A stretch of DNA of 64,000 nt, from the NCBI RefSeq assembly GCF_014202935.1, contig NZ_JACHHX010000008.1, positions 62,001-126,000 on the forward strand. The letters run 5' to 3'. Shown here one piece after another: positions 1 through 64,000 of the stretch; the first letter of the stretch is position 1, and every line of letters begins with the position of its first letter. Origin of the DNA: Rehaibacterium terrae (GTDB lineage: Bacteria > Pseudomonadota > Gammaproteobacteria > Xanthomonadales > Xanthomonadaceae). A program made the translations under genes and the position numbers. The notes beneath the pieces were generated by a model. The model was given only the letters and a program-made list of their open reading frames with translations, ran no database searches and was not told the origin of the DNA.

Positions 1-1
1 G

Positions 2-331
2 CTGGCGGCGTGGCAGCTGCGCCGCCGCGGCGAACCGGCGCCATGGCTGCTCAAGGTGCTGGTGGCGATGAGCTTCTCCGGCTGGGTCGCCACCGTCGCC
101 GGCTGGTACGTCACCGAGATCGGCCGCCAGCCGTGGCTGGTCTACGGCGTGCTCACCACCGCCGAGGCAGCCTCGGACGTGCCGGCGCCGCTGATCGGCC
201 TGAGCCTGTCGGCCTATCTCACCGTCTACGTGGTGCTGCTGCTGGCCTACGTCTCGGTGCTGTTCCACATGGCGCGCAAGGCGTCGCAACCGCATGTCGA
301 CGCCGCCCCCGCCGCGGCGCAGGAGGCCTGA
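2..331 (+). CDS. cydA: Cytochrome bd-type ubiquinol oxidase subunit I, C-terminal part
   Basis: This is the last 109 codons of a subunit I gene that begins before the window. The visible part contains the conserved GWYVTEIGRQPW segment of CydA/CioA, which lies close to the haem-ligand region, followed by a hydrophobic final membrane helix and a short alanine-rich cytoplasmic tail ending in AAQEA. In the family this subunit binds the haems and oxidises quinol, reducing O2 to water at the inner membrane. The stop codon is one base from the start of subunit II, so the two genes are co-transcribed. Whether it is a classical bd oxidase or the cyanide-insensitive (Cio) variant cannot be told, because the Q-loop lies outside the window. 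Confidence 0.93.
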   Translation: MAAWQLRRRGEPAPWLLKVLVAMSFSGWVATVAGWYVTEIGRQPWLVYGVLTTAEAASDVPAPLIGLSLSAYLTVYVVLLLAYVSVLFHMARKASQPHVDAAPAAAQEA

Positions 332-332
332 G

Positions 333-1325
333 ATGGACGCCTGGCTGCCGTTGATCTTTCTGGGCCTGATGGCCCTGGCGATGCTGGTCTACGTGGTGCT
401 GGACGGCTACGACCTCGGCGTCGGCATCCTGCTGCAGGGCGCAAGCGACACGCAAAAGGACGCGATGATCGCCTCGATCGGCCCGTTCTGGGACGCCAAC
501 GAGACCTGGCTGGTGCTGGGCGTCGGCCTGCTGCTGGTGGCCTTCCCGATGGCGCACGGGGTGATCCTGACCGCGCTCTACCTGCCGGTGGCGGCGATGC
601 TGATCGGGCTGATCCTGCGCGGCGTGGCCTTCGACTTCCGGGTCAAGGCGCACGACGAGCACAAGCCGTTGTGGAACGCCGCCTTCTGGGCCGGCTCGCT
701 GCTGGCCGCACTGGCGCAGGGCTTCATGCTCGGCCAGTACATCCTCGGCTTCCGCAGCGACGGCGTGGCGCTGCTGTTCGCCGCCTTCATCGCCGTGTGC
801 CTGTGCGCCGGCTACGCCCTGCTCGGCGCCTGCTGGCTGATCATGAAGGCCGAGGGCGAGCTGGTGGACCGCGCGGTGCGCTGGGCGCAGCGCGCGCTGT
901 GGCTGACCGCGATCGGTATCGCGGCGGTCTCGATCGCCACGCCCTATGTCAGCCCGCGCATCTTCGAGAAGTGGTTCAGCGTGCCGACCCTGTTCCTGCT
1001 GCTGCCGATCCCGGTGCTGACCGCGCTGCTGTTCGCCTGGTGCGAGAGCCGCCTGCGCCGGATGGCGCGCGGCGAGCACGGCAAGCCGTGGGCGCCGTTC
1101 GCGGCGGCGGTGGGCATCTTCGTGCTGGCCTTCGCCGGCCTCGCCTACAGCCTGTTCCCCTACCTGGTGATCGACCGCCTCACCATCTGGGACGCCGCCG
1201 CCGCGCCGGGCTCGCTCAAGTTCATCCTGGTCGGCGCGCTGATCACCCTGCCGGCGATCATCGGCTACACGATCTATTCCTACTGGGTGTTCCGCGGCCG
1301 CAGCGAGGCGCTGCACTACGAGTAG
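333..1325 (+). CDS. cydB: Cytochrome bd-type ubiquinol oxidase subunit II
   Basis: A 330-residue polytopic membrane protein beginning MDAWLPLIFLGLMALAMLVY, followed by the family motif DGYDLGVGIL. It also has GPFWDANETWLVLGVG and AFPMAHG, both typical of CydB. About eight or nine membrane helices are visible. It is the structural partner of subunit I in the bd oxidase. An ATG 39 bases upstream is in frame but would add an Arg/Pro-rich stretch lying inside cydA. I chose the ATG right after the cydA stop, where the family homology begins. The length (about 330 rather than 379 residues) is closer to CioB-type proteins than to E. coli CydB. No small CydX-like ORF is convincing downstream. Confidence 0.95.
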   Translation: MDAWLPLIFLGLMALAMLVYVVLDGYDLGVGILLQGASDTQKDAMIASIGPFWDANETWLVLGVGLLLVAFPMAHGVILTALYLPVAAMLIGLILRGVAFDFRVKAHDEHKPLWNAAFWAGSLLAALAQGFMLGQYILGFRSDGVALLFAAFIAVCLCAGYALLGACWLIMKAEGELVDRAVRWAQRALWLTAIGIAAVSIATPYVSPRIFEKWFSVPTLFLLLPIPVLTALLFAWCESRLRRMARGEHGKPWAPFAAAVGIFVLAFAGLAYSLFPYLVIDRLTIWDAAAAPGSLKFILVGALITLPAIIGYTIYSYWVFRGRSEALHYE

Positions 1326-1380
1326 CGCCGGATCGGACATGATCGGCCGTCGCATCATCGACACAGCGACAGGGGACGTC

Positions 1381-1524
1381 ATGGCCGAACGCCAGACTCG
1401 ACGACAACGCCCGCCGCCGCTTTGCGCTGCGGCCGGTGTGGTTCCTGACCGGCGAAGACTGACCCCCGCCGAGTACCGCAATCACCACGAGGCCAGCGAC
1501 TCTACTTCCAAAATGTCCGCTTGA
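1381..1524 (+). pseudogene. Possible remnant of a small gene after cydB
   Basis: Between cydB and the GNAT gene there is no intact gene, but fragments read as a coherent peptide if two frame changes are allowed. From the ATG at 1381 the sequence gives MAER. A second frame gives LDDNARRRFALRPVWFLTGE and a TGA. The first frame then resumes as LTPAEYRNHHEASDS. One missing base near 1459 and a change near 1392 would restore one reading frame. I do not recognise the family. This is an inference from apparent continuity of composition only; it may be chance. Confidence 0.22.
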
Positions 1525-1540
1525 CGGGGGAGGTTACGAA

Positions 1541-1571
1541 GTCACTGGATCCCCACTTTCGCGGGGATGAC
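1541..1571. repeat. Short palindromic intergenic repeat (HPRESGDP type)
   Basis: The sequence GTCACTGGATCCCC-(actttc)-GCGGGGATGAC is an imperfect inverted repeat. Read on the minus strand it translates to the familiar CRHPRESGDPVTS peptide produced by this kind of dispersed repeat. Related copies with a GTCATCCCGGC/GCCGGGATGAC stem occur at 48940-48965 and, degenerate, at about 42374-42410. It sits between the end of the cyd operon and the convergent GNAT gene, so it may also end transcription. Confidence 0.6.
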
Positions 1572-1591
1572 GGCACTTGTTCAGCGCTTCC

Positions 1592-2086
1592 TCAACCCAC
1601 GCGGCCCAGCGGCAGGTACCACTGTCGCTCGCCGTCGTCGCAGGGTGAGAACCCGTAGCGTTCGTAGAAGCGCGCGGCGCTGTCGTCGAGTGCATCGACG
1701 GCGAGGGCGTAGCAGGCGATCTCGTCGCCCGCGGCGAGGCAGCGCTTGACGGCGTTCTGCAGCAACAGCTCGCCGTAACCGCGTCCGCGATGGGCTTCAT
1801 CGACGGCCAGCCGGCCCATGCGGGCGGCCGGCACCGGGTGGCGCGGCAGTTTCCTGCGCTCGGCCGGCGGCAGGTCGTCGAGCCGCAATGCGCCGAAGCT
1901 CAGGGTGTAGTAGCCGAGGATCCGGCGCGGTGCGGCGCTGTCGATCAGCACGTAGGTGGTGGAGACGCGCCTGCGCTGATGCTGTGCGGCGAGTTCATGC
2001 AGGTAGCGGTCGAGCGACGGCACGCCGCAATGGAAGTCGGCGCGGTCGTGGCGGGCGGCGTCCAGCCGCTCGATGGACAGCGGCAT
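1592..2086 (-). CDS. GNAT acetyltransferase, probable TacT-like toxin
   Basis: A 164-residue Gcn5-related N-acetyltransferase. The acetyl-CoA pyrophosphate loop is visible at about residues 100-105 (RGRGYG), and the usual ARFYERYGF segment with Tyr141 lies near the C-terminus, where TacT-type toxins keep their active tyrosine. In this toxin family the enzyme acetylates the amino group of charged tRNAs and blocks translation. The gene starts immediately after the stop codon of a ribbon-helix-helix gene (TGA directly followed by ATG), the standard layout of a DUF1778-GNAT type II toxin-antitoxin pair. The tRNA target cannot be inferred from sequence. It could be an inactive relative, but the motifs are intact. 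Confidence 0.88.
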   Translation of the reverse strand: MPLSIERLDAARHDRADFHCGVPSLDRYLHELAAQHQRRRVSTTYVLIDSAAPRRILGYYTLSFGALRLDDLPPAERRKLPRHPVPAARMGRLAVDEAHRGRGYGELLLQNAVKRCLAAGDEIACYALAVDALDDSAARFYERYGFSPCDDGERQWYLPLGRVG

Positions 2087-2356
2087 TCAAAGTCCGAGCT
2101 TGTCACCGCGGGCCAGAGCGGCCCGGAGTTTGGCATTGGGCGTGAACGGCCGATCCAGCGCCTGCAGGAAGCGCCGCGATTCCTTTGCCGAGAGCACGAC
2201 GGTCTTTTCGGCCTCCAGCACGCGCTCGGCCTCGCGCACGAGCACGCTGCGCGCGAACGCGGAGACGCCCTCGCCCTGCAGCTCGGCGGCGCGGGCGATG
2301 GTCTGCTTGTCCTGCGCGCTGATGCGCACCTCGAGGCGGTCGGCGGTGGTGGTCAT
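2087..2356 (-). CDS. DUF1778 ribbon-helix-helix antitoxin (TacA-like)
   Basis: An 89-residue protein starting MTTTADRLEVRISAQDKQTI, with the N-terminal beta-strand and two helices of a ribbon-helix-helix DNA-binding domain (about residues 5-50). A C-terminal tail (about 51-89) would wrap around the GNAT partner. An in-frame open stretch continues far upstream on the same strand, but it lies inside recD and is not coding in this frame. The ATG chosen matches the family N-terminus and lies 15 bases from a perfect palindrome that probably is its operator. By analogy with TacA it should neutralise the toxin and repress the pair. Confidence 0.87.
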   Translation of the reverse strand: MTTTADRLEVRISAQDKQTIARAAELQGEGVSAFARSVLVREAERVLEAEKTVVLSAKESRRFLQALDRPFTPNAKLRAALARGDKLGL

Positions 2357-2370
2357 GGCGTCGCTCCTGC

Positions 2371-2389
2371 GTACGGCAATATGCCGTAC
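2371..2389. promoter_or_regulatory. Palindromic operator upstream of the toxin-antitoxin pair
   Basis: GTACGGCA-ata-TGCCGTAC is a perfect inverted repeat with 8-base arms and a 3-base spacer. It sits just upstream of the antitoxin start and downstream of the recD stop. Ribbon-helix-helix antitoxins bind such short palindromes to autorepress their operon. The site is AT-richer than its surroundings and probably overlaps the promoter. Confidence 0.65.
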
Positions 2390-2430
2390 ATGCGCCCATC
2401 CCGCAAGCGGACTGGCGCGGCGGCCTGGCG

Positions 2431-4281
2431 TCATCCTTGCGCCAAGCGCTCGACCAGCCCGCTCCAGCGCTGCGTGCGTCGGGCGATCGCCGCGCGCAGC
2501 ACGTCCTCGCGCGCCCACAGGGTGACCGCACGGCGGGCGCGGGTGAGGCCGGTGTAGAGCAGCTCGCGGCCGAGCACGCGGGCGTCGCGTTCGGGCAGGG
2601 CGAGGAAGACGTCGTCGAATTCCGAGCCCTGCGACTTGTGCACGGTCAACGCATAGGCGCCGGCGTGCGCGGGCAGCGCGGCCGGCAGCCACGGACGCAA
2701 GCCGTCTGCGGTGTCGAACCACACCCGCAGCGTGCCGTCGGCTTCGCGCCAGCACAGGCCCATGTCGCCGTTGAACAGGCCGTGGCGGTAGCTGTTCTCG
2801 GTGACGATCAGCAGGCGGCCGTGGAACAGCTCGCCGGCGCCGTTGGGACGCAGCGCGTCGGTGATCTGCGCGTCCAGCGTGCGCGCGCCGGCCGCGCCCT
2901 CGCGCAGTGCCGCGAGCACGCGGAACGCGCGCGCTCGGCGCAGGCCCTCGCCCGGGTCGGGCGCGGCGGCGACGGCGCGGTAGTGCGGCAAAGCCGAGGC
3001 CAGCACCTGTTCGGCCAGCGCGCGGTCGCTGCCCTGTCGCCACGCCACGCCGGTGAAGTCGCCGCGCTGCAGGCCGGCGATCGCCGCCTCGGCCTCGCCG
3101 GCGCGGATGCATGCGGCCAGCGGCGCCAGCGCCAGCCCTTCGCCCTGGCGGTAGGTGCGCCGCAGATGCACGCGCGCGCCGGCCAGCGGCGCGTCGCCGT
3201 CGCGCACGGCGACCGGCGCGCCGAGCAGGCCGCCGGCCCATTCGGCGAAGGCGCCGTCGAAGCCGTCGCCCTCGCCGGCGGCGTCGCACAGCGCGGCCAG
3301 CACGTCGCCGGTTTCCACCGAGGGCAGCTGGTCGCGGTCGCCGATCAGCACCAGCCGCGCGCCGGGCGGGACGGCCTCGACCAGTTTGGTCATCAGCGGC
3401 AGGTCGATCATCGAGGCCTCGTCGACGATCACCAGATCGGCCGCAAGCGGGTGGCCGGCGTGGTGGCGGAAGCCGGTGCGGCCGGGCTGCCAGCCGAGCA
3501 GGCGGTGCAGGGTTTTCGCGTCGCTGGGAATGCGCGCGGCGAGCGTTTCATCGAGTGCGCCGGTGGCGACCAGCCGGGCGAGGTTGTCGCGCAGGGCTTC
3601 GGACAGGCGGGTGGCGGCCTTGCCGGTCGGCGCGGCCAGCGCGATGCGCGGCAGCTCGCCGCCGCCCTGGAGGGCCTGTTCGACCAGCAGCACCAGCAGG
3701 CGGGCGACGGTGGTGGTCTTGCCGGTGCCCGGGCCGCCGGTGAGCAGCAGCAGGCGGCGGCGCAGCGCGGCCAGCGCGGCCAGGGCCTGGGCGTCCGGCG
3801 CGTCATCGCCGCTGGCCGGGAACAGGGCGTGCAGGCGCGCGCGCAGCCAGGCCTCGTCGCCGGCCTCGCCGCATGGCCGGGCGAGCCGGCGCAGCGCGCT
3901 GGCCAGGCGCTGCTCGTAGTCGTGGTAGCGGCGCAGGTAGAGGCGGTCGGCATCGAGCACCAGGGGGTAGCCGCGCGTGGGGTCGTCCGGGTGTTGCGCC
4001 GGGAGCGCCGCCACCCATGGCGAGGCGGCGAGCGCCTCGCGCCATTCCGCCAGCGACGGCAGTGGCGGCGGTGCAGGCTCGGGCGCGATCTCGCGCAGGA
4101 AGTCGTCGATGTGCGCCAGCGGCAGGCCGCTGTGGCCGTGGGCGACGGCGTGGCTGGCGAGCGCGGCGGCGGCGAGCACGCGCGGGTCGGTGTCCGGGCG
4201 CCGCCGGCGCAGCGTATCGGCCAGGGCCTCGTCGATGGCGCGCAGCCAGCCGCCCCGGCGCAGGGCGTCGTACAGGCTCAT
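2431..4281 (-). CDS. recD: RecBCD enzyme subunit RecD, 5'-3' helicase
   Basis: A 616-residue superfamily 1 helicase with a clear Walker A motif at about residues 182-189 (GGPGTGKT), the DEASMIDL Walker B region, the motif LVLIGDRDQLPSVE and the C-terminal TVHKSQGSEFDDV motif. It is the fast 5'-3' motor of the RecBCD complex, which unwinds double-stranded ends for repair and degrades invading linear DNA. The ATG overlaps the recB stop in an ATGA junction, so translation is coupled. It is the last gene of recC-recB-recD and is followed after 74 bases by the toxin-antitoxin pair on the same strand. The length is normal for the family. Confidence 0.97.
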   Translation of the reverse strand: MSLYDALRRGGWLRAIDEALADTLRRRRPDTDPRVLAAAALASHAVAHGHSGLPLAHIDDFLREIAPEPAPPPLPSLAEWREALAASPWVAALPAQHPDDPTRGYPLVLDADRLYLRRYHDYEQRLASALRRLARPCGEAGDEAWLRARLHALFPASGDDAPDAQALAALAALRRRLLLLTGGPGTGKTTTVARLLVLLVEQALQGGGELPRIALAAPTGKAATRLSEALRDNLARLVATGALDETLAARIPSDAKTLHRLLGWQPGRTGFRHHAGHPLAADLVIVDEASMIDLPLMTKLVEAVPPGARLVLIGDRDQLPSVETGDVLAALCDAAGEGDGFDGAFAEWAGGLLGAPVAVRDGDAPLAGARVHLRRTYRQGEGLALAPLAACIRAGEAEAAIAGLQRGDFTGVAWRQGSDRALAEQVLASALPHYRAVAAAPDPGEGLRRARAFRVLAALREGAAGARTLDAQITDALRPNGAGELFHGRLLIVTENSYRHGLFNGDMGLCWREADGTLRVWFDTADGLRPWLPAALPAHAGAYALTVHKSQGSEFDDVFLALPERDARVLGRELLYTGLTRARRAVTLWAREDVLRAAIARRTQRWSGLVERLAQG

Positions 4282-7200
4282 GCGGCATCCTCCCCCGGGG
4301 TGCCGAACAGCGCGTCCAGCCCTTCGATCAGCGCGCGCGGCGGGGTGCAGGCGAACACGCCCGGCGAGGGCGCGGCGTCGGCGTCCAGCCCGCGGCAGAA
4401 CAGATAGCGCACGCCGCCGAAGTGGCGATCGTAGTCGTAGTCGGGCAGGCGGAAACGCAGCCAGCGGTGCAGCGCCAGGGCGTAGATCGCGTACTGCAGC
4501 TCGTACTCGCCGTGACGCATCGCTTCCAGCACGCCCTCGGTCCCGTAATCCCGCAGCCGGTTGGACTTGTAGTCGAGCAGGTAGCAGCGGCCGGCGTGCT
4601 GATAGACCAGATCGATCTTGCCGGTCATCAGGCCCTCCAGCCGCTCGCGCGCGCCGAAGCCGTGGCGCGCGCGCAGCAGGCCGTGCGCGTGCAGCAGGTC
4701 GAGCAGGATCGGCACCGTGACCGGACGCAGGGCGAAATGGAACTCCAGCTCGTTGCGGCGCGCCTGTGGCGGCAGTTCGGCGAGGCGGATGCCCTCGGGC
4801 AGCGGCGTGTTGAGCGTGTGCCGAACCAGCGCGGTGAGCAGGCGCTCGCCCTCGGCCAGCAGGGTGTCGCTGTCGTAGCCGCCGCCGCGCAGCGCCTCGC
4901 GCAGCGGCGCGGCCTGCGCCGGTGGCGGCTCGTCCCGGCGCCAGCCGTGCCAGGCGGCGAAATCGACCCGTTCCAGCGCGGCGTGCAGCACGTTGCCGAA
5001 GCGCGCGCCGGCGAACGGCGAGCGTTCGGTCTCCGCCTCGGCCGATGCCGGCATCTCGTCCTCGGCGCGGCGCTCGTCCTCGCCGCCGTCCTCGCGGGTG
5101 AGCTGCGAGAAGCTGTGCACCCACCAGTCGCGGCGCAGCGTGCGGCGCGGCGTGCGCAACGGCGGTGGCGCCTGGTGGCTCGCCGCCGGCGGCGGCGGAT
5201 ACTCGGCATCCAGCGCCGGGAACGGCTCGTGGACGATGGCGTCCGGCGCGACGGCCGCCAGCGCTGCGATGGCGTGCAGTACCTCGTCCTCGCCGAGCGT
5301 CGCGGGGGTGCCGCCGCCACCGAGCAACCAGGCCAATGCGCTGTCCTCGCCGCCGTTGACCGCGCCGGCCGCCAGCCACAGCGCATGCCGCGCGCGGGTC
5401 AGGCCGACGTAGAGCAGGCGCAACTGCTCGGCGAGGATTTCCCGGCTGGCCGCCGCGGCCGCGTCGTCGTAGCCGTCGTCGAGGCCGGCGATCTTGGCGT
5501 GCTGCACGCGGCGCGCGCCGTCGTGGTGTTCGACCAGCGCCAGCCCCTGCTGTCCGCGCGCCGGCGGCAGCGCAGCGAAGGGCAGGAACACCAGCGGGAA
5601 TTCCAGGCCCTTGCTCCTGTGCAGGGTGAGGATGCGCACGCGCTCGGCATCGGACTCCAGCCGCAGTTGCTGCGTCTGGTCGTGCTCGTCGGCCTCGTCG
5701 ATGCGGCGCGCCAGCCAGTCGACCAGACCGGCCGGGCCGAGCGCGAGCGCAGCGGCTTCCTGCAACTGCTCGGCGAGCTGCAGGTAGTTGGTGAGCCGGC
5801 GCTCGCCGTCGGCGAGCCGCAGCAGGCGCGGCGCGGCCTCGGCCACGCATGCGGTGATCGGCGCCAGCGGGCCGTGCCGGTCCCAACGCTCGCGCCACTG
5901 CGCGAAGGCGTCGAGCCAATGCCGGTGCGCGGCCTGGTCGTGCGCGAGCGCGTCGATGGCGGCGGCGTCGAGGCCGAGCAGCACGGTGGCGAGCGCGGCA
6001 CGCAGGCGGCCCTCGTCGGCGGGGTCGCGCAGGGCGTCGAGCAGCCACAGCAGTTCGCGCGCTTCATCGGTGGCGAACAGGCTGGCGCGTCCGGCGGTGA
6101 CGGCGGGAATGCCGCGCGCCGCCAGTGCGCGCTGCACCAGGGCGGCCTCGTCATGCTTGTTGACCAGCACGGCGATGTCACCCGGCCGTGGCGGCCGCAT
6201 GACGCCGTCGTCGCGCAGGCAGGCATCGCCGCCGCTCAGCAGGGCGTGGATGCGCGTGGCGGTGGCGGTGGCGGCCAGCGCGCGTGCCTTATCGGTCTTG
6301 ATGGTGGCGACGCCGCCCTTGGTCGTGGTCTCGCCCGGCCGCAGCGGCAGCGACCACAGGTGCAGGGCCGGCGCGACGGACCCGCCGAGCCGGAAGTCGT
6401 CGTCGGCGATGCGCCCGCCGGGCCGCACGGGCGGGAACGGGGTTTGGCCGTCGGCGAAGGGGAAGTCGCCGCCGCGCGCGAACAGCGCCGCGATCGCGCG
6501 CAGCAGCGCCGGCCGCGAGCGGAAGTTGGCGTCGAGCGCATGGGTGGACTGCACGTCGCGGCCGGCGCGGTGGTAGGTGTGCACGTCGCCGCCGCGGAAG
6601 CGGTAGATCGCCTGCTTGGGGTCGCCGATCAGGTACAGCGCGGTCGCTTCGGCGGTGGCCGCCTCGACATACAGGCGCCGGAAGATCGCCCACTGACGGG
6701 CGTCGGTGTCCTGGAACTCGTCCACCAGCGCCACCGGGTATTGCGCGCGCAGCGCGGCGGCGAGCGCGTCGCCGTGCGGGCCGTGCAGGGCGTCGTGGAC
6801 GCCGGCGATCAGGTCGTCGAAACCGAGCTGGCCGCGCTGCGCCTTGAGCTCGCGCAGCCGCGCGGCGGCGGCATCGCGCAGGTCGTGCAGCAGGTTGGCG
6901 ACGGCCTGCCCTTCGGCGCGCAGGGCGGCGGCGCGGGCGGCGAGGAAGTCGGCGATGGCGGCGAACAGCGGCGAATCCGGAACCTCGTCCTCGCGGCCGG
7001 CCTTGCTGCGCGCGCGCAGGCCCTCGGCGGTCACGTAGTCGAGCCTGTCGGTGGGCGGCTCGGGCAGGGTGGCGTCGGCGGCAAAGGCGGCCAGCGCATC
7101 GCGGAGCCTGCCCAGGGTGTCGGCGCGCAACCTGTTGCCGTTGAGCACTTTGCGCGCGCGCGCCTCCTCGATGGCGGCCCAGGCCTGCGCGCCATGCGCA

Positions 7201-7895
7201 CGCCAGGCGGCGCGCAGCGCGGCGGCGGCCGTGGCCAGCGCCGCCACCGCGCCGGTATCGACCTCGCCACGCGGCGGCTGCAGGGCATCGGCCCGCAGCA
7301 GGTCGCGCAGGTCGCGGGCGAAGGCGGCCGGATCGCGCCACAGCGCGGTCATCCGGCCGGCATCGTCGGCTTCGCGGGTACGGCAGCGCCACAGGTCGCG
7401 GGCGACTTCTTCCAGCAACGGGCGCTCGTTGCCGAGCATCTCGCGCGGCAGCAGCGGCTCGCCGACGGCCAGCGCATGCTCCTTCAGCGTGCGCTGACAG
7501 AAGCCGTGGATGGTGAACACCGCGGCCAGGTCGATGTCGGCGGCGGCCTGGCGCAGCCGCCGCGCCAGCGCGGCGGCCGGCTCGTCCTGCAGACGGCGCG
7601 CGATCAACAGGGCGGTGAGGGCCTCGGCGGCCTCCGGCGAGGACAGCGCGGCGACGCGCTCGGCGCCGTCGCCGGCCAGCGCGGCGGCACGGTCGAGCTG
7701 CTGGCGCAGGCGCTCGCGCAGCTCCTGGGTGGCCGCCTCGGTGAAGGTGACGGCGAGGATGCGGCGCACGTCGAGCCCGCGCTCGATCACCAGCCGGGTG
7801 TGCGCCAGCGCGAGCGTGAAGGTCTTGCCGGTGCCGGCACTGGCCTCGATGCGGTGGACGCCGGCCAGCGGCAGGTCGAGCACGAGGTGGTTCAT
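4278..7895 (-). CDS. recB: RecBCD enzyme subunit RecB, 3'-5' helicase and nuclease
   Basis: A 1205-residue UvrD-type helicase fused to a C-terminal nuclease. The N-terminal Walker A reads ASAGTGKTFTLALAHTRL. ALVDEFQDTDARQWAIF is helicase motif II, and RILTLHRSKGLEFPLVF is a late helicase motif. Near the C-terminus GKIDLVYQ and LLDYKSNRL carry the Asp and Lys expected for the RecB nuclease site. In the family RecB unwinds DNA 3'-5' and cuts it until a Chi sequence is met. The start MNHLVLDLPLAGVH was chosen because it overlaps the recC stop (ATGA) and begins where homology begins. An upstream in-frame ATG would lie in recC. Confidence 0.97.
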   Translation of the reverse strand: MNHLVLDLPLAGVHRIEASAGTGKTFTLALAHTRLVIERGLDVRRILAVTFTEAATQELRERLRQQLDRAAALAGDGAERVAALSSPEAAEALTALLIARRLQDEPAAALARRLRQAAADIDLAAVFTIHGFCQRTLKEHALAVGEPLLPREMLGNERPLLEEVARDLWRCRTREADDAGRMTALWRDPAAFARDLRDLLRADALQPPRGEVDTGAVAALATAAAALRAAWRAHGAQAWAAIEEARARKVLNGNRLRADTLGRLRDALAAFAADATLPEPPTDRLDYVTAEGLRARSKAGREDEVPDSPLFAAIADFLAARAAALRAEGQAVANLLHDLRDAAAARLRELKAQRGQLGFDDLIAGVHDALHGPHGDALAAALRAQYPVALVDEFQDTDARQWAIFRRLYVEAATAEATALYLIGDPKQAIYRFRGGDVHTYHRAGRDVQSTHALDANFRSRPALLRAIAALFARGGDFPFADGQTPFPPVRPGGRIADDDFRLGGSVAPALHLWSLPLRPGETTTKGGVATIKTDKARALAATATATRIHALLSGGDACLRDDGVMRPPRPGDIAVLVNKHDEAALVQRALAARGIPAVTAGRASLFATDEARELLWLLDALRDPADEGRLRAALATVLLGLDAAAIDALAHDQAAHRHWLDAFAQWRERWDRHGPLAPITACVAEAAPRLLRLADGERRLTNYLQLAEQLQEAAALALGPAGLVDWLARRIDEADEHDQTQQLRLESDAERVRILTLHRSKGLEFPLVFLPFAALPPARGQQGLALVEHHDGARRVQHAKIAGLDDGYDDAAAAASREILAEQLRLLYVGLTRARHALWLAAGAVNGGEDSALAWLLGGGGTPATLGEDEVLHAIAALAAVAPDAIVHEPFPALDAEYPPPPAASHQAPPPLRTPRRTLRRDWWVHSFSQLTREDGGEDERRAEDEMPASAEAETERSPFAGARFGNVLHAALERVDFAAWHGWRRDEPPPAQAAPLREALRGGGYDSDTLLAEGERLLTALVRHTLNTPLPEGIRLAELPPQARRNELEFHFALRPVTVPILLDLLHAHGLLRARHGFGARERLEGLMTGKIDLVYQHAGRCYLLDYKSNRLRDYGTEGVLEAMRHGEYELQYAIYALALHRWLRFRLPDYDYDRHFGGVRYLFCRGLDADAAPSPGVFACTPPRALIEGLDALFGTPGEDAA

Positions 7896-10800
7896 GCCGC
7901 CTCCTCCGGCACGCGCGCCTCGCGCAGGGCGGCGAAGATCGCCCGCGCCAGCGCGCCGAAGCGGGCGGTGGCGGCCGCATCCACGAAGGGCTCGGCGCCG
8001 CGCAGCGCCAGCGCCGTCCACGGGTCGGCGCCTTCGCCCTGGTCGTCCTGGTTGCGCCACTTCGCTTTCGCCCGCTCAAGCGCGCGGACTTCGCGTTCCT
8101 CGTCGTGTGCCGCCTCGTCCCAGGCCCTGGCCCATTCGTGGCCGGCGGCGGGACGGAACGGCAGCGGCTGGCACAGGCCCCGCGTCATCAGGCCCGTCAG
8201 CCAGCGCAGCGCGGCGTGCGCGGCCTCCGGCGCGTGGCGAGGCAAGGCCAGCGGGCCGTGGCCGTCACGGCCGAAATCGGCGAAGGCCAGCAGCGGACGC
8301 GGTTCGTCCAGTGCCGACAGCACCAGCGCGTCCAGGTGCCAGCGCAGCCAGTCGCGGCCGGACGGTTTGCCGGCCTTCGCGCGCAGGAAGGCATCGGCCT
8401 GGCCATCGTCGAGCGCGCCGTGCAGACGGGTCTCGCCGAGGTCGAGCGCGAACGGCATGGCCCGCGCCTCGCCGCGCCGGTGCCTGCGCCATGCGGCGGC
8501 CACCGGCGCGGCCAGATCGATCAGTTCGCGCAGGCGCAATCGCCCGGCCGCGGCCGGCGGCAGCCAGGCTTCGGCCTGCAGGCGGCGGCACAGCGCGTCG
8601 CGGTCGAGGTCGTCGTCGTCGGCCAATGCGATCAGCACGCGCTGGCGCAGCACAGACGCGTCGAAGCCGTCCGCGGGCGCGAAGGGCTCGTCCTCCGGCA
8701 GCCGCGCCGCACGCTCGGGAATGGAGAGGCCGAGCCGGCCGCGCAGGAAGGCGCGCGGCGGATCGAGCAGGAAGCGGCGCAGCGCGGTGTAGTCGATGTC
8801 GGCGCTGCCGGCCTGCGCCGGCAGGGGCGCAGGCGCGAACGCCGGCATGCTGGCCGCGCCCGGCGTGCGCGGCAGCTGCCAGGCCGGATCGAAACCGGCA
8901 CGGCGCGGATCGGCATCGGGCGCGGCGCCGAACGGCTGCAGCGGGTGGTGCAGCACCAGCCGCTGGCGCGCCGCCTCGGGATCGTCGAAGTAGCACGCGG
9001 CCTCGTCGAGCAGCTCGGACACCAGCACGCTCGGCTCGCGCGCGCTGCCATCCCCGGCGTCGCGGCCGAGGTAGCTCAGGTAGAACACTCGGTCGGCGGC
9101 GTTGAGCAGTTGCAGGAACAAAAAACGGTCGTCCTCGCGCACCGAGCGGTCACCCGGGCGGCGCTGGCCGGGCGCGTCGAGCGCGGCGACCAGCCGGTTG
9201 AGCGCGGCCGGCGGCTCGCGCCGCGGGTAGTCGCCATCGTTCATGCCGAGCAGGCAGATCACGCGGAACGGGATCAGCCGCATCGGCACCATGCGGCAGA
9301 AGGTGACGCCGCCGCTGAGGAACGGCTGGCGCGTGTCGGCCTCGCCGAGCCGGGCGCGGAAATGCGCGCGCACCACCTCGGGCGGCACCGGCGCCTCGAC
9401 GCCGGCCTGCGCGGCGGCCTCGGCGAAACGCCGGAGTTCGTCGTCGAGACGCTCGAGCGCGCGGCGGTCGCCGGGCTCGGCAGGGGTGTCGGACACCAGT
9501 GCGCGCAGCCCCTCGCCGAGCGCACGCTTCCAGACCGCCGGCGGTTGCGGCTCGGCGAAGCGCCGTGCCAGCGAGGCCAGCGTGCGCAGCAACCGCAGCA
9601 GGGCGTCGAGCGCGCGCAGGTCGCCACCTTCGAGTTCCGGCCAGGGCGCGACGCCGGCGATGTCGTCGTCGCCGCCGGCGGCATGCCCGAGCAGCAGGCG
9701 CTCGATGGCGAAGGCCCAGGTGCAGGCATGCTCGCCGGGAGCACCGAGGCGCGCACGGTGGTCGGCGTCCAGCCCCCAGCGCGCGCCGGCGGCGGCAAGC
9801 CAGCCGCGCAGGGTGTCCAGCCGCTCGGGATCGACGCCGTACTGGCGCGCCACCGGCGGCAGCGCCAGCAGGTCGAGCACCTCGTTGGCGGTGAATCGCG
9901 CGCTCGGCAGGTCGAGCAGGCGCAGGCACAGGTCGGCCAGCGGTTGCGTGGCCAGCGCGCTGCCGTCGGCGACGGTGTAGGGAATGAAGCGCGGCGTGCC
10001 CTGGGCGCCGCCGAACACGGCGGCGACATAGGGGGCGTAGAGGTCGATGTCGGGTGCCATCACCGCGATCTGGCGCGGCTCCAGGTCGGGCTGGTCTTCG
10101 AGCAGCGCGCGCAACTGGTCGTGCAGCACCTGCACTTCGCGCAGGCGGGTGTGGCAGGCATGCACCTGCAGCGAGCGGTCGCCGGCCAGCGACGCCAGCG
10201 GCCGCCTGAGCTCTTTCTCGGCGGGCGGCGGCTGGCGTTCGAGCAGGTCGCGGCGCAGGTGCTGCAGCAGGCCGCCCGCCTGCTCCGGTTCGACATAGGC
10301 CTCGGTTTCGCGGGCGGTGAGCCCGGCATCGGCGAACAGCGTGGCGACGAAATCGCGCCCGGCCCGGCCCCAGCGCGCCAGCAGCGGGTTCTCGCCCACC
10401 TCGAACGGATCGCTGTCGCCGGCGGCCAGGCGTTCACGCAGGGTCCGCAGGTCGCCCCAGTACTTGCGGGTCGGCGTCGGCAGGTAGAAGTGCAGCGTGC
10501 AGGCGCGGGCGGCGGCGGCGAACACGCGCAACACGTCCGGCGAGACGTTGATGCAGGCGAAGGCGAACACCCGTGGCGGCAGGCCGCGTGGCGGCGGCGC
10601 GTCGTCGCCGGCGTGGCGGCGCAGGAAGTCGTCGATGGCGCGGGCCCGGTGGCGGCCGCCGGCCGTCACCCGCCGCCACAGCTCGGCCTGCCAGTCGTGC
10701 GGATCGGCGCCGTCGTCCCAGCGCAGCAGCCAGTCGCGTCGCCAGGCCTGGTATTTGGCGAACACCTCGGCCAGCTCACCGGCCAGGCACCAGGCCTTGA

Positions 10801-11188
10801 GCACGGCCTCGGCGCCGTCGAGGTAGCCGGCCAGGACGCCGGCCAGGGCCGGATGGGCGAGCGCGTCGCGATCCCGCAGGACCGCGAACAGCCGCCAGCG
10901 CAGGATCTCCGGATCGGCACTGGCGATGTCCTCGCCGGCGGGCAGATTGGCGGCGAGCACGCGGCCGACGAACTCGCCCGGGGCGAGGAATTCGAGGTTC
11001 GCCGCGATGCCGTGGCGCTCGGCCAGCACTTTCACCAGCCAACGCTTCATCGCCGCCTGCGGGATCAGGATCAGGTCCGGGTCGAGCGTGCCGGCGCCTT
11101 CGGCCGGCGCGCGCAACTGCTCGGCCAGCAGGCCGGCGAGCACGTCGAGATCGTTGCCGTGGCAGAGGCGGAAGTCGGGCGCGGGCAT
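7892..11188 (-). CDS. recC: RecBCD enzyme subunit RecC
   Basis: A 1098-residue protein, close to the usual RecC length. The N-terminus (FRLCHGNDLDVLAGLLAEQL, then IPQAAMKRWLV) is characteristic of RecC. The inactivated helicase-like fold is suggested by ICLLGMNDGDYPRREPPAAL, which resembles the corresponding E. coli region. RecC is the scaffold and Chi-recognition subunit of the RecBCD complex. It is the first gene of the operon and is separated from the upstream chemoreceptor by a strong terminator-like hairpin, so the operon promoter should lie in about 11189-11263. Chi specificity in this lineage cannot be predicted from sequence. Confidence 0.97.
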   Translation of the reverse strand: MPAPDFRLCHGNDLDVLAGLLAEQLRAPAEGAGTLDPDLILIPQAAMKRWLVKVLAERHGIAANLEFLAPGEFVGRVLAANLPAGEDIASADPEILRWRLFAVLRDRDALAHPALAGVLAGYLDGAEAVLKAWCLAGELAEVFAKYQAWRRDWLLRWDDGADPHDWQAELWRRVTAGGRHRARAIDDFLRRHAGDDAPPPRGLPPRVFAFACINVSPDVLRVFAAAARACTLHFYLPTPTRKYWGDLRTLRERLAAGDSDPFEVGENPLLARWGRAGRDFVATLFADAGLTARETEAYVEPEQAGGLLQHLRRDLLERQPPPAEKELRRPLASLAGDRSLQVHACHTRLREVQVLHDQLRALLEDQPDLEPRQIAVMAPDIDLYAPYVAAVFGGAQGTPRFIPYTVADGSALATQPLADLCLRLLDLPSARFTANEVLDLLALPPVARQYGVDPERLDTLRGWLAAAGARWGLDADHRARLGAPGEHACTWAFAIERLLLGHAAGGDDDIAGVAPWPELEGGDLRALDALLRLLRTLASLARRFAEPQPPAVWKRALGEGLRALVSDTPAEPGDRRALERLDDELRRFAEAAAQAGVEAPVPPEVVRAHFRARLGEADTRQPFLSGGVTFCRMVPMRLIPFRVICLLGMNDGDYPRREPPAALNRLVAALDAPGQRRPGDRSVREDDRFLFLQLLNAADRVFYLSYLGRDAGDGSAREPSVLVSELLDEAACYFDDPEAARQRLVLHHPLQPFGAAPDADPRRAGFDPAWQLPRTPGAASMPAFAPAPLPAQAGSADIDYTALRRFLLDPPRAFLRGRLGLSIPERAARLPEDEPFAPADGFDASVLRQRVLIALADDDDLDRDALCRRLQAEAWLPPAAAGRLRLRELIDLAAPVAAAWRRHRRGEARAMPFALDLGETRLHGALDDGQADAFLRAKAGKPSGRDWLRWHLDALVLSALDEPRPLLAFADFGRDGHGPLALPRHAPEAAHAALRWLTGLMTRGLCQPLPFRPAAGHEWARAWDEAAHDEEREVRALERAKAKWRNQDDQGEGADPWTALALRGAEPFVDAAATARFGALARAIFAALREARVPEEAA

Positions 11189-11263
11189 GGGCGGGGATGA
11201 TGCCCGATCCGCCGTCTCAGCGGCCGAGACTCAGCGGCGCGGCCGGGGACAACGAGAAACGAG

Positions 11264-11288
11264 AAACGGCGGCCCGAGGCCGCCGTTT
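11264..11288 (-). terminator. Intrinsic terminator after the chemoreceptor gene
   Basis: AAACGGCGGC-ccgag-GCCGCCGTTT is a perfect 10-bp stem with a 5-base loop. On the minus strand it is followed by a T-rich stretch (CGTTTCTCGTTTCTCG). It lies 24 bases past the chemoreceptor stop and before recC, so it should end the chemoreceptor transcript. Confidence 0.75.
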
Positions 11289-11312
11289 CGTCGTCGTCGC
11301 CGACCGCGCCGG

Positions 11313-13709
11313 TCAGAACTCCTGCCAGTGCTGGTCGTCGGCGTCGATCTTTCCGCGCGCCTTGCCGTTGCCGCCGGCCCGCAGCGGCTTGACCGCGGCG
11401 GCGGCGGGCCGCGGCGCGGCCTTCGGCCGGGCGGGCGGCGCCGGCGCGAACAGGGCATCGGCCTCGTGCTGCAGCGCCGACACCGCGTGCAGGTGCTGCT
11501 CGGACAGGCGGAAGGCGGACACCGCGCGCGCGAGGTTGGCGGCCTGCTCCTCCAGCGAGCGGGCGGCGGCGGTGGCCTCTTCCACCAGCGCGGCGTTCTG
11601 CTGGGTGACCTCGTCCATGTGGGTGACGGTCTGGTTGACCTGCTCGATGCCGGCGGCCTGCTCGTCGGAGGCGGCGGCGATCTCGGCCATGATGTCGGTG
11701 ACGCGCTTCACCGAGGTCACGATCTCGGCCATCGTCTTGCCGGCCTGGTCGACCAGCAGGGTGCCGTCGGCGACCTTGTTCACCGAGTCGCCGATCAGGC
11801 CCTTGATCTCCTTGGCGGCCTCGGCCGAACGCTGCGCCAGCGAGCGGACCTCGGAGGCGACCACCGCGAAGCCGCGGCCCTGCTCGCCGGCGCGGGCGGC
11901 CTCGACCGCGGCGTTCAGCGCCAGGATGTTGGTCTGGAAGGCGATGCCGTCGATCACGCCGATGATGTCGACGATCTTCTTCGACGCGCTGTTGATCTCG
12001 TTCATCGTGGCCACGACCTCGCCGACCACGCTGCCGCCCTTGACCGCGACGTCGGAGGCGCCGATGGCGAGCTGGTTGGCCTGGCGTGCGTTCTCGGCGT
12101 TCTGCTGCACGGTGGAGGTGAGCTCCTCCATCGACGAGGCGGTCTCTTCCAGCGAGGCGGCCTGCTGCTCGGTGCGGCTGGACAGGTCGGCGTTGCCGGA
12201 GGCGATCTCGCGGGCGGCGACGTTGATCGCGTCGGTGGCCTGCTTGATGCCGCCGACGATGGCGGTGAGCTGGTCGACGGTGGCGTTGGCGTCGTCCTTC
12301 ATCTGGCCGAACACACCCTGGAAGTCGGCCTCGATCTTCTGGGTGAGGTCGCCCTTGGCCAGTGCGGCGAGCACGCGCTGCACCTCGTCGATGCTGGCCT
12401 TGTTGGTGTCGAGCATGGCATTGATGCCGTCGGCGAGCTGGCGGAAGAAGCCCTGCTTGCCGTCGACCGGGATGCGTTTGTCCAGGTCACCGACCGCGGC
12501 GGCCTGGATGACCTCGGCCACCTCGCGCTCGACCGCGACCTCGGCGGTGCGGTCGCGCCACTCGACCACGAAGCCGAGGCGTTCGCCGTTGGCGTCGAGC
12601 ACCGGCGAGATGGTCTGGGCGAACCAGGCGTTGCCGACCCGGATCTGTGAGCGGTGGATGCTGTCGAGCGCGTCCAGCAGCTCGGCCACGCGCTCCGGCT
12701 CGTCGTGGAACAGGTCGATGCTGCGGCCGACCAGCTTGTGCGCGTCGAAATCGGGGTAGCGCTTGCGCAGCTCGTCGGCCTGCTTGTCGAGCAGATCGAC
12801 CACTGCGTGGTTGGCGTAGATCACGTTGCGCTGGATGTCGGCGATCATCACGCTGGTGCTGGACATGTCCAGCGCGTTGCGGATGCGCAGGTTCTCGGCG
12901 GCGATGCGGCGGTCGCGCTCGATCCGCTCGCGCAGGTCGCGCTGCATGGTCTGCATGGCCTGCATCAGCTCGCCGACTTCGTCCTTGCCGGCGACCACGA
13001 TCTCGCCGTCGAGCTTGCCGCCGGCCACCTCGCGGGCGACGCGCACGGCGCCCTGCATGCCCTGGCTGAGCATCCGCGCGACGAACCAGGCCAAGCCCAG
13101 GCCGGCGGCGATGCCGATCAGCACCAGCACCAGGATCGAGCTGCTGGCGGCGACATAGGCCGAGTCCGCCGCCTCGGCCGCCATGTTCGCGCTGCCGGCA
13201 TTGAGATCGACCAGCGAGTCGAGCTCGGCGACCAACACCTCATAGGCGTTCTGGGCATCGCCGAGGTGGAAGTCGATCGCGTCCTCCTCCAGCTCCATCT
13301 CGATCAGTTCGCGCACCGTCCTGGAGATGTCGTGGAAGGCCTTCCAGCTCTCGATCACGCGTTCGGTCAGGGCGCGCTCCTCGTCGCTGGCGACCAGCTC
13401 CAGCTGCGCGTGCTCCAGCTCGTCGATCTCGGTGGCCAACTCGTCCAGGCGCGACATCGCCTCGGCCTTGACCTCGTCGCTGGCGCGCATCAGCAGGCGG
13501 TATTCCTGGGTGCGGTAATCGCCGACCAGGGCGCGCAGCAGGGTGGCGTTGCGGACGCTGTGCATCGCCGCGGTGATCTCGTCCGCCGCCTCGTCCAGCG
13601 ACGACAGGCCGCGGAACGAGGACACGCCCTGGATCAGCGACAGTGCCAGCACGAGCCCGAACGCCAGCAGCAGCTTCGGGGCGATCTTCAGGTTGCGTAC
13701 CCAGTTCAT
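11313..13709 (-). CDS. Methyl-accepting chemotaxis protein with a PAS sensor
   Basis: A 798-residue chemoreceptor. A first membrane helix (about residues 10-30) is followed by a helical periplasmic domain with many acidic residues, and a second helix lies at about 190-211. A HAMP domain, a PAS domain (about 275-390, with [18 protein letters not shown]) and further HAMP-like linkers lead to the conserved signalling hairpin, which contains [20 protein letters not shown]. The tail after about residue 735 is Ala/Pro-rich and ends HWQEF, resembling the CheR/CheB-docking pentapeptides of some receptors. The ATG has a good ribosome-binding site (GAAGGAAG). The ligand is unknown, and no other chemotaxis genes lie nearby, so it presumably feeds a system encoded elsewhere. 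Confidence 0.93.
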
Positions 13710-13819
13710 CGGATCTTCCTTCGGGGGCATCGGCGGAGCGCGGCTCCGCGCAAAGCGCTTGAACGGTGCGGAAATCGACGGGCCGGCCAGTGACGCTCCG
13801 GCCCGCCGCCGGGGAAGCT

Positions 13820-14212
13820 TCAGTCGGCGGCCAGTGCCAGCGACGAGGGTGACGCCACCACGATCTCGGCGCGGCCGCTGGCGCGGGCGATGCGGCCGGT
13901 GGCGCACAGCACCTTGCCGGCCAGGGCCTCGGGCTCGGGCCGGAACTTGTCGCGGTCCTTGCCCCAGATCCGTACCGAGAAGGTATGCCTCGGGAAGTCG
14001 CCACCCATGTACAGGAAGGTCGGCTCGCCGCTGCTGTTCTGGGCGTGGCGGACGCTCTCGACCTTGCCACAGACGGTGCCCTCGCGGTCGACGAACTCGA
14101 TCGCCTGTTCCGCCGGGATCTGGCCACGGATCGCGCTGCGCACGGCCTGGGCGTCGGCGTCGACGCTGAACGCGAGCGCCAGCACGGCCAGCAGGCAAGA
14201 GGTCTTGTACAT
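13820..14212 (-). CDS. Small exported OB-fold-like protein, function unknown
   Basis: A 130-residue protein with a cleavable-looking signal peptide ([21 protein letters not shown]). The mature part reads as a short beta-barrel: [37 protein letters not shown] and AEIVVASP, a pattern I associate with small OB-fold nucleic-acid-binding-like domains. Two cysteines fall in predicted strands and could form a disulphide. It lies upstream of the chemoreceptor on the same strand (110 bases apart) and divergent from folE. Nothing points to a specific ligand, and the fold assignment is itself an inference. Confidence 0.7.
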
Positions 14213-14464
14213 CTCGTCATCTCCAACGGGTTCTACAGGGGGGCTCGGGAGCCGTGGTGGCGGTCGGTCCGCACACACGGGGCTCCACCTTCGCGACCGG
14301 TAGCGGCACGAAGGGGCCGAAGCTGTAGCCGATCGTTGGCTTTGTGTGACGGAGTCGAGATTTTCCCGGCCGGCCCGGGGTGTGACCGGGGGAGGGCGGC
14401 GCCTCCGGCGTCGGCCGGGATAGACTGGTGATGGCATCGCCGCCAGCCACCGGGAGCATGTCGC

Positions 14465-15058
14465 ATGCGCCGCCACCCCAGCGAAGCCGTGACCCGCGAG
14501 GACGCCGAGGCCGCCGTCCGCACCCTGCTGCGCTGGGCCGGCGACGACCCCGACCGCGAGGGCCTGCGCGACACCCCGCGCCGGGTGGTCGAGGCCTACG
14601 CCGACTGGTTCTCCGGCTATGCCGAGGACCCGGCCGAGTACCTGCGCCTGACCTTCGAGGAAGTCGGCGGCTACGACGAGATGATCGTGCTGCGCGACAT
14701 CGACTTCCAGTCGCACTGCGAGCACCACATGGCGCCGATCATCGGCCGTGTCCACGTCGGCTACCTGCCGATTCGCAAGGTGGTCGGGATCAGCAAGCTG
14801 GTGCGGGTGGTGGAGGCCTATTCCCGCCGCTTCCAGGTGCAGGAGAAGCTGACCGCCCAGATCGCCCAGTGCATCGACCAGGTGCTGGCGCCGCGCGGCG
14901 TCGGCGTGGTGATCGAGGCCAGCCACGAGTGCATGACCACCCGCGGCGTGCGCAAGCCCGGGGTGACCATGATCACCAGCGAACTGCTGGGCTCGTTCCG
15001 CGACGATGCCCGCACCCGCGCCGAGTTCCTGCGCCTGGTCGGACGCGGCGGGGTCTGA
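14465..15058 (+). CDS. folE: GTP cyclohydrolase I
   Basis: A 197-residue enzyme that converts GTP to 7,8-dihydroneopterin triphosphate, the first step of tetrahydrofolate synthesis. The Zn site is intact: SHCEHH at about residues 83-88 gives Cys85 and His88, and ASHECM at about 152-157 gives Cys156. [12 protein letters not shown] and VGISKLVR are standard family segments. The gene stands alone on the plus strand between a divergent exported protein and a convergent TonB receptor, with a strong hairpin after it. The length fits the type IA enzyme. Confidence 0.97.
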
Positions 15059-15134
15059 GCGCCTGCCGGTTCTCCGGGCGCGGGGCCACCGTCGAAGGCG
15101 GGCACGGTCGCGCGCATTCCCGCGGCCGCCGAGC

Positions 15135-15164
15135 GGACCGCTCCGCCTGCGGGCGGAGCGGTCC
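15135..15164. terminator. Long inverted repeat between convergent folE and TonB receptor
   Basis: GGACCGCTCCGCC and GGCGGAGCGGTCC form a perfect 13-bp stem with a 4-base loop. It sits 76 bases past folE and 8 bases past the stop of the convergent receptor gene. There is no long T-tract, so it is a candidate bidirectional terminator rather than a textbook one. Confidence 0.6.
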
Positions 15165-15172
15165 GGCGTCAC

Positions 15173-17647
15173 TCAGAAGGTCCAGTCGACCCGCGCGTAG
15201 TAGAACGCGCCGTTGTAGCCGAACGGGGCGCTGGTCGAATACGGCAGGATGCCGTTGAAGGAATTGGCCGGGATCACCTCGTCGGGGTAGGCGTCGAACA
15301 CGTTGTCGGCGCCCACGGTCAGCCGCAACCCGTTGCCGAAGCGGTAGCCGGCGGCCACGTCCACCACCAGCTCGCGGCCGAAGGTCTGGTCCAGGGCCGG
15401 GTCGGTGTTGTTGAAGGTGGTGTACTTGCCGTAATGGGTGGCGCCCAGGCGCAGGTCCCAGGGGCCGAGGCGGTAGTCCAGGCCCAGCACGCCCTTGCTC
15501 TTGGGGGCGCCGTCCTGGATGCGGCCGAGCTCGGCGCGGCCGATCCGCTGCAGGCCGGGGTCGACCTGCCGCAGGCTGGCCGGATTGGGCGCCAGCCGGG
15601 TCACCTCGGTGTCGTTCCAGTTCCAGGCCAGGGTCAGGCCCAGCTCGCCGGCGCCGAGCGCGTACTGGCCGCTGGCGACCAGGTCCACGCCGCGGGTGCG
15701 GGTGTCGGCGGCGTTGGTGAAGTAGCGGCCGCCGCTGGCGTTGGGAAAGCCGTTGGCGACCAGGAACTGCCGCACCGGCGTGCCGACCAGGTTCTCCGAC
15801 AGCAGGATGCGGTCGTCGATGTCGATCCGGTAGGCATCGATGGTCAGCGTCCAGCGGTAGCCGAGCGCGGCGCTCAGGCCGAGGCTGAGGCTGCTCGACT
15901 TCTCCGCCTTGAGCGGTTCGGCACCGAGCAGCTGCGCCACCGGATCGGTGACCGGAAAGGTGCGCACCTCGAACGGCTGCAGCACGCCGCCGATGTTGAT
16001 GAAGGTGGTCGCGGTGGTCGAGTAGTACTGCTGGGCCAGCGAGGGCGCACGGAAGCCGGTGCTGGCGGTGCCGCGCAGCGCCAGCGCGTCGGTCAGCGCG
16101 TAGCGGCCGGACAGCTTGCCCGAGGTGGTGCTGCCGAAGTCGCTGTAGTCCTCGTGGCGTACCGCCGCGCCGAAGGCGAGGCGATCGCTCAGGTCGCCCT
16201 CGAGATCCAGGTACACCGACCAGGCGTCGCGGCTGACGTCCACCTGGTCGGACGGACGGAAGCCGGGGAAGACCTGGGCGCCGCCGGGCACGGTCGGCGT
16301 GGCCGGGTTGAAGAAGTAGCTCTCCGGCTGGCCGGCGCGGATGCGGAACTCGTCCTGGCGGTACTCCAGGCCGACGGCCAGGTTGAGCGGATAGGCCAGG
16401 CCGCCGACCTCCAAGCCGCGGCCGAGATCGAGGTTGAACGCGGTCAGGTCGTTGGTCAGGCTGCCGGCGTAGAAACGGGTCGGACTGGCCGCGCCGAGCG
16501 CGGTGTTCACGCTGTTGGCGACGTGGAAGGCGAAGTCGTTGCCGCCGGTGGTGAGGCTTGCATCCCAGCGCCACCCGCCCGCGGCGGTGCCGCGCACGCC
16601 GCCGGCCAGGCTGCGGTCCTGGCTGTCGGAGACGATCAGCGGCAGAAAGCCGTCGGGATGGATCGCCGGCACGTTGCGCGGGTCGAGCGGGCGGCGGAAG
16701 AAGCCGGCCGACTCGCCGTCACGCTGGCCATAGCTGCCGAAGGCGTAGAACTCGACGTCGTCCCCCAGCGCTGCGCCGCCATTGAAGAACACGATCCGGT
16801 CCTGGACGTCGGCGTCGCCCTGGCGGTGGTTGAGGCGGTTGATCGTGGCTTCGCGCGGATCGGGCTGGCCGTCGATCAGCGGGTACTGCTGGCGCGGATC
16901 GGGCCGGGAGCGGTTGGTGAAGCCGCGGTCGCGGTACTCGGCGGTCACGGTCAGGTGGCCGGCGCCCATGTCCAGGCTGGTGCTGGCGGCGACCTGGACC
17001 AGCTCGCCATCGCCGGCCTTGTGCTCGCCGTAGCGGGCATCCAGGCTGCCGCCCTCGCGCCCGCTCCTGAGCACGATGTTGATCACGCCGGCGATGGCAT
17101 CGGAGCCGTACAGCGCCGAGGCGCCGTCGCGCAGCACCTCGATGCGCTCGATCGCCGCCACCGGGATGGTGTTCAGATCCACCGGCGAGGAGCCGCGGCC
17201 GATGGTGCCGTTGACGTTGACGATCGCGGTGGTGTGGCGGCGCTTGCCGTTGACCAGCACCAGCACCTGGTCCGGGGCCAGGCCGCGCAACTGGGCCGGG
17301 CGCACGTGGTCGGTGCCGTCGGTGATCGACGGGCGCGGGAAATTGAACGAAGGCACCAGCCGCGCCAGCGCGGCGTTGATCTCGGGCGAGGCCTGCGCCT
17401 GCAGGGTCTCGACCGGGATCAGGTCGATCGGCGACAGCGATTCGGCGACGGTGCGGTCCAGCGCGCGGGTGCCGGTGACGACGACCGCGTCGAGGGCGCG
17501 GGCCTGGTCGCGTTCGGCCTCCTCCTCGGCGACGGCTTGCGCCTGGGCGCCCCCGGCCAGCAGGGCCAGGGCGATCGCGGACAGCAGCGGGCGCCGGCGC
17601 AAGGCGTCGGCGGCGGAAGGTGATGTGGCGGCGTGCTTGTCGTTCAT
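15173..17647 (-). CDS. TonB-dependent outer-membrane receptor
   Basis: An 824-residue receptor with a signal peptide (LLSAIALALLAGGAQAQA), a plug domain (about residues 50-210) with VLVLVNGKRRHTTAIVN and IERIEVLRDGASALYGSDAI, and a beta-barrel ending in the aromatic-terminated strand FYYARVDWTF typical of outer-membrane proteins. There is no N-terminal STN signalling domain. The TonB box is probably DAVVVTGTR (about 53-61). Transport should be powered by the TonB/ExbBD system at 19.6-22.6 kb. The substrate is unknown. A short leader ORF ending Cys-Cys-stop and a structured leader upstream suggest, as an inference, sulphur-responsive expression. The ATG has AAAGGA at good spacing. Confidence 0.93.
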   Translation of the reverse strand: MNDKHAATSPSAADALRRRPLLSAIALALLAGGAQAQAVAEEEAERDQARALDAVVVTGTRALDRTVAESLSPIDLIPVETLQAQASPEINAALARLVPSFNFPRPSITDGTDHVRPAQLRGLAPDQVLVLVNGKRRHTTAIVNVNGTIGRGSSPVDLNTIPVAAIERIEVLRDGASALYGSDAIAGVINIVLRSGREGGSLDARYGEHKAGDGELVQVAASTSLDMGAGHLTVTAEYRDRGFTNRSRPDPRQQYPLIDGQPDPREATINRLNHRQGDADVQDRIVFFNGGAALGDDVEFYAFGSYGQRDGESAGFFRRPLDPRNVPAIHPDGFLPLIVSDSQDRSLAGGVRGTAAGGWRWDASLTTGGNDFAFHVANSVNTALGAASPTRFYAGSLTNDLTAFNLDLGRGLEVGGLAYPLNLAVGLEYRQDEFRIRAGQPESYFFNPATPTVPGGAQVFPGFRPSDQVDVSRDAWSVYLDLEGDLSDRLAFGAAVRHEDYSDFGSTTSGKLSGRYALTDALALRGTASTGFRAPSLAQQYYSTTATTFINIGGVLQPFEVRTFPVTDPVAQLLGAEPLKAEKSSSLSLGLSAALGYRWTLTIDAYRIDIDDRILLSENLVGTPVRQFLVANGFPNASGGRYFTNAADTRTRGVDLVASGQYALGAGELGLTLAWNWNDTEVTRLAPNPASLRQVDPGLQRIGRAELGRIQDGAPKSKGVLGLDYRLGPWDLRLGATHYGKYTTFNNTDPALDQTFGRELVVDVAAGYRFGNGLRLTVGADNVFDAYPDEVIPANSFNGILPYSTSAPFGYNGAFYYARVDWTF

Positions 17648-17677
17648 GGTCGATCCTTTGGGGGGTCCCGCGATCGA

Positions 17678-17724
17678 CGCGACGCACGCTGGCCCGGCCG
17701 TCCCGCACGGGCAGCGCCGTCGCG
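17678..17724 (-). promoter_or_regulatory. Structured leader of the TonB receptor mRNA
   Basis: Between the leader ORF and the receptor start the RNA can fold into one long hairpin. Outer helix CGCGACG/CGTCGCG (7 bp) pairs 17718-17724 with 17678-17684, a middle helix CGCT/AGCG follows, and an inner helix GCCCG/CGGGC pairs 17708-17712 with 17692-17696. There is no T-run after it. It could sequester translation or act as one arm of an attenuator controlled by the leader ORF. Confidence 0.4.
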
Positions 17725-17767
17725 GGTCTCGGGGAGGGTCAGGGGGAGGTTTCTGGGGGCGCCTGAC

Positions 17768-17800
17768 TCAGCAGCACCGGGTCCGCACGGACGCAGACAT
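17768..17800 (-). CDS. Candidate leader peptide MSASVRTRCC
   Basis: A 10-codon ORF, MSASVRTRCC-stop, lies about 120 bases upstream of the TonB receptor on the same strand. Two adjacent cysteine codons directly before the stop are the signature expected of a cysteine-sensing attenuator leader, in which ribosomes stalling for Cys-tRNA alter downstream folding. Its ribosome-binding site is weak (GCGGTGG very close to the ATG). The peptide is far too short to call by sequence alone, so its status as a real leader is an inference. Confidence 0.4.
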   Translation of the reverse strand: MSASVRTRCC

Positions 17801-17949
17801 GCCACCGCAACAACAGGTGATGGACGCGTGAAGACGGGCGGCGATACGGGTCATGGCCGGCCGAGTATGCCGGCAGACGCCGCACCGCTGTCAACCCGGC
17901 ATCGCACGGACGGGTAGACTGCGCGGTGTCGTTCCCGCGCTGTCCCGGC

Positions 17950-18332
17950 ATGCCCGCCTTCTGCCCCTGCGGCTCCGGCCGCCCGTACGCCGACTGCTGC
18001 GGCCGCCGGCATGCCGGCGAGGCCGCACCCGGCGCCGCGGCGCAGATGCGCTCGCGCTGCAGCGCCTACGCGCTGGAACTGCGCAATGACCTGCTGACCA
18101 CCTGGCATCCGGACACGCGTCCGGCCGCGCTCGCACTCGAGGCTCCGCCGGGCGCGCGCACTACCAGGCTCGGACTGCAGGTGAAGCGGCAGGTCGTCAC
18201 CGGCCCGGATCGCGCCGAGGTCGAGTTCATCGCCCGCTGACGCGGCGGCGGCAGGGCGCAGGGCTGCACGAGCGCAGCCGCTTCCGCCGCGAGCGCGGGC
18301 GCTGGTTCCACCTCGACGGCGACAGCCGCTGA
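17950..18332 (+). pseudogene. Decayed YchJ-family (SEC-C motif) gene
   Basis: The N-terminus MPAFCPCGSGRPYADCCG is the Cys-rich SEC-C zinc motif of YchJ/UPF0225 proteins, and the reading runs to VEFIAR as in the family. There a TGA at 18238 interrupts it. Conserved C-terminal sequence then reappears in another frame (LHERSRFRRERGRWFHLDGD), ending at 18332. Restoring the family order needs the TGA changed to a sense codon and about one base added near 18264, so there are two lesions. The truncated 5' part could still be made, but it would lack the family C-terminus. Sequencing error cannot explain both defects easily. Confidence 0.7.
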
Positions 18333-18358
18333 GGCGCGCCTGGAGAGTCCGCAAGCCC

Positions 18359-18679
18359 TCAGCCGCAGCGCAACGCCACCACCACGCCCTCTTCGTCCAG
18401 TTCGGCGTTGAGCCGGGCGTGATGGTATTCCAGCGTCACCGCCTGTCCCGGCCGCAGGTAGCGGGCCAGGTCGGCGCCGGCGTCGAAGCGCAGGCGTTCG
18501 AGCAGTTCCTCGCTGGCCGTTTCGCCGATCCCCCACTGCGCGCGCTCGGCATCGCAGCCGGCTTCCGGCAGGGCGGCTTCGCTCTCGACCGTCGACGGCC
18601 CGGTCGGTGCGGCGGCCTGGTCGCAGGCCGCCGCCAGCACGGTGAGCAGCAGCACGGCAAGAACACGGACGGCAGGCAT
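18359..18679 (-). CDS. Lipoprotein of the peptidase inhibitor I78 family
   Basis: A 106-residue protein with a lipoprotein signal ([11 protein letters not shown], lipidated Cys19) and a C-terminal domain (about 42-106) with the I78 layout: a first Cys, then [24 protein letters not shown] and the terminal RCG. Family members are small periplasmic or secreted proteins related to an elastase inhibitor. The two cysteines (about 42 and 105) could form a disulphide. It is monocistronic, convergent with the decayed ychJ and divergent from pdxJ. A true inhibitory role is not shown by the sequence. Confidence 0.8.
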
Positions 18680-18794
18680 CGCGGGTCTCCCGGGGGGGGG
18701 TCGGATCGCTCCGGATTATCCCGGATTCCGCCGTCGGGCGTGCCCGGGCGGGCGCCCTACCCGCCGTGCGCCCGCTCGCGTAGGCTTGCGCCGC

Positions 18795-19553
18795 ATGACC
18801 CTGCTCAGCGTCAACCTCAACAAGATCGCCGTCCTGCGCAATTCGCGCGGCGGCCATGCTCCCGCTCCGGTCGCGGCGGTGGACACCGTGATCGCCGCCG
18901 GCGCCGGCGGCATCACCGTGCATCCCCGCCCCGACCGCCGGCATGTCACGCCGGAGGACGTCCTGGCGTTGGCCGCGGCCATCGCCGGCCGGGTCGAGTA
19001 CAACCTGGAAGGCAACCCGTTCGCGCCGCCGCGCGAAGGCTACCCCGGCTTTCTCGCCCTGTGCGCCGCGGCGCGGCCGACCCAGGCCACGCTGGTGCCG
19101 GACAGCGACGGCCAGATCACCTCCGACCACGGCTTCGATCTGCGCCGCGATGCCGCCCGGCTGCGGCCGGTGGTGGCCGAGCTCAAGGCCCTGGGCTGCC
19201 GGGTCAGCCTCTTCGTCGATGCCGGCGTCGAGGGCCTGGAAGAAGCCGCCGCGATCGGCGCCGACCGCATCGAGATCTACACCGGCCCCTACGCCCAGGC
19301 GCATGCCGCCGGCGTGCCGGAGCGCGAGCTCGCCCGCTGTGCGCGCACCGCCGAGCAGGCACGCGCGCTCGGCCTCGGGGTCAATGCCGGGCACGACCTC
19401 AGCCAGGCCAACCTCGGCGACTTCCTCCGCGCCGTGCCGCAGGTCGGCGAAGTCTCGATCGGCCACGCACTGATCGGCGAGGCGCTGTACGCCGGCCTGG
19501 ACGCTACCGTGCGCGCCTACCTCGCCATCATCGCCGCCGCCTCGCACGGCTGA
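18795..19553 (+). CDS. pdxJ: Pyridoxine 5'-phosphate synthase
   Basis: A 252-residue enzyme that condenses 1-deoxyxylulose-5-phosphate with 3-amino-2-oxopropyl phosphate in the DXP-dependent route to vitamin B6. Family segments are clear: [16 protein letters not shown] at the start, [44 protein letters not shown] and [14 protein letters not shown]. The ATG at 18795 gives the normal N-terminus; earlier in-frame ATGs add unrelated sequence. The gene converges on the exbD cluster, as in Xanthomonas (from memory). Confidence 0.97.
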
Positions 19554-19634
19554 GCGCGGACAGCCGCGCACCCTCGCGCGCCCGTTCGGTCGCGGACGAA
19601 AGGCGGCGGACGCGCCGCATGGGCAGCCTGCCGT

Positions 19635-20021
19635 CTACTCCACGTCGATCGCGGTCAAGCCGGCATTGCGCGCTGCGGCGAGGGCGAAGCTGAGCGTCTG
19701 GTATTCGCTGTCGTGGTCGGTGGCCAGCTGCAGGCGGGCGTCCGGGGCGCGGCCCACGACTTGGCGCAGGCGCTCCTGCAGTGCGGACGGCGGCAGCGGC
19801 GCGCCGTCCAGCCAGTATGTGTCGGCCGCGATCCGCAGGCGCAGCACCGTGTCGGGCGGTGGCGACGTCTCGATGCTGCGGTACGGCAGCTCGAGCGGGA
19901 TGCGCTGGATCGCCAGTGGCGCGCTGACCATGAAGATGATCAGCAACACCAGCAGCACGTCGATCAGGGGCACGATGTTGATTTCGGCCCGCGGGGTATC
20001 ACCGGTCGAGCGGAAAGCCAT
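19635..20021 (-). CDS. ExbD/TolR-family protein (third copy)
   Basis: A 128-residue ExbD-type proton-channel subunit with one membrane helix (INIVPLIDVLLVLLIIFMVS), including the Asp in PLIDVL that carries protons in the family, then a periplasmic domain. It works with ExbB to energise TonB. It is the third ExbD in a row but is set apart from the others by 169 bases that contain a strong terminator, so it probably has its own promoter or lower expression. The periplasmic domain (IETSPPPDTVLRLRIAADTY) differs clearly from the other two copies. It could serve a TolR-like or specialised role. Confidence 0.88.
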   Translation of the reverse strand: MAFRSTGDTPRAEINIVPLIDVLLVLLIIFMVSAPLAIQRIPLELPYRSIETSPPPDTVLRLRIAADTYWLDGAPLPPSALQERLRQVVGRAPDARLQLATDHDSEYQTLSFALAAARNAGLTAIDVE

Positions 20022-20138
20022 GACGCGTCTCCGTGGCGGTGGACGCCTCCTTCTTACGCCGGCTCGGCCAAGCCGGCAAGCCTGGCCGGCGGCGACGGTG
20101 CCCTTTGCCCGCTACGTGAGGCGGCGAGACCAAAACGA

Positions 20139-20164
20139 AAAACGCCGCCCGAAGGCGGCGTTTT
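20139..20164 (-). terminator. Terminator between the second and third exbD genes
   Basis: AAAACGCCGCC-cgaa-GGCGGCGTTTT is a perfect 11-bp stem with a 4-base loop, ending in a T-run on either strand. On the minus strand it lies 27 bases after the second exbD and ahead of the third, so it should end most of the tonB-exbB-exbD-exbD transcript. Confidence 0.8.
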
Positions 20165-20190
20165 CGCGGTCTGCGAGGCTGCGCGCAGGA

Positions 20191-20619
20191 CTAGCGCAGG
20201 GTCTCGACGAAACCGATCTTCTCCATGCCGGCGTTCTTGGCGATCGCCAGCACCTCGGCCAGCACCTGGTACTGGGCGTCGGGGTTGGTCTCGATCTCCA
20301 GGGTCGGCTGCGGCCGGTCGTTGTACTGGGCCTCATTGACCACGGCGATGAAGTCGTTGGTCAGCTGGCGCATCAGCACCGGCACACCGTCCTTGAAGAT
20401 CTCGCCGTTGGCGTCGATGCGCAGGGCGATCGGCGGCGGCGGATCCTTCGGCTGCTCAGGCTGCGCACGGCTGGCCTGGGGCAGGTCGATCTGGATCTGG
20501 TAGGACACGGCCGGCACGGTGACCATGAAGATGATCAACAGTACCAGGAGCACGTCGATCAGCGGCACGACGTTCATGTCGCACTTGGCGCCGGCTCCCT
20601 GTTGCGATGAAAAGGCCAT
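20191..20619 (-). CDS. exbD: ExbD proton-channel protein (second copy)
   Basis: A 142-residue ExbD with the membrane segment NVVPLIDVLLVLLIIFMVT (about residues 16-34) and the conserved proton-carrying Asp. The periplasmic part contains PPPIALRIDANGEIFKDG and ends with the helical AEVLAIAKNAGMEKIGFVET. ExbD forms the proton channel with ExbB and passes energy to TonB. It follows the first exbD by 18 bases. In Xanthomonas (from memory) a second exbD is present and contributes to some but not all TonB-dependent uptake, which this gene matches in position. Confidence 0.93.
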   Translation of the reverse strand: MAFSSQQGAGAKCDMNVVPLIDVLLVLLIIFMVTVPAVSYQIQIDLPQASRAQPEQPKDPPPPIALRIDANGEIFKDGVPVLMRQLTNDFIAVVNEAQYNDRPQPTLEIETNPDAQYQVLAEVLAIAKNAGMEKIGFVETLR

Positions 20620-20637
20620 GCGATGCTGCTCCGGATA

Positions 20638-21051
<414 letters not shown>

Positions 21052-21086
21052 GGGGTGTCTCCGTCAGCCTGCTGTCTCGAACCGGC

Positions 21087-21884
21087 TCAGCGCTTGACCG
21101 CCGCGGCCGCATCGCCGACGCGGGAACCGGTGGCGAAGAAGTCGTGCAGGTCGTGCGCGAACGAGTCGAAGCGGGTGTTGATGACGCGGTTCTGGCGGGT
21201 GAAGGCGTTGTAGGCGATCACCGCCGGAATCGCGACGGCCAGACCGATCGCGGTCATGATCAGCGCGGCGCCGACCGGGCCGGCCACGGCGTCGATCGAG
21301 GCCGAGCCGCTGACGCTGATGCCGATCAGCGCGTGGTAGATCTTCCACACGGTGCCGAGCAGGCCGACGAACGGAGCGGTCGAGCCGACCGTCGCCAGCA
21401 GGGTCAGGCCGTTCTCGAGCTTGGAACTCTCGCGGGTGACCGCCTGGCGCAGGGCGCGATCGATGAACTCGGAGCGGTTCAGGGCCTCGACCAGGCGCGA
21501 GCCTTCATGCTTCTGGTGGTGCGAGGCGGCCTCGGCGGCATCGAGCGCGATCTTGGAGAACGGCTCGTCCTTCGGCTGCTCCTCCATGAACTTGATCGCG
21601 TCCTGGGCATTGGTGGTCTGCCAGAAGGTGGCGATCACCTTGTCCGCGCGGGCCTTGATCTTGGCGTTGCGGATCCAGTTGACGATCGTGTAGTACCAGG
21701 CGGCCAGCGACTGGACGATCAGCACGATCAGGATGAAGGCGGCGACGTTCTGCTCGCCCGCCAGCATCTCGCCGATCATGTGGTCGAAGCCGAACTGCTC
21801 GGCGCCGGCGACGCCCGTCTCCAGACCCTGGATCGGCTGGTTGGCGGCCTGGGCGGCCGCGGTGTTGGTGGTGTCCTGCAGCAT
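21087..21884 (-). CDS. exbB: ExbB (MotA/TolQ/ExbB-family proton channel)
   Basis: A 265-residue polytopic protein. One membrane helix lies near residues 40-60 (FILIVLIVQSLAAWYYTIV). The family core is in the second half: LTLLATVGSTAPFVGLLGTV and later GPVGAALIMTAIGLAVAIPAVIAYN, which line the proton channel. It assembles with ExbD in the inner membrane and energises TonB using the proton gradient. The N-terminus is long and Gln/Ala-rich, typical of Xanthomonadales ExbB. It sits 18 bases after tonB. Confidence 0.95.
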   Translation of the reverse strand: MLQDTTNTAAAQAANQPIQGLETGVAGAEQFGFDHMIGEMLAGEQNVAAFILIVLIVQSLAAWYYTIVNWIRNAKIKARADKVIATFWQTTNAQDAIKFMEEQPKDEPFSKIALDAAEAASHHQKHEGSRLVEALNRSEFIDRALRQAVTRESSKLENGLTLLATVGSTAPFVGLLGTVWKIYHALIGISVSGSASIDAVAGPVGAALIMTAIGLAVAIPAVIAYNAFTRQNRVINTRFDSFAHDLHDFFATGSRVGDAAAAVKR

Positions 21885-21902
21885 AACGCGTACCTTTGGT
21901 GA

Positions 21903-22568
21903 TTAAGCTTCGTCAAGTCGGAAGTTGATCGGGACCAACACCCAGCCCTGGACCGGCTGGCCGTTGCGGATGCCCGGGTTGAATTTCCACTGCCGCACCG
22001 CATCCATGGCGGCACGGTCGAGGAGGCGTGAACGGCTCGATTTCTCGACTTCGATCTGGATCGGATCGCCGTTCGTATCCACCAGAACGCGGAGGATCAC
22101 CTCACCCTGCTCGCGGTTGCGAAGTGCCTGCGGCGGATAGCGCGGCGGGCGTATCCGGCGGTAGGTCTGGTCCTCGCTCGGCCCGTAGTCCTGCGGGGGG
22201 GCCGGCGGCGCCGGCGGCGCCGGCGGCGGCGCCTCGACCGCCATCGGCGAGGCGTCCTCGAACACCACCGGCGGCTCCGGCGGCGGCGGCTGCGGTACCG
22301 GCTGCGGGCGTTCGACCACCTTCGGCGGCGGACGCTTGGGCGGCTCCGGCGGCGGGGGCGGGGGCGGCGGCGGCGGCGGCGGCGGCTCGATGAAGGTGAC
22401 CTGGACGATGTCTTCCTTCTCCTCCGCCGGGGCCGACTTGGATACCGGGGCGAGCAGGAACAGGCCGGTCGCGATGTGCAGCGCCGTGGCCACCGAGATG
22501 CCGGCGACGCGGATCCAGCTGAACTGGTCCGGTTGCTCGCTTTCGATTTTGTATTTGATGTCCGTCAT
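21903..22568 (-). CDS. tonB: TonB energy-transducing protein
   Basis: A 221-residue TonB. The N-terminal anchor helix lies at about residues 20-42 (RVAGISVATALHIATGLFLL). A very proline-rich spacer follows, with a run of 13 prolines and repeated PP-E/K-PP blocks, then the C-terminal domain with RYPPQALRNREQGEVILRVL and the ending GWVLVPINFRLDEA. It spans the periplasm and drives TonB-dependent receptors, including probably both in this window. A GTG 33 bases upstream is in frame, but MTDIKYKIESEQ is the better start. It is the first gene of the tonB-exbB-exbD-exbD operon. Confidence 0.93.
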   Translation of the reverse strand: MTDIKYKIESEQPDQFSWIRVAGISVATALHIATGLFLLAPVSKSAPAEEKEDIVQVTFIEPPPPPPPPPPPPPEPPKRPPPKVVERPQPVPQPPPPEPPVVFEDASPMAVEAPPPAPPAPPAPPQDYGPSEDQTYRRIRPPRYPPQALRNREQGEVILRVLVDTNGDPIQIEVEKSSRSRLLDRAAMDAVRQWKFNPGIRNGQPVQGWVLVPINFRLDEA

Positions 22569-22656
22569 GCGGGAATGACTGCGTTGCTTCCGCCGCGGCA
22601 CCCACCGTCACCGCGGCAGGCGGCGGAAGGGGCCGGTGAATGCGGGAATCTCCTAG

Positions 22657-22665
22657 CTTATAACA
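22657..22665 (-). promoter_or_regulatory. Probable promoter -10 region of the tonB operon
   Basis: On the minus strand the sequence TGTTATAAG resembles an extended -10 element (TGnTATAAT). It lies in the only AT-rich patch between the TPR gene and tonB, giving a leader of about 80 bases before the tonB ATG. No convincing -35 is present, as is common for extended -10 promoters. Confidence 0.35.
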
Positions 22666-22696
22666 AGCAGGCGTGAAAAAAACGTTCTGCGGTCGG

Positions 22697-23977
22697 TCAG
22701 CGCCGGCGCACCTGCCTCAGCCACCGCTCGGCCTGCTCCTTGGTTTCCGGGTACTTGGCGGCCTGCTCGAAGGCAGCGATGCCGGCGGCGCGGTTGTCCA
22801 GGCCGTAGAACTCGGTGTTGCCGAGGATGATCCAGGCGTCGCCGGGCCGGCGCAGGCCCTTCTGCAGGGCCTCGTTGGCGGCCTGCTTGGCCTCGGCGTA
22901 GCGCTCGACCTCGTACAGCACGCGGGCGAGGTTCAGGGCGGTGTCACCGGTGGTGGCGTACTTGGCCGCTTCGCGATAGGCCTCGATGGCCTCCTGCGGA
23001 CGGTCGGCGAAGTAATAGGCCTGGGCCATCACCGTGTAGGGCTCGGCCGAAGGCCGCAGGATGCCCTTGTCCAGCCCCTCGCGGATCACCGCCACCGCCT
23101 GCATGTCCTTGCCTTCCATGTTGGCGTAAATGCGGTACAGCTGCTGGTACTCGCGCTCCTGGGTGAACAGGCCGCGCGCGCGCATGTCCTCCAGCACGGC
23201 AGCGGCCTTGTCCAGCATGTCGGCCTGGACATAGATGCTGGACAGGTTGAGCAGCAGCGCCTTGTCGTCCGGATTGGCTTGTGCCAGACCCTCGGCGATG
23301 CGTGCCGCCTGCTGCGGCTGGTCCATTTCGAAGTAGCTGGCCATCAGCAGCTGCGACCAGCTGGATGGCGGCGCCTCGTGCGCCTGGATGGCCTGCTGCA
23401 GGAGCTGCGCCGCCTCGGGGTAGCGCTCGAGCCGGTACAGGATGTTGCCCTTGAGGGCCAGATGTTCCGGCTTGCGGCTGCCGGACTCGTTCAGGAAGCG
23501 GTCGATGGTGACCAGCGCATCGGCGTACAGCTCCTCCGACAGCTGCAGCTGGGCCACCTGCAGCATGGTCTGGAAATGGTGGTTGTTCGGCAGCCCGTCG
23601 GCGTCGACGGCGCGCTGCAGATACTCGATCGCGCGTGGGTAGTCGTCCTTTTCGATGTAGGCGGCACCGACATACTGCAGCGCCAGTGCACGCTCGAAGT
23701 CGTTGGCACGGCTGTCCTCGGCCAGCTCCAGGCCCAGGGCGATCACCCGGTCGAAGTTTTCCTTGTCACGCTCTTTGACGAGCGCGGTGAGGGTCTTGCC
23801 GCCGCGCTGCGAGGCCCGGTTGGGTTTGTCCGGGCGCTGGGCATCGGGGAACAGCACCTCGGTCGCCTGCGCTGAGCGGGCGGAGCGACGGTCACGCTGG
23901 GCATCGGCCGCGGGGGCCGTGAGCAGGCCGACGGCGAGCGCGATCAGCGCAACCCTGGTGATGGAGATCAACTTCAT
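22697..23977 (-). CDS. Exported TPR-repeat protein next to the TonB operon
   Basis: A 426-residue protein with a signal peptide (VALIALAVGLLTAPAADA) and consecutive tetratricopeptide-like helical repeats from about residue 65 to the end, for example ALQYVGAAYIEKDDYPRAIE, LALKGNILYRLERYPEAAQL and AYYFADRPQEAIEAYREAAK. It lies immediately upstream of tonB on the same strand. TPR proteins of this type accompany TonB systems in other proteobacteria (for example TonB2 clusters of Vibrio), where they support TonB function in the periplasm. The link here is positional inference. A GTG three codons upstream is possible; the ATG at 23977 has AGAGG at 8-base spacing. Confidence 0.85.
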   Translation of the reverse strand: MKLISITRVALIALAVGLLTAPAADAQRDRRSARSAQATEVLFPDAQRPDKPNRASQRGGKTLTALVKERDKENFDRVIALGLELAEDSRANDFERALALQYVGAAYIEKDDYPRAIEYLQRAVDADGLPNNHHFQTMLQVAQLQLSEELYADALVTIDRFLNESGSRKPEHLALKGNILYRLERYPEAAQLLQQAIQAHEAPPSSWSQLLMASYFEMDQPQQAARIAEGLAQANPDDKALLLNLSSIYVQADMLDKAAAVLEDMRARGLFTQEREYQQLYRIYANMEGKDMQAVAVIREGLDKGILRPSAEPYTVMAQAYYFADRPQEAIEAYREAAKYATTGDTALNLARVLYEVERYAEAKQAANEALQKGLRRPGDAWIILGNTEFYGLDNRAAGIAAFEQAAKYPETKEQAERWLRQVRRR

Positions 23978-24082
23978 CGTGGACACCTCTGGGGTCGACG
24001 CCGGCCGTAGGCCTGGGCGACGTGGGGAACTGTCAAGAGTACTCGTAACTAGTGCAAACGCTCAAGTGAGCAAACCGGGAGC

Positions 24083-24880
24083 TCATCCACACTTCGGATC
24101 GCGCCCTGCGGCCCGTGCCCGCTGGTATACGGGAGCCAGTTCCGGCGCCCGCTCGGCCAGCCGCTGCACGCGGTTGCCCGGGTCGGGGTGGGTGGACAGC
24201 AGTTGCGGCGGACGACCGGCGTTGCCGAGCGCCTGCATGTTGCGCCACAGGGTCACGGCGGCGGCCGGGTCGAAGCCGGCGCGCGCCATCAGTTCCTGGC
24301 CGTAGACGTCGGCCTCGCGTTCCTGTTCGCGCGAGAACGGCAACAGCACGCCGACCTGCACACCGGCGCCGAGCAGGCCCATCAGGGTGCGGGTGCTTTC
24401 CGGCGAGCCGCGCGTCCCGGCGTAGGCGCCGACCACCGACACCCCGGTTTCGGCCAGCGCACTGCGCGAGACACGCTCGTTGGCGTGGCGGAACACCACG
24501 TGGCCGACCTCATGTCCCAGCACCGCCGCCAGCTGGTGCTGGTCGGTGGCGACGCGGAGCATGCCGGTGTTGACGCCGATCTTGCCGCCCGGGAGGGCGA
24601 AGGCGTTGGGAGTGGCGTCCTCGAACAATTGGGTTTCCCAGGGCAGCCGCTGCCATTCGGCCGGCAAGGCGCGCACCAGATGGTCGGTCACGCAGCGCAC
24701 ATAGGCCTGCTGCCGGGCGTCGCCCGCCAGCTTGTCCTTGGCCTTCATCTGTTCGAAAGCGGCGATACCCATCTGCTGCATCTGGCTGTCGGATACCAGC
24801 AGCAGCTGGCTGCGACCGCTCGGCGCGGTCGCGCAGGCGACGGTGAACAGGGCGATGGCGAGGACGCTCAGTGCGCGCAT
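24083..24880 (-). CDS. M48-family metalloprotease lipoprotein
   Basis: A 265-residue protein with a lipoprotein signal ending FTVAC (Cys16) and an M48 zinc-protease domain. HEVGH (residues 123-127) supplies two Zn-binding histidines and the catalytic Glu, and EREADVYG further on supplies the third ligand. STHPDPGNRVQRL near the end is the usual M48C terminal segment. It resembles LoiP/YggG-type enzymes involved in outer-membrane quality control. It is upstream of the TPR gene, 105 bases apart on the same strand. In BepA an M48 domain and TPRs are fused, so a functional partnership with the TPR neighbour is conceivable but unproven. Confidence 0.9.
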   Translation of the reverse strand: MRALSVLAIALFTVACATAPSGRSQLLLVSDSQMQQMGIAAFEQMKAKDKLAGDARQQAYVRCVTDHLVRALPAEWQRLPWETQLFEDATPNAFALPGGKIGVNTGMLRVATDQHQLAAVLGHEVGHVVFRHANERVSRSALAETGVSVVGAYAGTRGSPESTRTLMGLLGAGVQVGVLLPFSREQEREADVYGQELMARAGFDPAAAVTLWRNMQALGNAGRPPQLLSTHPDPGNRVQRLAERAPELAPVYQRARAAGRDPKCG

Positions 24881-25012
24881 GGGCAGGGCCTCGGTTCGGG
24901 GGATGGGTCGGTTCTACGCCTGCGGAGATTAACCCGCGGTCAACGCCGCGACCGCGTCGGCGATCCCGCCGGGCGCGCCGGAACGTTCGCCCGCACGCCG
25001 GGGCGACGATGT

Positions 25013-25984
25013 TCAGCCCAGGGTCGGGAAGTTCGCGCGGGCGAAGGCGACCCGTTCGGCCGGGTCGCCCGACAGCTGCCCGGCCGCCTTGAGCGCCTCG
25101 ACCTTTTGCAGGCGGCCCAGCAGGCCGTTGCCGTTGGCGATCTGGATCGACAGGCCGGGGCGGGCGTTGAGCTCGAGGATCAGCGGCCCCTTGTTGCGGT
25201 CGAGCACGAAGTCGACGCCGACATAGCCCAGCCCGGACAGCTCGTAGCAGCGCGCGGCCATCTCCAGCAGCCGGTCCCAGTGCGGGATCTCCAGGCCGAC
25301 GATGCTGTGCTCGGTGTCCGGATGCTCGCGGATGATTTCGGTGCCCCAGACGCCGCGTTTGGTCTTGCCGCTGGGGATGTCGATGCCGACGCCGATCGCG
25401 CCCTGGTGCAGGTTTGCCTTGCCGTCCGACAACCGGGTCGGCAGGCGGATCATCGCCATCACCGGGTAGCCGAGAAAGACGATGATGCGCACGTCCGGCA
25501 CGCCCTTGAAACTGACCTGGTCGAAAATCGGATCGAACTGCACGCAGTATTCGACGATCAGGTGGTCGGGCTGGCCGCCCAGCGAGAACAGCCCGGACAG
25601 GCCGTTCGAGAGGTGGTGCTCGAATTCCTCGCGGCTCATCAGGTGGCCGTTGGCGCGGCGGTACTTGTCGCCGCGGCGGCCGACGATGACCAGGATGCCG
25701 TCGCCGCCGGAACCGTGCGCCGGCTTGACCACGAACTGTTCGCGCTCTTTCAGCCTGTCGTGCAGCTCGGCGATCTCGTGCTCCTCGCGCACCACCGCGT
25801 ACAGGTCGGGTACCGGCAGGCCGGCGGCGATCGCCAGCTTCTTGGTCAGCAGCTTGTCGTCCACCCGCGGATAGAACTTGCGCGGGTTGTACATCAGCAC
25901 GTAGTCGGCGTTGCGCTGGCCGATGCCCATCAGCCCGATCCGGCGCAGGCGCCGGGCGACGGTGAAGGGATTGAACAGGCCCAT
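25013..25984 (-). CDS. Alpha-L-glutamate ligase-like ATP-grasp protein
   Basis: A 323-residue ATP-grasp protein of the RimK-like group. FVVKPAHGSGGDGILVI is the glycine-rich ATP-binding segment (about residues 83-99), and GYVGVDFVLDRNKGPLILELNARPGLSI near the end, in pieces, carries the acidic metal ligands and the Asn-Ala-Arg motif. Such enzymes join an amino acid to a carboxylate. It starts 7 bases after the transglutaminase/7TM gene, a pairing I recognise as conserved in many gammaproteobacteria, often with a retropepsin-like RimB protease that I do not see here. Its peptide or protein substrate is unknown. Confidence 0.85.
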   Translation of the reverse strand: MGLFNPFTVARRLRRIGLMGIGQRNADYVLMYNPRKFYPRVDDKLLTKKLAIAAGLPVPDLYAVVREEHEIAELHDRLKEREQFVVKPAHGSGGDGILVIVGRRGDKYRRANGHLMSREEFEHHLSNGLSGLFSLGGQPDHLIVEYCVQFDPIFDQVSFKGVPDVRIIVFLGYPVMAMIRLPTRLSDGKANLHQGAIGVGIDIPSGKTKRGVWGTEIIREHPDTEHSIVGLEIPHWDRLLEMAARCYELSGLGYVGVDFVLDRNKGPLILELNARPGLSIQIANGNGLLGRLQKVEALKAAGQLSGDPAERVAFARANFPTLG

Positions 25985-25991
25985 GGCGATA

Positions 25992-27551
25992 TCAACCCTT
26001 GCCCGGCGGCGGCACGATCGGGTCGGCCTCGCGCGCCAGGGCGCGGAAGCGCAGCAGCTCGCTCAGCCGGTAGCCGGAATAGCGGCCCAGCACCAGTGAC
26101 AGCGCGAACAGGATCAGCAGGAACTCCGGGAACACGAACAGCAGGTGTTCCAGCGGATCCCAATTCATCACCAGATAGGCCAGCGCCGCGACCACCAGCG
26201 AACCGATGCCCTCCTTGATCGCCGAACCGCCGCCGCGCTCTTCCCAGGCCACCGACATGCGCTCGATGGTCATGGCCATGATCACCATCGGAAACAGCGC
26301 CACCGACAGGCCGACCTCGATGTTGAGCTGGTTGGCGAGCACGCTCACGGCGGCCATCAGCAGCACCACCACGGTCAGCACCGCGGTCAGCCGCGGCACC
26401 AGCAGCAGCCGCAGGCGCTCCAGGTAGAAACGCACCAGCAGGCCGGCACCGACCACCAGCACGAACAGCACGATGCCGGCGACCAGGCCGGTGTCGCGGA
26501 AGGCCAGCGCGATCAGCACCGGCATGAAGGTGCCGAAGGTCTTGACGCCGACCAGGTTGCGCAGCACCAGCATGATGAAGGCACCGACCGGCACCATCAG
26601 CAGCACCTTGTAGACCTCCTGGGTCTGCAGCGGCAGGCTGAGCAGCGAATACTTCACCAGGTTGGCGTTCTGCACCTCCAGCCGGCGCTCGGCCACCGCC
26701 ATGGCGTCGGCGAGGTTGCGGCTGACGCTGAACTCGACGCTGGCGCGCGGGTTGCCGTCGACCACCAGGATCGGCCGTTCGCTCGCGGTCCACAGGAACA
26801 GGTCGCGCGGGAAGCCTTCGGCTGCGGTGCGCGGGTCGATGGTGACCCAGGCGGTACCGGTCCACACCACCAGCCAGGGCTGCAGCGCGGTGCGGCCGTC
26901 CTCGCTGCCCAGACGCAGACCGTGGATCACCCGCGCCGGGATGTTGCGCACCGCCAGCAACTGGGCCAGGAAGCGCGCCTGCGCCTCCGGCGTGACATGG
27001 TCCTCGGCGAGGATCGCGACCTCGGGGCTGGCCGGCACTTCGTTGAAACGCCGCACCAGTTCGCGCGCGTAGGTGACGATGTCGGCCGACTGGTCGCGCA
27101 CCTGGTCGAGCAGGGTCTGGGCCGCGGTGGCCTTCGGTCCGTCCAGCACCGGCGCCTCCGCCAGCCGCGGCTCGAAGGCGAACTGGACCGGGCCGCGCGG
27201 CTCGGCGCGCACCACGGTGGCGCGGTAGTACAGCACCTGGTTGCCGACAGCGCGACGGATCGCCCACTGCACTTCGCGTCCGTCGGGGTGCGATTCTTCC
27301 AGCCGGGAGTAATTGCGGGCGACGAACTTTTCGTCGATCACCGCGAAGCCGGGCGTCTCCGCCGGCACCTGCAGCGCGACGGTGTTCGGTCCACGCCGCG
27401 GCTGGTATTCGATCCGCGCCTGCAGGGTCCAGACCTCGACGTCCGCCGCCGGCTGCAGCGGAAACTGCAGCACCTTCCACTTGTAGACGATGGCGGACAG
27501 CGCAACGCTCGCGATCGCGAGCGCCAGCAGGTACAGGTGCGTCTTCTTCAT
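25992..27551 (-). CDS. Inactive-transglutaminase/7TM membrane protein
   Basis: A 519-residue membrane protein. One N-terminal helix (LYLLALAIASVALSAIVY, about residues 6-23) is followed by an extracytoplasmic domain to about residue 300 with a transglutaminase-like segment (ARFLAQLLAVRNIPARVIHG) and WLVVWTGTAWVTIDP, which lacks the catalytic Cys. A C-terminal block of about seven helices follows (about 305-500). This is the inactive transglutaminase fused to 7TM architecture that travels with RimK-like ligases. The family idea is that it delivers or binds peptide substrates for the ligase, but its role has not been shown. The next gene overlaps neither frame. Confidence 0.83.
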   Translation of the reverse strand: MKKTHLYLLALAIASVALSAIVYKWKVLQFPLQPAADVEVWTLQARIEYQPRRGPNTVALQVPAETPGFAVIDEKFVARNYSRLEESHPDGREVQWAIRRAVGNQVLYYRATVVRAEPRGPVQFAFEPRLAEAPVLDGPKATAAQTLLDQVRDQSADIVTYARELVRRFNEVPASPEVAILAEDHVTPEAQARFLAQLLAVRNIPARVIHGLRLGSEDGRTALQPWLVVWTGTAWVTIDPRTAAEGFPRDLFLWTASERPILVVDGNPRASVEFSVSRNLADAMAVAERRLEVQNANLVKYSLLSLPLQTQEVYKVLLMVPVGAFIMLVLRNLVGVKTFGTFMPVLIALAFRDTGLVAGIVLFVLVVGAGLLVRFYLERLRLLLVPRLTAVLTVVVLLMAAVSVLANQLNIEVGLSVALFPMVIMAMTIERMSVAWEERGGGSAIKEGIGSLVVAALAYLVMNWDPLEHLLFVFPEFLLILFALSLVLGRYSGYRLSELLRFRALAREADPIVPPPGKG

Positions 27552-27805
27552 GGAATGTCCGGGCGTCCCGCTCGGGTCAGGTCGTGGCGCTCCCCGCGCC
27601 GCGGCACCCCAGTATACGTTGCGCGATACGTTGCGCGCCGCGCGGCCTGTGCTGCCGGGGATTCAGCGACAACGCGTGCGAACGCGGCACGGACACGCCG
27701 GTCTTGGCCTGGTCCCGTTGCCCGCACCCCGCCGCCGCCCGCCTCGGGCGGCCGGCCTGCGACCGGTCCGATGAACGCGCGCCTGCGCGCCGACCGCCTT
27801 CCCGC

Positions 27806-31412
<3,607 letters not shown>

Positions 31413-31445
31413 CGGCGGACGGGTTGCCGCACCCCGGAAACGCAA

Positions 31446-31467
31446 CCGCCCGATCGGGATCGGGCGG
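31446..31467. terminator. Hairpin between dnaN and recF
   Basis: CCGCCCGATC-gg-GATCGGGCGG is a perfect inverted repeat with 10-base arms in the 88-base gap between dnaN and recF. It has no T-tract on either strand. It may attenuate recF expression relative to dnaN or mark an mRNA processing point. Confidence 0.4.
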
Positions 31468-31500
31468 CGCGGTCGACGGTCTGGTGCGGACGGTTGCGCA

Positions 31501-32601
31501 TCAGAGCCGCAGCGGCATGACCACGTGGCGCGAGCGGTCGTTGCTGGCCTCGCGCACCAGGGCGCTGGAGTTGGCGTCGCGCAGGTTGATCATCACCCGC
31601 TCCTCGCGCAGCGCGGCCAGGGCTTCGAGCAGGTAGGTGACATTGAAGCCGATCGCCATGCCGTCGATGGCGGTGTCGGCCTCGACTTCCTCCTGCGCCT
31701 CCTCCTGCTCCGGGTTGTGGGCGACGATCCGCAGCAGGCCCGGCGAGACCTCCAGCTTGACGCCACGGTACTTCTCGTTCGACAGGATCGCGGCGCGCTG
31801 CAGCGCGGCCCGCAGCGCCTCGCGGTCGACCAGCACGGTCTTGTCGGCGCCGATCGGGATCACCGCGTCGTAGTCCGGGAAGCGGCCGTCGATCAGCTTG
31901 GAGGTGAACGTGAACTCGTCCCGCTTGACCCGCAGGTGGTTGCGCCCGACCTCCAGTTCCAGCTCGCGGTCGCCGCCCTCCAGCAACCGTTGCAATTCCA
32001 GCACGCCCTTGCGCGGCAGGATGATCTGCTTGCGGGTCTGCGCGCCGGCCGGCAGGTCGGCCTCGCACAGCGCCAGCCGGTGGCCGTCGGTGGCCACGCA
32101 GCGCAAGGCGTTCTCGCGCAGGTCGAGCAGCAGGCCGTTGAGGTAGTAGCGCACGTCCTGCTGCGCCATGGCGAACGCGGTCCGCTCGATCAGCTCCTTC
32201 AGTGCGGCCTCCGGTACCCGGATCCGTTCGACCAGTTCCAGGTCCTCGACCGCGGGGAACTCGTTGGCCGGCAGCGTGGCCAATGTGAACCGGCTGCGCC
32301 CGGCCTGCACGGTGACCTTGTCGGCGCCCTGGCTGAGCGTGACCCGGCTGCCGTCGGGCAGCGCGCGGACGATCTCGAACAGCTTTCGGGCCGGGATGGT
32401 GGTCTCGCCGGGTTGCGCATCCTCGACTTCGGCGCGGGCGACCATTTCGACTTCCAGGTCGGTACCGGTCATCGACAGGCGCGAACCTTCGACGTTGACC
32501 AGGAGGTTGGCCAGCACCGGCAGCGTCTGTCGGCGTTCGACCACGTTGGCGACCTGCTGCAGCGGCTTGAGAAGGACTTCGCGCGGGAGGCTGAAACGCA
32601 T
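31501..32601 (-). CDS. dnaN: DNA polymerase III beta sliding clamp
   Basis: A 366-residue clamp, the normal length. It begins MRFSLPREVLLKPLQQVANV and contains RQTLPVLANLLV, CVATDGHRLAL, FTSKLIDGRFPDYDAVIP and the terminal HVVMPLRL, all standard DnaN features. It encircles DNA and tethers polymerase III. The start is set by this conserved N-terminus; an in-frame ATG 75 bases upstream would encode a His-rich stretch reading into the origin region. It is separated from dnaA by 211 bases carrying DnaA boxes. Confidence 0.98.
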   Translation of the reverse strand: MRFSLPREVLLKPLQQVANVVERRQTLPVLANLLVNVEGSRLSMTGTDLEVEMVARAEVEDAQPGETTIPARKLFEIVRALPDGSRVTLSQGADKVTVQAGRSRFTLATLPANEFPAVEDLELVERIRVPEAALKELIERTAFAMAQQDVRYYLNGLLLDLRENALRCVATDGHRLALCEADLPAGAQTRKQIILPRKGVLELQRLLEGGDRELELEVGRNHLRVKRDEFTFTSKLIDGRFPDYDAVIPIGADKTVLVDREALRAALQRAAILSNEKYRGVKLEVSPGLLRIVAHNPEQEEAQEEVEADTAIDGMAIGFNVTYLLEALAALREERVMINLRDANSSALVREASNDRSRHVVMPLRL

Positions 32602-32812
32602 GCGTGGACCCCTAATCCCGATGTTGGATATTTGTATCCGGTGGTGGTGATGGTGGTCGCGAAACCCACCGGACAACTCGCCTAAGTTTTTGTTTCTGAT
32701 TGTTTTTATGGAAGGGCAAAGCGTGTGGAGCAGGCCCTGCCGGCTTGGGGAAGACCTGTGGATAAATCGGTGGCCTGCGCGGCGTCCCCAACTTGTCCAC
32801 AGCTCGTCCCGG
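32602..32812. other. Probable replication origin (oriC) between dnaA and dnaN
   Basis: This 211-base gap contains TGTGGATAA at 32757-32765 (a perfect DnaA box on the reverse strand) and TTGTCCACA at 32793-32801 (one mismatch). It also contains an AT-rich tract around 32685-32712 (AAGTTTTTGTTTCTGATTG and neighbours), rare in this GC-rich window, and GGATATTTGTATCC near 32624. In Xanthomonas the dnaA-dnaN interval is, as I recall, the functional origin. The rpmH-dnaA gap (34163-34327) shows no DnaA box by eye, which supports this side. Confidence 0.7.
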
Positions 32813-34162
32813 TCACTCTGTGAGTTTGCGGATCAGCTTGTCCCAGTCCTCGCGCAGCTTGCCGTCGGCTTCCAGCAGTTCACGCACCACCCGGCAGGCA
32901 TGCAGCACCGTGGTGTGGTCGCGTCCGGCGAAGGCATCCCCGATCTCCGGCAGGCTGTGCTCGGTGAGTTCCTTGGCCAGCGCCATCGCCATCTGCCGCG
33001 GCCGCGCCAGCGAGCGCGTGCGCCGCTTGGAGAGCAGGTCCGCCACCCGCAGCTGGTAGTAGTCTGCCACGGTCTTCTGGATGTTGGAGATGCTTATCGC
33101 CTGCTGCTGCGCGCGCAGCAGGTCGCGCAGCGTCTCCTGGGCGAACTCGGCGGTGATCGCCCGGCCGGTGAAGTTGGCGCGGGCGGCCAGCGTGTTGAGC
33201 GCGCCTTCCAGGTCGCGCACGTTCGAGCGCATCCGCTTGGCCAGCAGGTAACCGACCTCCTCGGGCAGGGCGATGCCGCGTTCGGCGGCCTTGGAGATCA
33301 CGATCGCCGCGCGCGTCTCGAAGTCCGGCGGCTCGATCGCCACGCTCAGACCCCAGGCCAGGCGCGATTTCAGCCGCGGCTCCAGGTTCTCCACCTCGCG
33401 CGGGTAGCGGTCGCAGGTCAGGATGATCTGCTGCTTGCCGTCGAACAGCGCATTGAAGGTGTGGAAGAACTCCTCCTGGGTGCGGTCCTTGCCGGCGAAG
33501 AACTGGATGTCGTCGATCAGCAGCGCGTCCACCGAGTGGAACTGCCGCTTGAACTGGTCCATCGCCTTTTCCTGCAGCGCCTTCATCATGGCGCTGAAGA
33601 ACTGCTCCGAACGCAGGTACAGCACCTTCATGCCCGGGTTGTTGGCGCGCATCTGGTTGCCGGCGGCGAACATCAGGTGGGTCTTGCCCAGCCCGGTGCC
33701 GCCATACAGCAGCAGCGGGTTGTGTGCACGGTCGCCTGGCTTGTGCGCCGCCTGCCAGGCGGCGGCGCGGCCGAGCTGGTTGCTGCGGCCCTCGACGAAG
33801 TTGTCGAAGGTGTAGTGCGGATCGAGGTTGCCGTTGAACGGCTCGGCCGCGGCGCGCGCGGACGCCGTGATGCCGCCGTTGCCGTTACTGGCGGCGGCCG
33901 CAGCCGGCGCGGCGCGGCGCAGCGCGCCCACTTCCAGCGTCACCGGCAGGGCGGCGCCGGCGAAATGGGCGATCAGTTCGCGGATGCGCGCCAGGTAGCG
34001 GCTGCGCACCGTTTCGATCACGAAGGCGTTCGGCGCGTACAGGGTGAGCCCGTCGGCCTGGGCGTCGGCCTGCAACGGCTTGAGCCAGGTGTGCACCTCT
34101 TCGGCCGGCAGTTCGGCTTCCAGGCGTTCGAGGCAGCGGGGCCAGGCGGAGTCGATGGACAC
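32813..34162 (-). CDS. dnaA: Chromosomal replication initiator DnaA
   Basis: A 449-residue initiator. Domain I lies at about 1-80 and an Ala/Gly-rich linker at about 82-110. The AAA+ domain starts at [14 protein letters not shown], with Walker A GGTGLGKT (154-161), [20 protein letters not shown] as Walker B and [13 protein letters not shown]. The DNA-binding domain IV carries the signature [11 protein letters not shown] (412-422). It binds DnaA boxes, opens the origin and loads the helicase. It is transcribed away from rpmH; the start ATG is the first with the family N-terminus. Confidence 0.98.
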
Positions 34163-34327
34163 GAGGTGATCGTCCGCGGCGTCGAGGCGCGCCGCGATGG
34201 CTCGGCAAGATGGCCCCGCAGTCTAACCGTCGCCCCGCACGGCTGCCAATGCCGTCTTGCTTGCGTCGTGCCTGGGTGGCCGCTATGATTTGCGGTCTTT
34301 TCCGCCAAAAACCGACAGAGTGCCGCC

Positions 34328-34468
34328 ATGGCCACCAAGCGCACCTACCAGCCCAGCAATCTCAAGCGCAAGCGCGACCACGGCTTCCGCGCCCGCATGA
34401 AGACCGCCGACGGCCGCAAGATCCTGGCCCGCCGCCGCGCCCGCGGCCGCAAGCGCCTGGCGGTCTGA
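34328..34468 (+). CDS. rpmH: 50S ribosomal protein L34
   Basis: A 46-residue, strongly basic protein: [20 protein letters not shown] followed by [13 protein letters not shown] and ending RKRLAV, the standard L34 sequence. It is the first gene of the plus-strand rpmH-rnpA-yidC series and is divergent from dnaA, so the promoters for both lie in 34163-34327. Confidence 0.98.
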
Positions 34469-34482
34469 TCCGATCCGCATTC

Positions 34483-34506
34483 CGCCGGCGGCGAACGCCG
34501 CCGGCG
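34483..34506 (+). terminator. Attenuator-like hairpin between rpmH and rnpA
   Basis: CGCCGGCGGCG-aa-CGCCGCCGGCG is a perfect 11-bp inverted repeat 14 bases after the rpmH stop and 29 bases before rnpA. There is no T-run. A hairpin here is a common way to keep rnpA expression far below that of rpmH. Confidence 0.5.
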
Positions 34507-34535
34507 CGGATCCCGGCGGCGCGAGCCCACCGCGC

Positions 34536-34997
34536 ATGATCGAAACCGATCCCGCCGCGCCGACGTTCTCCTTTCCGCGCAGCGCCCGTCTGCGCCAGCC
34601 GTCCGAGTTCCAGGCCGCCTTCGCCGAAGGCCGCCGCCTACACGGCACCTGTTTCCGCCTCCATGTCCGCCCGCACCCCGCGGGCCGGGCGCGGCTCGGC
34701 GTGTCCGTGTCGCGGCGGGTCGACCTGCGCGCGGTGGTGCGCAACCGCATCAAGCGGCTGGCGCGCGAGGTGTTCCGCCATGCCGCCCCCGGACTGGCAC
34801 CGGGCGATTACGTGCTGGTGGCCAAGCGCGAGGCGGCGGCGGCGCTGCGCGCCGGCAACGCCGCCGCGGTTCGCGAGGAGCTGCGGCGGCTGTTCGCGCG
34901 CTGCCCGTCGTTGAAGCCTGGCGAGGCGGGCGGCACAATGCCGGCCTCGACGCCGGATGCCGCCGACGCGCTGGCGCCCCCCTCCTCCGACTCCTGA
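34536..34997 (+). CDS. rnpA: Ribonuclease P protein component
   Basis: A 153-residue basic protein that assists RNase P RNA in trimming pre-tRNA 5' ends. The central GVSVSRRVDLRAVVRNRIKR and EVFRHA segments contain the RNR motif of the family. The first 20 residues and the Ala/Pro/Ser-rich C-terminal tail from about residue 125 are extensions beyond the usual 115-130-residue core. It follows rpmH and precedes yidC; yidD, often placed between rnpA and yidC, is absent here. Confidence 0.95.
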   Translation: MIETDPAAPTFSFPRSARLRQPSEFQAAFAEGRRLHGTCFRLHVRPHPAGRARLGVSVSRRVDLRAVVRNRIKRLAREVFRHAAPGLAPGDYVLVAKREAAAALRAGNAAAVREELRRLFARCPSLKPGEAGGTMPASTPDAADALAPPSSDS

Positions 34998-35034
34998 TCG
35001 CGGCGCGCGCCTTGCCCGCCGCAGACCCTGCCCG

Positions 35035-36744
35035 ATGAATCAGACCCGCACCTTCCTGCTGATAGCCTGGCTGTTCGTCGCCTTCCTGATCTGGGAGGCC
35101 TGGACCCGGGATACCGCCGCGCCCCGTCGGGAGGCGCCGACGCCGACCGAGCCCGTGCCGGGCGGCGTGGACGGCGGCGTGCCCGCTGCCGACGGCATCC
35201 CGGCCATGGTCGCGGTCGAGCCGTCGAGGCCGGAAGGCGAGGTGCCGGGCGCCGCCGCGCCCGCCACCGCCGCGCCGCAGGGCGTGGTCACCCTCACCAC
35301 CGACGTGCTGCGGCTGCAATTCGACGCCCGCGGCGGCACCCTGCTGTCGGCCGAACTGCTGGCCTACGGCCAGACTGCCGACCCCGCCTCCCCGCCGGTG
35401 CGCTTGCTGTCGCCCGAGCCGGGGCGCTACTTCGTGGCCCAGTTCGGCCTGACCAGCAACAGCGAGATCAAGCCCAGCCACGAGGCGCCGTTCCGCACCG
35501 CCGACGGCGGCCGCGACTACGCCCTGGCCGACGGCGCCGGGCGCATCGAGCTGCCCTTCGTCTGGACCCACGACAGCGGCCTGAGCGTGCGCCGTGTGTT
35601 CACCCTGGAGCGTGGCAGCTACGTGCTCGGCGTGCGCGAGGAGGTGAGCAACGCCGGCGAGACCGCCTGGACCGGCGCCGCCTACTGCCAGCTGCAGCGG
35701 GTACCGCCGCAGGTGCGCTCGGGCTTCACCAACCCCGAGGCCTACAGCTTCGCCGGCGCCGCCTGGTACAGCCCGCAGGACAAGTTCAACAAGATCAAGT
35801 TCGACAAGTTCGCGTCCGAGGCCCCGCTCAACCGCCAGGCCAGCGGCGGCTGGATCGCGATGCTGCAGCACCACTTCTTCGCCGCCTGCATCCCGCCGGC
35901 GGAGGCCACGGCGACCTTCTCGCTGGCCAGCGCCGGCCAGCCGGGCGCGCCGATCTACCGCATCACCAGCGTCGGCCCGGCCCTGAGCGTGGCGCCGGGC
36001 GGCAGCGGCCAGGTCGAGACGCGGCTGTGGGTCGGCCCCAAGCTGCAGTCGGTGCTGCCGACGGTCGCGCCGGGCCTGGACCGCACCAGCGACTACGGCA
36101 TCTTCACCATCCTGGCCGAGCCGCTGTTCTGGGTACTGGACAAGCTGTACCGCCTGTTCGGCAACTGGGGCTGGGCGATCATCGGCCTGGTGGTGCTGAT
36201 CAAGCTGGCCTTCTACAAGCTCTCGGAAACCCAGTACAAGAGCTTCGCCAAGATGCGCGCCGTGCAGCCGCGCATCGAAGCGCTCAAGGAGCGCTATGGC
36301 GACGACCGCCAGAAGTTCCAGATGGCGATGATGGAGCTGTACAAGAAGGAGAAGATCAACCCGATGGGCGGCTGCCTGCCCATCCTGGTGCAGATCCCGG
36401 TGTTCATCGCGCTGTACTGGGTGCTGCTGGAGTCGGTCGAGATCCGCCACGCGCCGTGGATCGGCTGGATCCACAGCCTGACCGACCGTGACCCCTACTT
36501 CATCCTGCCGGCGCTGAACATGGCCACCATGTGGCTCACCCAGAAGATGTCGCCGACCCCGGGCATGGATCCGGTGCAGAAGAAGATCATGCAGATCATG
36601 CCGCTGGCCTTCGGCGTGCTGTTCGCCTTCTTCCCCGCCGGCCTGGTGCTGTACTGGACCACCAACGGTGTGCTCGGCCTGGCCCAGCAATGGGTCATCA
36701 CCAAGCGCCATGGGCAGCAGGGCAAGTCGCCGGCCAAGGCCTGA
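35035..36744 (+). CDS. yidC: Membrane protein insertase YidC
   Basis: A 569-residue insertase that places proteins into the inner membrane alone or with SecYEG. It has an N-terminal anchor (TFLLIAWLFVAFLIWEAW), a large periplasmic domain (about 60-340) and the conserved five-helix core with LFGNWGWAIIGLVVLIKLAF, NPMGGCLPILVQIPVFIALY, FFPAGLVLYWTTNGVLGLAQ and a basic tail. The ATG at 35035 was chosen at the conserved MNQTRTFLLIAW. A Pro/Ala-rich linker (about 28-80) follows the first helix. The gene is the last before a 320-base repeat-containing gap. Confidence 0.98.
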   Translation: MNQTRTFLLIAWLFVAFLIWEAWTRDTAAPRREAPTPTEPVPGGVDGGVPAADGIPAMVAVEPSRPEGEVPGAAAPATAAPQGVVTLTTDVLRLQFDARGGTLLSAELLAYGQTADPASPPVRLLSPEPGRYFVAQFGLTSNSEIKPSHEAPFRTADGGRDYALADGAGRIELPFVWTHDSGLSVRRVFTLERGSYVLGVREEVSNAGETAWTGAAYCQLQRVPPQVRSGFTNPEAYSFAGAAWYSPQDKFNKIKFDKFASEAPLNRQASGGWIAMLQHHFFAACIPPAEATATFSLASAGQPGAPIYRITSVGPALSVAPGGSGQVETRLWVGPKLQSVLPTVAPGLDRTSDYGIFTILAEPLFWVLDKLYRLFGNWGWAIIGLVVLIKLAFYKLSETQYKSFAKMRAVQPRIEALKERYGDDRQKFQMAMMELYKKEKINPMGGCLPILVQIPVFIALYWVLLESVEIRHAPWIGWIHSLTDRDPYFILPALNMATMWLTQKMSPTPGMDPVQKKIMQIMPLAFGVLFAFFPAGLVLYWTTNGVLGLAQQWVITKRHGQQGKSPAKA

Positions 36745-36764
36745 CCGCTGCCGCCCAAGCGCAC

Positions 36765-36999
36765 GCACGAGGCCCATCCTGCGCAGGGCTTCGCCGGGGG
36801 TCTTCAATGCTTCCATCGCATCGGGAGCAGGCATTCCTCGCCGCTGGCCGGAGTGGGCGGCACACGGGTGCGGATGGCGTGTCGGACGCGAGCGGCAGCT
36901 GCCCCCTGAGTGAGGGGGCGGCGCGGCAATGCCGCGCCGGGGGTGTGGAGGCATGACGGCGCGGCCGGCGCCGACGCGGACAGCGGTATGCGCGAGGCC
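36765..36999. repeat. Dispersed 235-bp repeat, copy 1 (yidC-mnmE gap)
   Basis: This stretch fills most of the 321-base yidC-mnmE gap. It is nearly identical to 40597-40831 and, in its right half, to 40494-40605. It runs from GCACGAGGCCCATCCTGC to GCGGTATGCGCGAGGC. Internal hairpins are conserved: CCCCCT-gagt-GAGGGGG (with partial pairing) and GGCGCGGC-aa-tGCCGCGCC. A 9-base GCACGAGGC-like sequence occurs at both ends. It encodes no convincing protein. I do not recognise the family. Confidence 0.8.
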
Positions 37000-37065
37000 G
37001 GCATGACGCGGGCCTCGTCGTTTCGGCCACTGCGGCCCGCGCCGACTTCTGCGAGGATGCGCCGC

Positions 37066-38427
37066 GTGAACACCATCCCGACCACCGACGCCGCCGACAC
37101 CATCGCCGCCATCGCCACCGCGCCAGGTGCCGGTGGGGTCGGCATCGTGCGCGTGTCCGGTCCGCGCGCGTTCGCCATCGCGCGGGCGATCGCGGGCGTG
37201 GAGCCGGCGCCGCGCCGGGTCGCCTACGCGCACTTCCGCGACGGCGACGGCCAGGTCATCGACGACGGCGTGCTGCTCGCCTTCCGCGCCCCGCATTCAT
37301 ACACCGGCGAGGACGTGGTCGAGCTGCAGGCGCACGGCAGCCCGTACGTGCTGGCGGCGTTGGTCGCGCGCTGCTGCGCGCTCGGCGCGCGGCCGGCGCG
37401 GGCCGGCGAATTCACCGAGCGCGCCTTCCTCAACGGCAAGCTCGACCTCGCCCAGGCCGAAGCCGTCGCCGACCTGGTCGCCGCCGGCAGCGAGGCCGCC
37501 GCCCGCGCCGCGCGGCGCTCGCTCGACGGCGCCTTCTCGCAGCGCGTCGAGGCGCTGTTCGAGGCGCTCACCGGCCTGCGCGTCTACATCGAGGCGGCGA
37601 TCGACTTCCCCGAGGAGGAGATCGACTTCCTCTCCGGCGACGAAGTACGCCGGCGCCTCGCCGACACCCAGGCCAGGCTGGCCGACCTGCTCGCCGGCGC
37701 CGAGCGCGGCGTGCGCCTGCGCGACGGCCTGCACGTGGTGATCGTCGGTCCGCCCAACGCCGGCAAGAGCTCGCTGCTCAACGCGCTGGCCGGCGAGGAG
37801 CGCGCCATCGTCACCGACATCGCCGGCACCACCCGCGACCTGCTGCGCGAGGCGGTGCGCATCGACGGCATCGAACTGACCCTGGTCGATACCGCCGGCC
37901 TGCGCGAGAGCGGCGATGCGGTCGAGGCCGAGGGCATGCGCCGCGCCCGCGCCGAACTGGCGCGCGCCGACCTCGCCCTGGCCGTGCTCGACGCCCGCGA
38001 ACCCGCTGCCGGCCGCGCCGCCGTCGCCGCCGACCTCACCATCGTGCCGCGCACGCTGTGGCTGCACAACAAATGCGATCTCGTCGGCGAACCCGCGCGC
38101 CGCGAGGTCCGCGCCGACGGCGTTCACCTGTGGCTGTCGGCCCGCACCGGTGAGGGTCTGGAGGCCCTGCGCGCCGAACTGCGCGACGCCGCCGGCCTCG
38201 GCGAAGGCAGCGCCGGCGCCTACAGCGCCCGCCAGCGTCATCTCGACGCGCTGCACCGCACCGACGAACACCTCGCCCTCGCCGCCGCCCAACTCGCCGC
38301 CGGCGCCGGCGAACTCGCCGCCGAGGAACTGCGCCTGGCCCAGGACGCCCTCGGCGAGATCACCGGCCGGCTCGGCGCCGACGCCCTGCTCGGACGGATC
38401 TTCGCCTCGTTCTGCATCGGCAAGTAG
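37066..38427 (+). CDS. mnmE: tRNA modification GTPase MnmE
   Basis: A 453-residue GTPase that, with MnmG, makes 5-carboxymethylaminomethyluridine at tRNA wobble positions. The N-terminal domain starts [20 protein letters not shown]. The G domain has [35 protein letters not shown] and NKCD, and the protein ends in the invariant FCIGK. I chose the GTG at 37066 because GAGG lies 9 bases upstream and the family normally begins at this point. An ATG three codons earlier is the alternative. It ends 23 bases before a hairpin shared with the convergent ABC operon. Confidence 0.96.
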
Positions 38428-38450
38428 GGCGAGCCCGGGCCGAAGAAAGC

Positions 38451-38475
38451 GAAGGGCCGCACGTCGCGGCCCTTC
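38451..38475. terminator. Hairpin between convergent mnmE and ABC exporter genes
   Basis: GAAGGGCCGC-acgtc-GCGGCCCTTC is a perfect 10-bp stem. It lies 24 bases after the mnmE stop and 25 bases beyond the stop of the convergent permease gene, so it can end transcription from both sides, though T-tracts are short. Confidence 0.65.
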
Positions 38476-38499
38476 GTCCGTCCGGCAAAGGCTCGGCGC

Positions 38500-39668
38500 T
38501 CAGCCCGAGATCGCCAGCTTCTCGCGGTGGTACAGGCGCGCGGCGATCAGCCACAGCAGGGCGCCGGCGCCGAAGCCGGCGGCGAGGTACACGCCCCACT
38601 CCTGCGCGGCGATCTCCTCGCCGCGGGCGATGCGCAGGATCATCTGGTTCTGCGCCAGGAACGGCACCGCGAACATCCACAGCTGCGACTTCACCGGGTT
38701 GATCAGCAGCACCACGGTGGGGATCACCGGCAGCAGCATCAGCACGCTCATGTAGCTCTGCGCTTCCTTCACCGATTTGACGCTGGCGGCGATCAGGGTG
38801 AGCAGGGTGGTGCCGAGCAGCACCATCGGCAGCAGGACCAGCAGCAGCTTGGCGATGCCCAGCGCGGAAACATCCAGCCGGATCGGCAGTTTCGGCCCGA
38901 ACTCGGCGCTGAGCTTGAAGGCGACCAGCATCAGCAGCAGCCCGGCGACGCCGAACACGCAGGCGGCGGCGATCTTGCCGCTCATGATCGCGCCGCGCGG
39001 GGCCGGCGTGGCCAGCAGCGGTTCCAGCGATTGCCGCTCGCGCTCGCCGGCGGTGGTGTCGATCACCAGGTAGGCGCCGCCGAGGAAGGCGAACAGGATC
39101 AGGAGGTAACTCATCATGCCGCCGACCACCTGGCCGCTGCGCGACTCGGGCGTGGACAGGTCGCGCGGGGCGACCAGCACCGGCTGCGCCACCGCCGGGT
39201 TGATGCCGCGCGCCAGCAGGCGCAGGCTGCCGACCGTCTGCCGGTACTGGTCGAGGATGCGCTGCAGGCGCTGCATCGGAATCTGCGTATCCTGGCGCGA
39301 GCTGTCGTGAAGGATCTCCAGCGTCGCCGGCAGGCCACGCCGCCAATGCTCGCCGAAGTCCTCCGCCACGCGCAGGATCAGGTCGTGCTTCTGGTCGAGG
39401 ATGGCGCGCTCGGGCTCGGCCGGCGGATCCACGATCCGCACGTTCTGCCCGCGCAGCCAGTCGATCAGGTTGGGCGCGTGCTCGGCGCCGACCACCGGCA
39501 GTTCCAGCGGCTTCTCCAGCTGGGTGGTGATGCGCTTGTGCGCCAGCGAGCCGATGCCCATCATCAGCGCCGGCACCAGCAGCGGACCCATCAGCAGCGA
39601 GATCATCACGGTGCGGCGATCGCGCAGCAGATCCTTGAGCTCCTTGAGCATCACGGTGAGCAGGGCGT

Positions 39669-39672
<4 letters not shown>
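38500..39672 (-). CDS. ABC-2 type exporter permease (NatB-like)
   Basis: A 390-residue membrane protein. One helix lies near the N-terminus (RRTVMISLLMGPLLVPALMM). A long extracytoplasmic domain follows, and five or six helices from about residue 185 onward include DTTAGERERQSLEPLLATPA, the cytoplasmic loop motif typical of NatB and related sodium/antimicrobial exporters. Its start overlaps the stop of the ATP-binding gene (ATGA), so they form one transporter. The substrate is unknown; Na+ export by analogy with NatAB is only a suggestion. Confidence 0.88.
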
Positions 39673-40415
<743 letters not shown>

Positions 40416-40493
40416 GTTCCCGGTTCCATGAGGGGCGAGCTCAAGACGGTGCGCCGAAGTGGACGGCACGGGCGTGGCGAGGGCGCGCCGCGA

Positions 40494-40605
40494 TGCGAGC
40501 GGCAGCTGCCCCCTGAGTGAGGGGGCGGCGCGGCAACGCCGCGCCGGGGGTGTGGAGGCATGACGGCGCGGCCGGAGCCGACGCGGGCAGCGGTATGCAC
40601 GAGGC
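40494..40605. repeat. Dispersed 235-bp repeat, partial copy 2
   Basis: This is the right-hand half of the repeat, from GCGAGCGGCAGCTGCC to GGTATGCACGAGGC, joined head to tail to copy 3 through a shared GCACGAGGC. With copy 3 it fills most of the 418-base gap (40416-40833) between the NatA-like gene and the hydrolase; I see no gene there. Confidence 0.78.
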
Positions 40606-40831
40606 GCATCCTGCGCACGGCTTCGCCGGGTGTCTTCAATCCTTCCGTCGTTTCGGGAGCAGGCATTCCTCGCCGCTGGCCGGAGTGGGCGTCACACGGG
40701 TGCGGATGGCGTGTCGGACGCGAGCGGCAGCTGCCCCCTGAGTGAGGGGGCGGCGCGGCAACGCCGCGCCGGGGGTGTGGGGGCATGACGGCGCGGCCGG
40801 AGCCGACGCGGGCAGCGGTATGCACGAGGCC
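40597..40831. repeat. Dispersed 235-bp repeat, copy 3
   Basis: A full-length copy with about 90-95% identity by eye to 36765-36999, including the GGGAGCAGGCATTCCTCGCC segment and both internal hairpins. It stops 3 bases short of the TAG of the hydrolase gene on the minus strand. The tandem arrangement with copy 2 and the repeated GCACGAGGC junction suggest recombination or duplication at that 9-base sequence. Confidence 0.8.
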
Positions 40832-40833
40832 CC

Positions 40834-42294
40834 CTAAGGCTCCCACCCGTAATACCCCGCGAACGGCGGCGTGTAGGGCAGCGTGTCGAGGCAGGTGGCA
40901 TCGAGTCCCTTGGCGTCGAGGGTGTCGAGAAAACGCGCCACCAGCCGCGGCGTGCAGCCGATCGGCAGCACATTGTGGCCCTGGCCGCGCAGCACCAGGT
41001 GGCGGGCCTTGGGCAGTGTGGCGGCCACTTCCTCGCCATAGCGCGGTGGCGTGACCGGGTCGAGCTCGCCGGACAGCAGCAGCGCCGGCACCTCACCGGT
41101 CAGCGGCTGGTTGAAGTCGGCCGGCTTGTCGCCGCTGGGCCACACCGCGCACTGGGCGCGGGCGAATTCGATGAACTCGGCGCCGAGCACGCTGCCGGCA
41201 TCGGCCGGGTCGGTGGTGAAGCCGGGCGCGTCCTCGGTGCACATCACCGACAGCTGCATGCCGTGCATGATCTGTTCGCTGAGCTGGCTGACGATCAGCC
41301 GGGTCTGCGCGGCCAGCGGTTCCAGCCGGCCCTGCTCGGCCTCGTGCAGCAGCAGCGGCAGCATCGCCGCCGCCATCGGGATGTAGCTGTACAGCCGCAC
41401 CAGCCCGGCGAGGTGGCCGCGGGTGTAGTCCTCGCTGCGCAGCTCGCCGGTGTTGGGGTCGCGGTAACTCACCGGCACCGAGGCCTCGCCCAGCCGCCGC
41501 AGCAGGGCGGTGAGCAGCTCGCGCGGATCGCCGAAGCGCTCGCGGCAGAGCGCGTCGTCGTTGCAGCGGGCGAAGTGCAGGTCGAGCGCGGCCTCGAGAT
41601 TGCGGGCGTGCTCGTTGCCCAGCACCAGGGTGTTCGGCACCACGCCGTCGAGCACCAGGGCGCGGGTGTGCTGCGGGTGGCGGCGCGCGTACTGCTGGGC
41701 CACGCGGGTGCCGTAGGAGATGCCGACCAGGTTGATCGTCTCCGCGCCGATGGCGGCGCGTACCGCGTCGAGGTCGGCGACCGCGTCGGTGGTGGTGTAG
41801 AAGCGCAGGTCGGCATGCGCCTGCAGCTCGTCGCGGCAGCGTTCGGCGAAGGCCTGGCCGGCTTCGGGCGTGGCCTCGTCGGTGATAGCGCTGCGGCCTT
41901 CCTCGTCGCGGCAGGCCAGGCGGTGGGACCCGCCGGTGCCGCGCTGGTCGACCAGCAGGAGATGGCGGTTGCGGCGGGTGGCGGCGAAGGCGGCGGCGGC
42001 CTGCGGATAGGTCTCGCGTGCCGACTGGCCGGGGCCGCCGGCGAGCATGAACACCGGGTCCGGCGCGGCGTCGCGTTCGGCCGGAATCCAGGCGATCGCC
42101 AGGGCGATCCTGCGGCCCTCGGGGGCGGCGTGGTTCTCGGGCACCTCCAGCGTCGTGCACTGGGCTTCGACCGAGGCCGCGCTCAGCGGTGCGGTGAGCG
42201 TGCAGGGCGAGAACACCAGCGAGCCCAGTGTGCGGGCCTGCGTGGCCAGCGGCAGCCCGGCCAGCAGCGCCAGGCACAGGATGGTCTTGCGCAT
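40834..42294 (-). CDS. Exported alpha/beta hydrolase, tripeptidyl-aminopeptidase-like
   Basis: A 486-residue enzyme with a signal peptide (MRKTILCLALLAGLPLATQA). It has the oxyanion segment LAGGPGQS (about 84-91), the nucleophile elbow GISYGTR (Ser193), the acid in SGELDPVTPP and the histidine in GQGHNVLPIG, the order of the S33/tripeptidyl aminopeptidase group. Several cysteines (for example in CTLTAPL and CRDEEGR) suggest disulphides in the periplasm. It probably releases short peptides or hydrolyses esters; the substrate is unknown. AGGGAG lies 4 bases before the ATG. Confidence 0.88.
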   Translation of the reverse strand: MRKTILCLALLAGLPLATQARTLGSLVFSPCTLTAPLSAASVEAQCTTLEVPENHAAPEGRRIALAIAWIPAERDAAPDPVFMLAGGPGQSARETYPQAAAAFAATRRNRHLLLVDQRGTGGSHRLACRDEEGRSAITDEATPEAGQAFAERCRDELQAHADLRFYTTTDAVADLDAVRAAIGAETINLVGISYGTRVAQQYARRHPQHTRALVLDGVVPNTLVLGNEHARNLEAALDLHFARCNDDALCRERFGDPRELLTALLRRLGEASVPVSYRDPNTGELRSEDYTRGHLAGLVRLYSYIPMAAAMLPLLLHEAEQGRLEPLAAQTRLIVSQLSEQIMHGMQLSVMCTEDAPGFTTDPADAGSVLGAEFIEFARAQCAVWPSGDKPADFNQPLTGEVPALLLSGELDPVTPPRYGEEVAATLPKARHLVLRGQGHNVLPIGCTPRLVARFLDTLDAKGLDATCLDTLPYTPPFAGYYGWEP

Positions 42295-42440
42295 CGATCT
42301 CCCTCGACGGTTGCAGCGCTCGAAGCACCGCATTCTGCCAGAGGCCGGCGGCGGGTCGGGGACGGCATGACTTGCCGCCATCCCGGCTTGCGCCGGGGTG
42401 CGGGATGACGGTGTTCCCGAGTGCTTTCGGATTTCCGCCC

Positions 42441-43190
42441 TCAGCGCGAGCTGACGTACTTCTCGCGGCGGATGTGCGGCACCGGCAGGCCGTGGCTCTT
42501 GAGCGCCTCGAAGCAGGCATCGACCATGTTCGGGTTGCCGCACAGGTAGGCGATGTCGCCTTCGGCATCCGGCGCGAATTCGGCCAGATGCTCCTGCACG
42601 TAGCCCCGGCGGTCGTCGGCGCGCGGGGTCGCCGGCAGCTCGCGGCTGTAGCAGGGCACGAAGCGGAAGCCGGGCGTGGCCTCGGCGAAGGCGGCGAACT
42701 CGTCGCCATAGAGCAGCTCCACCGGGGAGCGCGCGCCGAACAGCAACACCACCTTGATGCCGCGGGCTTCGATCTGCCGCTTCAGCTCCGGCAGCATCGC
42801 GCGGTAGGGGGTCACGCCGGTGCCGGTGGCGATCAGCAGGTAGCGCCGGTTGTGGTCGTTGGGCATCAGGCAGAAGCGTCCGAACGGGCCGCTGGCCTCG
42901 ATGCGATCGCCTTCCTGCAGCCGCTCGAACAGCTGCGTGGCGGCGCCGCCGGGCACGTAGCTCACCGCGATCTCGATCGGATCGTCGGCGTGCGCCGCGC
43001 CGTTGCGCACGCTGGCGATCGAGTAGCTGCGCTTGGTCGGGGTGCCGTCGGCGTAGCTGAAATGCACCTGCAGGAACTGGCCCGGGATGAAGTCCAGCGG
43101 CGCGCCGTCGTCGCGGGTGAACACCAGGTGGCGGACGGTCGGCGCCAGCATGCGGCTGGACACCAGCTTGAGCGGAAAGTGGACGGGCAC
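42441..43190 (-). CDS. fpr: Ferredoxin--NADP reductase
   Basis: A 249-residue flavoprotein with an FAD domain (KRSYSIASV for FAD binding, about residues 53-61; GPFGRFCLM) and an NADP domain (LIATGTGVTPYRAM, then LLFGARSPVELLY and YLCGNPNMVDACFE). It ends in the extended tail IRREKYVSSR, typical of bacterial subclass I Fpr. It moves electrons between NADPH and ferredoxin or flavodoxin, often under oxidative stress. The gene is monocistronic. The downstream gap contains a degenerate GCCGGGATGAC-type palindromic repeat. Confidence 0.93.
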   Translation of the reverse strand: MPVHFPLKLVSSRMLAPTVRHLVFTRDDGAPLDFIPGQFLQVHFSYADGTPTKRSYSIASVRNGAAHADDPIEIAVSYVPGGAATQLFERLQEGDRIEASGPFGRFCLMPNDHNRRYLLIATGTGVTPYRAMLPELKRQIEARGIKVVLLFGARSPVELLYGDEFAAFAEATPGFRFVPCYSRELPATPRADDRRGYVQEHLAEFAPDAEGDIAYLCGNPNMVDACFEALKSHGLPVPHIRREKYVSSR

Positions 43191-43375
43191 GGCGACTCCT
43201 TCGGGGGCGGACGGCGGCAGCGCCGCGTCCGGGCGCCAAGTTTAGCCGGCCAGGCCGTCGGCCGCAGGGGCGCGGCGCCCGGGAAACGCAGTGTTCCGCC
43301 CGGATCGGCATGGCAGGCGGCCGATATACTGGCCGCCTTGCGTCGAAGCACTCGACCCGTCACCGACCGGCTTCC

Positions 43376-44314
43376 ATGTCCCAGCAACCCGCCCTGGAGG
43401 TCGTCGACCTCCGCAAGACCTACGACAACGGCACCCAGGCGCTCAAGGGCATCTCTCTGAGCGTCGCGCCCGGCGACTTCTTCGCCCTGCTCGGCCCCAA
43501 CGGCGCCGGCAAGTCCACCCTGATCGGCATCGTCAGCTCGCTGGTCAACGCCAGCGCCGGCAGCGTGAGGGTGTTCGGCGTCGACCTGTTCGCGCAGCGC
43601 CAGGAGGCCAAGCGCCTGCTCGGTCTGGTGCCGCAGGAAATCAACTTCAACATGTTCGAGAAGCCCTACGACATCCTGGTCAATTACGCCGGCTTCTACG
43701 GCATCCCGCGCGCGGAGGCCCGCGCCCGCGCCGAGCAGGAGCTCAAGCGCGCGCAGCTCTGGGACAAGGCGCACACCATGTCGCGCACCCTCTCGGGCGG
43801 CATGAAGCGGCGGCTGATGATCGCCCGCGCGCTGATGACCCGGCCCAGGCTGCTGATCCTCGACGAACCCACCGCCGGCGTCGACATCGAGATCCGCCGC
43901 GGCATGTGGAAGCTGCTGCGCGAGATCAACGCGGCCGGCACCACCGTCATCCTCACCACGCATTACCTGGAGGAAGCCGAGAGCCTGTGCCGCAACCTGG
44001 CCATCATCGACCACGGCCGGATCATCGAGCACGGGCCGATGAAGGCGCTGCTGGCCAAACTCGACATCGACAGCTTCGTGCTCGACCTGGAATTGCCGCT
44101 GACCAGCACCGTGCCGCACGTCGAGGGCGCGAAGCTGGTCGCCGTCGACGACCACACGCTGGAAGTCGACATGCCGCGGGCGATGGATCTCAACCGCATC
44201 TTCGCCGCGCTCGGCGAGGCCGGCATCCGGGTGCGCTCGATGCGCAACAAGTCCAACCGACTGGAGGAGCTGTTCGTGCGCCTGACCGGCAGCAACGCGG
44301 AGAAGGCGGCATGA
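43376..44314 (+). CDS. ABC-2 exporter ATP-binding protein (YadG-like)
   Basis: A 312-residue ATPase with Walker A GPNGAGKSTLIGIVSSLV, signature TLSGGMKRRLMIARAL and Walker B RLLILDEPTAGVDIEIRRGM. A C-terminal extension after about residue 230 is typical of YadG/DrrA-type exporters. The next gene overlaps by four bases and encodes the permease. YadGH-type transporters export unknown, probably lipidic or drug-like substrates. The ATG is preceded by an intergenic region free of other genes, so the promoter should lie in 43191-43375, shared with divergent fpr. Confidence 0.93.
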   Translation: MSQQPALEVVDLRKTYDNGTQALKGISLSVAPGDFFALLGPNGAGKSTLIGIVSSLVNASAGSVRVFGVDLFAQRQEAKRLLGLVPQEINFNMFEKPYDILVNYAGFYGIPRAEARARAEQELKRAQLWDKAHTMSRTLSGGMKRRLMIARALMTRPRLLILDEPTAGVDIEIRRGMWKLLREINAAGTTVILTTHYLEEAESLCRNLAIIDHGRIIEHGPMKALLAKLDIDSFVLDLELPLTSTVPHVEGAKLVAVDDHTLEVDMPRAMDLNRIFAALGEAGIRVRSMRNKSNRLEELFVRLTGSNAEKAA

Positions 44315-45090
44315 GCGCGCACACCCGCGAAAACCTCATCGCGCTGTACACCATCGTCCGCCGCGAGGTGATGCGCATCCTGCGCATCTGGGGCCAGACC
44401 TTGGTGCCGCCGGCGATCACCATGACGCTGTACTTCCTGATCTTCGGCAGCCTGATCGGCCGCCGCATCGGCGAGATGGGCGGCTTCGACTACATGGACT
44501 TCATCGTCCCCGGGCTGGTGATGATGAGCGTGATCCAGAACAGCTACGGCAACATCTCCAGCTCGTTCTTCGGCGCCAAGTTCGGCCGCCACGTCGAGGA
44601 GCTGCTGGTGGCGCCGCTGCCCGACATCGTCATCCTCGGCGGCTACGTCGCCGGTGCGGTGCTGCGTGGCCTGATGGTCGGCGCGATCGTGCTGGCCATC
44701 GCCATGCTGTTCACCCGGGTGAGCATCCCGCACCCGTTCGTCACCCTGACCACCGTGCTGCTCGGTGCGACGATCTTCTCGCTGGCCGGCTTCGTCAACG
44801 CCGTGTACGCGAAGAAGTTCGACGACATCGCCATCGTGCCGACCTTCATCCTCACCCCGCTCACCTACCTCGGCGGCGTGTTCTACTCGGTCAGCCTGCT
44901 GCCGGACTGGGCCGAGCAGGTCAGCTACCTCAACCCGATCCTGTACATGGTCAACGCCTTCCGCTACGGCCTGCTCGGCGTCAGCGACGTGCCGCTGGCC
45001 ACCGCCTACGCGGTGATGCTGGCCTTCGTGGCCGGCCTGGGCTGGCTGGGCCTGAGGCTGCTGCAGCGCGGCGTCGGCCTGCGCAGCTGA
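44311..45090 (+). CDS. ABC-2 exporter permease (YadH-like)
   Basis: A 259-residue protein with six membrane helices. It begins MSAHTRENLIALYTIVRREV and carries the ABC-2 signature region ITPLTYLGGVFYSVSLLPDW-like sequence (here LTPLTYLGGVFYSVSLLPDW), as in YadH/DrrB proteins. It forms the channel for the ATPase encoded just upstream (ATGA overlap). The substrate is unknown. Nothing convincing follows in the 178 bases before tatD, although FAHPLLTAFDAMGVRVL-stop can be read there and may be the tail of a lost gene. Confidence 0.92.
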   Translation: MSAHTRENLIALYTIVRREVMRILRIWGQTLVPPAITMTLYFLIFGSLIGRRIGEMGGFDYMDFIVPGLVMMSVIQNSYGNISSSFFGAKFGRHVEELLVAPLPDIVILGGYVAGAVLRGLMVGAIVLAIAMLFTRVSIPHPFVTLTTVLLGATIFSLAGFVNAVYAKKFDDIAIVPTFILTPLTYLGGVFYSVSLLPDWAEQVSYLNPILYMVNAFRYGLLGVSDVPLATAYAVMLAFVAGLGWLGLRLLQRGVGLRS

Positions 45091-45268
45091 CCTGCGGCCT
45101 GCAGTGGCAGGAACGCCGCCGTCGTGCGCCGGAGGCTCACGCCGGGTCGCGGCTGAAGCCGCCTCGATGAGAAGACACCGCCCGGCGCATCGACACCGCG
45201 CGTTTGCGCATCCGCTGCTGACCGCGTTCGACGCGATGGGCGTGCGCGTGCTCTGACGCGCGATCCGC

Positions 45269-46063
45269 TCAGGGCGCGGGCAGGCGGAAGAACGCCCGCG
45301 CCGTGGCGGTGGTCGCGGCGGCGGTGACTTCCACCGGCTCACCGCGGTCGCGCGCCAGTTCCTCGACGATGTGGCGCAGGTACATCGGCTCGTTGCGCCG
45401 GTGCGAGGGCTGCGGCCGCACCGTGCGCGGCAGCAGGTAGGGCGCGTCGGTCTCGATCATCAGCCGTTCGGCGGGGATGTGCCTGACGATCTCGCGCAGG
45501 TGCAGGCCGCGGCGCTCGTCGCAGAGCCAGCCGGTGATGCCGATGTGCCAGCCCTGGTCGAGGTAGTCGAAGAGTTCTTCCTTCGTGCCGGTGAAGCAGT
45601 GCACCACCGCCGGACCAAGCCGGCCGTCGAAGTTCCTCATCACCGCCATGAAGTCGGCGTGGGCGTCGCGCTGGTGCAGGAACAGCGGCTTGCCGGTGTC
45701 CACGCCGAGCTGGAGCTGGCGCTCGAACGCGCGCCGCTGCGCGTGGCGCGGCGAGAAGTCGCGGTAATAGTCCAGCCCGCACTCGCCCACCGCGACCACC
45801 TCCGGGTGCGCGTGCAGCGCGCGCAGCTCGGCGTCGGCCTCGTCGGTGTACTCGATGGCGTGGTGCGGGTGCACGCCGGCGGTGGCGTACAGGAAACCGG
45901 CGTGCGCCTGCGCGATCTCCAGCGCCCGTGCCGAGCCGCCGCGGCTGGCGCCGGTGACCACCATCTGCACCACGCCGTGCGCGCGGGCGCGCGCGAGCAC
46001 GGCATCGAAGTCGTGCTGGAAGCTTTCGTGGCCGAGGTTGGCACCGATGTCGATCAGTTGCAT
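45269..46063 (-). CDS. tatD: TatD-family metal-dependent DNase
   Basis: A 264-residue TIM-barrel hydrolase. It starts MQLIDIGANLGHESF, the TatD-type N-terminus (lacking the His-x-His of YcfH/YjjV types), and has VGECGLDYYRDFS, FLHQRDAH, HCFTGTKEE and IETDAPYLLPR with the metal ligands. TatD enzymes are Mg-dependent 3'-5' exonucleases linked to DNA repair under oxidative stress. It is divergent from hrpB; 96 bases separate the two starts. Confidence 0.94.
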   Translation of the reverse strand: MQLIDIGANLGHESFQHDFDAVLARARAHGVVQMVVTGASRGGSARALEIAQAHAGFLYATAGVHPHHAIEYTDEADAELRALHAHPEVVAVGECGLDYYRDFSPRHAQRRAFERQLQLGVDTGKPLFLHQRDAHADFMAVMRNFDGRLGPAVVHCFTGTKEELFDYLDQGWHIGITGWLCDERRGLHLREIVRHIPAERLMIETDAPYLLPRTVRPQPSHRRNEPMYLRHIVEELARDRGEPVEVTAAATTATARAFFRLPAP

Positions 46064-46159
46064 GGGGTCGGGTCGCCGGTCGCGGCTCACGCCGCTCCTG
46101 CACATCGGGATTCCGAAGGGCGCGCAGTGTACCGCAGCCGCGCGGGTATCCTTGCGCGC

Positions 46160-48649
46160 GTGAATTCCCCCGCCTTTCCCATCGACCCGCTGCTGCCGGA
46201 CATCCTGCGCAGCCTCGCCGCGCATCCGCGGCTGGTGCTGGAAGCCCCGCCCGGCGCCGGCAAGACCACCCGGGTGCCGCCGGCGCTGCTCGACGCGCCG
46301 TGGCTGGGCGGGCGCCGTGTGCTGATGCTGGAACCGCGCCGGGTCGCCGCGCGTGCGGCGGCCGGCTTCATGGCGAAACAGCGCGGCGAGGCCGTCGGCG
46401 AGACGGTCGGCTACCGCATCCGGTTCGAGAGCAAGGTGTCGGCGGCGACCCGCATCGAGGTCGTCACCGAGGGCATCCTCACCCGCATGATCCAGGACGA
46501 CCCGACGCTCGACGGCGTCGGCGCGCTCGTGTTCGACGAGTTCCACGAGCGCCATCTGTCCGCCGACCTCGGTCTGGCGCTGGCGCTCGACGTGCAGGCG
46601 CAGCTGCGCGAGGACCTGCGCATCGTGGTGATGTCGGCCACGCTCGACGGCGACAGGCTGGCACGCTTCCTCGACGCGCCGCGGCTCAGCTCCGAAGGCC
46701 GCGGTCACCCGGTCACCCTCACCCACTTCCCCGCCCGCCGCGACGAGCCGTGGCAGGCGCAGTTGCGCCGCTGCGTCGAGCACGCGCTCGCCGCGCACCC
46801 GGGCGACCTGCTGGTGTTCCTGCCCGGCCAGCGCGAGATCGCGCAGGCGCACAAGGTGCTGGCGGGCGCGCTCGGGGAAGACCGGCAGGAGCTGCTCCCC
46901 CTGCACGGCGATCTGCCGGTGGAGGAGCAGACCCGCGTGCTGCAGCCGGCGCCCGACGGCCGCCGCCGCATCGTGCTCGCCACCAACGTCGCCGAATCCT
47001 CGGTGACGCTGCCCGGCGTGCGCGTGGTGATCGATTCGGGGCTGGCGCGCGAGCCGCGCTACGACCCCAACTCCGGTTTTTCGCGGCTGGAAACGGTCGC
47101 CATCTCGCAGGCCTCGGCCGACCAGCGCGCCGGCCGCGCCGGCCGCGTCGCGGAAGGCTGGTGCTATCGGCTGTGGCCGGAATCGCAGCGGCTGGAGCCG
47201 GCGCGGCGCGCCGAGATCCACCAGGTCGAGCTGGCCGCGCTGGCGCTGGAGCTGGCGGCGTGGGGGGAGGCCGACCTGCGTTTCCTCGACCCGCCGCCGC
47301 CCGGCGCGCTGGCCTCGGCGCGCGAACTGCTGCAGCGCCTGGGCGCGCTCGACGGCAGCGCGATCACCGCCTTCGGCCGCCGCCTGCTCGCGCTCGGCAC
47401 CCATCCGCGACTGGCGGCGATGCTGCTCGCGCCCGAGGACGCCGCCGAGCGCGCCCTCGCCTGCGACCTCGCCGCCCTGGTCGAGGCGCGCGACCCGCTG
47501 CGCGGCAGCCGTCGCGACGACTGGGCCGCGCGCTGGCAGGCGCTGGCCGCATACCGTGCCGGCCGCGTGCCGGCGGAAGCGAGCCGCGCGGCGCTCGCCG
47601 CCATCGACCAGGCGGCGAAGCAGTGGCGGCGCCGCCTGCGCATCGATACGCCGCCGCCCGCCGACGCGCCCGCGCACCGGCTCGGCGACCTGCTGCTGCA
47701 CGCCTTCCCCGACCGCATCGCCCGCCAGCACCCGGCCGATCCGCGCCGCTACCAGCTCGCCAACGGCCGCAGCGCGCGGCTGTTCGACGACAGCGCCCTG
47801 TACGGCGAGCCGTGGCTGGTCGCCAGCGAGCTGCGCCTCGAGGAGCGCGACAGCCTGATCCTGCGCGCCGCGCCGCTCGACCAGGCGCGCCTGGAACGCG
47901 ACTTCCCGAACCGCCTCGTCGAGGAGGACCGGGTGATCTGGGACGCGCAGCGGCGCGGGATCGCGGCCGTGCGCGAGCGCCGCTTCGACCGCATCGTGCT
48001 GGAAACCAAACCGCTGGCCCGGCCCGACCCGGCGCGCTACGCCGACGCGCTGGTCGATGCCGTGCGCCAGCTCGGCCTCGACGCGCTGCCGTGGAGCGAC
48101 TCGCTGGCGCAGTGGCGCGAGCGCGTGCGCTGCCTGCGCGAGTGGCTGCCCGAGCTCGGCCTGCCCGATCTCGGCGACGAGGCCTTGCTGGCCACGCTCG
48201 AGGACTGGCTCAAGCCGGCGCTGGCCGGCAAGACCCGGCTCGACGCGCTCGGCGCGGACGAACTGGCCGAGGCGCTGAAAGCCGGCATCGACTGGCACCT
48301 GCGCCAGCGCATCGACCAGCTCGCGCCGGTGCGGATCACGGTGCCCTCGGGCATGGCGCGCCCGATCGAGTACCGCCATGGCGAAGCGCCGGTGCTGGCG
48401 GTCAAGCTGCAGGAGCTGTTCGGCCTCGCCGACACCCCGCGCATCGCCGACGGCCGCGTGCCGCTGACCCTGCACCTGCTTTCGCCCGCCGGCCGCCCGC
48501 TGCAGGTGACCCGGGACCTCAAGGGCTTCTGGGAGCGCACCTACCCGGAAGTGAAGAAGGAAATGAAGGGCCGCTACCCCAGGCACCCGTGGCCGGACGA
48601 CCCGTGGACGGCCACCGCCACCCACCGCGCCAAGCCGCGCGGCACCTGA
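46160..48649 (+). CDS. hrpB: ATP-dependent RNA helicase HrpB
   Basis: An 829-residue DExH helicase with Walker A EAPPGAGKTTRVPPALL, the DEFHERH box, motif III VVMSATLDG, motif VI DQRAGRAGRV and the HrpB-specific C-terminal domain (VPSGMARPIEYRHGEAPVLA, ending YPRHPWPDDPWTATATHRAK). The family is involved in mRNA or rRNA processing, with no settled substrate in most bacteria. I chose the GTG at 46160 because homology begins right after it (NSPAFPIDPLLPDI). No ATG gives a sensible start. The length matches HrpB. Confidence 0.95.
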   Translation: MNSPAFPIDPLLPDILRSLAAHPRLVLEAPPGAGKTTRVPPALLDAPWLGGRRVLMLEPRRVAARAAAGFMAKQRGEAVGETVGYRIRFESKVSAATRIEVVTEGILTRMIQDDPTLDGVGALVFDEFHERHLSADLGLALALDVQAQLREDLRIVVMSATLDGDRLARFLDAPRLSSEGRGHPVTLTHFPARRDEPWQAQLRRCVEHALAAHPGDLLVFLPGQREIAQAHKVLAGALGEDRQELLPLHGDLPVEEQTRVLQPAPDGRRRIVLATNVAESSVTLPGVRVVIDSGLAREPRYDPNSGFSRLETVAISQASADQRAGRAGRVAEGWCYRLWPESQRLEPARRAEIHQVELAALALELAAWGEADLRFLDPPPPGALASARELLQRLGALDGSAITAFGRRLLALGTHPRLAAMLLAPEDAAERALACDLAALVEARDPLRGSRRDDWAARWQALAAYRAGRVPAEASRAALAAIDQAAKQWRRRLRIDTPPPADAPAHRLGDLLLHAFPDRIARQHPADPRRYQLANGRSARLFDDSALYGEPWLVASELRLEERDSLILRAAPLDQARLERDFPNRLVEEDRVIWDAQRRGIAAVRERRFDRIVLETKPLARPDPARYADALVDAVRQLGLDALPWSDSLAQWRERVRCLREWLPELGLPDLGDEALLATLEDWLKPALAGKTRLDALGADELAEALKAGIDWHLRQRIDQLAPVRITVPSGMARPIEYRHGEAPVLAVKLQELFGLADTPRIADGRVPLTLHLLSPAGRPLQVTRDLKGFWERTYPEVKKEMKGRYPRHPWPDDPWTATATHRAKPRGT

Positions 48650-48688
48650 GGGTCGGCGAAACCGCCCGCCGGGCGCGGAGGAAAAGAA

Positions 48689-48718
48689 AACGCCCCGGCT
48701 GGGGGGAGCCGGGGCGTT
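48689..48718 (-). terminator. Intrinsic terminator in the hrpB-methyltransferase gap
   Basis: AACGCCCCGGCT-(gggggg)-AGCCGGGGCGTT is a perfect 12-bp stem. On the minus strand it is followed by TTCTTTTCC, so it works best for the methyltransferase transcript arriving from 49005. It also lies 40 bases after hrpB. The rest of the 355-base gap holds GGTGTC/GACACC dyads near 48731-48750 and a palindromic repeat at 48940-48965. Confidence 0.7.
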
Positions 48719-48939
48719 GGGCGGTCCACGTGGTGTCAGGGGAGGACACCGGAGCGGGGGAGGGAGCGGCGGACCGCGAAGCCATTGTCGCGCCGCCACG
48801 CCGGCGGCGAAACGGATGCACGGCACACACAGCGTTGCGCCAGGGGGACAGTCGGCCCGGCGCGCGCCGCGCCGGACCTGCGCGGACGCGTGTCCTTGGC
48901 GCAGGCGCGGCAGGTGTGGTCGCAGCCGGGGCCATCCGT

Positions 48940-48965
48940 GTCATCCCGGCTTGCGCCGGGATGAC
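48940..48965. repeat. Short palindromic intergenic repeat
   Basis: GTCATCCCGGC-ttgc-GCCGGGATGAC is a perfect 11-bp inverted repeat, the widespread intergenic palindrome that also occurs (degenerate) at about 42374-42410. It lies 40 bases beyond the methyltransferase stop. Confidence 0.65.
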
Positions 48966-49004
48966 GATGCTACGGATGCTTTTTCCGGTTTCCGGTTCAA
49001 GCCC

Positions 49005-49754
49005 TCACCCCACCCGCCCGGCGCGGATCGCCAGCGGCCAGCGCACCGGCCGCCGCTGCTGCGGGTCGCCCCAGGCCTCGGCCATCTCGGCCGCCACCGC
49101 GTCCACGGCGTCGAAGCCGGTGGCCTGCAGGTGGCGCTGGCTGGCCGACCAGGTGCGCAGATAGGCCAGGTACTGGCGCAGCGTCCACAGGCAGACCATC
49201 TCGAAGGCCGGCGGCGCCGGCAGCGGCGCGAACGGGAACGGCAGGTCGCGGTAGCCGGTCTCGACATGGCGGCGGTCGGCCGGCCAGTACGGCCCCAGCC
49301 GGCCCTCGTAGAGCTTGTGGAAGACCGCGTCCACGCCCGGCGACACGCTCGACAGGCCGTAGGTCCAGGCGGCGATCACCCCGCCCGGCTTCAGCACCCG
49401 GCGCACCTGCGGGTAGAAGCGCGTGAGGTCGAACCAGTGCAGCGCCTGCGCCACCGTCACCAGGTCGGCGCAGGCATCGGGCAGCGAACAGTCCTCGGCA
49501 GCCTCGGTGCGGTACTCGACCTTCGGATGGGCGGTGGCGGCGGCGATCTGCGCGGCGCTGGGGTCGGTGGCGTGGACCCGGGCGAAGTGCGCCGCCAGCG
49601 CGACGGCCGCCTGGCCATTGCCGCAGCCGGCATCCCAGGCCAGCGCGTGCTCGCGGCATTGCGCCGCCAGCCAGGCGAACAGCTCCCCCGGATAACTCGG
49701 CCGCGCCGCGGCATAGGCGCTGGAGTGACCGGAGAAGTGGTCCTTGAAGGGCAT
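49005..49754 (-). CDS. Class I SAM-dependent methyltransferase
   Basis: A 249-residue methyltransferase. Motif I is WDAGCGNGQAAVAL, followed by HATDPSAAQIAAA and the acidic loop with DLVTVAQALHWFDL, then LKPGGVIAAW, all typical of the UbiE/Tam-like group. It starts MPFKDHFSGHSSAYAAARPS, a common opening for this group, whose substrates are diverse. Substrate unknown. It is divergent from the riboswitch-controlled nrdA gene; 104 bases separate its start from the riboswitch. Confidence 0.85.
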   Translation of the reverse strand: MPFKDHFSGHSSAYAAARPSYPGELFAWLAAQCREHALAWDAGCGNGQAAVALAAHFARVHATDPSAAQIAAATAHPKVEYRTEAAEDCSLPDACADLVTVAQALHWFDLTRFYPQVRRVLKPGGVIAAWTYGLSSVSPGVDAVFHKLYEGRLGPYWPADRRHVETGYRDLPFPFAPLPAPPAFEMVCLWTLRQYLAYLRTWSASQRHLQATGFDAVDAVAAEMAEAWGDPQQRRPVRWPLAIRAGRVG

Positions 49755-49857
49755 GGCGCATTCTAGGCAGAGCCTCACGGCCGAAGGTAGGGGCCAGCCG
49801 GGGCGAATCACCCCCAACATCTCGTGTTGACCGGCCGGTCCGACCCCGATAAGTTGT

Positions 49858-50045
49858 GGCCCGTTGGTTCCCGGTCATCGATCGGCCGGGATTGAAAGGG
49901 AAGCCGGTGAGACTCCGGCGCTGCCCCGCAGCGGTATTGGGAAACGAAAGCCGTCGATGGCACTGGGATCCTGGATCCTGGGAAGCCCGGCCGGTAGGTG
50001 AGGCGACCGCCTCGCGTCCCTGAGCCCGAAGACCTGCCAACAGCC
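49858..50045 (+). promoter_or_regulatory. Cobalamin (adenosylcobalamin) riboswitch
   Basis: The aptamer is recognisable by its conserved blocks in order: TTGGTTCCCGGTCAT at the 5' side, then AAGCCGGTGAGACTCCGGCG and CTGCCCCGCAGCGGTA (the B12 box region), then GGCACTGGGATCC, and finally GAAGACCTGCCAA. It precedes nrdA by about 240 bases on the same strand. A following hairpin CCGCGCG/CGCGCGG at about 50044-50066 may be part of the switch. By family precedent, bound cobalamin turns the downstream gene off. Confidence 0.9.
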
Positions 50046-50285
50046 GCGCGCCGCACGAACGCGCGGTCCCGGCTGAAGGACCTTTCGCGGGAAAGGCGGC
50101 CGGACGCGATGCCTGCCCGTCCGCGGCCGGCCTGCGTCCGTCCCTTTCCTCCCGGAAGCTCCGGCGCCCGCGGGGGCGCGACCGGATGCCGCGCGCCGCG
50201 TGCGCGTCCGCATCCTGCCGTGTTCCCGTGTCCGCGGTCCTGCGAGGGACGGGCCGCGCCACGTGCGACACCGCAGGAAGTCGCC

Positions 50286-52673
50286 ATGACCACCACCACC
50301 GCCCCGGCCGATGCCGCCCGCCCCGGCACCGCGCCCCGTCTCGAACTGACCCCACCGCCGCACGCCGGCGGCATGACCGTCACCAAGCGCAACGGCCGCC
50401 GCGAGCCGGTCGACCTCAACAAGATCCTGCGCGCCATCCAGCGCTGCTGCGATGGTCTGTACGCGGTCGATCCGATGCGCATCGCCACCCGCACCATCTC
50501 CGGCCTGTACGACGGCGCCAGCACCCGCGAACTGGACGAGCTGTCGATCCGCACCGCCGCCCTGCTCACCGCCGAGGAGCCCGAGTACGGCCGGCTGGCC
50601 GCGCGCCTGCTGGCCAACGTGATCGCCAAGGAGGTCGCCGGCCAGGAGATCCACGCCTTCTCGCAGGCGATCGCCCGCGGCCACGAACTGGGCCTGATCG
50701 GCGAGCGCCTGCTCGGCTTCGTCCAGGCGCACGCGCGCAAGCTCAACGACGCCCTCGATCCGGCGCTCGACCGGCGCTTCGAGTACTTCGGCCTGCGCAC
50801 GCTGTACGACCGCTACCTGCTCAAGCATCCGGGCACGCGGCGGGTCATCGAGACCCCGCAGCAGTTCTTCCTGCGCATCGCCTGCGCGCTGAGCGAGGAC
50901 GTCAACGAGGCGCTGGCGCTGTACCGGCGCATGGCCGAGCTCGACTACCTGCCCAGCTCGCCGACCCTGTTCAACGCTGGCACGACCCACGAGCAGCTGT
51001 CCTCCTGCTTCCTGCTCGACTCGCCGGCCGACTCGCTGGAGGCGATCTACCAGCGCTATGCCGACGTCGCCATGCTGAGCAAGTTCTCCGGCGGCATCGG
51101 CCTGTCCTACAGCCGCGTGCGCTCGCGCGGCTCGCTGATCCGCAGCACCAACGGCCTGTCCAACGGCATCGTGCCCTGGCTGAAGACGCTGGATGCCTCG
51201 GTGGCCGCGGTCAACCAGGGCGGCAAGCGCAAGGGCGCCTGCTGCGTGTATCTGGAGCCCTGGCATGCCGACATCGAGGAGTTCCTCGAACTGCGCGACA
51301 ACACCGGCGACGAGGCGCGCCGCACCCACAACCTCAACCTCGCCAACTGGATCCCCGACCTGTTCATGCGCCGGGTCGAGGCCGATGCGATGTGGTCGCT
51401 GTTCGATCCCAAGACGGTGCCGGAGCTGGTCGACCTCTGGGGCGAGGCCTTCGAGCGCGCCTACGAGCAGGCCGAGGCGCGCGGGCTGGCGCAGCGCCAG
51501 GTGCGCGCGCGCGAGCTGTACGCGCGGATGATGCGCACCCTGGCCCAGACCGGCAACGGCTGGGTGACCTTCAAGGACAAGGCCAACCGCGCCTGCAACC
51601 AGACTGCGAAGCCGGGCAACGTCGTGCACCTGTCGAACCTGTGCACCGAGATCCTCGAAGTCACCTCGGCCGGGGAAACCGCCGTCTGCAACCTCGGCTC
51701 GATCAACCTCGCCCGCCACCTCGACGACGACGGCGAATTCGACTTCGACAAGCTGGCCGAGACCGTGCGGCTGGCGGTGCGCCAGCTCGACCGCGTCATC
51801 GACCTCAACTTCTACCCGATCGAGTCGGCGCGCCGCGGCAACCTGCGCTGGCGGCCGGTGGGACTGGGCGTGATGGGCCTGCAGGACGTGTTCTTCCGCC
51901 GCCGCCTGCCGTTCGACGCGCCCGAGGCGCGCGCGCTGTCGCGGCGCATCGCCGAGGAAATCTATTTCCACGCCCTGCAGGCCTCCTGCGAGCTGGCCGA
52001 GGAGAAGGGCGCGCACCCGGCCTTCGCCGACACCCGCGCCGCCGCCGGCGAGCTGCAGTTCGATGCCTGGGGCGTGACCCCGGAGCAGCCGGCGCGCTGG
52101 GATGCGCTGCGCGCGCGCATCGCGCGTCACGGCCTGCGCAACTCGCTGCTGATCGCGATCGCGCCGACCGCCACCATCGCCTCGATCGCCGGCTGCTACG
52201 AATGCGTCGAGCCGCAGGTGAGCAACCTGTTCAAGCGCGAGACGCTGTCCGGCGACTTCCTGCAGGTCAACCGCTACCTGGTCGAGGAGCTGAAGAAACT
52301 CGGCCTGTGGACGCCGGAGCTGCGCGACCGCATCAAGCTGGCGGAAGGCTCGGTGCAGTCGATCGAAGCCATCCCGGCCGAGCTGCGCGCCGTCTACCGC
52401 ACCGCCTGGGAAATCCCGATGCGGTCGCTGATCGACATGGCCGCCGAGCGCGGCGCCTTCATCGACCAGGCGCAGTCGCTCAACCTGTTCATGGAGAACC
52501 CGAACATCGGCGCGCTCAGCTCGATGTACATGTACGCCTGGAAGCGCGGCCTCAAGACCACCTACTACCTGCGCTCGCGCCCGGCCACCCGCATCGCCAA
52601 GGCCACGGTCAGCGACACCGCCGCGGTGGTGTGCTCGCTGGAGAACCCCGAAGCCTGCGAGGCCTGCCAGTAG
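50286..52673 (+). CDS. nrdA: Ribonucleoside-diphosphate reductase alpha subunit (class I)
   Basis: A 795-residue catalytic subunit that makes deoxyribonucleotides. An ATP-cone (about residues 30-120; MTVTKRNGRREPVDLNKIL) gives allosteric control. Catalytic residues are visible: Cys in SSCFLLDS, NLCTEI (Asn, thiyl-radical Cys, Glu), the second redox Cys in AVCNLGSINL, the Tyr pair in GLKTTYYLRS and the C-terminal CEAC. GGAAG precedes the ATG, which is better than earlier in-frame ATGs reading through the leader. It is controlled by the upstream cobalamin riboswitch. Its partner nrdB should follow directly but is displaced by an inserted gene. Confidence 0.97.
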   Translation: MTTTTAPADAARPGTAPRLELTPPPHAGGMTVTKRNGRREPVDLNKILRAIQRCCDGLYAVDPMRIATRTISGLYDGASTRELDELSIRTAALLTAEEPEYGRLAARLLANVIAKEVAGQEIHAFSQAIARGHELGLIGERLLGFVQAHARKLNDALDPALDRRFEYFGLRTLYDRYLLKHPGTRRVIETPQQFFLRIACALSEDVNEALALYRRMAELDYLPSSPTLFNAGTTHEQLSSCFLLDSPADSLEAIYQRYADVAMLSKFSGGIGLSYSRVRSRGSLIRSTNGLSNGIVPWLKTLDASVAAVNQGGKRKGACCVYLEPWHADIEEFLELRDNTGDEARRTHNLNLANWIPDLFMRRVEADAMWSLFDPKTVPELVDLWGEAFERAYEQAEARGLAQRQVRARELYARMMRTLAQTGNGWVTFKDKANRACNQTAKPGNVVHLSNLCTEILEVTSAGETAVCNLGSINLARHLDDDGEFDFDKLAETVRLAVRQLDRVIDLNFYPIESARRGNLRWRPVGLGVMGLQDVFFRRRLPFDAPEARALSRRIAEEIYFHALQASCELAEEKGAHPAFADTRAAAGELQFDAWGVTPEQPARWDALRARIARHGLRNSLLIAIAPTATIASIAGCYECVEPQVSNLFKRETLSGDFLQVNRYLVEELKKLGLWTPELRDRIKLAEGSVQSIEAIPAELRAVYRTAWEIPMRSLIDMAAERGAFIDQAQSLNLFMENPNIGALSSMYMYAWKRGLKTTYYLRSRPATRIAKATVSDTAAVVCSLENPEACEACQ

Positions 52674-52687
52674 GCGAGTGGGGAGCC

Positions 52688-53211
52688 ACGAGTGAGGAGG
52701 AGTGGGAAACGAGAGAAAAGCGCCGGGCAGGCCGGTCACGTCCGTCCGGCCCGCTCACATCACGCCTGCGCTTTTCGTCCTGACCGTGCCGTCTTCTCGG
52801 GAGATTCGCGGCGCCGACGTCTGAGTGCGGTGAGCATCCTGCTGACTTCATCGATGGCATTGCGCATGGAACGGCTTTCCCGTTCGGGGAACCAGCCGAC
52901 CTGCTCGCAGAGCGTGAGCAGGGTTTCCAGTTCCGCCGCCGAACCATGGGCGATGGCGAGGAAGTGGGCCTTGTCTCTCGTGGCCTCCCGTGTCCACCCT
53001 TCGGCGATGTTGCAGGCCACCGATACGGCCGCACGTGTCATTTGTGACCGTACACCGTACAACTCCTCGCGCGGAAGGCGCGGCACCAGTCGATACACCT
53101 CGCGTACAACCTCCATGGCGCGTTTCCATACTTCCGTATTCCGGTAATGCATATGACCTCCATTGTCACGACCAACGTACCCATCCTGGTTTCTCACTCC
53201 TCCTCACTCGT
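52688..53211. mobile_element. Putative inverted-repeat-bounded element inserted between nrdA and nrdB
   Basis: The stretch is bounded by a 23-base sequence at 52688-52710 (ACGAGTGAGGAGGAGTGG and following GAAAC) and its near-exact reverse complement at 53189-53211 (22 of 23 matching). Inside lies a single gene on the minus strand, a four-helix-bundle protein, opposite to nrdA and nrdB. The left end begins 14 bases after the nrdA stop. The right end lies inside the nrdB reading frame. No transposase is present. Whether the unit moves, and how, is inference; the geometry and the in-frame reading into nrdB are directly visible. Confidence 0.6.
52760..53152 (-). CDS. Four-helix-bundle protein of the S23 / rRNA intervening-sequence family
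   Basis: A 130-residue protein with the family pattern: YRNTEVWKRAMEVVREVY, LPREELYGVRSQMTRAAVSV, ACNIAEGWTR, FLAIAHGSAAELETLL and LCEQVGW. The tail after about residue 110 is Arg/Lys-rich (LTALRRRRRESPEKTARSGR). Relatives were first seen within 23S rRNA intervening sequences and include the accessory Avd protein of diversity-generating retroelements, but no reverse transcriptase is present here. The start codon abuts the nrdB start on the other strand (CATATG). Function unknown. It is antisense to the nrdA-nrdB path and flanked by inverted repeats. Confidence 0.85.
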   Translation of the reverse strand: MHYRNTEVWKRAMEVVREVYRLVPRLPREELYGVRSQMTRAAVSVACNIAEGWTREATRDKAHFLAIAHGSAAELETLLTLCEQVGWFPERESRSMRNAIDEVSRMLTALRRRRRESPEKTARSGRKAQA

Positions 53212-54214
53212 TTCTCGTCTGCTCGACCCCGGCTTCGACCTTACCCTGCGGCCGATGCGCTATCCGCAGTTCTACGAGATGTACCGCGACGCGATCCGCA
53301 ACACCTGGACCGTCGAGGAGGTCGACTTCTCGCTCGACGTCAACGACCTCAGGCACAAGCTCGGCCCGGCCGAGCGGCACCTGATCGAGCGGCTGGTGGC
53401 CTTCTTCGCCACCGGCGACTCGATCGTCGCCAACAACCTGGTGCTCAACCTCTACCAGCACATCAATGCCCCGGAGGCGCGCATGTACCTCTCGCGGCAA
53501 CTGTTCGAGGAGGCGCTGCATGTGCAGTTCTACCTGACCCTGCTCGACACCTACCTGCCCGAGCCGGAGGCGCGCGCGCGCGCCTTCGCCGCGGTCGAGA
53601 ACATCCCCTCGATCCGCCGCAAGGCCGAGTTCTGCTTCAAGTGGATGGATTCCATCCAGAACCTCCAGCGCATCGAGACCGGCGCGCAGCGGCGGCAGTT
53701 CCTGCTCAACCTGGTCTGCTTCGCCGCCTGCATCGAGGGCCTGTTCTTCTTCGCCGCCTTCGCCTACGTCTACTACCTGCGCTCGCGCGGGCTGCTGCCG
53801 GGCCTGGCTTCGGGCACCAACTGGGTGTTCCGCGACGAGAGCGGTCACATGGCCTTCGCCTTCGAGGTGATCCGGGTCGTGCGCGAGGAGGAGCCGGCGC
53901 TGTTCGACGAGGCGTTGCGGCACGACATCGTGCGGATGCTGGAAGAGGCGGTGGACTGCGAATACCGCTTTGCCGAGGACGTGCTCTCCGGCGGCGTCGC
54001 CGGACTGTCGCTGCGCGACATGCGGCAGTACCTGGAATACGTCGCCGACCTGCGCCTGAAGCAGCTCGGCCTGCCGGCCCGCTTCGGTGCCGGCAACCCG
54101 TTCGCCTTCATGGACCTGCAGGACGTGCAGGAGCTGACCAACTTCTTCGAGCGCCGCGTCTCCGCCTACCAGGTCGGCGTGCAGGGCGAGGTCACCTTCG
54201 ACGCGGCGTTCTGA
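53147..54214 (+). CDS. nrdB: Ribonucleoside-diphosphate reductase beta subunit (class I)
   Basis: A radical-generating subunit of about 353-355 residues. Metal ligands are in place: Asp in VEEVDFS, Glu and His in FEEALH, the radical Tyr four residues later (HVQFY), Glu in ACIEGLFFF, and Glu/His in RDESGHMAF. It passes its radical to NrdA. The normal family N-terminus begins near LLDPGFDLTLRPMRYP. Here it is preceded by MTSIVTTNVPILVSHSSSLV and SR, of which VSHSSSLVSR is encoded by the flanking repeat, so the start appears to have been replaced by inserted DNA. The ATGs at 53147 and 53153 are both possible; neither has a good ribosome-binding site. Confidence 0.92.
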   Translation: MHMTSIVTTNVPILVSHSSSLVSRLLDPGFDLTLRPMRYPQFYEMYRDAIRNTWTVEEVDFSLDVNDLRHKLGPAERHLIERLVAFFATGDSIVANNLVLNLYQHINAPEARMYLSRQLFEEALHVQFYLTLLDTYLPEPEARARAFAAVENIPSIRRKAEFCFKWMDSIQNLQRIETGAQRRQFLLNLVCFAACIEGLFFFAAFAYVYYLRSRGLLPGLASGTNWVFRDESGHMAFAFEVIRVVREEEPALFDEALRHDIVRMLEEAVDCEYRFAEDVLSGGVAGLSLRDMRQYLEYVADLRLKQLGLPARFGAGNPFAFMDLQDVQELTNFFERRVSAYQVGVQGEVTFDAAF

Positions 54215-54256
54215 CGGGCCGGGAATCGGGCATGGGAATCGGGAGTGGTCAGCCGC

Positions 54257-54623
54257 GACACCACCCCCACCCAACCCTCCCCCTGAGGGGGAGGGCTTCA
54301 AGAGATGCGTCGCCACTTCCTCCGACGGCGAGGGCAGCAAAGGCAAACTCCGTCCACCACCGAAGCGACGCTTCGCTCGCTCCTCCTCAGGGGGAGGGCT
54401 TTGTGGCGAGATACCGCCACCTTTCTGCAAAGCGAGTGGAGGATGGCCGGCACGGCCCGCCACCGAGGCGGCGCTTCGCTCGCTCCTCCTCATGGGGAGG
54501 GCTTTGTGGCGAGATACCGCCACCTTTCTGCAGAGCGAGTGGAGGATGGCCAGCACGGCCCGCCACCGAAGCGGCGCTTTGCTCCCTCCCCCTCAGGGGG
54601 AGGGTTGGGGTGGGGGTGGTGTC
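54257..54623. repeat. Composite repeat: 39-base inverted ends around tandem 103-bp units
   Basis: The whole gap between nrdB and the amidohydrolase gene is repeat DNA. The left end (54257-54295, from GACACCACCCCCACCCAAC to CCCCTGAGGGGGAGGG) and the right end (54584-54623) are reverse complements apart from one extra G. Between them two nearly identical 103-base units start at 54398 and 54501 (GCTTTGTGGCGAGATACCGC...), after a diverged third unit. The ends contain the CTCCCCCT-AGGGGGAG palindrome common in dispersed proteobacterial repeats. No convincing gene lies in this stretch. Confidence 0.8.
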
Positions 54624-54716
54624 CAGCGCTGCCGGGGCATGCTGCCCAGCGCGCGCCCGGTTCACCCCGCGCCGCCGCTGCCGCATGATGGAGCCCTTTC
54701 CAGCCGGAGACCGCCG

Positions 54717-56021
54717 ATGCGCCTGCCGCCGCTCGCCGCCGCCCTGCTCGCCGTCGCGCTGACCCCCGCTGCCAGCGCGCACGGCATCCACGACATCGAG
54801 TCGCTCGCCGCCGCCGTCGATGCCCGCGTGCTCGAATGGCGGCGCGACATCCACCAGCACCCGGAGCTGTCCAATCGCGAGTTCCGCACCGCCGCCCTGG
54901 TCGCCGACCACCTGCGTTCGCTGGGGCTGGAACCGCGCACCGGCATCGCCCACACCGGCGTGGTCGCGATCCTGCGCGGCGGCAAGCCCGGCCCGCGCAT
55001 CGCCCTGCGCGCCGACATGGACGCGCTGCCGGTCAGCGAGCGGGTCGATCTGCCGTTCGCCTCCCGCGTCACCACCGAATTCCGCGGTGAGACGGTCGGG
55101 GTGATGCATGCCTGCGGCCACGACGCCCACACGGCGATCCTGATGGGCGTGGCCGAGGCGCTGACGGCGATCCGCGACGAGCTGGCCGGCGAGGTGATGT
55201 TCATCTTCCAGCCGGCCGAGGAAGGCCCGCCCGAGGGCGAGGACGGCGGCGCGCCGCTGATGCTGGAGCAGGGCCTGTTCGCCGACTTCCGGCCCGAGGC
55301 GATCTTCGGCCTGCACGTCTGGGCCAACCTGCACGCCGGCCAGGTCGGCTACCGCAGCGGCCCGTTCATGGCCTCGTCCGACCAGTTCCGCATCGTGGTG
55401 AAGGGCCGGCAGACGCACGGCTCGCGGCCCTGGGGCGGCATCGATCCGATCGTCGCCGCCGCCGATCTCGTCACCAGCGCGCAGACCATCGTCAGCCGCA
55501 ACATCGACATCACCCGGCTGCCGGTGGTGCTGAGTTTCGGCGCGATCAAGGGCGGCATCCGCCACAACATCATTCCCGACCAGGTCGAGCTGATCGGCAC
55601 CATCCGCGCCTTCGACGACGGCATGCGCGAGCAGGTGTTCCGTCGCCTCGGCGAGATCGCCGAGCATGTCGGCCATGCCCACGGCGCGCAGGTCGAGCAC
55701 GCCATCCCGACCCGGCCCGGCAACCCGGTCACCGTCAACGATCCGGCGCTGACCGCGCGCGCGCTGCCCTCGCTGCAGCGCGTGCTCGGCGCCGACAAGG
55801 TGCGCGAGAACCCGCTGATCACCGGCGCCGAGGACTTCTCCTACTTCGCCCGCGAGGTGCCCGGCTTCTACTGGTTCGTCGGCGCCTCGCCGGCCGGCAG
55901 CGACCTGGCCACGGTGCCGAACAACCACTCGCCGGAATTCTTCCTCGACGAGGAGGCGCTGAAGGTCGGTACGCGCACGCTGCTGGCGGTGACGCTCGAC
56001 TACCTCGCCGGCACGCGATGA
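54717..56021 (+). CDS. Exported M20-family amidohydrolase
   Basis: A 434-residue metallopeptidase-like hydrolase with a signal peptide (MRLPPLAAALLAVALTPAASA). The M20D active site is present: metal ligands in HACGHDAHT (131-139), the Glu pair in FQPAEEGPP, and a late histidine in NNHSPEFF. Relatives hydrolyse hippurate, indole-3-acetyl amino acids or N-acetylated amino acids. Export to the periplasm is unusual for cytosolic relatives but common in Xanthomonadales copies. The stop overlaps the next gene (ATGA). GGAGA precedes the ATG. Confidence 0.9.
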   Translation: MRLPPLAAALLAVALTPAASAHGIHDIESLAAAVDARVLEWRRDIHQHPELSNREFRTAALVADHLRSLGLEPRTGIAHTGVVAILRGGKPGPRIALRADMDALPVSERVDLPFASRVTTEFRGETVGVMHACGHDAHTAILMGVAEALTAIRDELAGEVMFIFQPAEEGPPEGEDGGAPLMLEQGLFADFRPEAIFGLHVWANLHAGQVGYRSGPFMASSDQFRIVVKGRQTHGSRPWGGIDPIVAAADLVTSAQTIVSRNIDITRLPVVLSFGAIKGGIRHNIIPDQVELIGTIRAFDDGMREQVFRRLGEIAEHVGHAHGAQVEHAIPTRPGNPVTVNDPALTARALPSLQRVLGADKVRENPLITGAEDFSYFAREVPGFYWFVGASPAGSDLATVPNNHSPEFFLDEEALKVGTRTLLAVTLDYLAGTR

Positions 56022-57379
56022 GTCGCGCGGCGCGCCTCGCCCCCTGGCTGGCAGCGGCGGCCGGGCTGGCCTTCAGCCTGGCCGCGTTCCATCCCGGCTA
56101 CCTCACCTACGACTCGGCGTTGCAGTGGCTGCAGGCGCGGCATGGCGAATACAGCGACATCCATCCGCCGGCGATGGCGATGCTGTGGCGGCAGTTCGAC
56201 CGCCTCGGCCTCGGCCCGGGCGCGATGCTGGCCTGGCACGCGCTGCTGTACTGGGGCGGGCTGGCGCTGCTGTTCGCGGCGCTGCCGCTCAAGCCGTGGC
56301 TGCGCGCGCTCGCGGTGTTGCTGGTCGGGCTGTGGCCGGCCAGCCTCGGTCTGCTGCCGCACATCTGGAAGGACATCCCCACCGCCGCCGGCTTCGTGAT
56401 CGCGCTGGCGCTGCTGCGCTGGGACTGCGAGCGCCCGCATCCGGGCTGGCGGCTGGGCGCGCTGGCGGCGCTGCTGTTCGCCTGCCTGATGCGCCACAAC
56501 GCCATCGCCGGCGCCGCGCCGCTGCTGCTGTGGCTGGTGTGGCGCGAGTTCCGCCTGCAGCGGCCGCAACAGCCCACGCACTGGCCGACGCTGGCGCTGC
56601 TCACGCTCGGGCTGGCGATCTCACTGCAGGCGCTGGCGCTGCTGCCGGCGCGCGCCGACAGCGTCCGCCGCGTCACCGCGCCGTGGTCGGTGGTGGCGCT
56701 GTGGGACATGGCGGCGGTGTCGCCGCACGAGCAGCGCCTGGTCTTTCCCGACGGCTTCGCCGACCCCACGCTCAGCCTCGACGAGCTGCGCGAGGACTTC
56801 TGGCCCAGCGCCAACGCGCCGGTGTTCTACCGCGAGAAACTCTTCCACAGCTTCGACCGTGACTACGACGACGCGCAGGTCGCCGCGCTGCGCCACGCCT
56901 GGCTGCGGCTGCCGCTGGACTACCCGCGCGCCTACTTCGGCCACCGCGCCCGGCTGCTGTGGCTGCTGTTCGGCGGCGACCAGGCCGCCGTCGCCGACCA
57001 TCTGGTGCTGCAACCGGGCATCACCCCGATGGGCGACAACCCGCCGCTGGAGCCCAACCGCAGCGCGCTCAACCGCTGGCTGCAGGCGCGGCTGGACGCG
57101 CTGATCGACACCCCGTTCTTCGCCGGCTGGCTGTACCTGCTGGCCGTGCTCGCGCTCGCCGCCGTCGCCTGGCGCCGTCGCCGCGACGACCTGCCCGCCA
57201 CGCTGGCGCTCGCCGCCGCCGCCTCGGCGGTGGCCTACGTGCTGCCACTGGCCGTGCTCTCGGGCAGCGCCGAATTCCGCTACCTCAACTGGCTGGTGCT
57301 GGCCGCCCTGCTGCTGCCGTTCCTGCTCTGGCCAAGCACGAAACCGTGGGCGCGATGGACGTTGCGGCCGGGAGTGCGC

Positions 57380-57391
<12 letters not shown>
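56018..57391 (+). CDS. Polytopic membrane protein, function unknown
   Basis: A 457-residue integral membrane protein with about ten helices, for example APWLAAAAGLAFSLAAF and ALAVLLVGLWPASLGLLP, with a large extracytoplasmic loop from about residue 215 to 345. The N-terminal LTYDSALQWLQARHGEYSDI and HPPAMAMLWR region resembles the Asp-containing first loop of GT-C glycosyltransferases and related DUFs; this is an impression, not an identification. It overlaps the amidohydrolase stop by four bases. Its last codons (RRSE-stop) lie inside the first unit of a 14-base tandem repeat, so the C-terminus may have been altered by the repeat. Confidence 0.7.
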
Positions 57392-57565
<174 letters not shown>

Positions 57566-57669
57566 CCGCTGCCCTGCATTTCTCCCGCTTCCCGCGCCGG
57601 TGCCCCCGGCTCCTGCCTCCGGCTCGCGATCTCCGTCGCGCCTGCGCGAGGCCGGTCGCGCCGTAGAAT

Positions 57670-58503
57670 ATGGCGATGACGACTCCCGAACATTCCCCGC
57701 TGGGCAGGGCCGTCGCCTATCCCAGCCAGTACGACCCCACCCTGCTGTTCCCGATCCCGCGCCAGCCCAAGCGCGACCAGATCGGCCTGCCCTCGCCGCC
57801 GCCGTTCCATGGCGTCGATATCTGGAACGCCTACGAGCTGGGCTGGCTGGATGCACGCGGCAAGCCGCGGGTGGCGCTGGCCGAGTTCCGGGTGCCGGCC
57901 GATTCGCCCAACCTCATCGAATCCAAGAGCTTCAAGCTCTACCTCAACAGCCTCAACCAGACCCGCATCGACAGCAGCGAGGCGCTGCGCGCGATGCTGG
58001 TGAAAGACCTGTCGGCCGCCGCCGGCGCGCCGGTCAGCGTGGTGCTGCTGCCGCCGAGCGTGTCGCACGCCTTCCAGGTGGAGCCGCTGGCCGGCGAGTG
58101 CATCGACGACCTGCCGATCGCCATCGACCACTACGGCCCGCCGCGCGCCGACTTCCTCGCCGTGGACGATCAGCGCCGCGCCGAAGAAACCCTGGTGACG
58201 CATCTGCTCAAGTCCAACTGCCCGGTGACCGGCCAGCCGGACTGGGCCAGCCTGCGCATCGCCTACGCCGGCCCGCGCATCGACCGCGCCGGCCTGCTGC
58301 GCTACGTGGTGAGCTTCCGCGAGCACAACGAATTCCACGAGCAGTGCGTGGAGCGGATCTTCCTCGACCTGCTGCGCCGCTGCGCGCCGAGCAGGCTGAC
58401 CGTGAGCGCCCGCTACACCCGCCGTGGCGGGCTCGACATCAATCCCTTCCGCAGCAACGTCCCCGGCGCCAGCGCCGACAACCCGCGCAGCGTGCGCCAG
58501 TAG
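57670..58503 (+). CDS. queF: NADPH-dependent 7-cyano-7-deazaguanine reductase
   Basis: A 277-residue enzyme that reduces preQ0 to preQ1 in queuosine synthesis. It is the long, E. coli-type QueF made of two T-fold halves. The substrate motif [16 protein letters not shown] lies at about 84-99, the nucleophilic Cys184 in [12 protein letters not shown] and Asp191 nearby, and the C-terminus has [14 protein letters not shown]. The ATG at 57670 and another at 57676 are both possible. It is isolated between repeat arrays. Confidence 0.96.
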
Positions 58504-58540
58504 CCGCCACGCCCTTCGCAGCGGCTTCGGCCACGACCGA

Positions 58541-58665
58541 GTGATGAGGAGCGAGTGAAGAGGAGTGAGGAGTGAGAGAAAGCATCGGCTCGCCGAAGTC
58601 CCTCTCATCTCTCATTTCTCACTCCTCTTCACTCACCCCTCTTCACTCGTTTCTCGCTCCTGGAG
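58541..58665. repeat. G/A-rich inverted repeat between queF and TonB receptor
   Basis: The left arm carries GAGGAGCGAGTGAAGAGGAG and TGAGGAGTGAGAG, followed by AAGCATCGGCTCGCC. The right arm (58599-58664) is its approximate reverse complement (TTTCTCACTCCTCTTCACTC and CGTTTCTCGCTCC). The unit is built from the same 14-base motif as 57380-57547 and the same core as the nrdA-nrdB element, but without a gene inside. It lies between convergent genes and could form a large hairpin. Confidence 0.75.
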
Positions 58666-58681
58666 TTGCGGCTTCCGCCGC

Positions 58682-60748
58682 CTACAACGCGGGGCGGTAT
58701 TCGACGGCGGCGAACAGGCTGCGCCCGGCGCCGGGAAAGTAGCGGAACTGGCCGAAGGCGAGGTCGGCGCGCTCGGCGTAGCGGCGGTCGGTGAGGTTCA
58801 TCGCCCGCAGCGACACGCGCCACGCCCCGCCGAGGCCGCGCGACCAGCGCAGGTGCAGCAGGTCGTGGCCGCCGTAGCGTTGGGTGTTGGCGGCATCCAG
58901 CCAATAGCCGCCGAGGTGCTGCCACTCCAGTTCGACGTCGCCGAAGCGGGCGTGGTCGTGGCCGAGCCGCAGGCCACCGAGCGTGCGCGGCGCGGTGTCC
59001 ACCTCGTTGCCGCGCACGATGGTCTCGCCGCCGGCGATGGCGCGGTCGAAGGCGTAGCGCTGCACCGCGTAGGCGGCGTTGCCGGCCAGCCGCCAGCCGT
59101 CGGCGAAGGCCCAGCGCCAATCCGCCTCGATGCCGCGGTGGGTGGTGCGGCCGTCGCTGAGGTTGAAGCCCTGCGCGTCGCGCAGGATCACGTTGCGTTT
59201 GGCGTAGGCGTAGGCGGACAGATCCAGCGCGAAGGCGCCCGCGCGATGCAGGCCCAGCTCGACGCCGTCGAGCGTTTCGGCGCGCAGGTCGGCCACGTCC
59301 TGGCCGCGCTGCAGCCGGTACAGTTCGGCCGCCTGCGGAAAGCGGAACGCACGCGCCAACCGGCCGCTCGCGCTCCAGGGCGCATCGAGGACATGGCGCA
59401 GGCCGAGCTGCGCGGAGAGATTCCCGAAGGCGTCGGCGCGGTCGGCCGGGCGGTTGTACAGGCAACCGCCGAAGCCGCAGGCCGTGCCGTCCTCGCGCAG
59501 GTTGCCGTCGCCGGCGCGGTTGTCGTAGCGGTAGCGCAGCCGCTCGGCGCGGGCGCCGGCGAACAGCGTGGCGCGCGCCGACAGTGCGCGCTCGACTTCG
59601 CCGAACAGCGCGAGGTTGGTCGCGTCCACGGCGTAGTCGTAGTGCACGCCCGCCGGACGGATGGCGTTCTGCAACGGCGTGCTGTCGGTCAGCGCGCGCG
59701 GCTGGAACTGCCACACCTCGCCGCGGGCGAACTCCACATCCACGCCCCACTGCCGCCGCCACGCACCGTCGTGCCGCCACATCGCCTGCGCGCCGAGGCT
59801 GCGGCTGCCGGTCCGCTCCAGCGGCTTGCCGGGGGTGAAGTGCTGGATGAAGCGCAAGTCGTCGCGGCGCACGTAAGGCACGAAGGCGAAGCTGGCATCG
59901 TCGCCCAACCACCACTCGGCGCGCCCCTGCAGGCGCAGGGCGCGGCCGTCGCGGAACGCCTCCGGGTTTTCGTTGCGCCGGCGGCGGGCATCGCGGTACG
60001 CGCCCTCGCCGGTGACGAAGCCGGCGGTTTCCTGATTCAGGTTGGCCGCCGACAGCAGCCAGCGCCAGCCACCGGTGCTGTCGGGCACGGCGAGCTGCGC
60101 GCTCAGCTTCTGCTGGTCGAAGCCTTCGTCGGCGCGAAAGCTGCCGGCGCTCACGCCGTAGCCGTCGATGCGCCAGTGCGCCGCGCCGTCCGTGTCGGCC
60201 AGGGTGAACTGTCCGCGCCGGTAGCGTGCCGGCCCGGCTTCGACCGAGAACGCCCGCGCCGGCGCCTCGGCCGGTGCGCGCGGCCGCACGTTGACCACGC
60301 CATGCAGCGCGTTGGAGCCGTGCACCGCCGCGCCCGGCCCGCGCAGCACCTCCACCGCGCCGGCCTGCTCGGTGTTGAGCTCGAACAACTGGTTGACGTT
60401 GCAGAAGCCGGCCGGGCGGATCGGCACGCCGTCTTCGAGAAACAGGAACGCGCCGCAGGCGCCGGTGCCGGTGAGCACCGGCGAGCGGATCGCGGTGAGC
60501 TGCTCCTGCCCCGAGCCGCGGCTGATCCAGGCGCCCGGCACGCGCGCCAGCAGTTCGCTGGCATGGGTGGCGGCGACGCGGGCGACGGCCTCGGCAGCAA
60601 GCAGGCTCACTGCTTCGGGCCGTTCGCTGGCCACGCTGTCACGACGCGCGCTGACGGTGATGCGGTCGAGCGTGGCCGGGTCGGGTGTCTGGGCGGCGGC
60701 GGGCGCGGCGGCGAGGCCGGCGATCAGCAGGCTGGCGGGTCGGAGCAT
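58682..60748 (-). CDS. TonB-dependent receptor (siderophore/iron or vitamin type)
   Basis: A 688-residue outer-membrane receptor with a signal peptide (LRPASLLIAGLAAAPAAAQ), TonB box ITVSARRD, and a plug with AGAVEVLRGPGAAVHGSNAL and FLFLEDGVPIRPAGFCNVNQ. The barrel ends in SLFAAVEYRPAL. Receptors of this size usually take up iron chelates or cobalamin. Two cysteine pairs (GTGACGAFLF with FCNVNQ, and GTACGFGGCLY) are likely disulphides in plug and loop. Energy would come from the TonB system at 19.6-22.6 kb. The substrate is not evident; no uptake genes adjoin it. Confidence 0.92.
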   Translation of the reverse strand: MLRPASLLIAGLAAAPAAAQTPDPATLDRITVSARRDSVASERPEAVSLLAAEAVARVAATHASELLARVPGAWISRGSGQEQLTAIRSPVLTGTGACGAFLFLEDGVPIRPAGFCNVNQLFELNTEQAGAVEVLRGPGAAVHGSNALHGVVNVRPRAPAEAPARAFSVEAGPARYRRGQFTLADTDGAAHWRIDGYGVSAGSFRADEGFDQQKLSAQLAVPDSTGGWRWLLSAANLNQETAGFVTGEGAYRDARRRRNENPEAFRDGRALRLQGRAEWWLGDDASFAFVPYVRRDDLRFIQHFTPGKPLERTGSRSLGAQAMWRHDGAWRRQWGVDVEFARGEVWQFQPRALTDSTPLQNAIRPAGVHYDYAVDATNLALFGEVERALSARATLFAGARAERLRYRYDNRAGDGNLREDGTACGFGGCLYNRPADRADAFGNLSAQLGLRHVLDAPWSASGRLARAFRFPQAAELYRLQRGQDVADLRAETLDGVELGLHRAGAFALDLSAYAYAKRNVILRDAQGFNLSDGRTTHRGIEADWRWAFADGWRLAGNAAYAVQRYAFDRAIAGGETIVRGNEVDTAPRTLGGLRLGHDHARFGDVELEWQHLGGYWLDAANTQRYGGHDLLHLRWSRGLGGAWRVSLRAMNLTDRRYAERADLAFGQFRYFPGAGRSLFAAVEYRPAL

Positions 60749-60927
60749 GGTGTCGGGCAGGTGGGCGGCGGCGATACGCGCGCCATCGGCGGATATGCTC
60801 GCATCGTCCGGATCGCGTGCGGGTGAAGCCAGTGCCGATGGTCGCGGCGGGCCGCGCTCGGGCCACTTGCGGGCGGCCGCGGCGCCGCTAGAATTCCGCG
60901 CCCGTCGCGTCCCCCCTCCGGCGTCCG

Positions 60928-61314
60928 ATGGAACACCCCTGCCTGCGCTGCGGCGCCTGCTGCGCCCACTACCGCGTCGCCTTCCACTGGTCCGAGGCCG
61001 AGGCCTTCCTCGGTGGCACCACGCCGGCCGATCTCACCGAAAAGCTCGACGCCCACCGGCTGGCGATGCGCGGCACCCAGGCCTATGCGCCGCGCTGCAT
61101 CGCCCTGCAGGGCGAAGTGGGCCAGGCCGCGCACTGCGGCATCTACGCCCGCCGCCCCTCGCCCTGCCGCGAGCTGCAACCGGCCTGGGAGCGCGGCGAA
61201 CCCAGCCCGCAATGCGACCGTGCCCGCGCCGCCCACGGCCTGCCGCCGCTGACACCCGAGACCTGGATCGACCCGACCGGCCCCGGCCTCAGCCCGCTAC
61301 CGCGCAGCGCCTGA
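60928..61314 (+). CDS. YkgJ-family cysteine-cluster protein
   Basis: A 128-residue protein with an N-terminal CLRCGACC (Cys5, 8, 11 and 12) and later cysteines in PRCIAL, HCGIY and SPCRELQ. This matches the zinc/iron-sulphur cysteine-cluster family (CxxCxxCC) of unknown role. It is convergent with the frameshifted gshB, whose stop lies 22 bases beyond. Metal content is inferred from the pattern only. Confidence 0.85.
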   Translation: MEHPCLRCGACCAHYRVAFHWSEAEAFLGGTTPADLTEKLDAHRLAMRGTQAYAPRCIALQGEVGQAAHCGIYARRPSPCRELQPAWERGEPSPQCDRARAAHGLPPLTPETWIDPTGPGLSPLPRSA

Positions 61315-61336
61315 GCGCACCTGCACGCACAGACGC

Positions 61337-62333
61337 TCACGCCGCCGCTGCCACCTGCCGCGCCACCACCTCGCGCAGCAGCGCATCGACGATGGTCCGC
61401 TCCACCCGCGCGCCGCTGACGGCATTGATCTGCCGCACCGCCGACGGGCTGGTGATGTTGAGCTCGGTCAGCCAGCCGCCGATGAAATCGGCGCCGACCA
61501 GCAGCAGCCCGTGCTCGCGCAGGAACGGCCGCAGCGCCTCGATGCAGGCCGCCTCGCGCAGCGACAAGGCCGCGGCCTCGACCTGCGCGCCCTGGTGGAT
61601 GTTGCCCAGCCAGCGCCCCGGCGCCGGCACCCGGTTGACGATGCCGGCCACCTCGCCGTCCACCAGGAACACGCGCTTGTCGCCCTGCGCGATCGCCGGC
61701 AGAAACGGCTGCGCCTGCACGTAGCGCGTGCGCGCCGTGAGCATCGCGCAGCAGGGCCTGGACGCGCGCGTGCAGACCCGCCGCGACGTGCTCGACCACC
61801 GCGATGCCGCGCCCGGAGCAATCGTCCAGCGGCTTGACCACCACCGTGCCGTGCTCGCGCACGAAGTCGAGCAGCCGGCCGGCATCCATCGTCACCCGCG
61901 ACGGCGGCGCGAATTCCGCGAAGCGCGTCGCCAGCAGTTTCTCGTTGAACTCGCGCAGCGCCCGCGCCGGGTTGACCTGCAACACGCGCGGCGGCAGCCG
62001 GTCGAGCATCTGCGTCAGGTGCAGGTAGTTGCCGTCGAAGGGCGGGTCCTTGCGGATCAGCAGCGCGTCGATGTCGTCGCCGCCCAACGGCTCGACCGGC
62101 CCGAGCGAGAACGGCGCCACCGACAGCACCGGCCGCGCACGCAGGCGAGGCACGCCGTCCTCCAGCGTCACGTCGTGCATCTCCGCCCACAGCGGCGCGT
62201 GGCCGCGGTCGAGCAGCTCCTGCATCAGCAGCAGCGAGGTTTCCGTCGCCAGGTTCAGCGACGGGAACGGATCCATCACGAACACAAAACGACACGTCCT
62301 GTCCGGCCTGCGCAATACAGTCATCACAGTCAT
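61337..62333 (-). pseudogene. gshB: Glutathione synthetase interrupted by a frameshift
   Basis: The 5' part reads FVFVMDPFPSLNLATETS, DALLIRKDPPFDGNYLHLTQ and VVVKPLDDCSGRGIAVVEH in one frame, as in GshB, which joins gamma-glutamylcysteine to glycine. After LLRDAHGA near 61735 the homologous sequence continues in a second frame: TRYVQAQPFLPAIAQGDKRV, FLVDGEVAGIVNRVP and LLVGADFIGGWLTELNITSP, to the stop at 61337. One extra base (or two missing) in the run GGCGCGCACGCGC explains it. The gene is otherwise complete. It could be a real lesion or a sequencing error in GC-rich sequence. Confidence 0.8.
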
Positions 62334-62350
62334 CGCAACACGTCCTGCCG

Positions 62351-62387
62351 TTCGCCCTGAGCGTAGCGAAGCGAAGTCGAAGGATCA
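62351..62387. repeat. Short dispersed repeat upstream of gshB
   Basis: TTCGCCCTGAGCGTAGCGAA followed by GCGAAGTCGAAGGATC is the common intergenic repeat found in many bacterial genomes, with a partial palindrome (TTCGCTACGC on the reverse). It lies 18 bases before the gshB start and may overlap the promoter. Confidence 0.5.
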
Positions 62388-62469
62388 CCCGCATCCCGGG
62401 GCGCAGCCATCGGCATGCCCAACCGCAGTGCTTCGCAGCGCGCGCCCATCGTGGCAAGTGAATCCGTCC

Positions 62470-63546
62470 TCACAGCGCCAGCCACGCCGCGTAGGCGTAG
62501 CCGACCAGCATCGACAGCCCCAGCGCCAGCGCCACGTACCACACGAACACCCGACGCCTGACGAGCGTGTACACCGCGATCGCCGCCGGGATACTGGTCA
62601 TCGCCCCGGCCACCATGAAGCTCATCGCCGCCGCCGGCGCCATGCCGGTCTGGATCAGCCCGGCCACCACCGGCACCGCCGCGTAGCCGTTGAGATAGGC
62701 CGGCACACCGACCAGCGCCGCCAGCGGAATCGCCGCCGCGTTCTCGCCCACCCAGCTCGCCAGCAGCCCGGCCGGCAACCACGCCAGCATCAGGCTCTCC
62801 AGCACGAAGGCCAGCAGCAGCCACTTGCCGAGGAACAGCGTGGTCTTCACCGCCTCCTCCCGGAACAGCGCCAGCCGCGCCGGCTCGCGCCAGAACCGCC
62901 ACGCCACCACGCCGCCCTGCAACGCCGTCGCCCCGCACCGGCCGCAGGCCCGCCGGCGCAGCGGATCGGCGAAACCGCCCATGCGCTGCAGCGCCCAGGT
63001 CACGCCGCCGGCGAACAGCCCCACGCCCACCGCCGCCAGTGTCTTGGCGGTGGCGAACTCGAAGCCGAGCGCGCCGGCGGTGATGAAGTACATGTCCGGC
63101 GCCATCACCGGCGACGCCACCCAGAACGCCATCACCGGCGCCAGCGGCACGCCCGAGGCCAACAGCGCCGCGATCACCGGAATCACCCCGCACGAGCAGA
63201 ACGGCGACAGCGCCCCGAACAGCGCCGCCAGCACGATCGCCTTGCCCGGATTGGCGCCGAACACGCGCGCGATCGAGCGATCCGCGCCCGCCGCCCGCAG
63301 CCACGCCGCCGTGGCCACCGACGCGATCAGGAACGGCCCGATCGACAACAGACTGTCGAGCGTGAACCCCAGCGTCGGCCCCAACTGCGTCGGCGCCGCC
63401 ACCGCGATGCCGACCAGCAGCGTCAGTATCGCCAGCACCGCGCGATCGACCCGCGTCACCGCCCGCGCCGCGCGCACCAGCGGATGGGGCGCCGCCGCCA
63501 GCGTGGCGGCAACGGGCGGCGAGCAGACTTTGGTCTCGGCAGGCAT
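62470..63546 (-). CDS. Permease of the ArsP/YraQ (SO_0444-like) family
   Basis: A 358-residue permease of about eight helices with two homologous halves. The first half has the hallmark GALSPFCSCGVIPVIAALL, with a Cys-Ser-Cys motif; the second has VPAYLNGYAAVPVVAGLI. A cytosolic linker contains RRRACGRCGAT, a CxxC pair seen in the Cu/Zn efflux branch of this family, while other members export organoarsenicals. So it exports metals or metalloids by inference. The ATG at 63546 avoids a long unrelated N-terminus. Upstream is a promoter with a dyad suitable for an ArsR-type repressor, although no such gene is near. Confidence 0.85.
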   Translation of the reverse strand: MPAETKVCSPPVAATLAAAPHPLVRAARAVTRVDRAVLAILTLLVGIAVAAPTQLGPTLGFTLDSLLSIGPFLIASVATAAWLRAAGADRSIARVFGANPGKAIVLAALFGALSPFCSCGVIPVIAALLASGVPLAPVMAFWVASPVMAPDMYFITAGALGFEFATAKTLAAVGVGLFAGGVTWALQRMGGFADPLRRRACGRCGATALQGGVVAWRFWREPARLALFREEAVKTTLFLGKWLLLAFVLESLMLAWLPAGLLASWVGENAAAIPLAALVGVPAYLNGYAAVPVVAGLIQTGMAPAAAMSFMVAGAMTSIPAAIAVYTLVRRRVFVWYVALALGLSMLVGYAYAAWLAL

Positions 63547-63603
63547 GACACGCGATCCTCGAATCCGATGAAGGGGGCCGTCACGCGGCGTGACGGCTAT
63601 TTG

Positions 63604-63639
63604 ATTGTTCCAGAATAATAGAAATATATCGCCTGTCAA
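63604..63639 (-). promoter_or_regulatory. Promoter and dyad upstream of the permease gene
   Basis: On the minus strand a consensus -35 TTGACA (63639-63634) is followed after 16 bases by TATTCT (63617-63612). The -10 lies in a strongly AT-rich island, unlike its surroundings. An imperfect palindrome, ATTGTTCCAGAATAAT (63604-63619), overlaps the -10, as expected for a repressor site. A second perfect palindrome, CCGTCACG-ccg-CGTGACGG (63578-63596), lies in the leader. Confidence 0.5.
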
Positions 63640-63687
63640 GCGCCGCACCGCCGCGGCACGGGCACGGCAGTGCGGCAGACGGGCCGG

Positions 63688-63828
63688 TCAGTCGTCCGGA
63701 GGCGTGCCGGTGCGCTCGCCAGACAGCAGACGAAGCGCGCCGCCGATCAGGCCGGACAGGAGCATCAGCGCGCCGAGCGCCATCAGCAGCAACAGCACGA
63801 AGGCGACGAGGACGAGGAAGGTGGTCAT
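63688..63828 (-). CDS. Possible small membrane protein
   Basis: A 46-residue ORF, MTTFLVLVAFVLLLLMALGA followed by LMLLSGLIGGALRLLSGE, encodes one long hydrophobic stretch and an acidic tail. It is transcribed toward the permease gene, with a 141-base gap holding the permease promoter. It has no clear ribosome-binding site and no recognised family. It is supported only by composition. Confidence 0.35.
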   Translation of the reverse strand: MTTFLVLVAFVLLLLMALGALMLLSGLIGGALRLLSGERTGTPPDD

Positions 63829-63871
63829 GGGCGAAGCGTACTCCAGATGCCGCCTGTGCGACCCATTGGTC

Positions 63872-64000
63872 ATGCAGATCGACGATGCCCAGGCCCAGAC
63901 TTGGTTCCCACGCTTGGACGTGCGTGGGCAAAAGCTCACGCCCCCGATGCCCGACCCCAGCGAACTGCTCACCGAGAGCACGCAGCGCCTCTTCGCAGAC
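63872..64000 (+). CDS. Open frame running off the window end
   Basis: From the ATG at 63872 the frame is open to the end: MQIDDAQAQTWFPRLDVRGQ, KLTPPMPDP and SELLTESTQRLFAD. Codon use (many third-position G/C) and the peptide look protein-like, but 43 codons do not allow identification. It may be the start of a gene on the plus strand. Confidence 0.35.
   Translation, partial: MQIDDAQAQTWFPRLDVRGQKLTPPMPDPSELLTESTQRLFAD

Follow-up and report, generated by a model that had tools for sequence, protein, structure and literature searches.

The receptor locus and its upstream reading frame

The window, meaning the whole 64,000-nucleotide (nt) stretch of DNA analysed here, encodes on its minus strand a TonB-dependent receptor that is preceded by a putative promoter, a short upstream open reading frame (uORF) with tandem Cys codons and a leader RNA in which two stems are predicted (Table 1). 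Compared with ligand-specific families, the receptor scored above no curated cut-off. Upstream of it, on the plus strand, a short SEC-C/YchJ-like ORF (17926-18331) stops at 18240, with a plausible C-terminus in another frame reaching ~18331; judged by eye, a frameshift or a sequence error is possible. Also near the receptor are biopolymer-transport genes (19635-22601, minus strand) whose translations resemble TonB, ExbB and several copies of ExbD.

The initial annotation described a 10-codon ORF, MSASVRTRCC-stop, upstream of the receptor. This stretch is indeed present, but its boundaries were wrong, as it is merely the 3' end, 10 codons long, of a 28-codon in-frame ORF starting with ATG. The full uORF contains five Cys codons, namely a TGT TGT TGC run followed by a terminal TGC TGC, and since TGT accounts for only 8 of the 120 Cys codons in the likely genes of the window, it is a rare Cys codon here. 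When the upstream region was shuffled 1000 times with dinucleotide content preserved, an ATG ORF of 8-60 amino acids (aa) with adjacent Cys codons arose in 3.4% of the shuffles. The frequency fell to 0.2% for an ORF ending in CC-stop and to 0.1% for an ORF containing CCC, and no shuffle produced the two features together. The uORF peptide had no match in Pfam or NCBIfam, and the leader had no match at the gathering score to a cis-regulatory RNA in Rfam. The sole Rfam match in the window is a cobalamin riboswitch aptamer located elsewhere (RF00174, 110 bits, 49848-50055, plus strand).

The -10-like element, read directly from the sequence, is separated from the TTGACA hexamer by a 19-nt spacer, and the uORF ATG lies 9 nt downstream of it. 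A consensus promoter scan limited to spacers of 16-18 nt reported no promoter at the leader. The near-constant distance between TTGACA and ATG among related loci (31-34 nt) leaves space for essentially no 5' untranslated region, and transcription from a promoter of this kind would start at the AUG or no more than a few bases from it. The uORF of the window thus looks leaderless or nearly so, which would account for the weak ribosome-binding site (RBS) noted in the initial annotation.

Table 1 Features of the receptor leader in the window and of related leaders. Single coordinates refer to the window; entries beginning with L refer to other loci, and for the regulator uORFs the positions and the sequences form two separate lists.
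Feature	Position	Strand	Remarks
TonB-dependent receptor, 824 aa, plug and barrel; presumed regulated gene	15173..17647	minus	ATG at 17647; Pfam PF07715 and PF00593
Predicted RBS-proximal stem GTCGATC/GATCGAC around the receptor Shine-Dalgarno AAAGGA	17650..17678	minus	z -1.3 versus shuffles, non-significant alone
Stable predicted hairpin in leader RNA	17679..17723	minus	5' arm holds conserved block CGCGACGG; z -1.9
Tail of uORF, MSASVRTRCC-stop, 10 codons	17768..17800	minus	terminal CC specific to the window's genome
Leaderless-type uORF, 28 codons, MTRIAARLHASITCCCGGMSASVRTRCC-stop	17768..17854	minus	ATG at 17854; position and Cys14-Cys15 conserved in 8 genomes
Putative control codons TGT TGT TGC (Cys14-Cys15-Cys16)	17807..17815	minus	14-15 invariant among orthologues
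-10-like element CATACT	17864..17869	minus	GGCAT..CTC-like block aligned in orthologues
-35 element TTGACA, putative promoter	17889..17894	minus	same hexamer 31-34 nt 5' of the uORF ATG in 8/8 orthologous loci, 2 of them found with a pattern requiring it
Receptor leaders, genus g42 (G227, G257, G398)			MNFRTA[I/T/N]ASAA[E/P]TCC[Q/R]VCCVLPARKGTHG
Receptor leaders, genus g5 (G004, G055, G131, G157)			MSLHCTNNTLSPHCCRGDMPLPVRFPVRLN; MSLHCTISHLRIRCCCGDMPLCVRIPVRLNR (2 genomes); MSPRCAISALSIRCCCGGMPLPVRFPVRLN
Regulator uORFs, genus g5, directly upstream of the gene	L178:3087; L180:2865; L181:1686; L184, upstream of 6042	minus; plus; plus; minus	G004 MKTFLPMPMYCCCRGATPLTHS...; G131 M(M)NILPPMTRYRCCRGSTPLAHS...; G157 MNTLLPMTRYCCCRRR-stop; G055 MATPLPLPMAPCCRLV...

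Conservation of the leader among related genomes

When the receptor was used as query against 395 genomes of the same family, a small set of close orthologues was returned, and the layout of TTGACA, 31-34 nt, ATG and Cys-Cys was found upstream of the orthologous receptor in eight genomes from three genera; six of these loci were recognised directly, and the other two were recovered solely by a pattern search that presupposes TTGACA (TTGACA, 28-38 nt, ATG, 36 nt, TGYTGY). The eight comprise the window's genome (genus g1), three genomes of g42 and four of g5. The Cys-Cys pair falls exactly at codons 14-15 in all eight leaders, some of which carry a third Cys (CCC), and the first control codon is TGT in every one. 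The uORFs are 28-31 codons long, and their peptides are otherwise divergent: the leaders of the window and of G257 are identical at 7 of 28 positions, M1, T13, C14 and C15 among them, and only M1, C14, C15 and R24 are common to every pair of five representative leaders. Within g5, conservation extends to the peptide's C-terminal half. The initial annotation had expected the Cys codons and their frame to be kept among orthologues, and this holds for codons 14-15 but not for the CC-stop at the end of the 10-codon ORF, which occurs in the window's genome only.

In a receptor tree containing six of the leader-bearing receptors, these and the receptor of G048, which lacks such a leader, formed one clade with a support of 99/98. 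This is consistent with a history of one gain and one loss. In G048 (upstream of L136:8797), the receptor start, GTG or ATG, is overlapped by a 5' ORF (MASPGPSVGRCRSGWSVAHESSDSPGQRM) without tandem Cys, and the leader has apparently been lost or remodelled. The leader was absent from the other receptor homologues examined, which are at most 57% identical, plus that of G167 at 60%. The neighbour genes of the receptor vary between genera, so leader and receptor have stayed together as a unit; in the loci compared across genera, the receptor does not adjoin sulphur genes. The leader-bearing receptor of G131 (G131:C76:6291-8703; L144, L137) was matched as two overlapping pieces, covering residues 8-251 and 248-821, which suggests a frameshift or an assembly error.

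Other searches were less productive. Querying 119 relatives with the 28-aa leader by tblastn gave weak matches only, and those inspected look like chance. Loci related by the receptor alone numbered five, distant and mostly from Pseudomonas (37-38%), and were of no use for the leader. Family-wide and order-wide pattern searches, in which an open frame was the sole filter applied to the matches, gave extra matches but none that looked like a further convincing leader. At the level of sequence, the comparison establishes that a Cys-codon uORF ahead of a single receptor clade is conserved across three genera, and the leader is genuine and conserved, and very probably regulatory.

Leader RNA structure and sulphur context

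A three-part hairpin at 17678-17724 had been proposed in the initial annotation. A stem is predicted at this position, but the fold of 17671-17728 (-35 kcal/mol in a sequence of 71% GC) is modestly better than those of shuffled sequences, 10 of 200 being as good (z -1.9), and the three-part switch is over-specific and finds no consistent support in folding. The block in the 5' arm is invariant in seven distinct leaders. Covariation in the hairpin is weak, with changes on both sides in 3 of 16 pairs and a covariation term that is not favourable. Pairings analogous to the RBS-proximal stem can be drawn in the other genera, UCGGA..ACUUC/GAAGU..UCCGA in g5 and UCGG/CCGA in g42. Partition-function (equilibrium) folding of the window RNA and its relatives with simulated ribosome positions predicted that the hairpin and the RBS stem of the window coexist at every ribosome position. 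For G004, with the ribosome on the Cys codons, the RBS stem was predicted to give way in part to the hairpin, and no such change was predicted for G055 or G131. A classical switch between regions 1:2, 2:3 and 3:4, appealing on visual inspection, was rejected, as the pairing probability between Cys codons and hairpin arm is ~0 and the predicted states differ from genome to genome. In these models, folding yields no consistent on/off switch and no direction of control. A scan of 17600-17960 returned no intrinsic terminator and no T-tract, the latter as stated in the initial annotation.

A similar leader precedes a second gene in genus g5. In all four species, a LysR-type gene beside sulphate-assimilation genes is preceded by a uORF of the leaderless type that contains adjacent Cys codons; cysI/cysH and cysG are its gene neighbours in G004, G131 or G157. 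The regulator protein matches the CysB-family models PRK12684 and PRK12681 with E <1e-60, below their curated cut-offs, and its best match is the LysR model PRK12680, also below cut-off. Across the four species, the uORFs carry CC(C) at codons 11-13, their promoter-to-ATG layout is similar to that of the receptor leader, and a conserved GCAGTATGG lies immediately 5' of each start. In G004 and G131, the uORF extends beyond the regulator start codon in a different frame, so translating it in full would hinder regulator initiation, an effect that a ribosome stalled at the Cys codons would lift. The uORF of G055 shares the regulator's reading frame and may form an N-terminal extension of the protein, and in G157 ~260 nt of extra DNA separate uORF and gene. 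Upstream of a regulator homologue in G018 (55% identity), no such leader was found. The g5 regulator leaders provide the strongest functional pointer to cysteine sensing by leaders of this kind.

The sulphur genes of the leader-bearing genomes point in a similar direction. The window's genome (99.97% complete) encodes one PF01507 protein, near a CysN-CysC fusion (CysNC at L177:4355-6304), which by its position beside CysNC is taken to be CysD; the single PF01507 copy of G257 is CysD. Neither a second PF01507 protein of the CysH type (PAPS reductase) nor a NIR_SIR (sulphite reductase) domain was detected in the window's genome. NIR_SIR is also absent from G227, G257, G398 and G055, and is present in three of the eight leader-bearing genomes (G004, G131 and G157). 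Several leader-bearing species thus probably activate sulphate without reducing it and would need reduced or organic sulphur, which as a link to the leader is suggestive only. Together, the regulator leaders of g5 and the lack of CysH-type and sulphite reductases in the window's genome make a cysteine or sulphur signal more likely.

Candidate cysteine attenuation, its alternatives and known systems

The reading we favour, at a probability of roughly two in three, is that the leader acts as a cysteine-responsive, uORF-based translational attenuator of the TonB-dependent receptor. It draws on the conserved position of Cys14-Cys15 in a peptide that otherwise diverges, on the rare TGT that leads the control codons in every leader, and on the retention of the leader with one receptor clade amid changing neighbours. 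Transcription would begin at or a few nt from the uORF AUG, and ribosomes would load on the leaderless mRNA. When Cys-tRNA is scarce, the ribosome would stall at Cys14-Cys15, the rare TGT being met first, and would shift the stems formed in the 90-120 nt that separate the uORF from the receptor gene, whereby the receptor RBS, otherwise held in the RBS-proximal stem, would be freed and the receptor made. With plentiful cysteine, ribosomes would pass and the RBS would remain poorly accessible. The receptor may serve to take up sulphur in reduced or organic form, the least certain step of the scheme. Cysteine sensing by the uORF is likely, and induction by starvation is the expected direction. 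The initial interpretation is thereby partly supported, its idea being right in large part, with changed ORF boundaries and a hairpin model that was over-specific.

Control could instead act on transcription, with uORF translation setting how readily Rho reaches the C-rich leader; the step that responds to cysteine would then be premature termination and not RBS occlusion. A C-rich, G-poor stretch does lie between the uORF stop and the hairpin in the window leader (~17725-17765), the leader has no intrinsic terminator, and a uORF regulating a TonB receptor through Rho is already known from CruR-bfrG (PMC9426467). However, the other two genera have a far shorter stretch of this kind, and a ribosome stalled at codons 14-16 would sit well upstream of the C-rich stretch. 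Such a ribosome would leave the stretch exposed, so under Rho control starvation would lower rather than raise expression. Rho control is therefore considered unlikely, and translational control the more likely of the two.

It could also be speculated that the nascent Cys-rich peptide is itself a sensor, either of a metal, copper or zinc, or of redox state, and that the receptor imports a metal complex, as for CruR-bfrG. Copper-sensing uORFs do exist upstream of TonB receptors (PMC9426467), and the CCxxCC of one leader type and the CCCGGM/CCCGDM of others are plausible thiol or metal ligands. Yet the window peptide, having no Pfam or NCBIfam match, does not belong to DUF2946/CruR and lacks the CruR layout of 145 residues, CXXC and a C-terminal RAPP; beyond M1 and R24, all leaders share just Cys14-Cys15. 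The use of rare TGT, as expected if codons matter, and the similar leaders ahead of the CysB-family gene also argue against a peptide sensor, which we regard as improbable. A third alternative is that the uORF has no regulatory function and is conserved as a by-product of the conserved promoter and 5' RNA, or that its small peptide serves some other purpose; restriction of the leader to three genera would fit this, and the conserved C-terminal half in g5 could reflect RNA or peptide constraint. That the exact Cys-Cys position and frame are kept over three diverged genera, that rare TGT is used and that tandem-Cys leaders recur at the CysB-family gene make this explanation very improbable.

Returning to cysteine attenuation, a wider proposal can be put forward tentatively, at somewhat less than even odds: in a proteobacterial circuit, leaderless Cys-codon uORFs would control an outer-membrane receptor for an as yet undescribed organosulphur compound and, in one genus, a CysB-family master regulator, having evolved apart from a mycobacterial analogue, and in species from which sulphate reduction has seemingly been lost would match receptor synthesis to cysteine shortage. 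The literature searched contained no proteobacterial cysteine attenuator, which is not proof of absence. If confirmed, the leader would extend cysteine attenuation to another phylum with leaderless initiation used as a sensor, tie it to outer-membrane uptake and a CysB-family regulator, and predict an organosulphur substrate for this TonB-receptor clade. A promoter, an immediate ATG and tandem Cys codons near codons 11-16 may serve as a search rule for more such switches.

Canestrari et al. (doi 10.1111/mmi.14498) are said to have described, in 2020, polycysteine-encoding leaderless short ORFs of mycobacteria ahead of sulphur/cysteine operons. Cysteine-directed attenuation was first proposed in mycobacteria, with candidate ORFs in Shell et al. 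2015 (PMC4633059), and leaderless uORFs with contiguous Cys codons in M. smegmatis are described as cysteine-responsive attenuators (reported in PMC9031893; cited in PMC13236596). In its presumed working, the present uORF resembles these more than any other system: it is a short ORF apparently at the mRNA 5' end, ahead of the presumed regulated gene, with a run of contiguous Cys codons that is conserved among orthologues (CC or CCC at codons 14-15 or 14-16 in eight genomes), and an intrinsic terminator would be unnecessary. Unlike the mycobacterial uORFs at sulphur/cysteine operons, the present leaders stand before a TonB-dependent receptor gene, and in relatives also before a gene for a CysB-family regulator. 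The phylum is, as we infer, a different one, gene content pointing to a gammaproteobacterial lineage; neither sequence homology nor common descent is claimed, there being no sequence evidence of the latter.

The second comparison is with CruR (DUF2946) of Bordetella pertussis, a copper-responsive uORF upstream of the TonB-dependent receptor gene bfrG, which encodes 145 aa, is predicted to be exported, carries CXXC and C-terminal RAPP motifs and acts through Rho-dependent termination (PMC9426467). Both are cysteine-containing uORFs directly ahead of a TonB-dependent receptor gene, and control by CruR is post-transcriptional. Membership of the CruR/DUF2946 family was rejected for the 28-aa window peptide, as it lacks the RAPP motif and a DUF2946 match.

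Finally, in classical leader-peptide attenuators (trp, his, leu), a short leader ORF carries adjacent codons for a single amino acid, some of them rare, and stable RNA stems follow. The present leader shares this arrangement, its stable stems being predicted ones, but differs from the classical attenuators in having no Rho-independent terminator or T-tract, in its putative leaderless initiation and in its target, a transporter rather than a biosynthetic operon.

Follow-up and report, generated by a model that had tools for sequence, protein, structure and literature searches.

The S23 Locus Between nrdA and nrdB

The window, by which is meant the whole stretch of 64,000 nucleotides of Rehaibacterium terrae DNA that was analysed, contains the genes for both subunits of class I ribonucleotide reductase (RNR). 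Between these two forward-strand genes lies a gene of the S23/IVP family, antisense to both and bracketed by inverted arms. The features of the locus and of its surroundings are as follows:

49998..52673, + strand: nrdA, RNR large subunit, the upstream gene (PF02867, E 9.9e-199; PF03477, ATP-cone); true start uncertain
52683..52713: left inverted arm, 9 nt past the nrdA stop; G-rich on the + strand
52715..52776: small inner hairpin, GAAAAGCGCCGG / CCTGCGCTTTTC, adjoining the left arm (repeat search)
52760..53152, - strand: gene for an S23/IVP four-helix bundle of 130 aa, start ATG at 53152 (PF05635, TIGR02436, PDB 2gsc)
53153..54214, + strand: nrdB, RNR small subunit (PF00268, E 3.2e-80); start at 53147 or 53153, uncertain
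53186..53216: right inverted arm, within the 5' coding sequence of nrdB, translated as ...LVSHSSSLVSRLLDPGF
57380..57542, + strand: 14-bp (2 x 7) unit, AGGAGTGAGGGAAG, in 11.6 tandem copies, of the word family of the S23 arms (Tandem Repeats Finder)
58538..58649: inverted bracket without S23, again of this word family, with 42-nt arms at 58538-58579 and 58608-58649, 88% complementary, around a 28-nt loop (repeat search)

An earlier reading of this DNA, made from the sequence only, had noticed a 23-mer at 52688-52710 that recurs inverted at 53189-53211 with one mismatch, around one S23-type gene opposite to the RNR genes. This description holds, and a repeat search extends the arms to 31 nt (52683-52713 and 53186-53216; 87% complementary, with 472 nt between them). 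The right arm is not intergenic but coding DNA, contributing to ...VSHSSSLVSRLLDPGF at the NrdB N-terminus. An element confined to 52688-53211 was rejected, because the arms are longer and the right one is coding. The same reading had seen no transposase in the element, and none is evident between the arms. The S23 gene matches PF05635 (E 5.7e-34) and TIGR02436 (E 1.4e-33), both above cut-off, and the closest solved structure to its product is 2gsc/XCC0516 (E 1.8e-22). In the predicted nrdAB RNA the arms pair with each other in both the minimum-energy and the centroid structures (z -3.57, 0 of 100 shuffles).

The sequence-only reading had proposed searching the genome for further copies of the ends and of S23 genes between them. 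The former exist and the latter do not, S23 being single-copy: a 27-mer of the end sequence has 16 genomic sites at three or fewer mismatches, compared with one for its reversed control; both arms are among the 16, as are five sites that overlap within one array. Of 13 site contexts, at least 10 show by eye an inverted partner and no S23 gene, and one such bracket lies in the window at 58538-58649. By eye, boxes resembling the GAAAAGC of the inner hairpin also stand next to arms in some brackets that have no S23. In the window, CACTCCTCNCTC was matched once, no more than expected by chance. Just downstream of nrdB, at 54357-54604, lie 2.4 copies of a 103-bp repeat.

The nrdA-nrdB Junction in Relatives

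Among 119 genomes, including that of R. terrae, 55 have an NrdB match at E<=1e-60, and the nrdA-nrdB spacers of all 55 were extracted. An S23 gene occupies the junction in 10 of the 55, R. terrae included, with spacers of 481-868 nt, and all 10 units share the site and the antisense orientation to nrdAB; the idea of a locus-specific oddity was rejected on these grounds. GGAGTGA/GGAACGA-like arms are seen by eye on both sides of the S23 gene in 10/10 of these spacers, inverted halves of at least 14 in eight and period 7 in five, so that the same gene at the same locus carries flanking repeats in the relatives too. The arrangement recurs in Rhodanobacter OK091 and Stenotrophomonas koreensis. A Nostoc edaphicum plasmid has another S23 gene antisense at nrdA-nrdB, and its position outside the nrd clade of the S23 tree makes it seem that the junction was used more than once by S23.

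The other 45 junctions are without S23 and have spacers of 26-628 nt. Period 7 occurs in none of the 30 S23-less spacers of at least 120 nt, seven of which contain inverted repeats of another kind. The state of the junction differs within six sister-species pairs from six genera (G009/G058, G003/G054, G022/G066, G028/G070, G062/G016 and G111/G105), and in two of these genomes, G066 and G016, S23 is absent from the junction and present elsewhere. The sequence-only reading had taken the unit for an insertion, which is correct relative to most relatives, where nrdA and nrdB can lie as close as 26 nt. The mobility that it attached to this insertion was not borne out. No target-site duplication was seen by eye in filled and S23-less junctions, the spacers of sister species being too diverged to align, and no clean empty site was found among the 55 junctions, a set with none at short distance. 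The nrd label on the S23 tree needs five changes, compared with a mean of 9.6 in 500 shuffles, none of which was as low, a count that would not separate vertical loss from repeated gain of the nrd-S23 unit, the trees having ~105 columns and many open forks.

Several other features were observed at this junction. In G039, a genome without S23, an antisense GIY-YIG gene (L030, 2554-3096; PF01541, E 1.8e-14) sits between nrdA and nrdB, flanked by 38-44 nt inverted repeats of another kind, which suggests that the junction may be an insertion hotspot. Four spacers (L043, L086, L089 and L094) hold a small sense ORF resembling KTSC-domain proteins; the KTSC-like peptide from one S23-less junction had no Pfam match. 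The nrdA-S23 spacer of G062 (L115) contains about four tandem copies of a ~100-bp unit that includes an inverted arm pair (by eye). Near the start of the S23-less spacer of G018 (L104) is an arm-like stretch, GGCAGGAGTGGGGAACGAGG, perhaps a leftover of S23 loss.

Inverted Heptamers Around S23 Genes Across Phyla

A survey of S23 flanks combined 30 loci from the genomes of relatives with the best 80 of 566 named ones, repeats having no part in the choice, and covered Pseudomonadota, Bacteroidota, Bacillota, Planctomycetota, Chloroflexota, Acidobacteriota, Fibrobacterota, archaea and others. Three of the 110 loci were dropped for short flanks, leaving 107; flanks were 350 bp and outer controls were taken 850-1200 bp out. 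From the 119-genome set, 77 of 81 S23 places were used; the four left out, two in G023 and one in each of G088 and G047, were weak or fragmentary.

The best inverted match between the two flanks reached at least 14 at 81 of the 107 S23 loci and at 0 of 87 outer controls. When left and right flanks were taken from different loci, 26 of 1274 pairs reached this value (mean 8.74); the cross-locus maximum of 28, exceeded by only 9 of the 107 own pairs, is as high as it is because unrelated loci can share words. Inverted matches beat direct ones at 95 of 107 loci. The repeats are built in sevens: runs of at least 12 at lag 7 occur in 94/211 S23 flanks compared with 7/204 controls, and at lag 14 in 79/211, while lags 4-6 and 8-13 give at most 5/211. 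Period-7 runs of at least 9 are present in 123 of 208 gaps adjoining S23 and in 18 of 110 other gaps of the same loci, and the corresponding figures for the best of lags 8, 10 and 11 are 17/208 and 2/110. The tie between the S23 fold and inverted repeats, for which the sequence-only reading had a single example, is therefore real and, by this survey and its cross-locus controls, general across phyla.

In an extended set, 120 of 157 S23 loci have arms and 37 are without arms at threshold. The arms have a polarity, in that the G-rich strand points at S23: G exceeds C in 108 of the 120 left arms, is below it in 10 and equals it in two. The modal arm length is four heptamer units (52/120). An alignment of the 74 distinct words gives T-[AC]-G-[GT]-[GA]-A-N, with an information of 3.11 compared with a mean of 2.55 and a maximum of 2.76 in 40 shuffled runs, which had fewer restarts each than the real data. 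Among four cyanobacterial plasmid S23 genes, arms are visible by eye at three (L286, L287 and L288) and doubtful at L289. The 20 loci scanned with Rfam, of the 80 named ones, contain no rRNA; an rRNA location was rejected on this basis and because the site in the window is the nrdA-nrdB junction.

Heptamer Words and S23 Lineage

The S23 tree unites all 10 nrd-S23 genes in a 19-row clade (100/98) that also holds four named S23 genes and the five of G033. Two further clades, of 17 rows (98/92) and 9 rows (99/96), lie at accB-accC and carA-carB, respectively, and tblastn confirmed these sites for every row of both. Three more S23 genes at carA-carB (L055, L072 and L163) are placed outside the main carA-carB clade, and this junction, too, seems from the tree to have been used repeatedly by S23. 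Each clade has its own words and variants: GGAGTGA/GGAACGA at nrd, GGGATTC/GTGATTC at acc, and GGGGACC/GGGACCC/GGGACTC at car.

The distance between words grows with that between S23 proteins, from 0.30 mismatches at protein distances below 0.2 to ~3.3 above 0.5 (Mantel r 0.292, 0 of 2000 permutations, with 103 of the 120 arm-bearing loci). Within a genome, the words of two S23 genes differ about as much as those of random pairs (3.23 and 3.30; 22 pairs). By these sequence comparisons, it is the S23 lineage and not the host that the word follows. The idea that a host genome has a single word was rejected, as words differ among the S23 loci of a single genome. For example, the 2.3-Mb genome G033 has five S23 genes (L196-L200) at five sites with different words, and blastn among these loci found the self arms and two short stretches within S23 only, with no shared flank. 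The two arms also co-vary at orthologous sites, with 0 of 5000 permutations equalling the data at nrd (n=10) and at acc (n=17) and 1 of 5000 at car (n=8).

Dispersed Brackets and the IcmF Linker

Heptamer words were also counted over the 119 genomes by pattern, overlapping matches in long arrays being included. Doubled GGGAWTC with at least 10 matches was found in 21 of 53 S23-bearing and 4 of 66 S23-less genomes (P 8.6e-6), and within the family in 18/33 and 4/38 (P 8.2e-5). The corresponding figures for GGGACCN are 8/53 and 0/66 (P 1.1e-3). The genomes in these tests are related to one another, and kinship was addressed by the within-family repeat and by sister-species comparisons only. GARYGAG, the nrd-type pattern, occurs at least twice in 8 of 10 nrd-S23 genomes and in 2 of 43 other S23-bearing ones (P 2.1e-6); at 10 or more matches it has no association with S23 presence (5/53 and 2/66; P 0.24), and its reversed control is not independent, with 115 matches in G062. 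A swap of words is seen within one genus, in which GGGAWTC and GARYGAG have 274 and 0 matches in G016, with an acc-S23 gene, and 4 and 274 in G062, with an nrd-S23 gene. Repeats elsewhere in the genomes thus match the S23 type and do not lie everywhere without association with S23 genes.

The association is not absolute. R. terrae itself has 52 GGGAWTC and 21 GGGACCN matches, yet no S23 gene of those types, and word counts of at least 10 are found in the S23-less genomes G012, G015, G031, G039, G046 and G048. Because brackets occur in such genomes as well, S23 is not needed to keep them. Twenty S23-less pairs were fetched, chosen as convergent and hence uninformative on polarity. Many lie at gene junctions, and some share a junction across genomes with different words, as at rplK (L236, L244), guaA (L249, L253) and ettA (L241, L246). 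The names rplK, guaA, ettA, pyrF and IcmF were each checked on one locus, second loci and other names were assigned by eye, and several pairs are unnamed.

In the fused mutase IcmF (best NCBIfam match NF045497, from partial sequence), inverted heptamer arms enclose a conserved native coding segment, in frame, inside one gene (L256-L285). Twelve of 30 IcmF linkers score at least 14, nine in S23-bearing and three in S23-less genomes (G054, G048 and G039, with a partial one in G004); of the remaining 18, 12 are 171-204 nt long. Across all 30 linkers the arms of a pair change together between genomes (13.3 with their own partner, 8.1 with another; 0 of 5000). In 7 of the 10 genomes compared, the IcmF word is identical to the word of one of the genome's own S23 genes (1 of 20000 permutations); G036, G000 and G091 are the exceptions. 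The words were read by eye, S23-less genomes lay outside the comparison, and G019 was left out for want of an S23 arm word. The arms, which vary together and mostly follow the S23 word, can thus form around native sequence and have their word replaced. They are not explained by a simple cut-and-paste element, which would not place its ends around native coding sequence.

A Proposed Role for S23 Proteins

The feature in the window is best read as an S23 unit, that is, an S23 gene between inverted heptamer-type arms at an operon junction, the non-rRNA counterpart of the S23-coding IVS of 23S rRNA, whose protein would be the trans-acting partner of the dispersed heptamer brackets. We give this reading a probability of about 0.58. 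According to this proposal, the arms would pair in the nrdAB transcript, as the predicted stem suggests, and leave the antisense S23 gene in a loop, so that the insertion could be tolerated. By analogy with the rRNA elements, the stem might be processed by an enzyme such as RNase III. The S23 protein is an Avd-like bundle, pentameric in the solved relative, and would most likely recognise heptamer stems as RNA or as single-stranded DNA and take part in their spread or homogenisation. Each S23 lineage would keep its own heptamer word, and the brackets of a genome would be rewritten to that word, much as REPINs follow RAYTs.

Two known systems frame this proposal. The S23-coding IVS of 23S rRNA in Leptospira and Coxiella has a scattered distribution, and its mobility is put forward as no more than a hypothesis in the portion of PMC4990558 drawn on here. 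That portion also describes a 28 bp stem (4 x 7) and tandem GACAGAT heptamers beside the ORF in Coxiella, and RNase III cleavage of rRNA IVS in a stem of this kind. Such an IVS shares with the window unit an S23/IVP ORF inside terminal inverted repeats able to form a stem, whereas the window unit lies in a protein operon, has lineage-specific words and is accompanied by S23-less brackets elsewhere in the genome.

In RAYT systems, a gene present once lies between inverted copies of a dispersed repeat, the REPIN, whose sequence follows the lineage of the gene. The S23 gene has the same relation to its repeats. It differs in that S23 is a four-helix bundle, the repeats are tandem heptamers, and a Y1 transposase search (PF01797) found 0 matches in the R. 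terrae genome and matches in 5 of 14 control genomes; a RAYT was rejected for this reason. By comparison with both systems, the organisation can be read as RAYT/REPIN-like but lacking the transposase, and as an rRNA-IVS-like unit outside rRNA. A reverse-transcriptase search (PF00078, RVT_1) likewise gave 0 matches in the R. terrae genome, and 3 of 14 control genomes were positive. In a genome lacking both kinds of match, the unit would need other functions for any movement, or movement has ended here. The earlier view of a mobile unit is weakened accordingly, by the single-copy S23 gene, the want of a reverse-transcriptase or Y1 match in the genome, and the IcmF arms around native coding sequence.

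The proposal has to be weighed against accounts in which the protein has no such role. Host-made heptamer hairpins, formed by slippage, quasi-palindrome conversion or G4-related events, might gather in transcribed spacers, with S23 a neutral or selfish gene landing in or beside them. Brackets without S23, also in S23-less genomes, and IcmF brackets around native coding sequence are what this account would predict, and slippage has been proposed as the origin of known heptamer SSRs in the sections of PMC4692102 consulted. It is nevertheless rather unlikely, because the word follows the S23 lineage and differs among the S23 loci of one genome, nrd-type words mark the nrd-S23 genomes, and arms are far more frequent beside S23 than in the remaining gaps of these loci. 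A purely cis-acting role, in which the arms are kept because their stem in the nrdAB mRNA adjusts the NrdA:NrdB ratio or the stability of the message and S23 is incidental cargo, would fit the pairing of the arms in the predicted RNA, the constant site and orientation of the 10 nrd-S23 units and the several brackets between neighbouring genes. The 45 of 55 junctions that do without the unit, its variable presence between sister species and the brackets at unrelated genes make this role improbable.

An ordinary non-autonomous DNA transposon of the MITE type, mobilised by a transposase in trans, could account for the dispersed S23-less inverted copies, which share arms and, by eye, partly also inner boxes in the R. 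terrae genome. Its terminal sequence, however, should not change from site to site as the words do between loci and genomes, at fixed positions and with no target duplication seen by eye; native DNA between the IcmF arms and the Y1 result, from a search that covered the Y1 family only, add to making it highly improbable. Finally, homology of 2GSC and Avd has been suggested in part of the text of PMC10053308, and the S23 protein has weak matches to bAvd (23.1 bits, cut-off 40) and DivGenRetAVD (26 bits, cut-off 80), as might be expected if S23 were the Avd of a diversity-generating retroelement (DGR) or part of another reverse-transcriptase element. Both scores are below cut-off, and the genome in which RVT_1 has no match is 99.97% complete; a DGR was rejected, and any such origin is hardly credible.

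Heptamer Repeats and Wider Implications

Heptamer repeats themselves are already known, and what is new is their link with S23, for which no precedent was found in the open-licence literature, subscription papers and preprints lying outside that scope. The sections of PMC4692102 available describe heptameric repeats of Xanthomonas and Nostoc with GGGAATC-type words, a modal four units and convergent inverted pairs mostly between aligned genes, and thus resemble the S23-associated arms in word type, unit number and inverted pairing. S23 is absent from its main text, and the same sections name no protein partner and leave the function open. TAACTGA heptamer repeats are described in part of PMC4679880. 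As for membership in the heptameric SSRs (STRR / GGGAATC class), the 7-bp period is found for S23 loci at large and in 5 of the 10 nrd spacers, and is weak at the window's own S23 locus (period-7 scores 5 and 4).

The trans-acting role proposed for the window unit could extend to S23/IVP proteins as a whole. In this broader form, each lineage would recognise its own heptanucleotide word (consensus TMGKRAN) and write or copy paired inverted arrays around transcribed DNA, its own gene included, with no transposase; gene and repeats would then form a class of element unlike transposons, introns, DGRs and REPINs, with the rRNA IVS as a special case. This generalisation is offered tentatively, and the odds are somewhat against it. 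In the portions of the literature surveyed, the S23/IVP family, with its solved structure, rRNA IVS and CRISPR neighbourhoods, is without known function, and the heptanucleotide repeats of Xanthomonas, Nostoc and others are abundant and have no known maker. If S23 is the partner of these repeats, how bacterial heptamer repeats originate and evolve in concert can be tested directly, and a whole protein family gains a function. If the association alone holds, the statement that S23 genes usually carry inverted heptamer arms can serve as an annotation rule.

The CRISPR neighbourhoods may be seen in a similar light. In the part of PMC3936711 drawn on here, 23S_rRNA_IVP genes in cas loci, near cas4 and cas6, are treated as a CRISPR-Cas-associated gene; alternatively, they could be S23 units lodged at operon junctions. 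On Anabaena and Pseudanabaena plasmids, an S23 gene lies between cas6 and cas4 of type I-D CRISPR operons (L286, 2486-2854; L288, 2492-2851), and both genes have arms that are heptamer-like by eye, with the words AGGTGAC and AAAGCTA.
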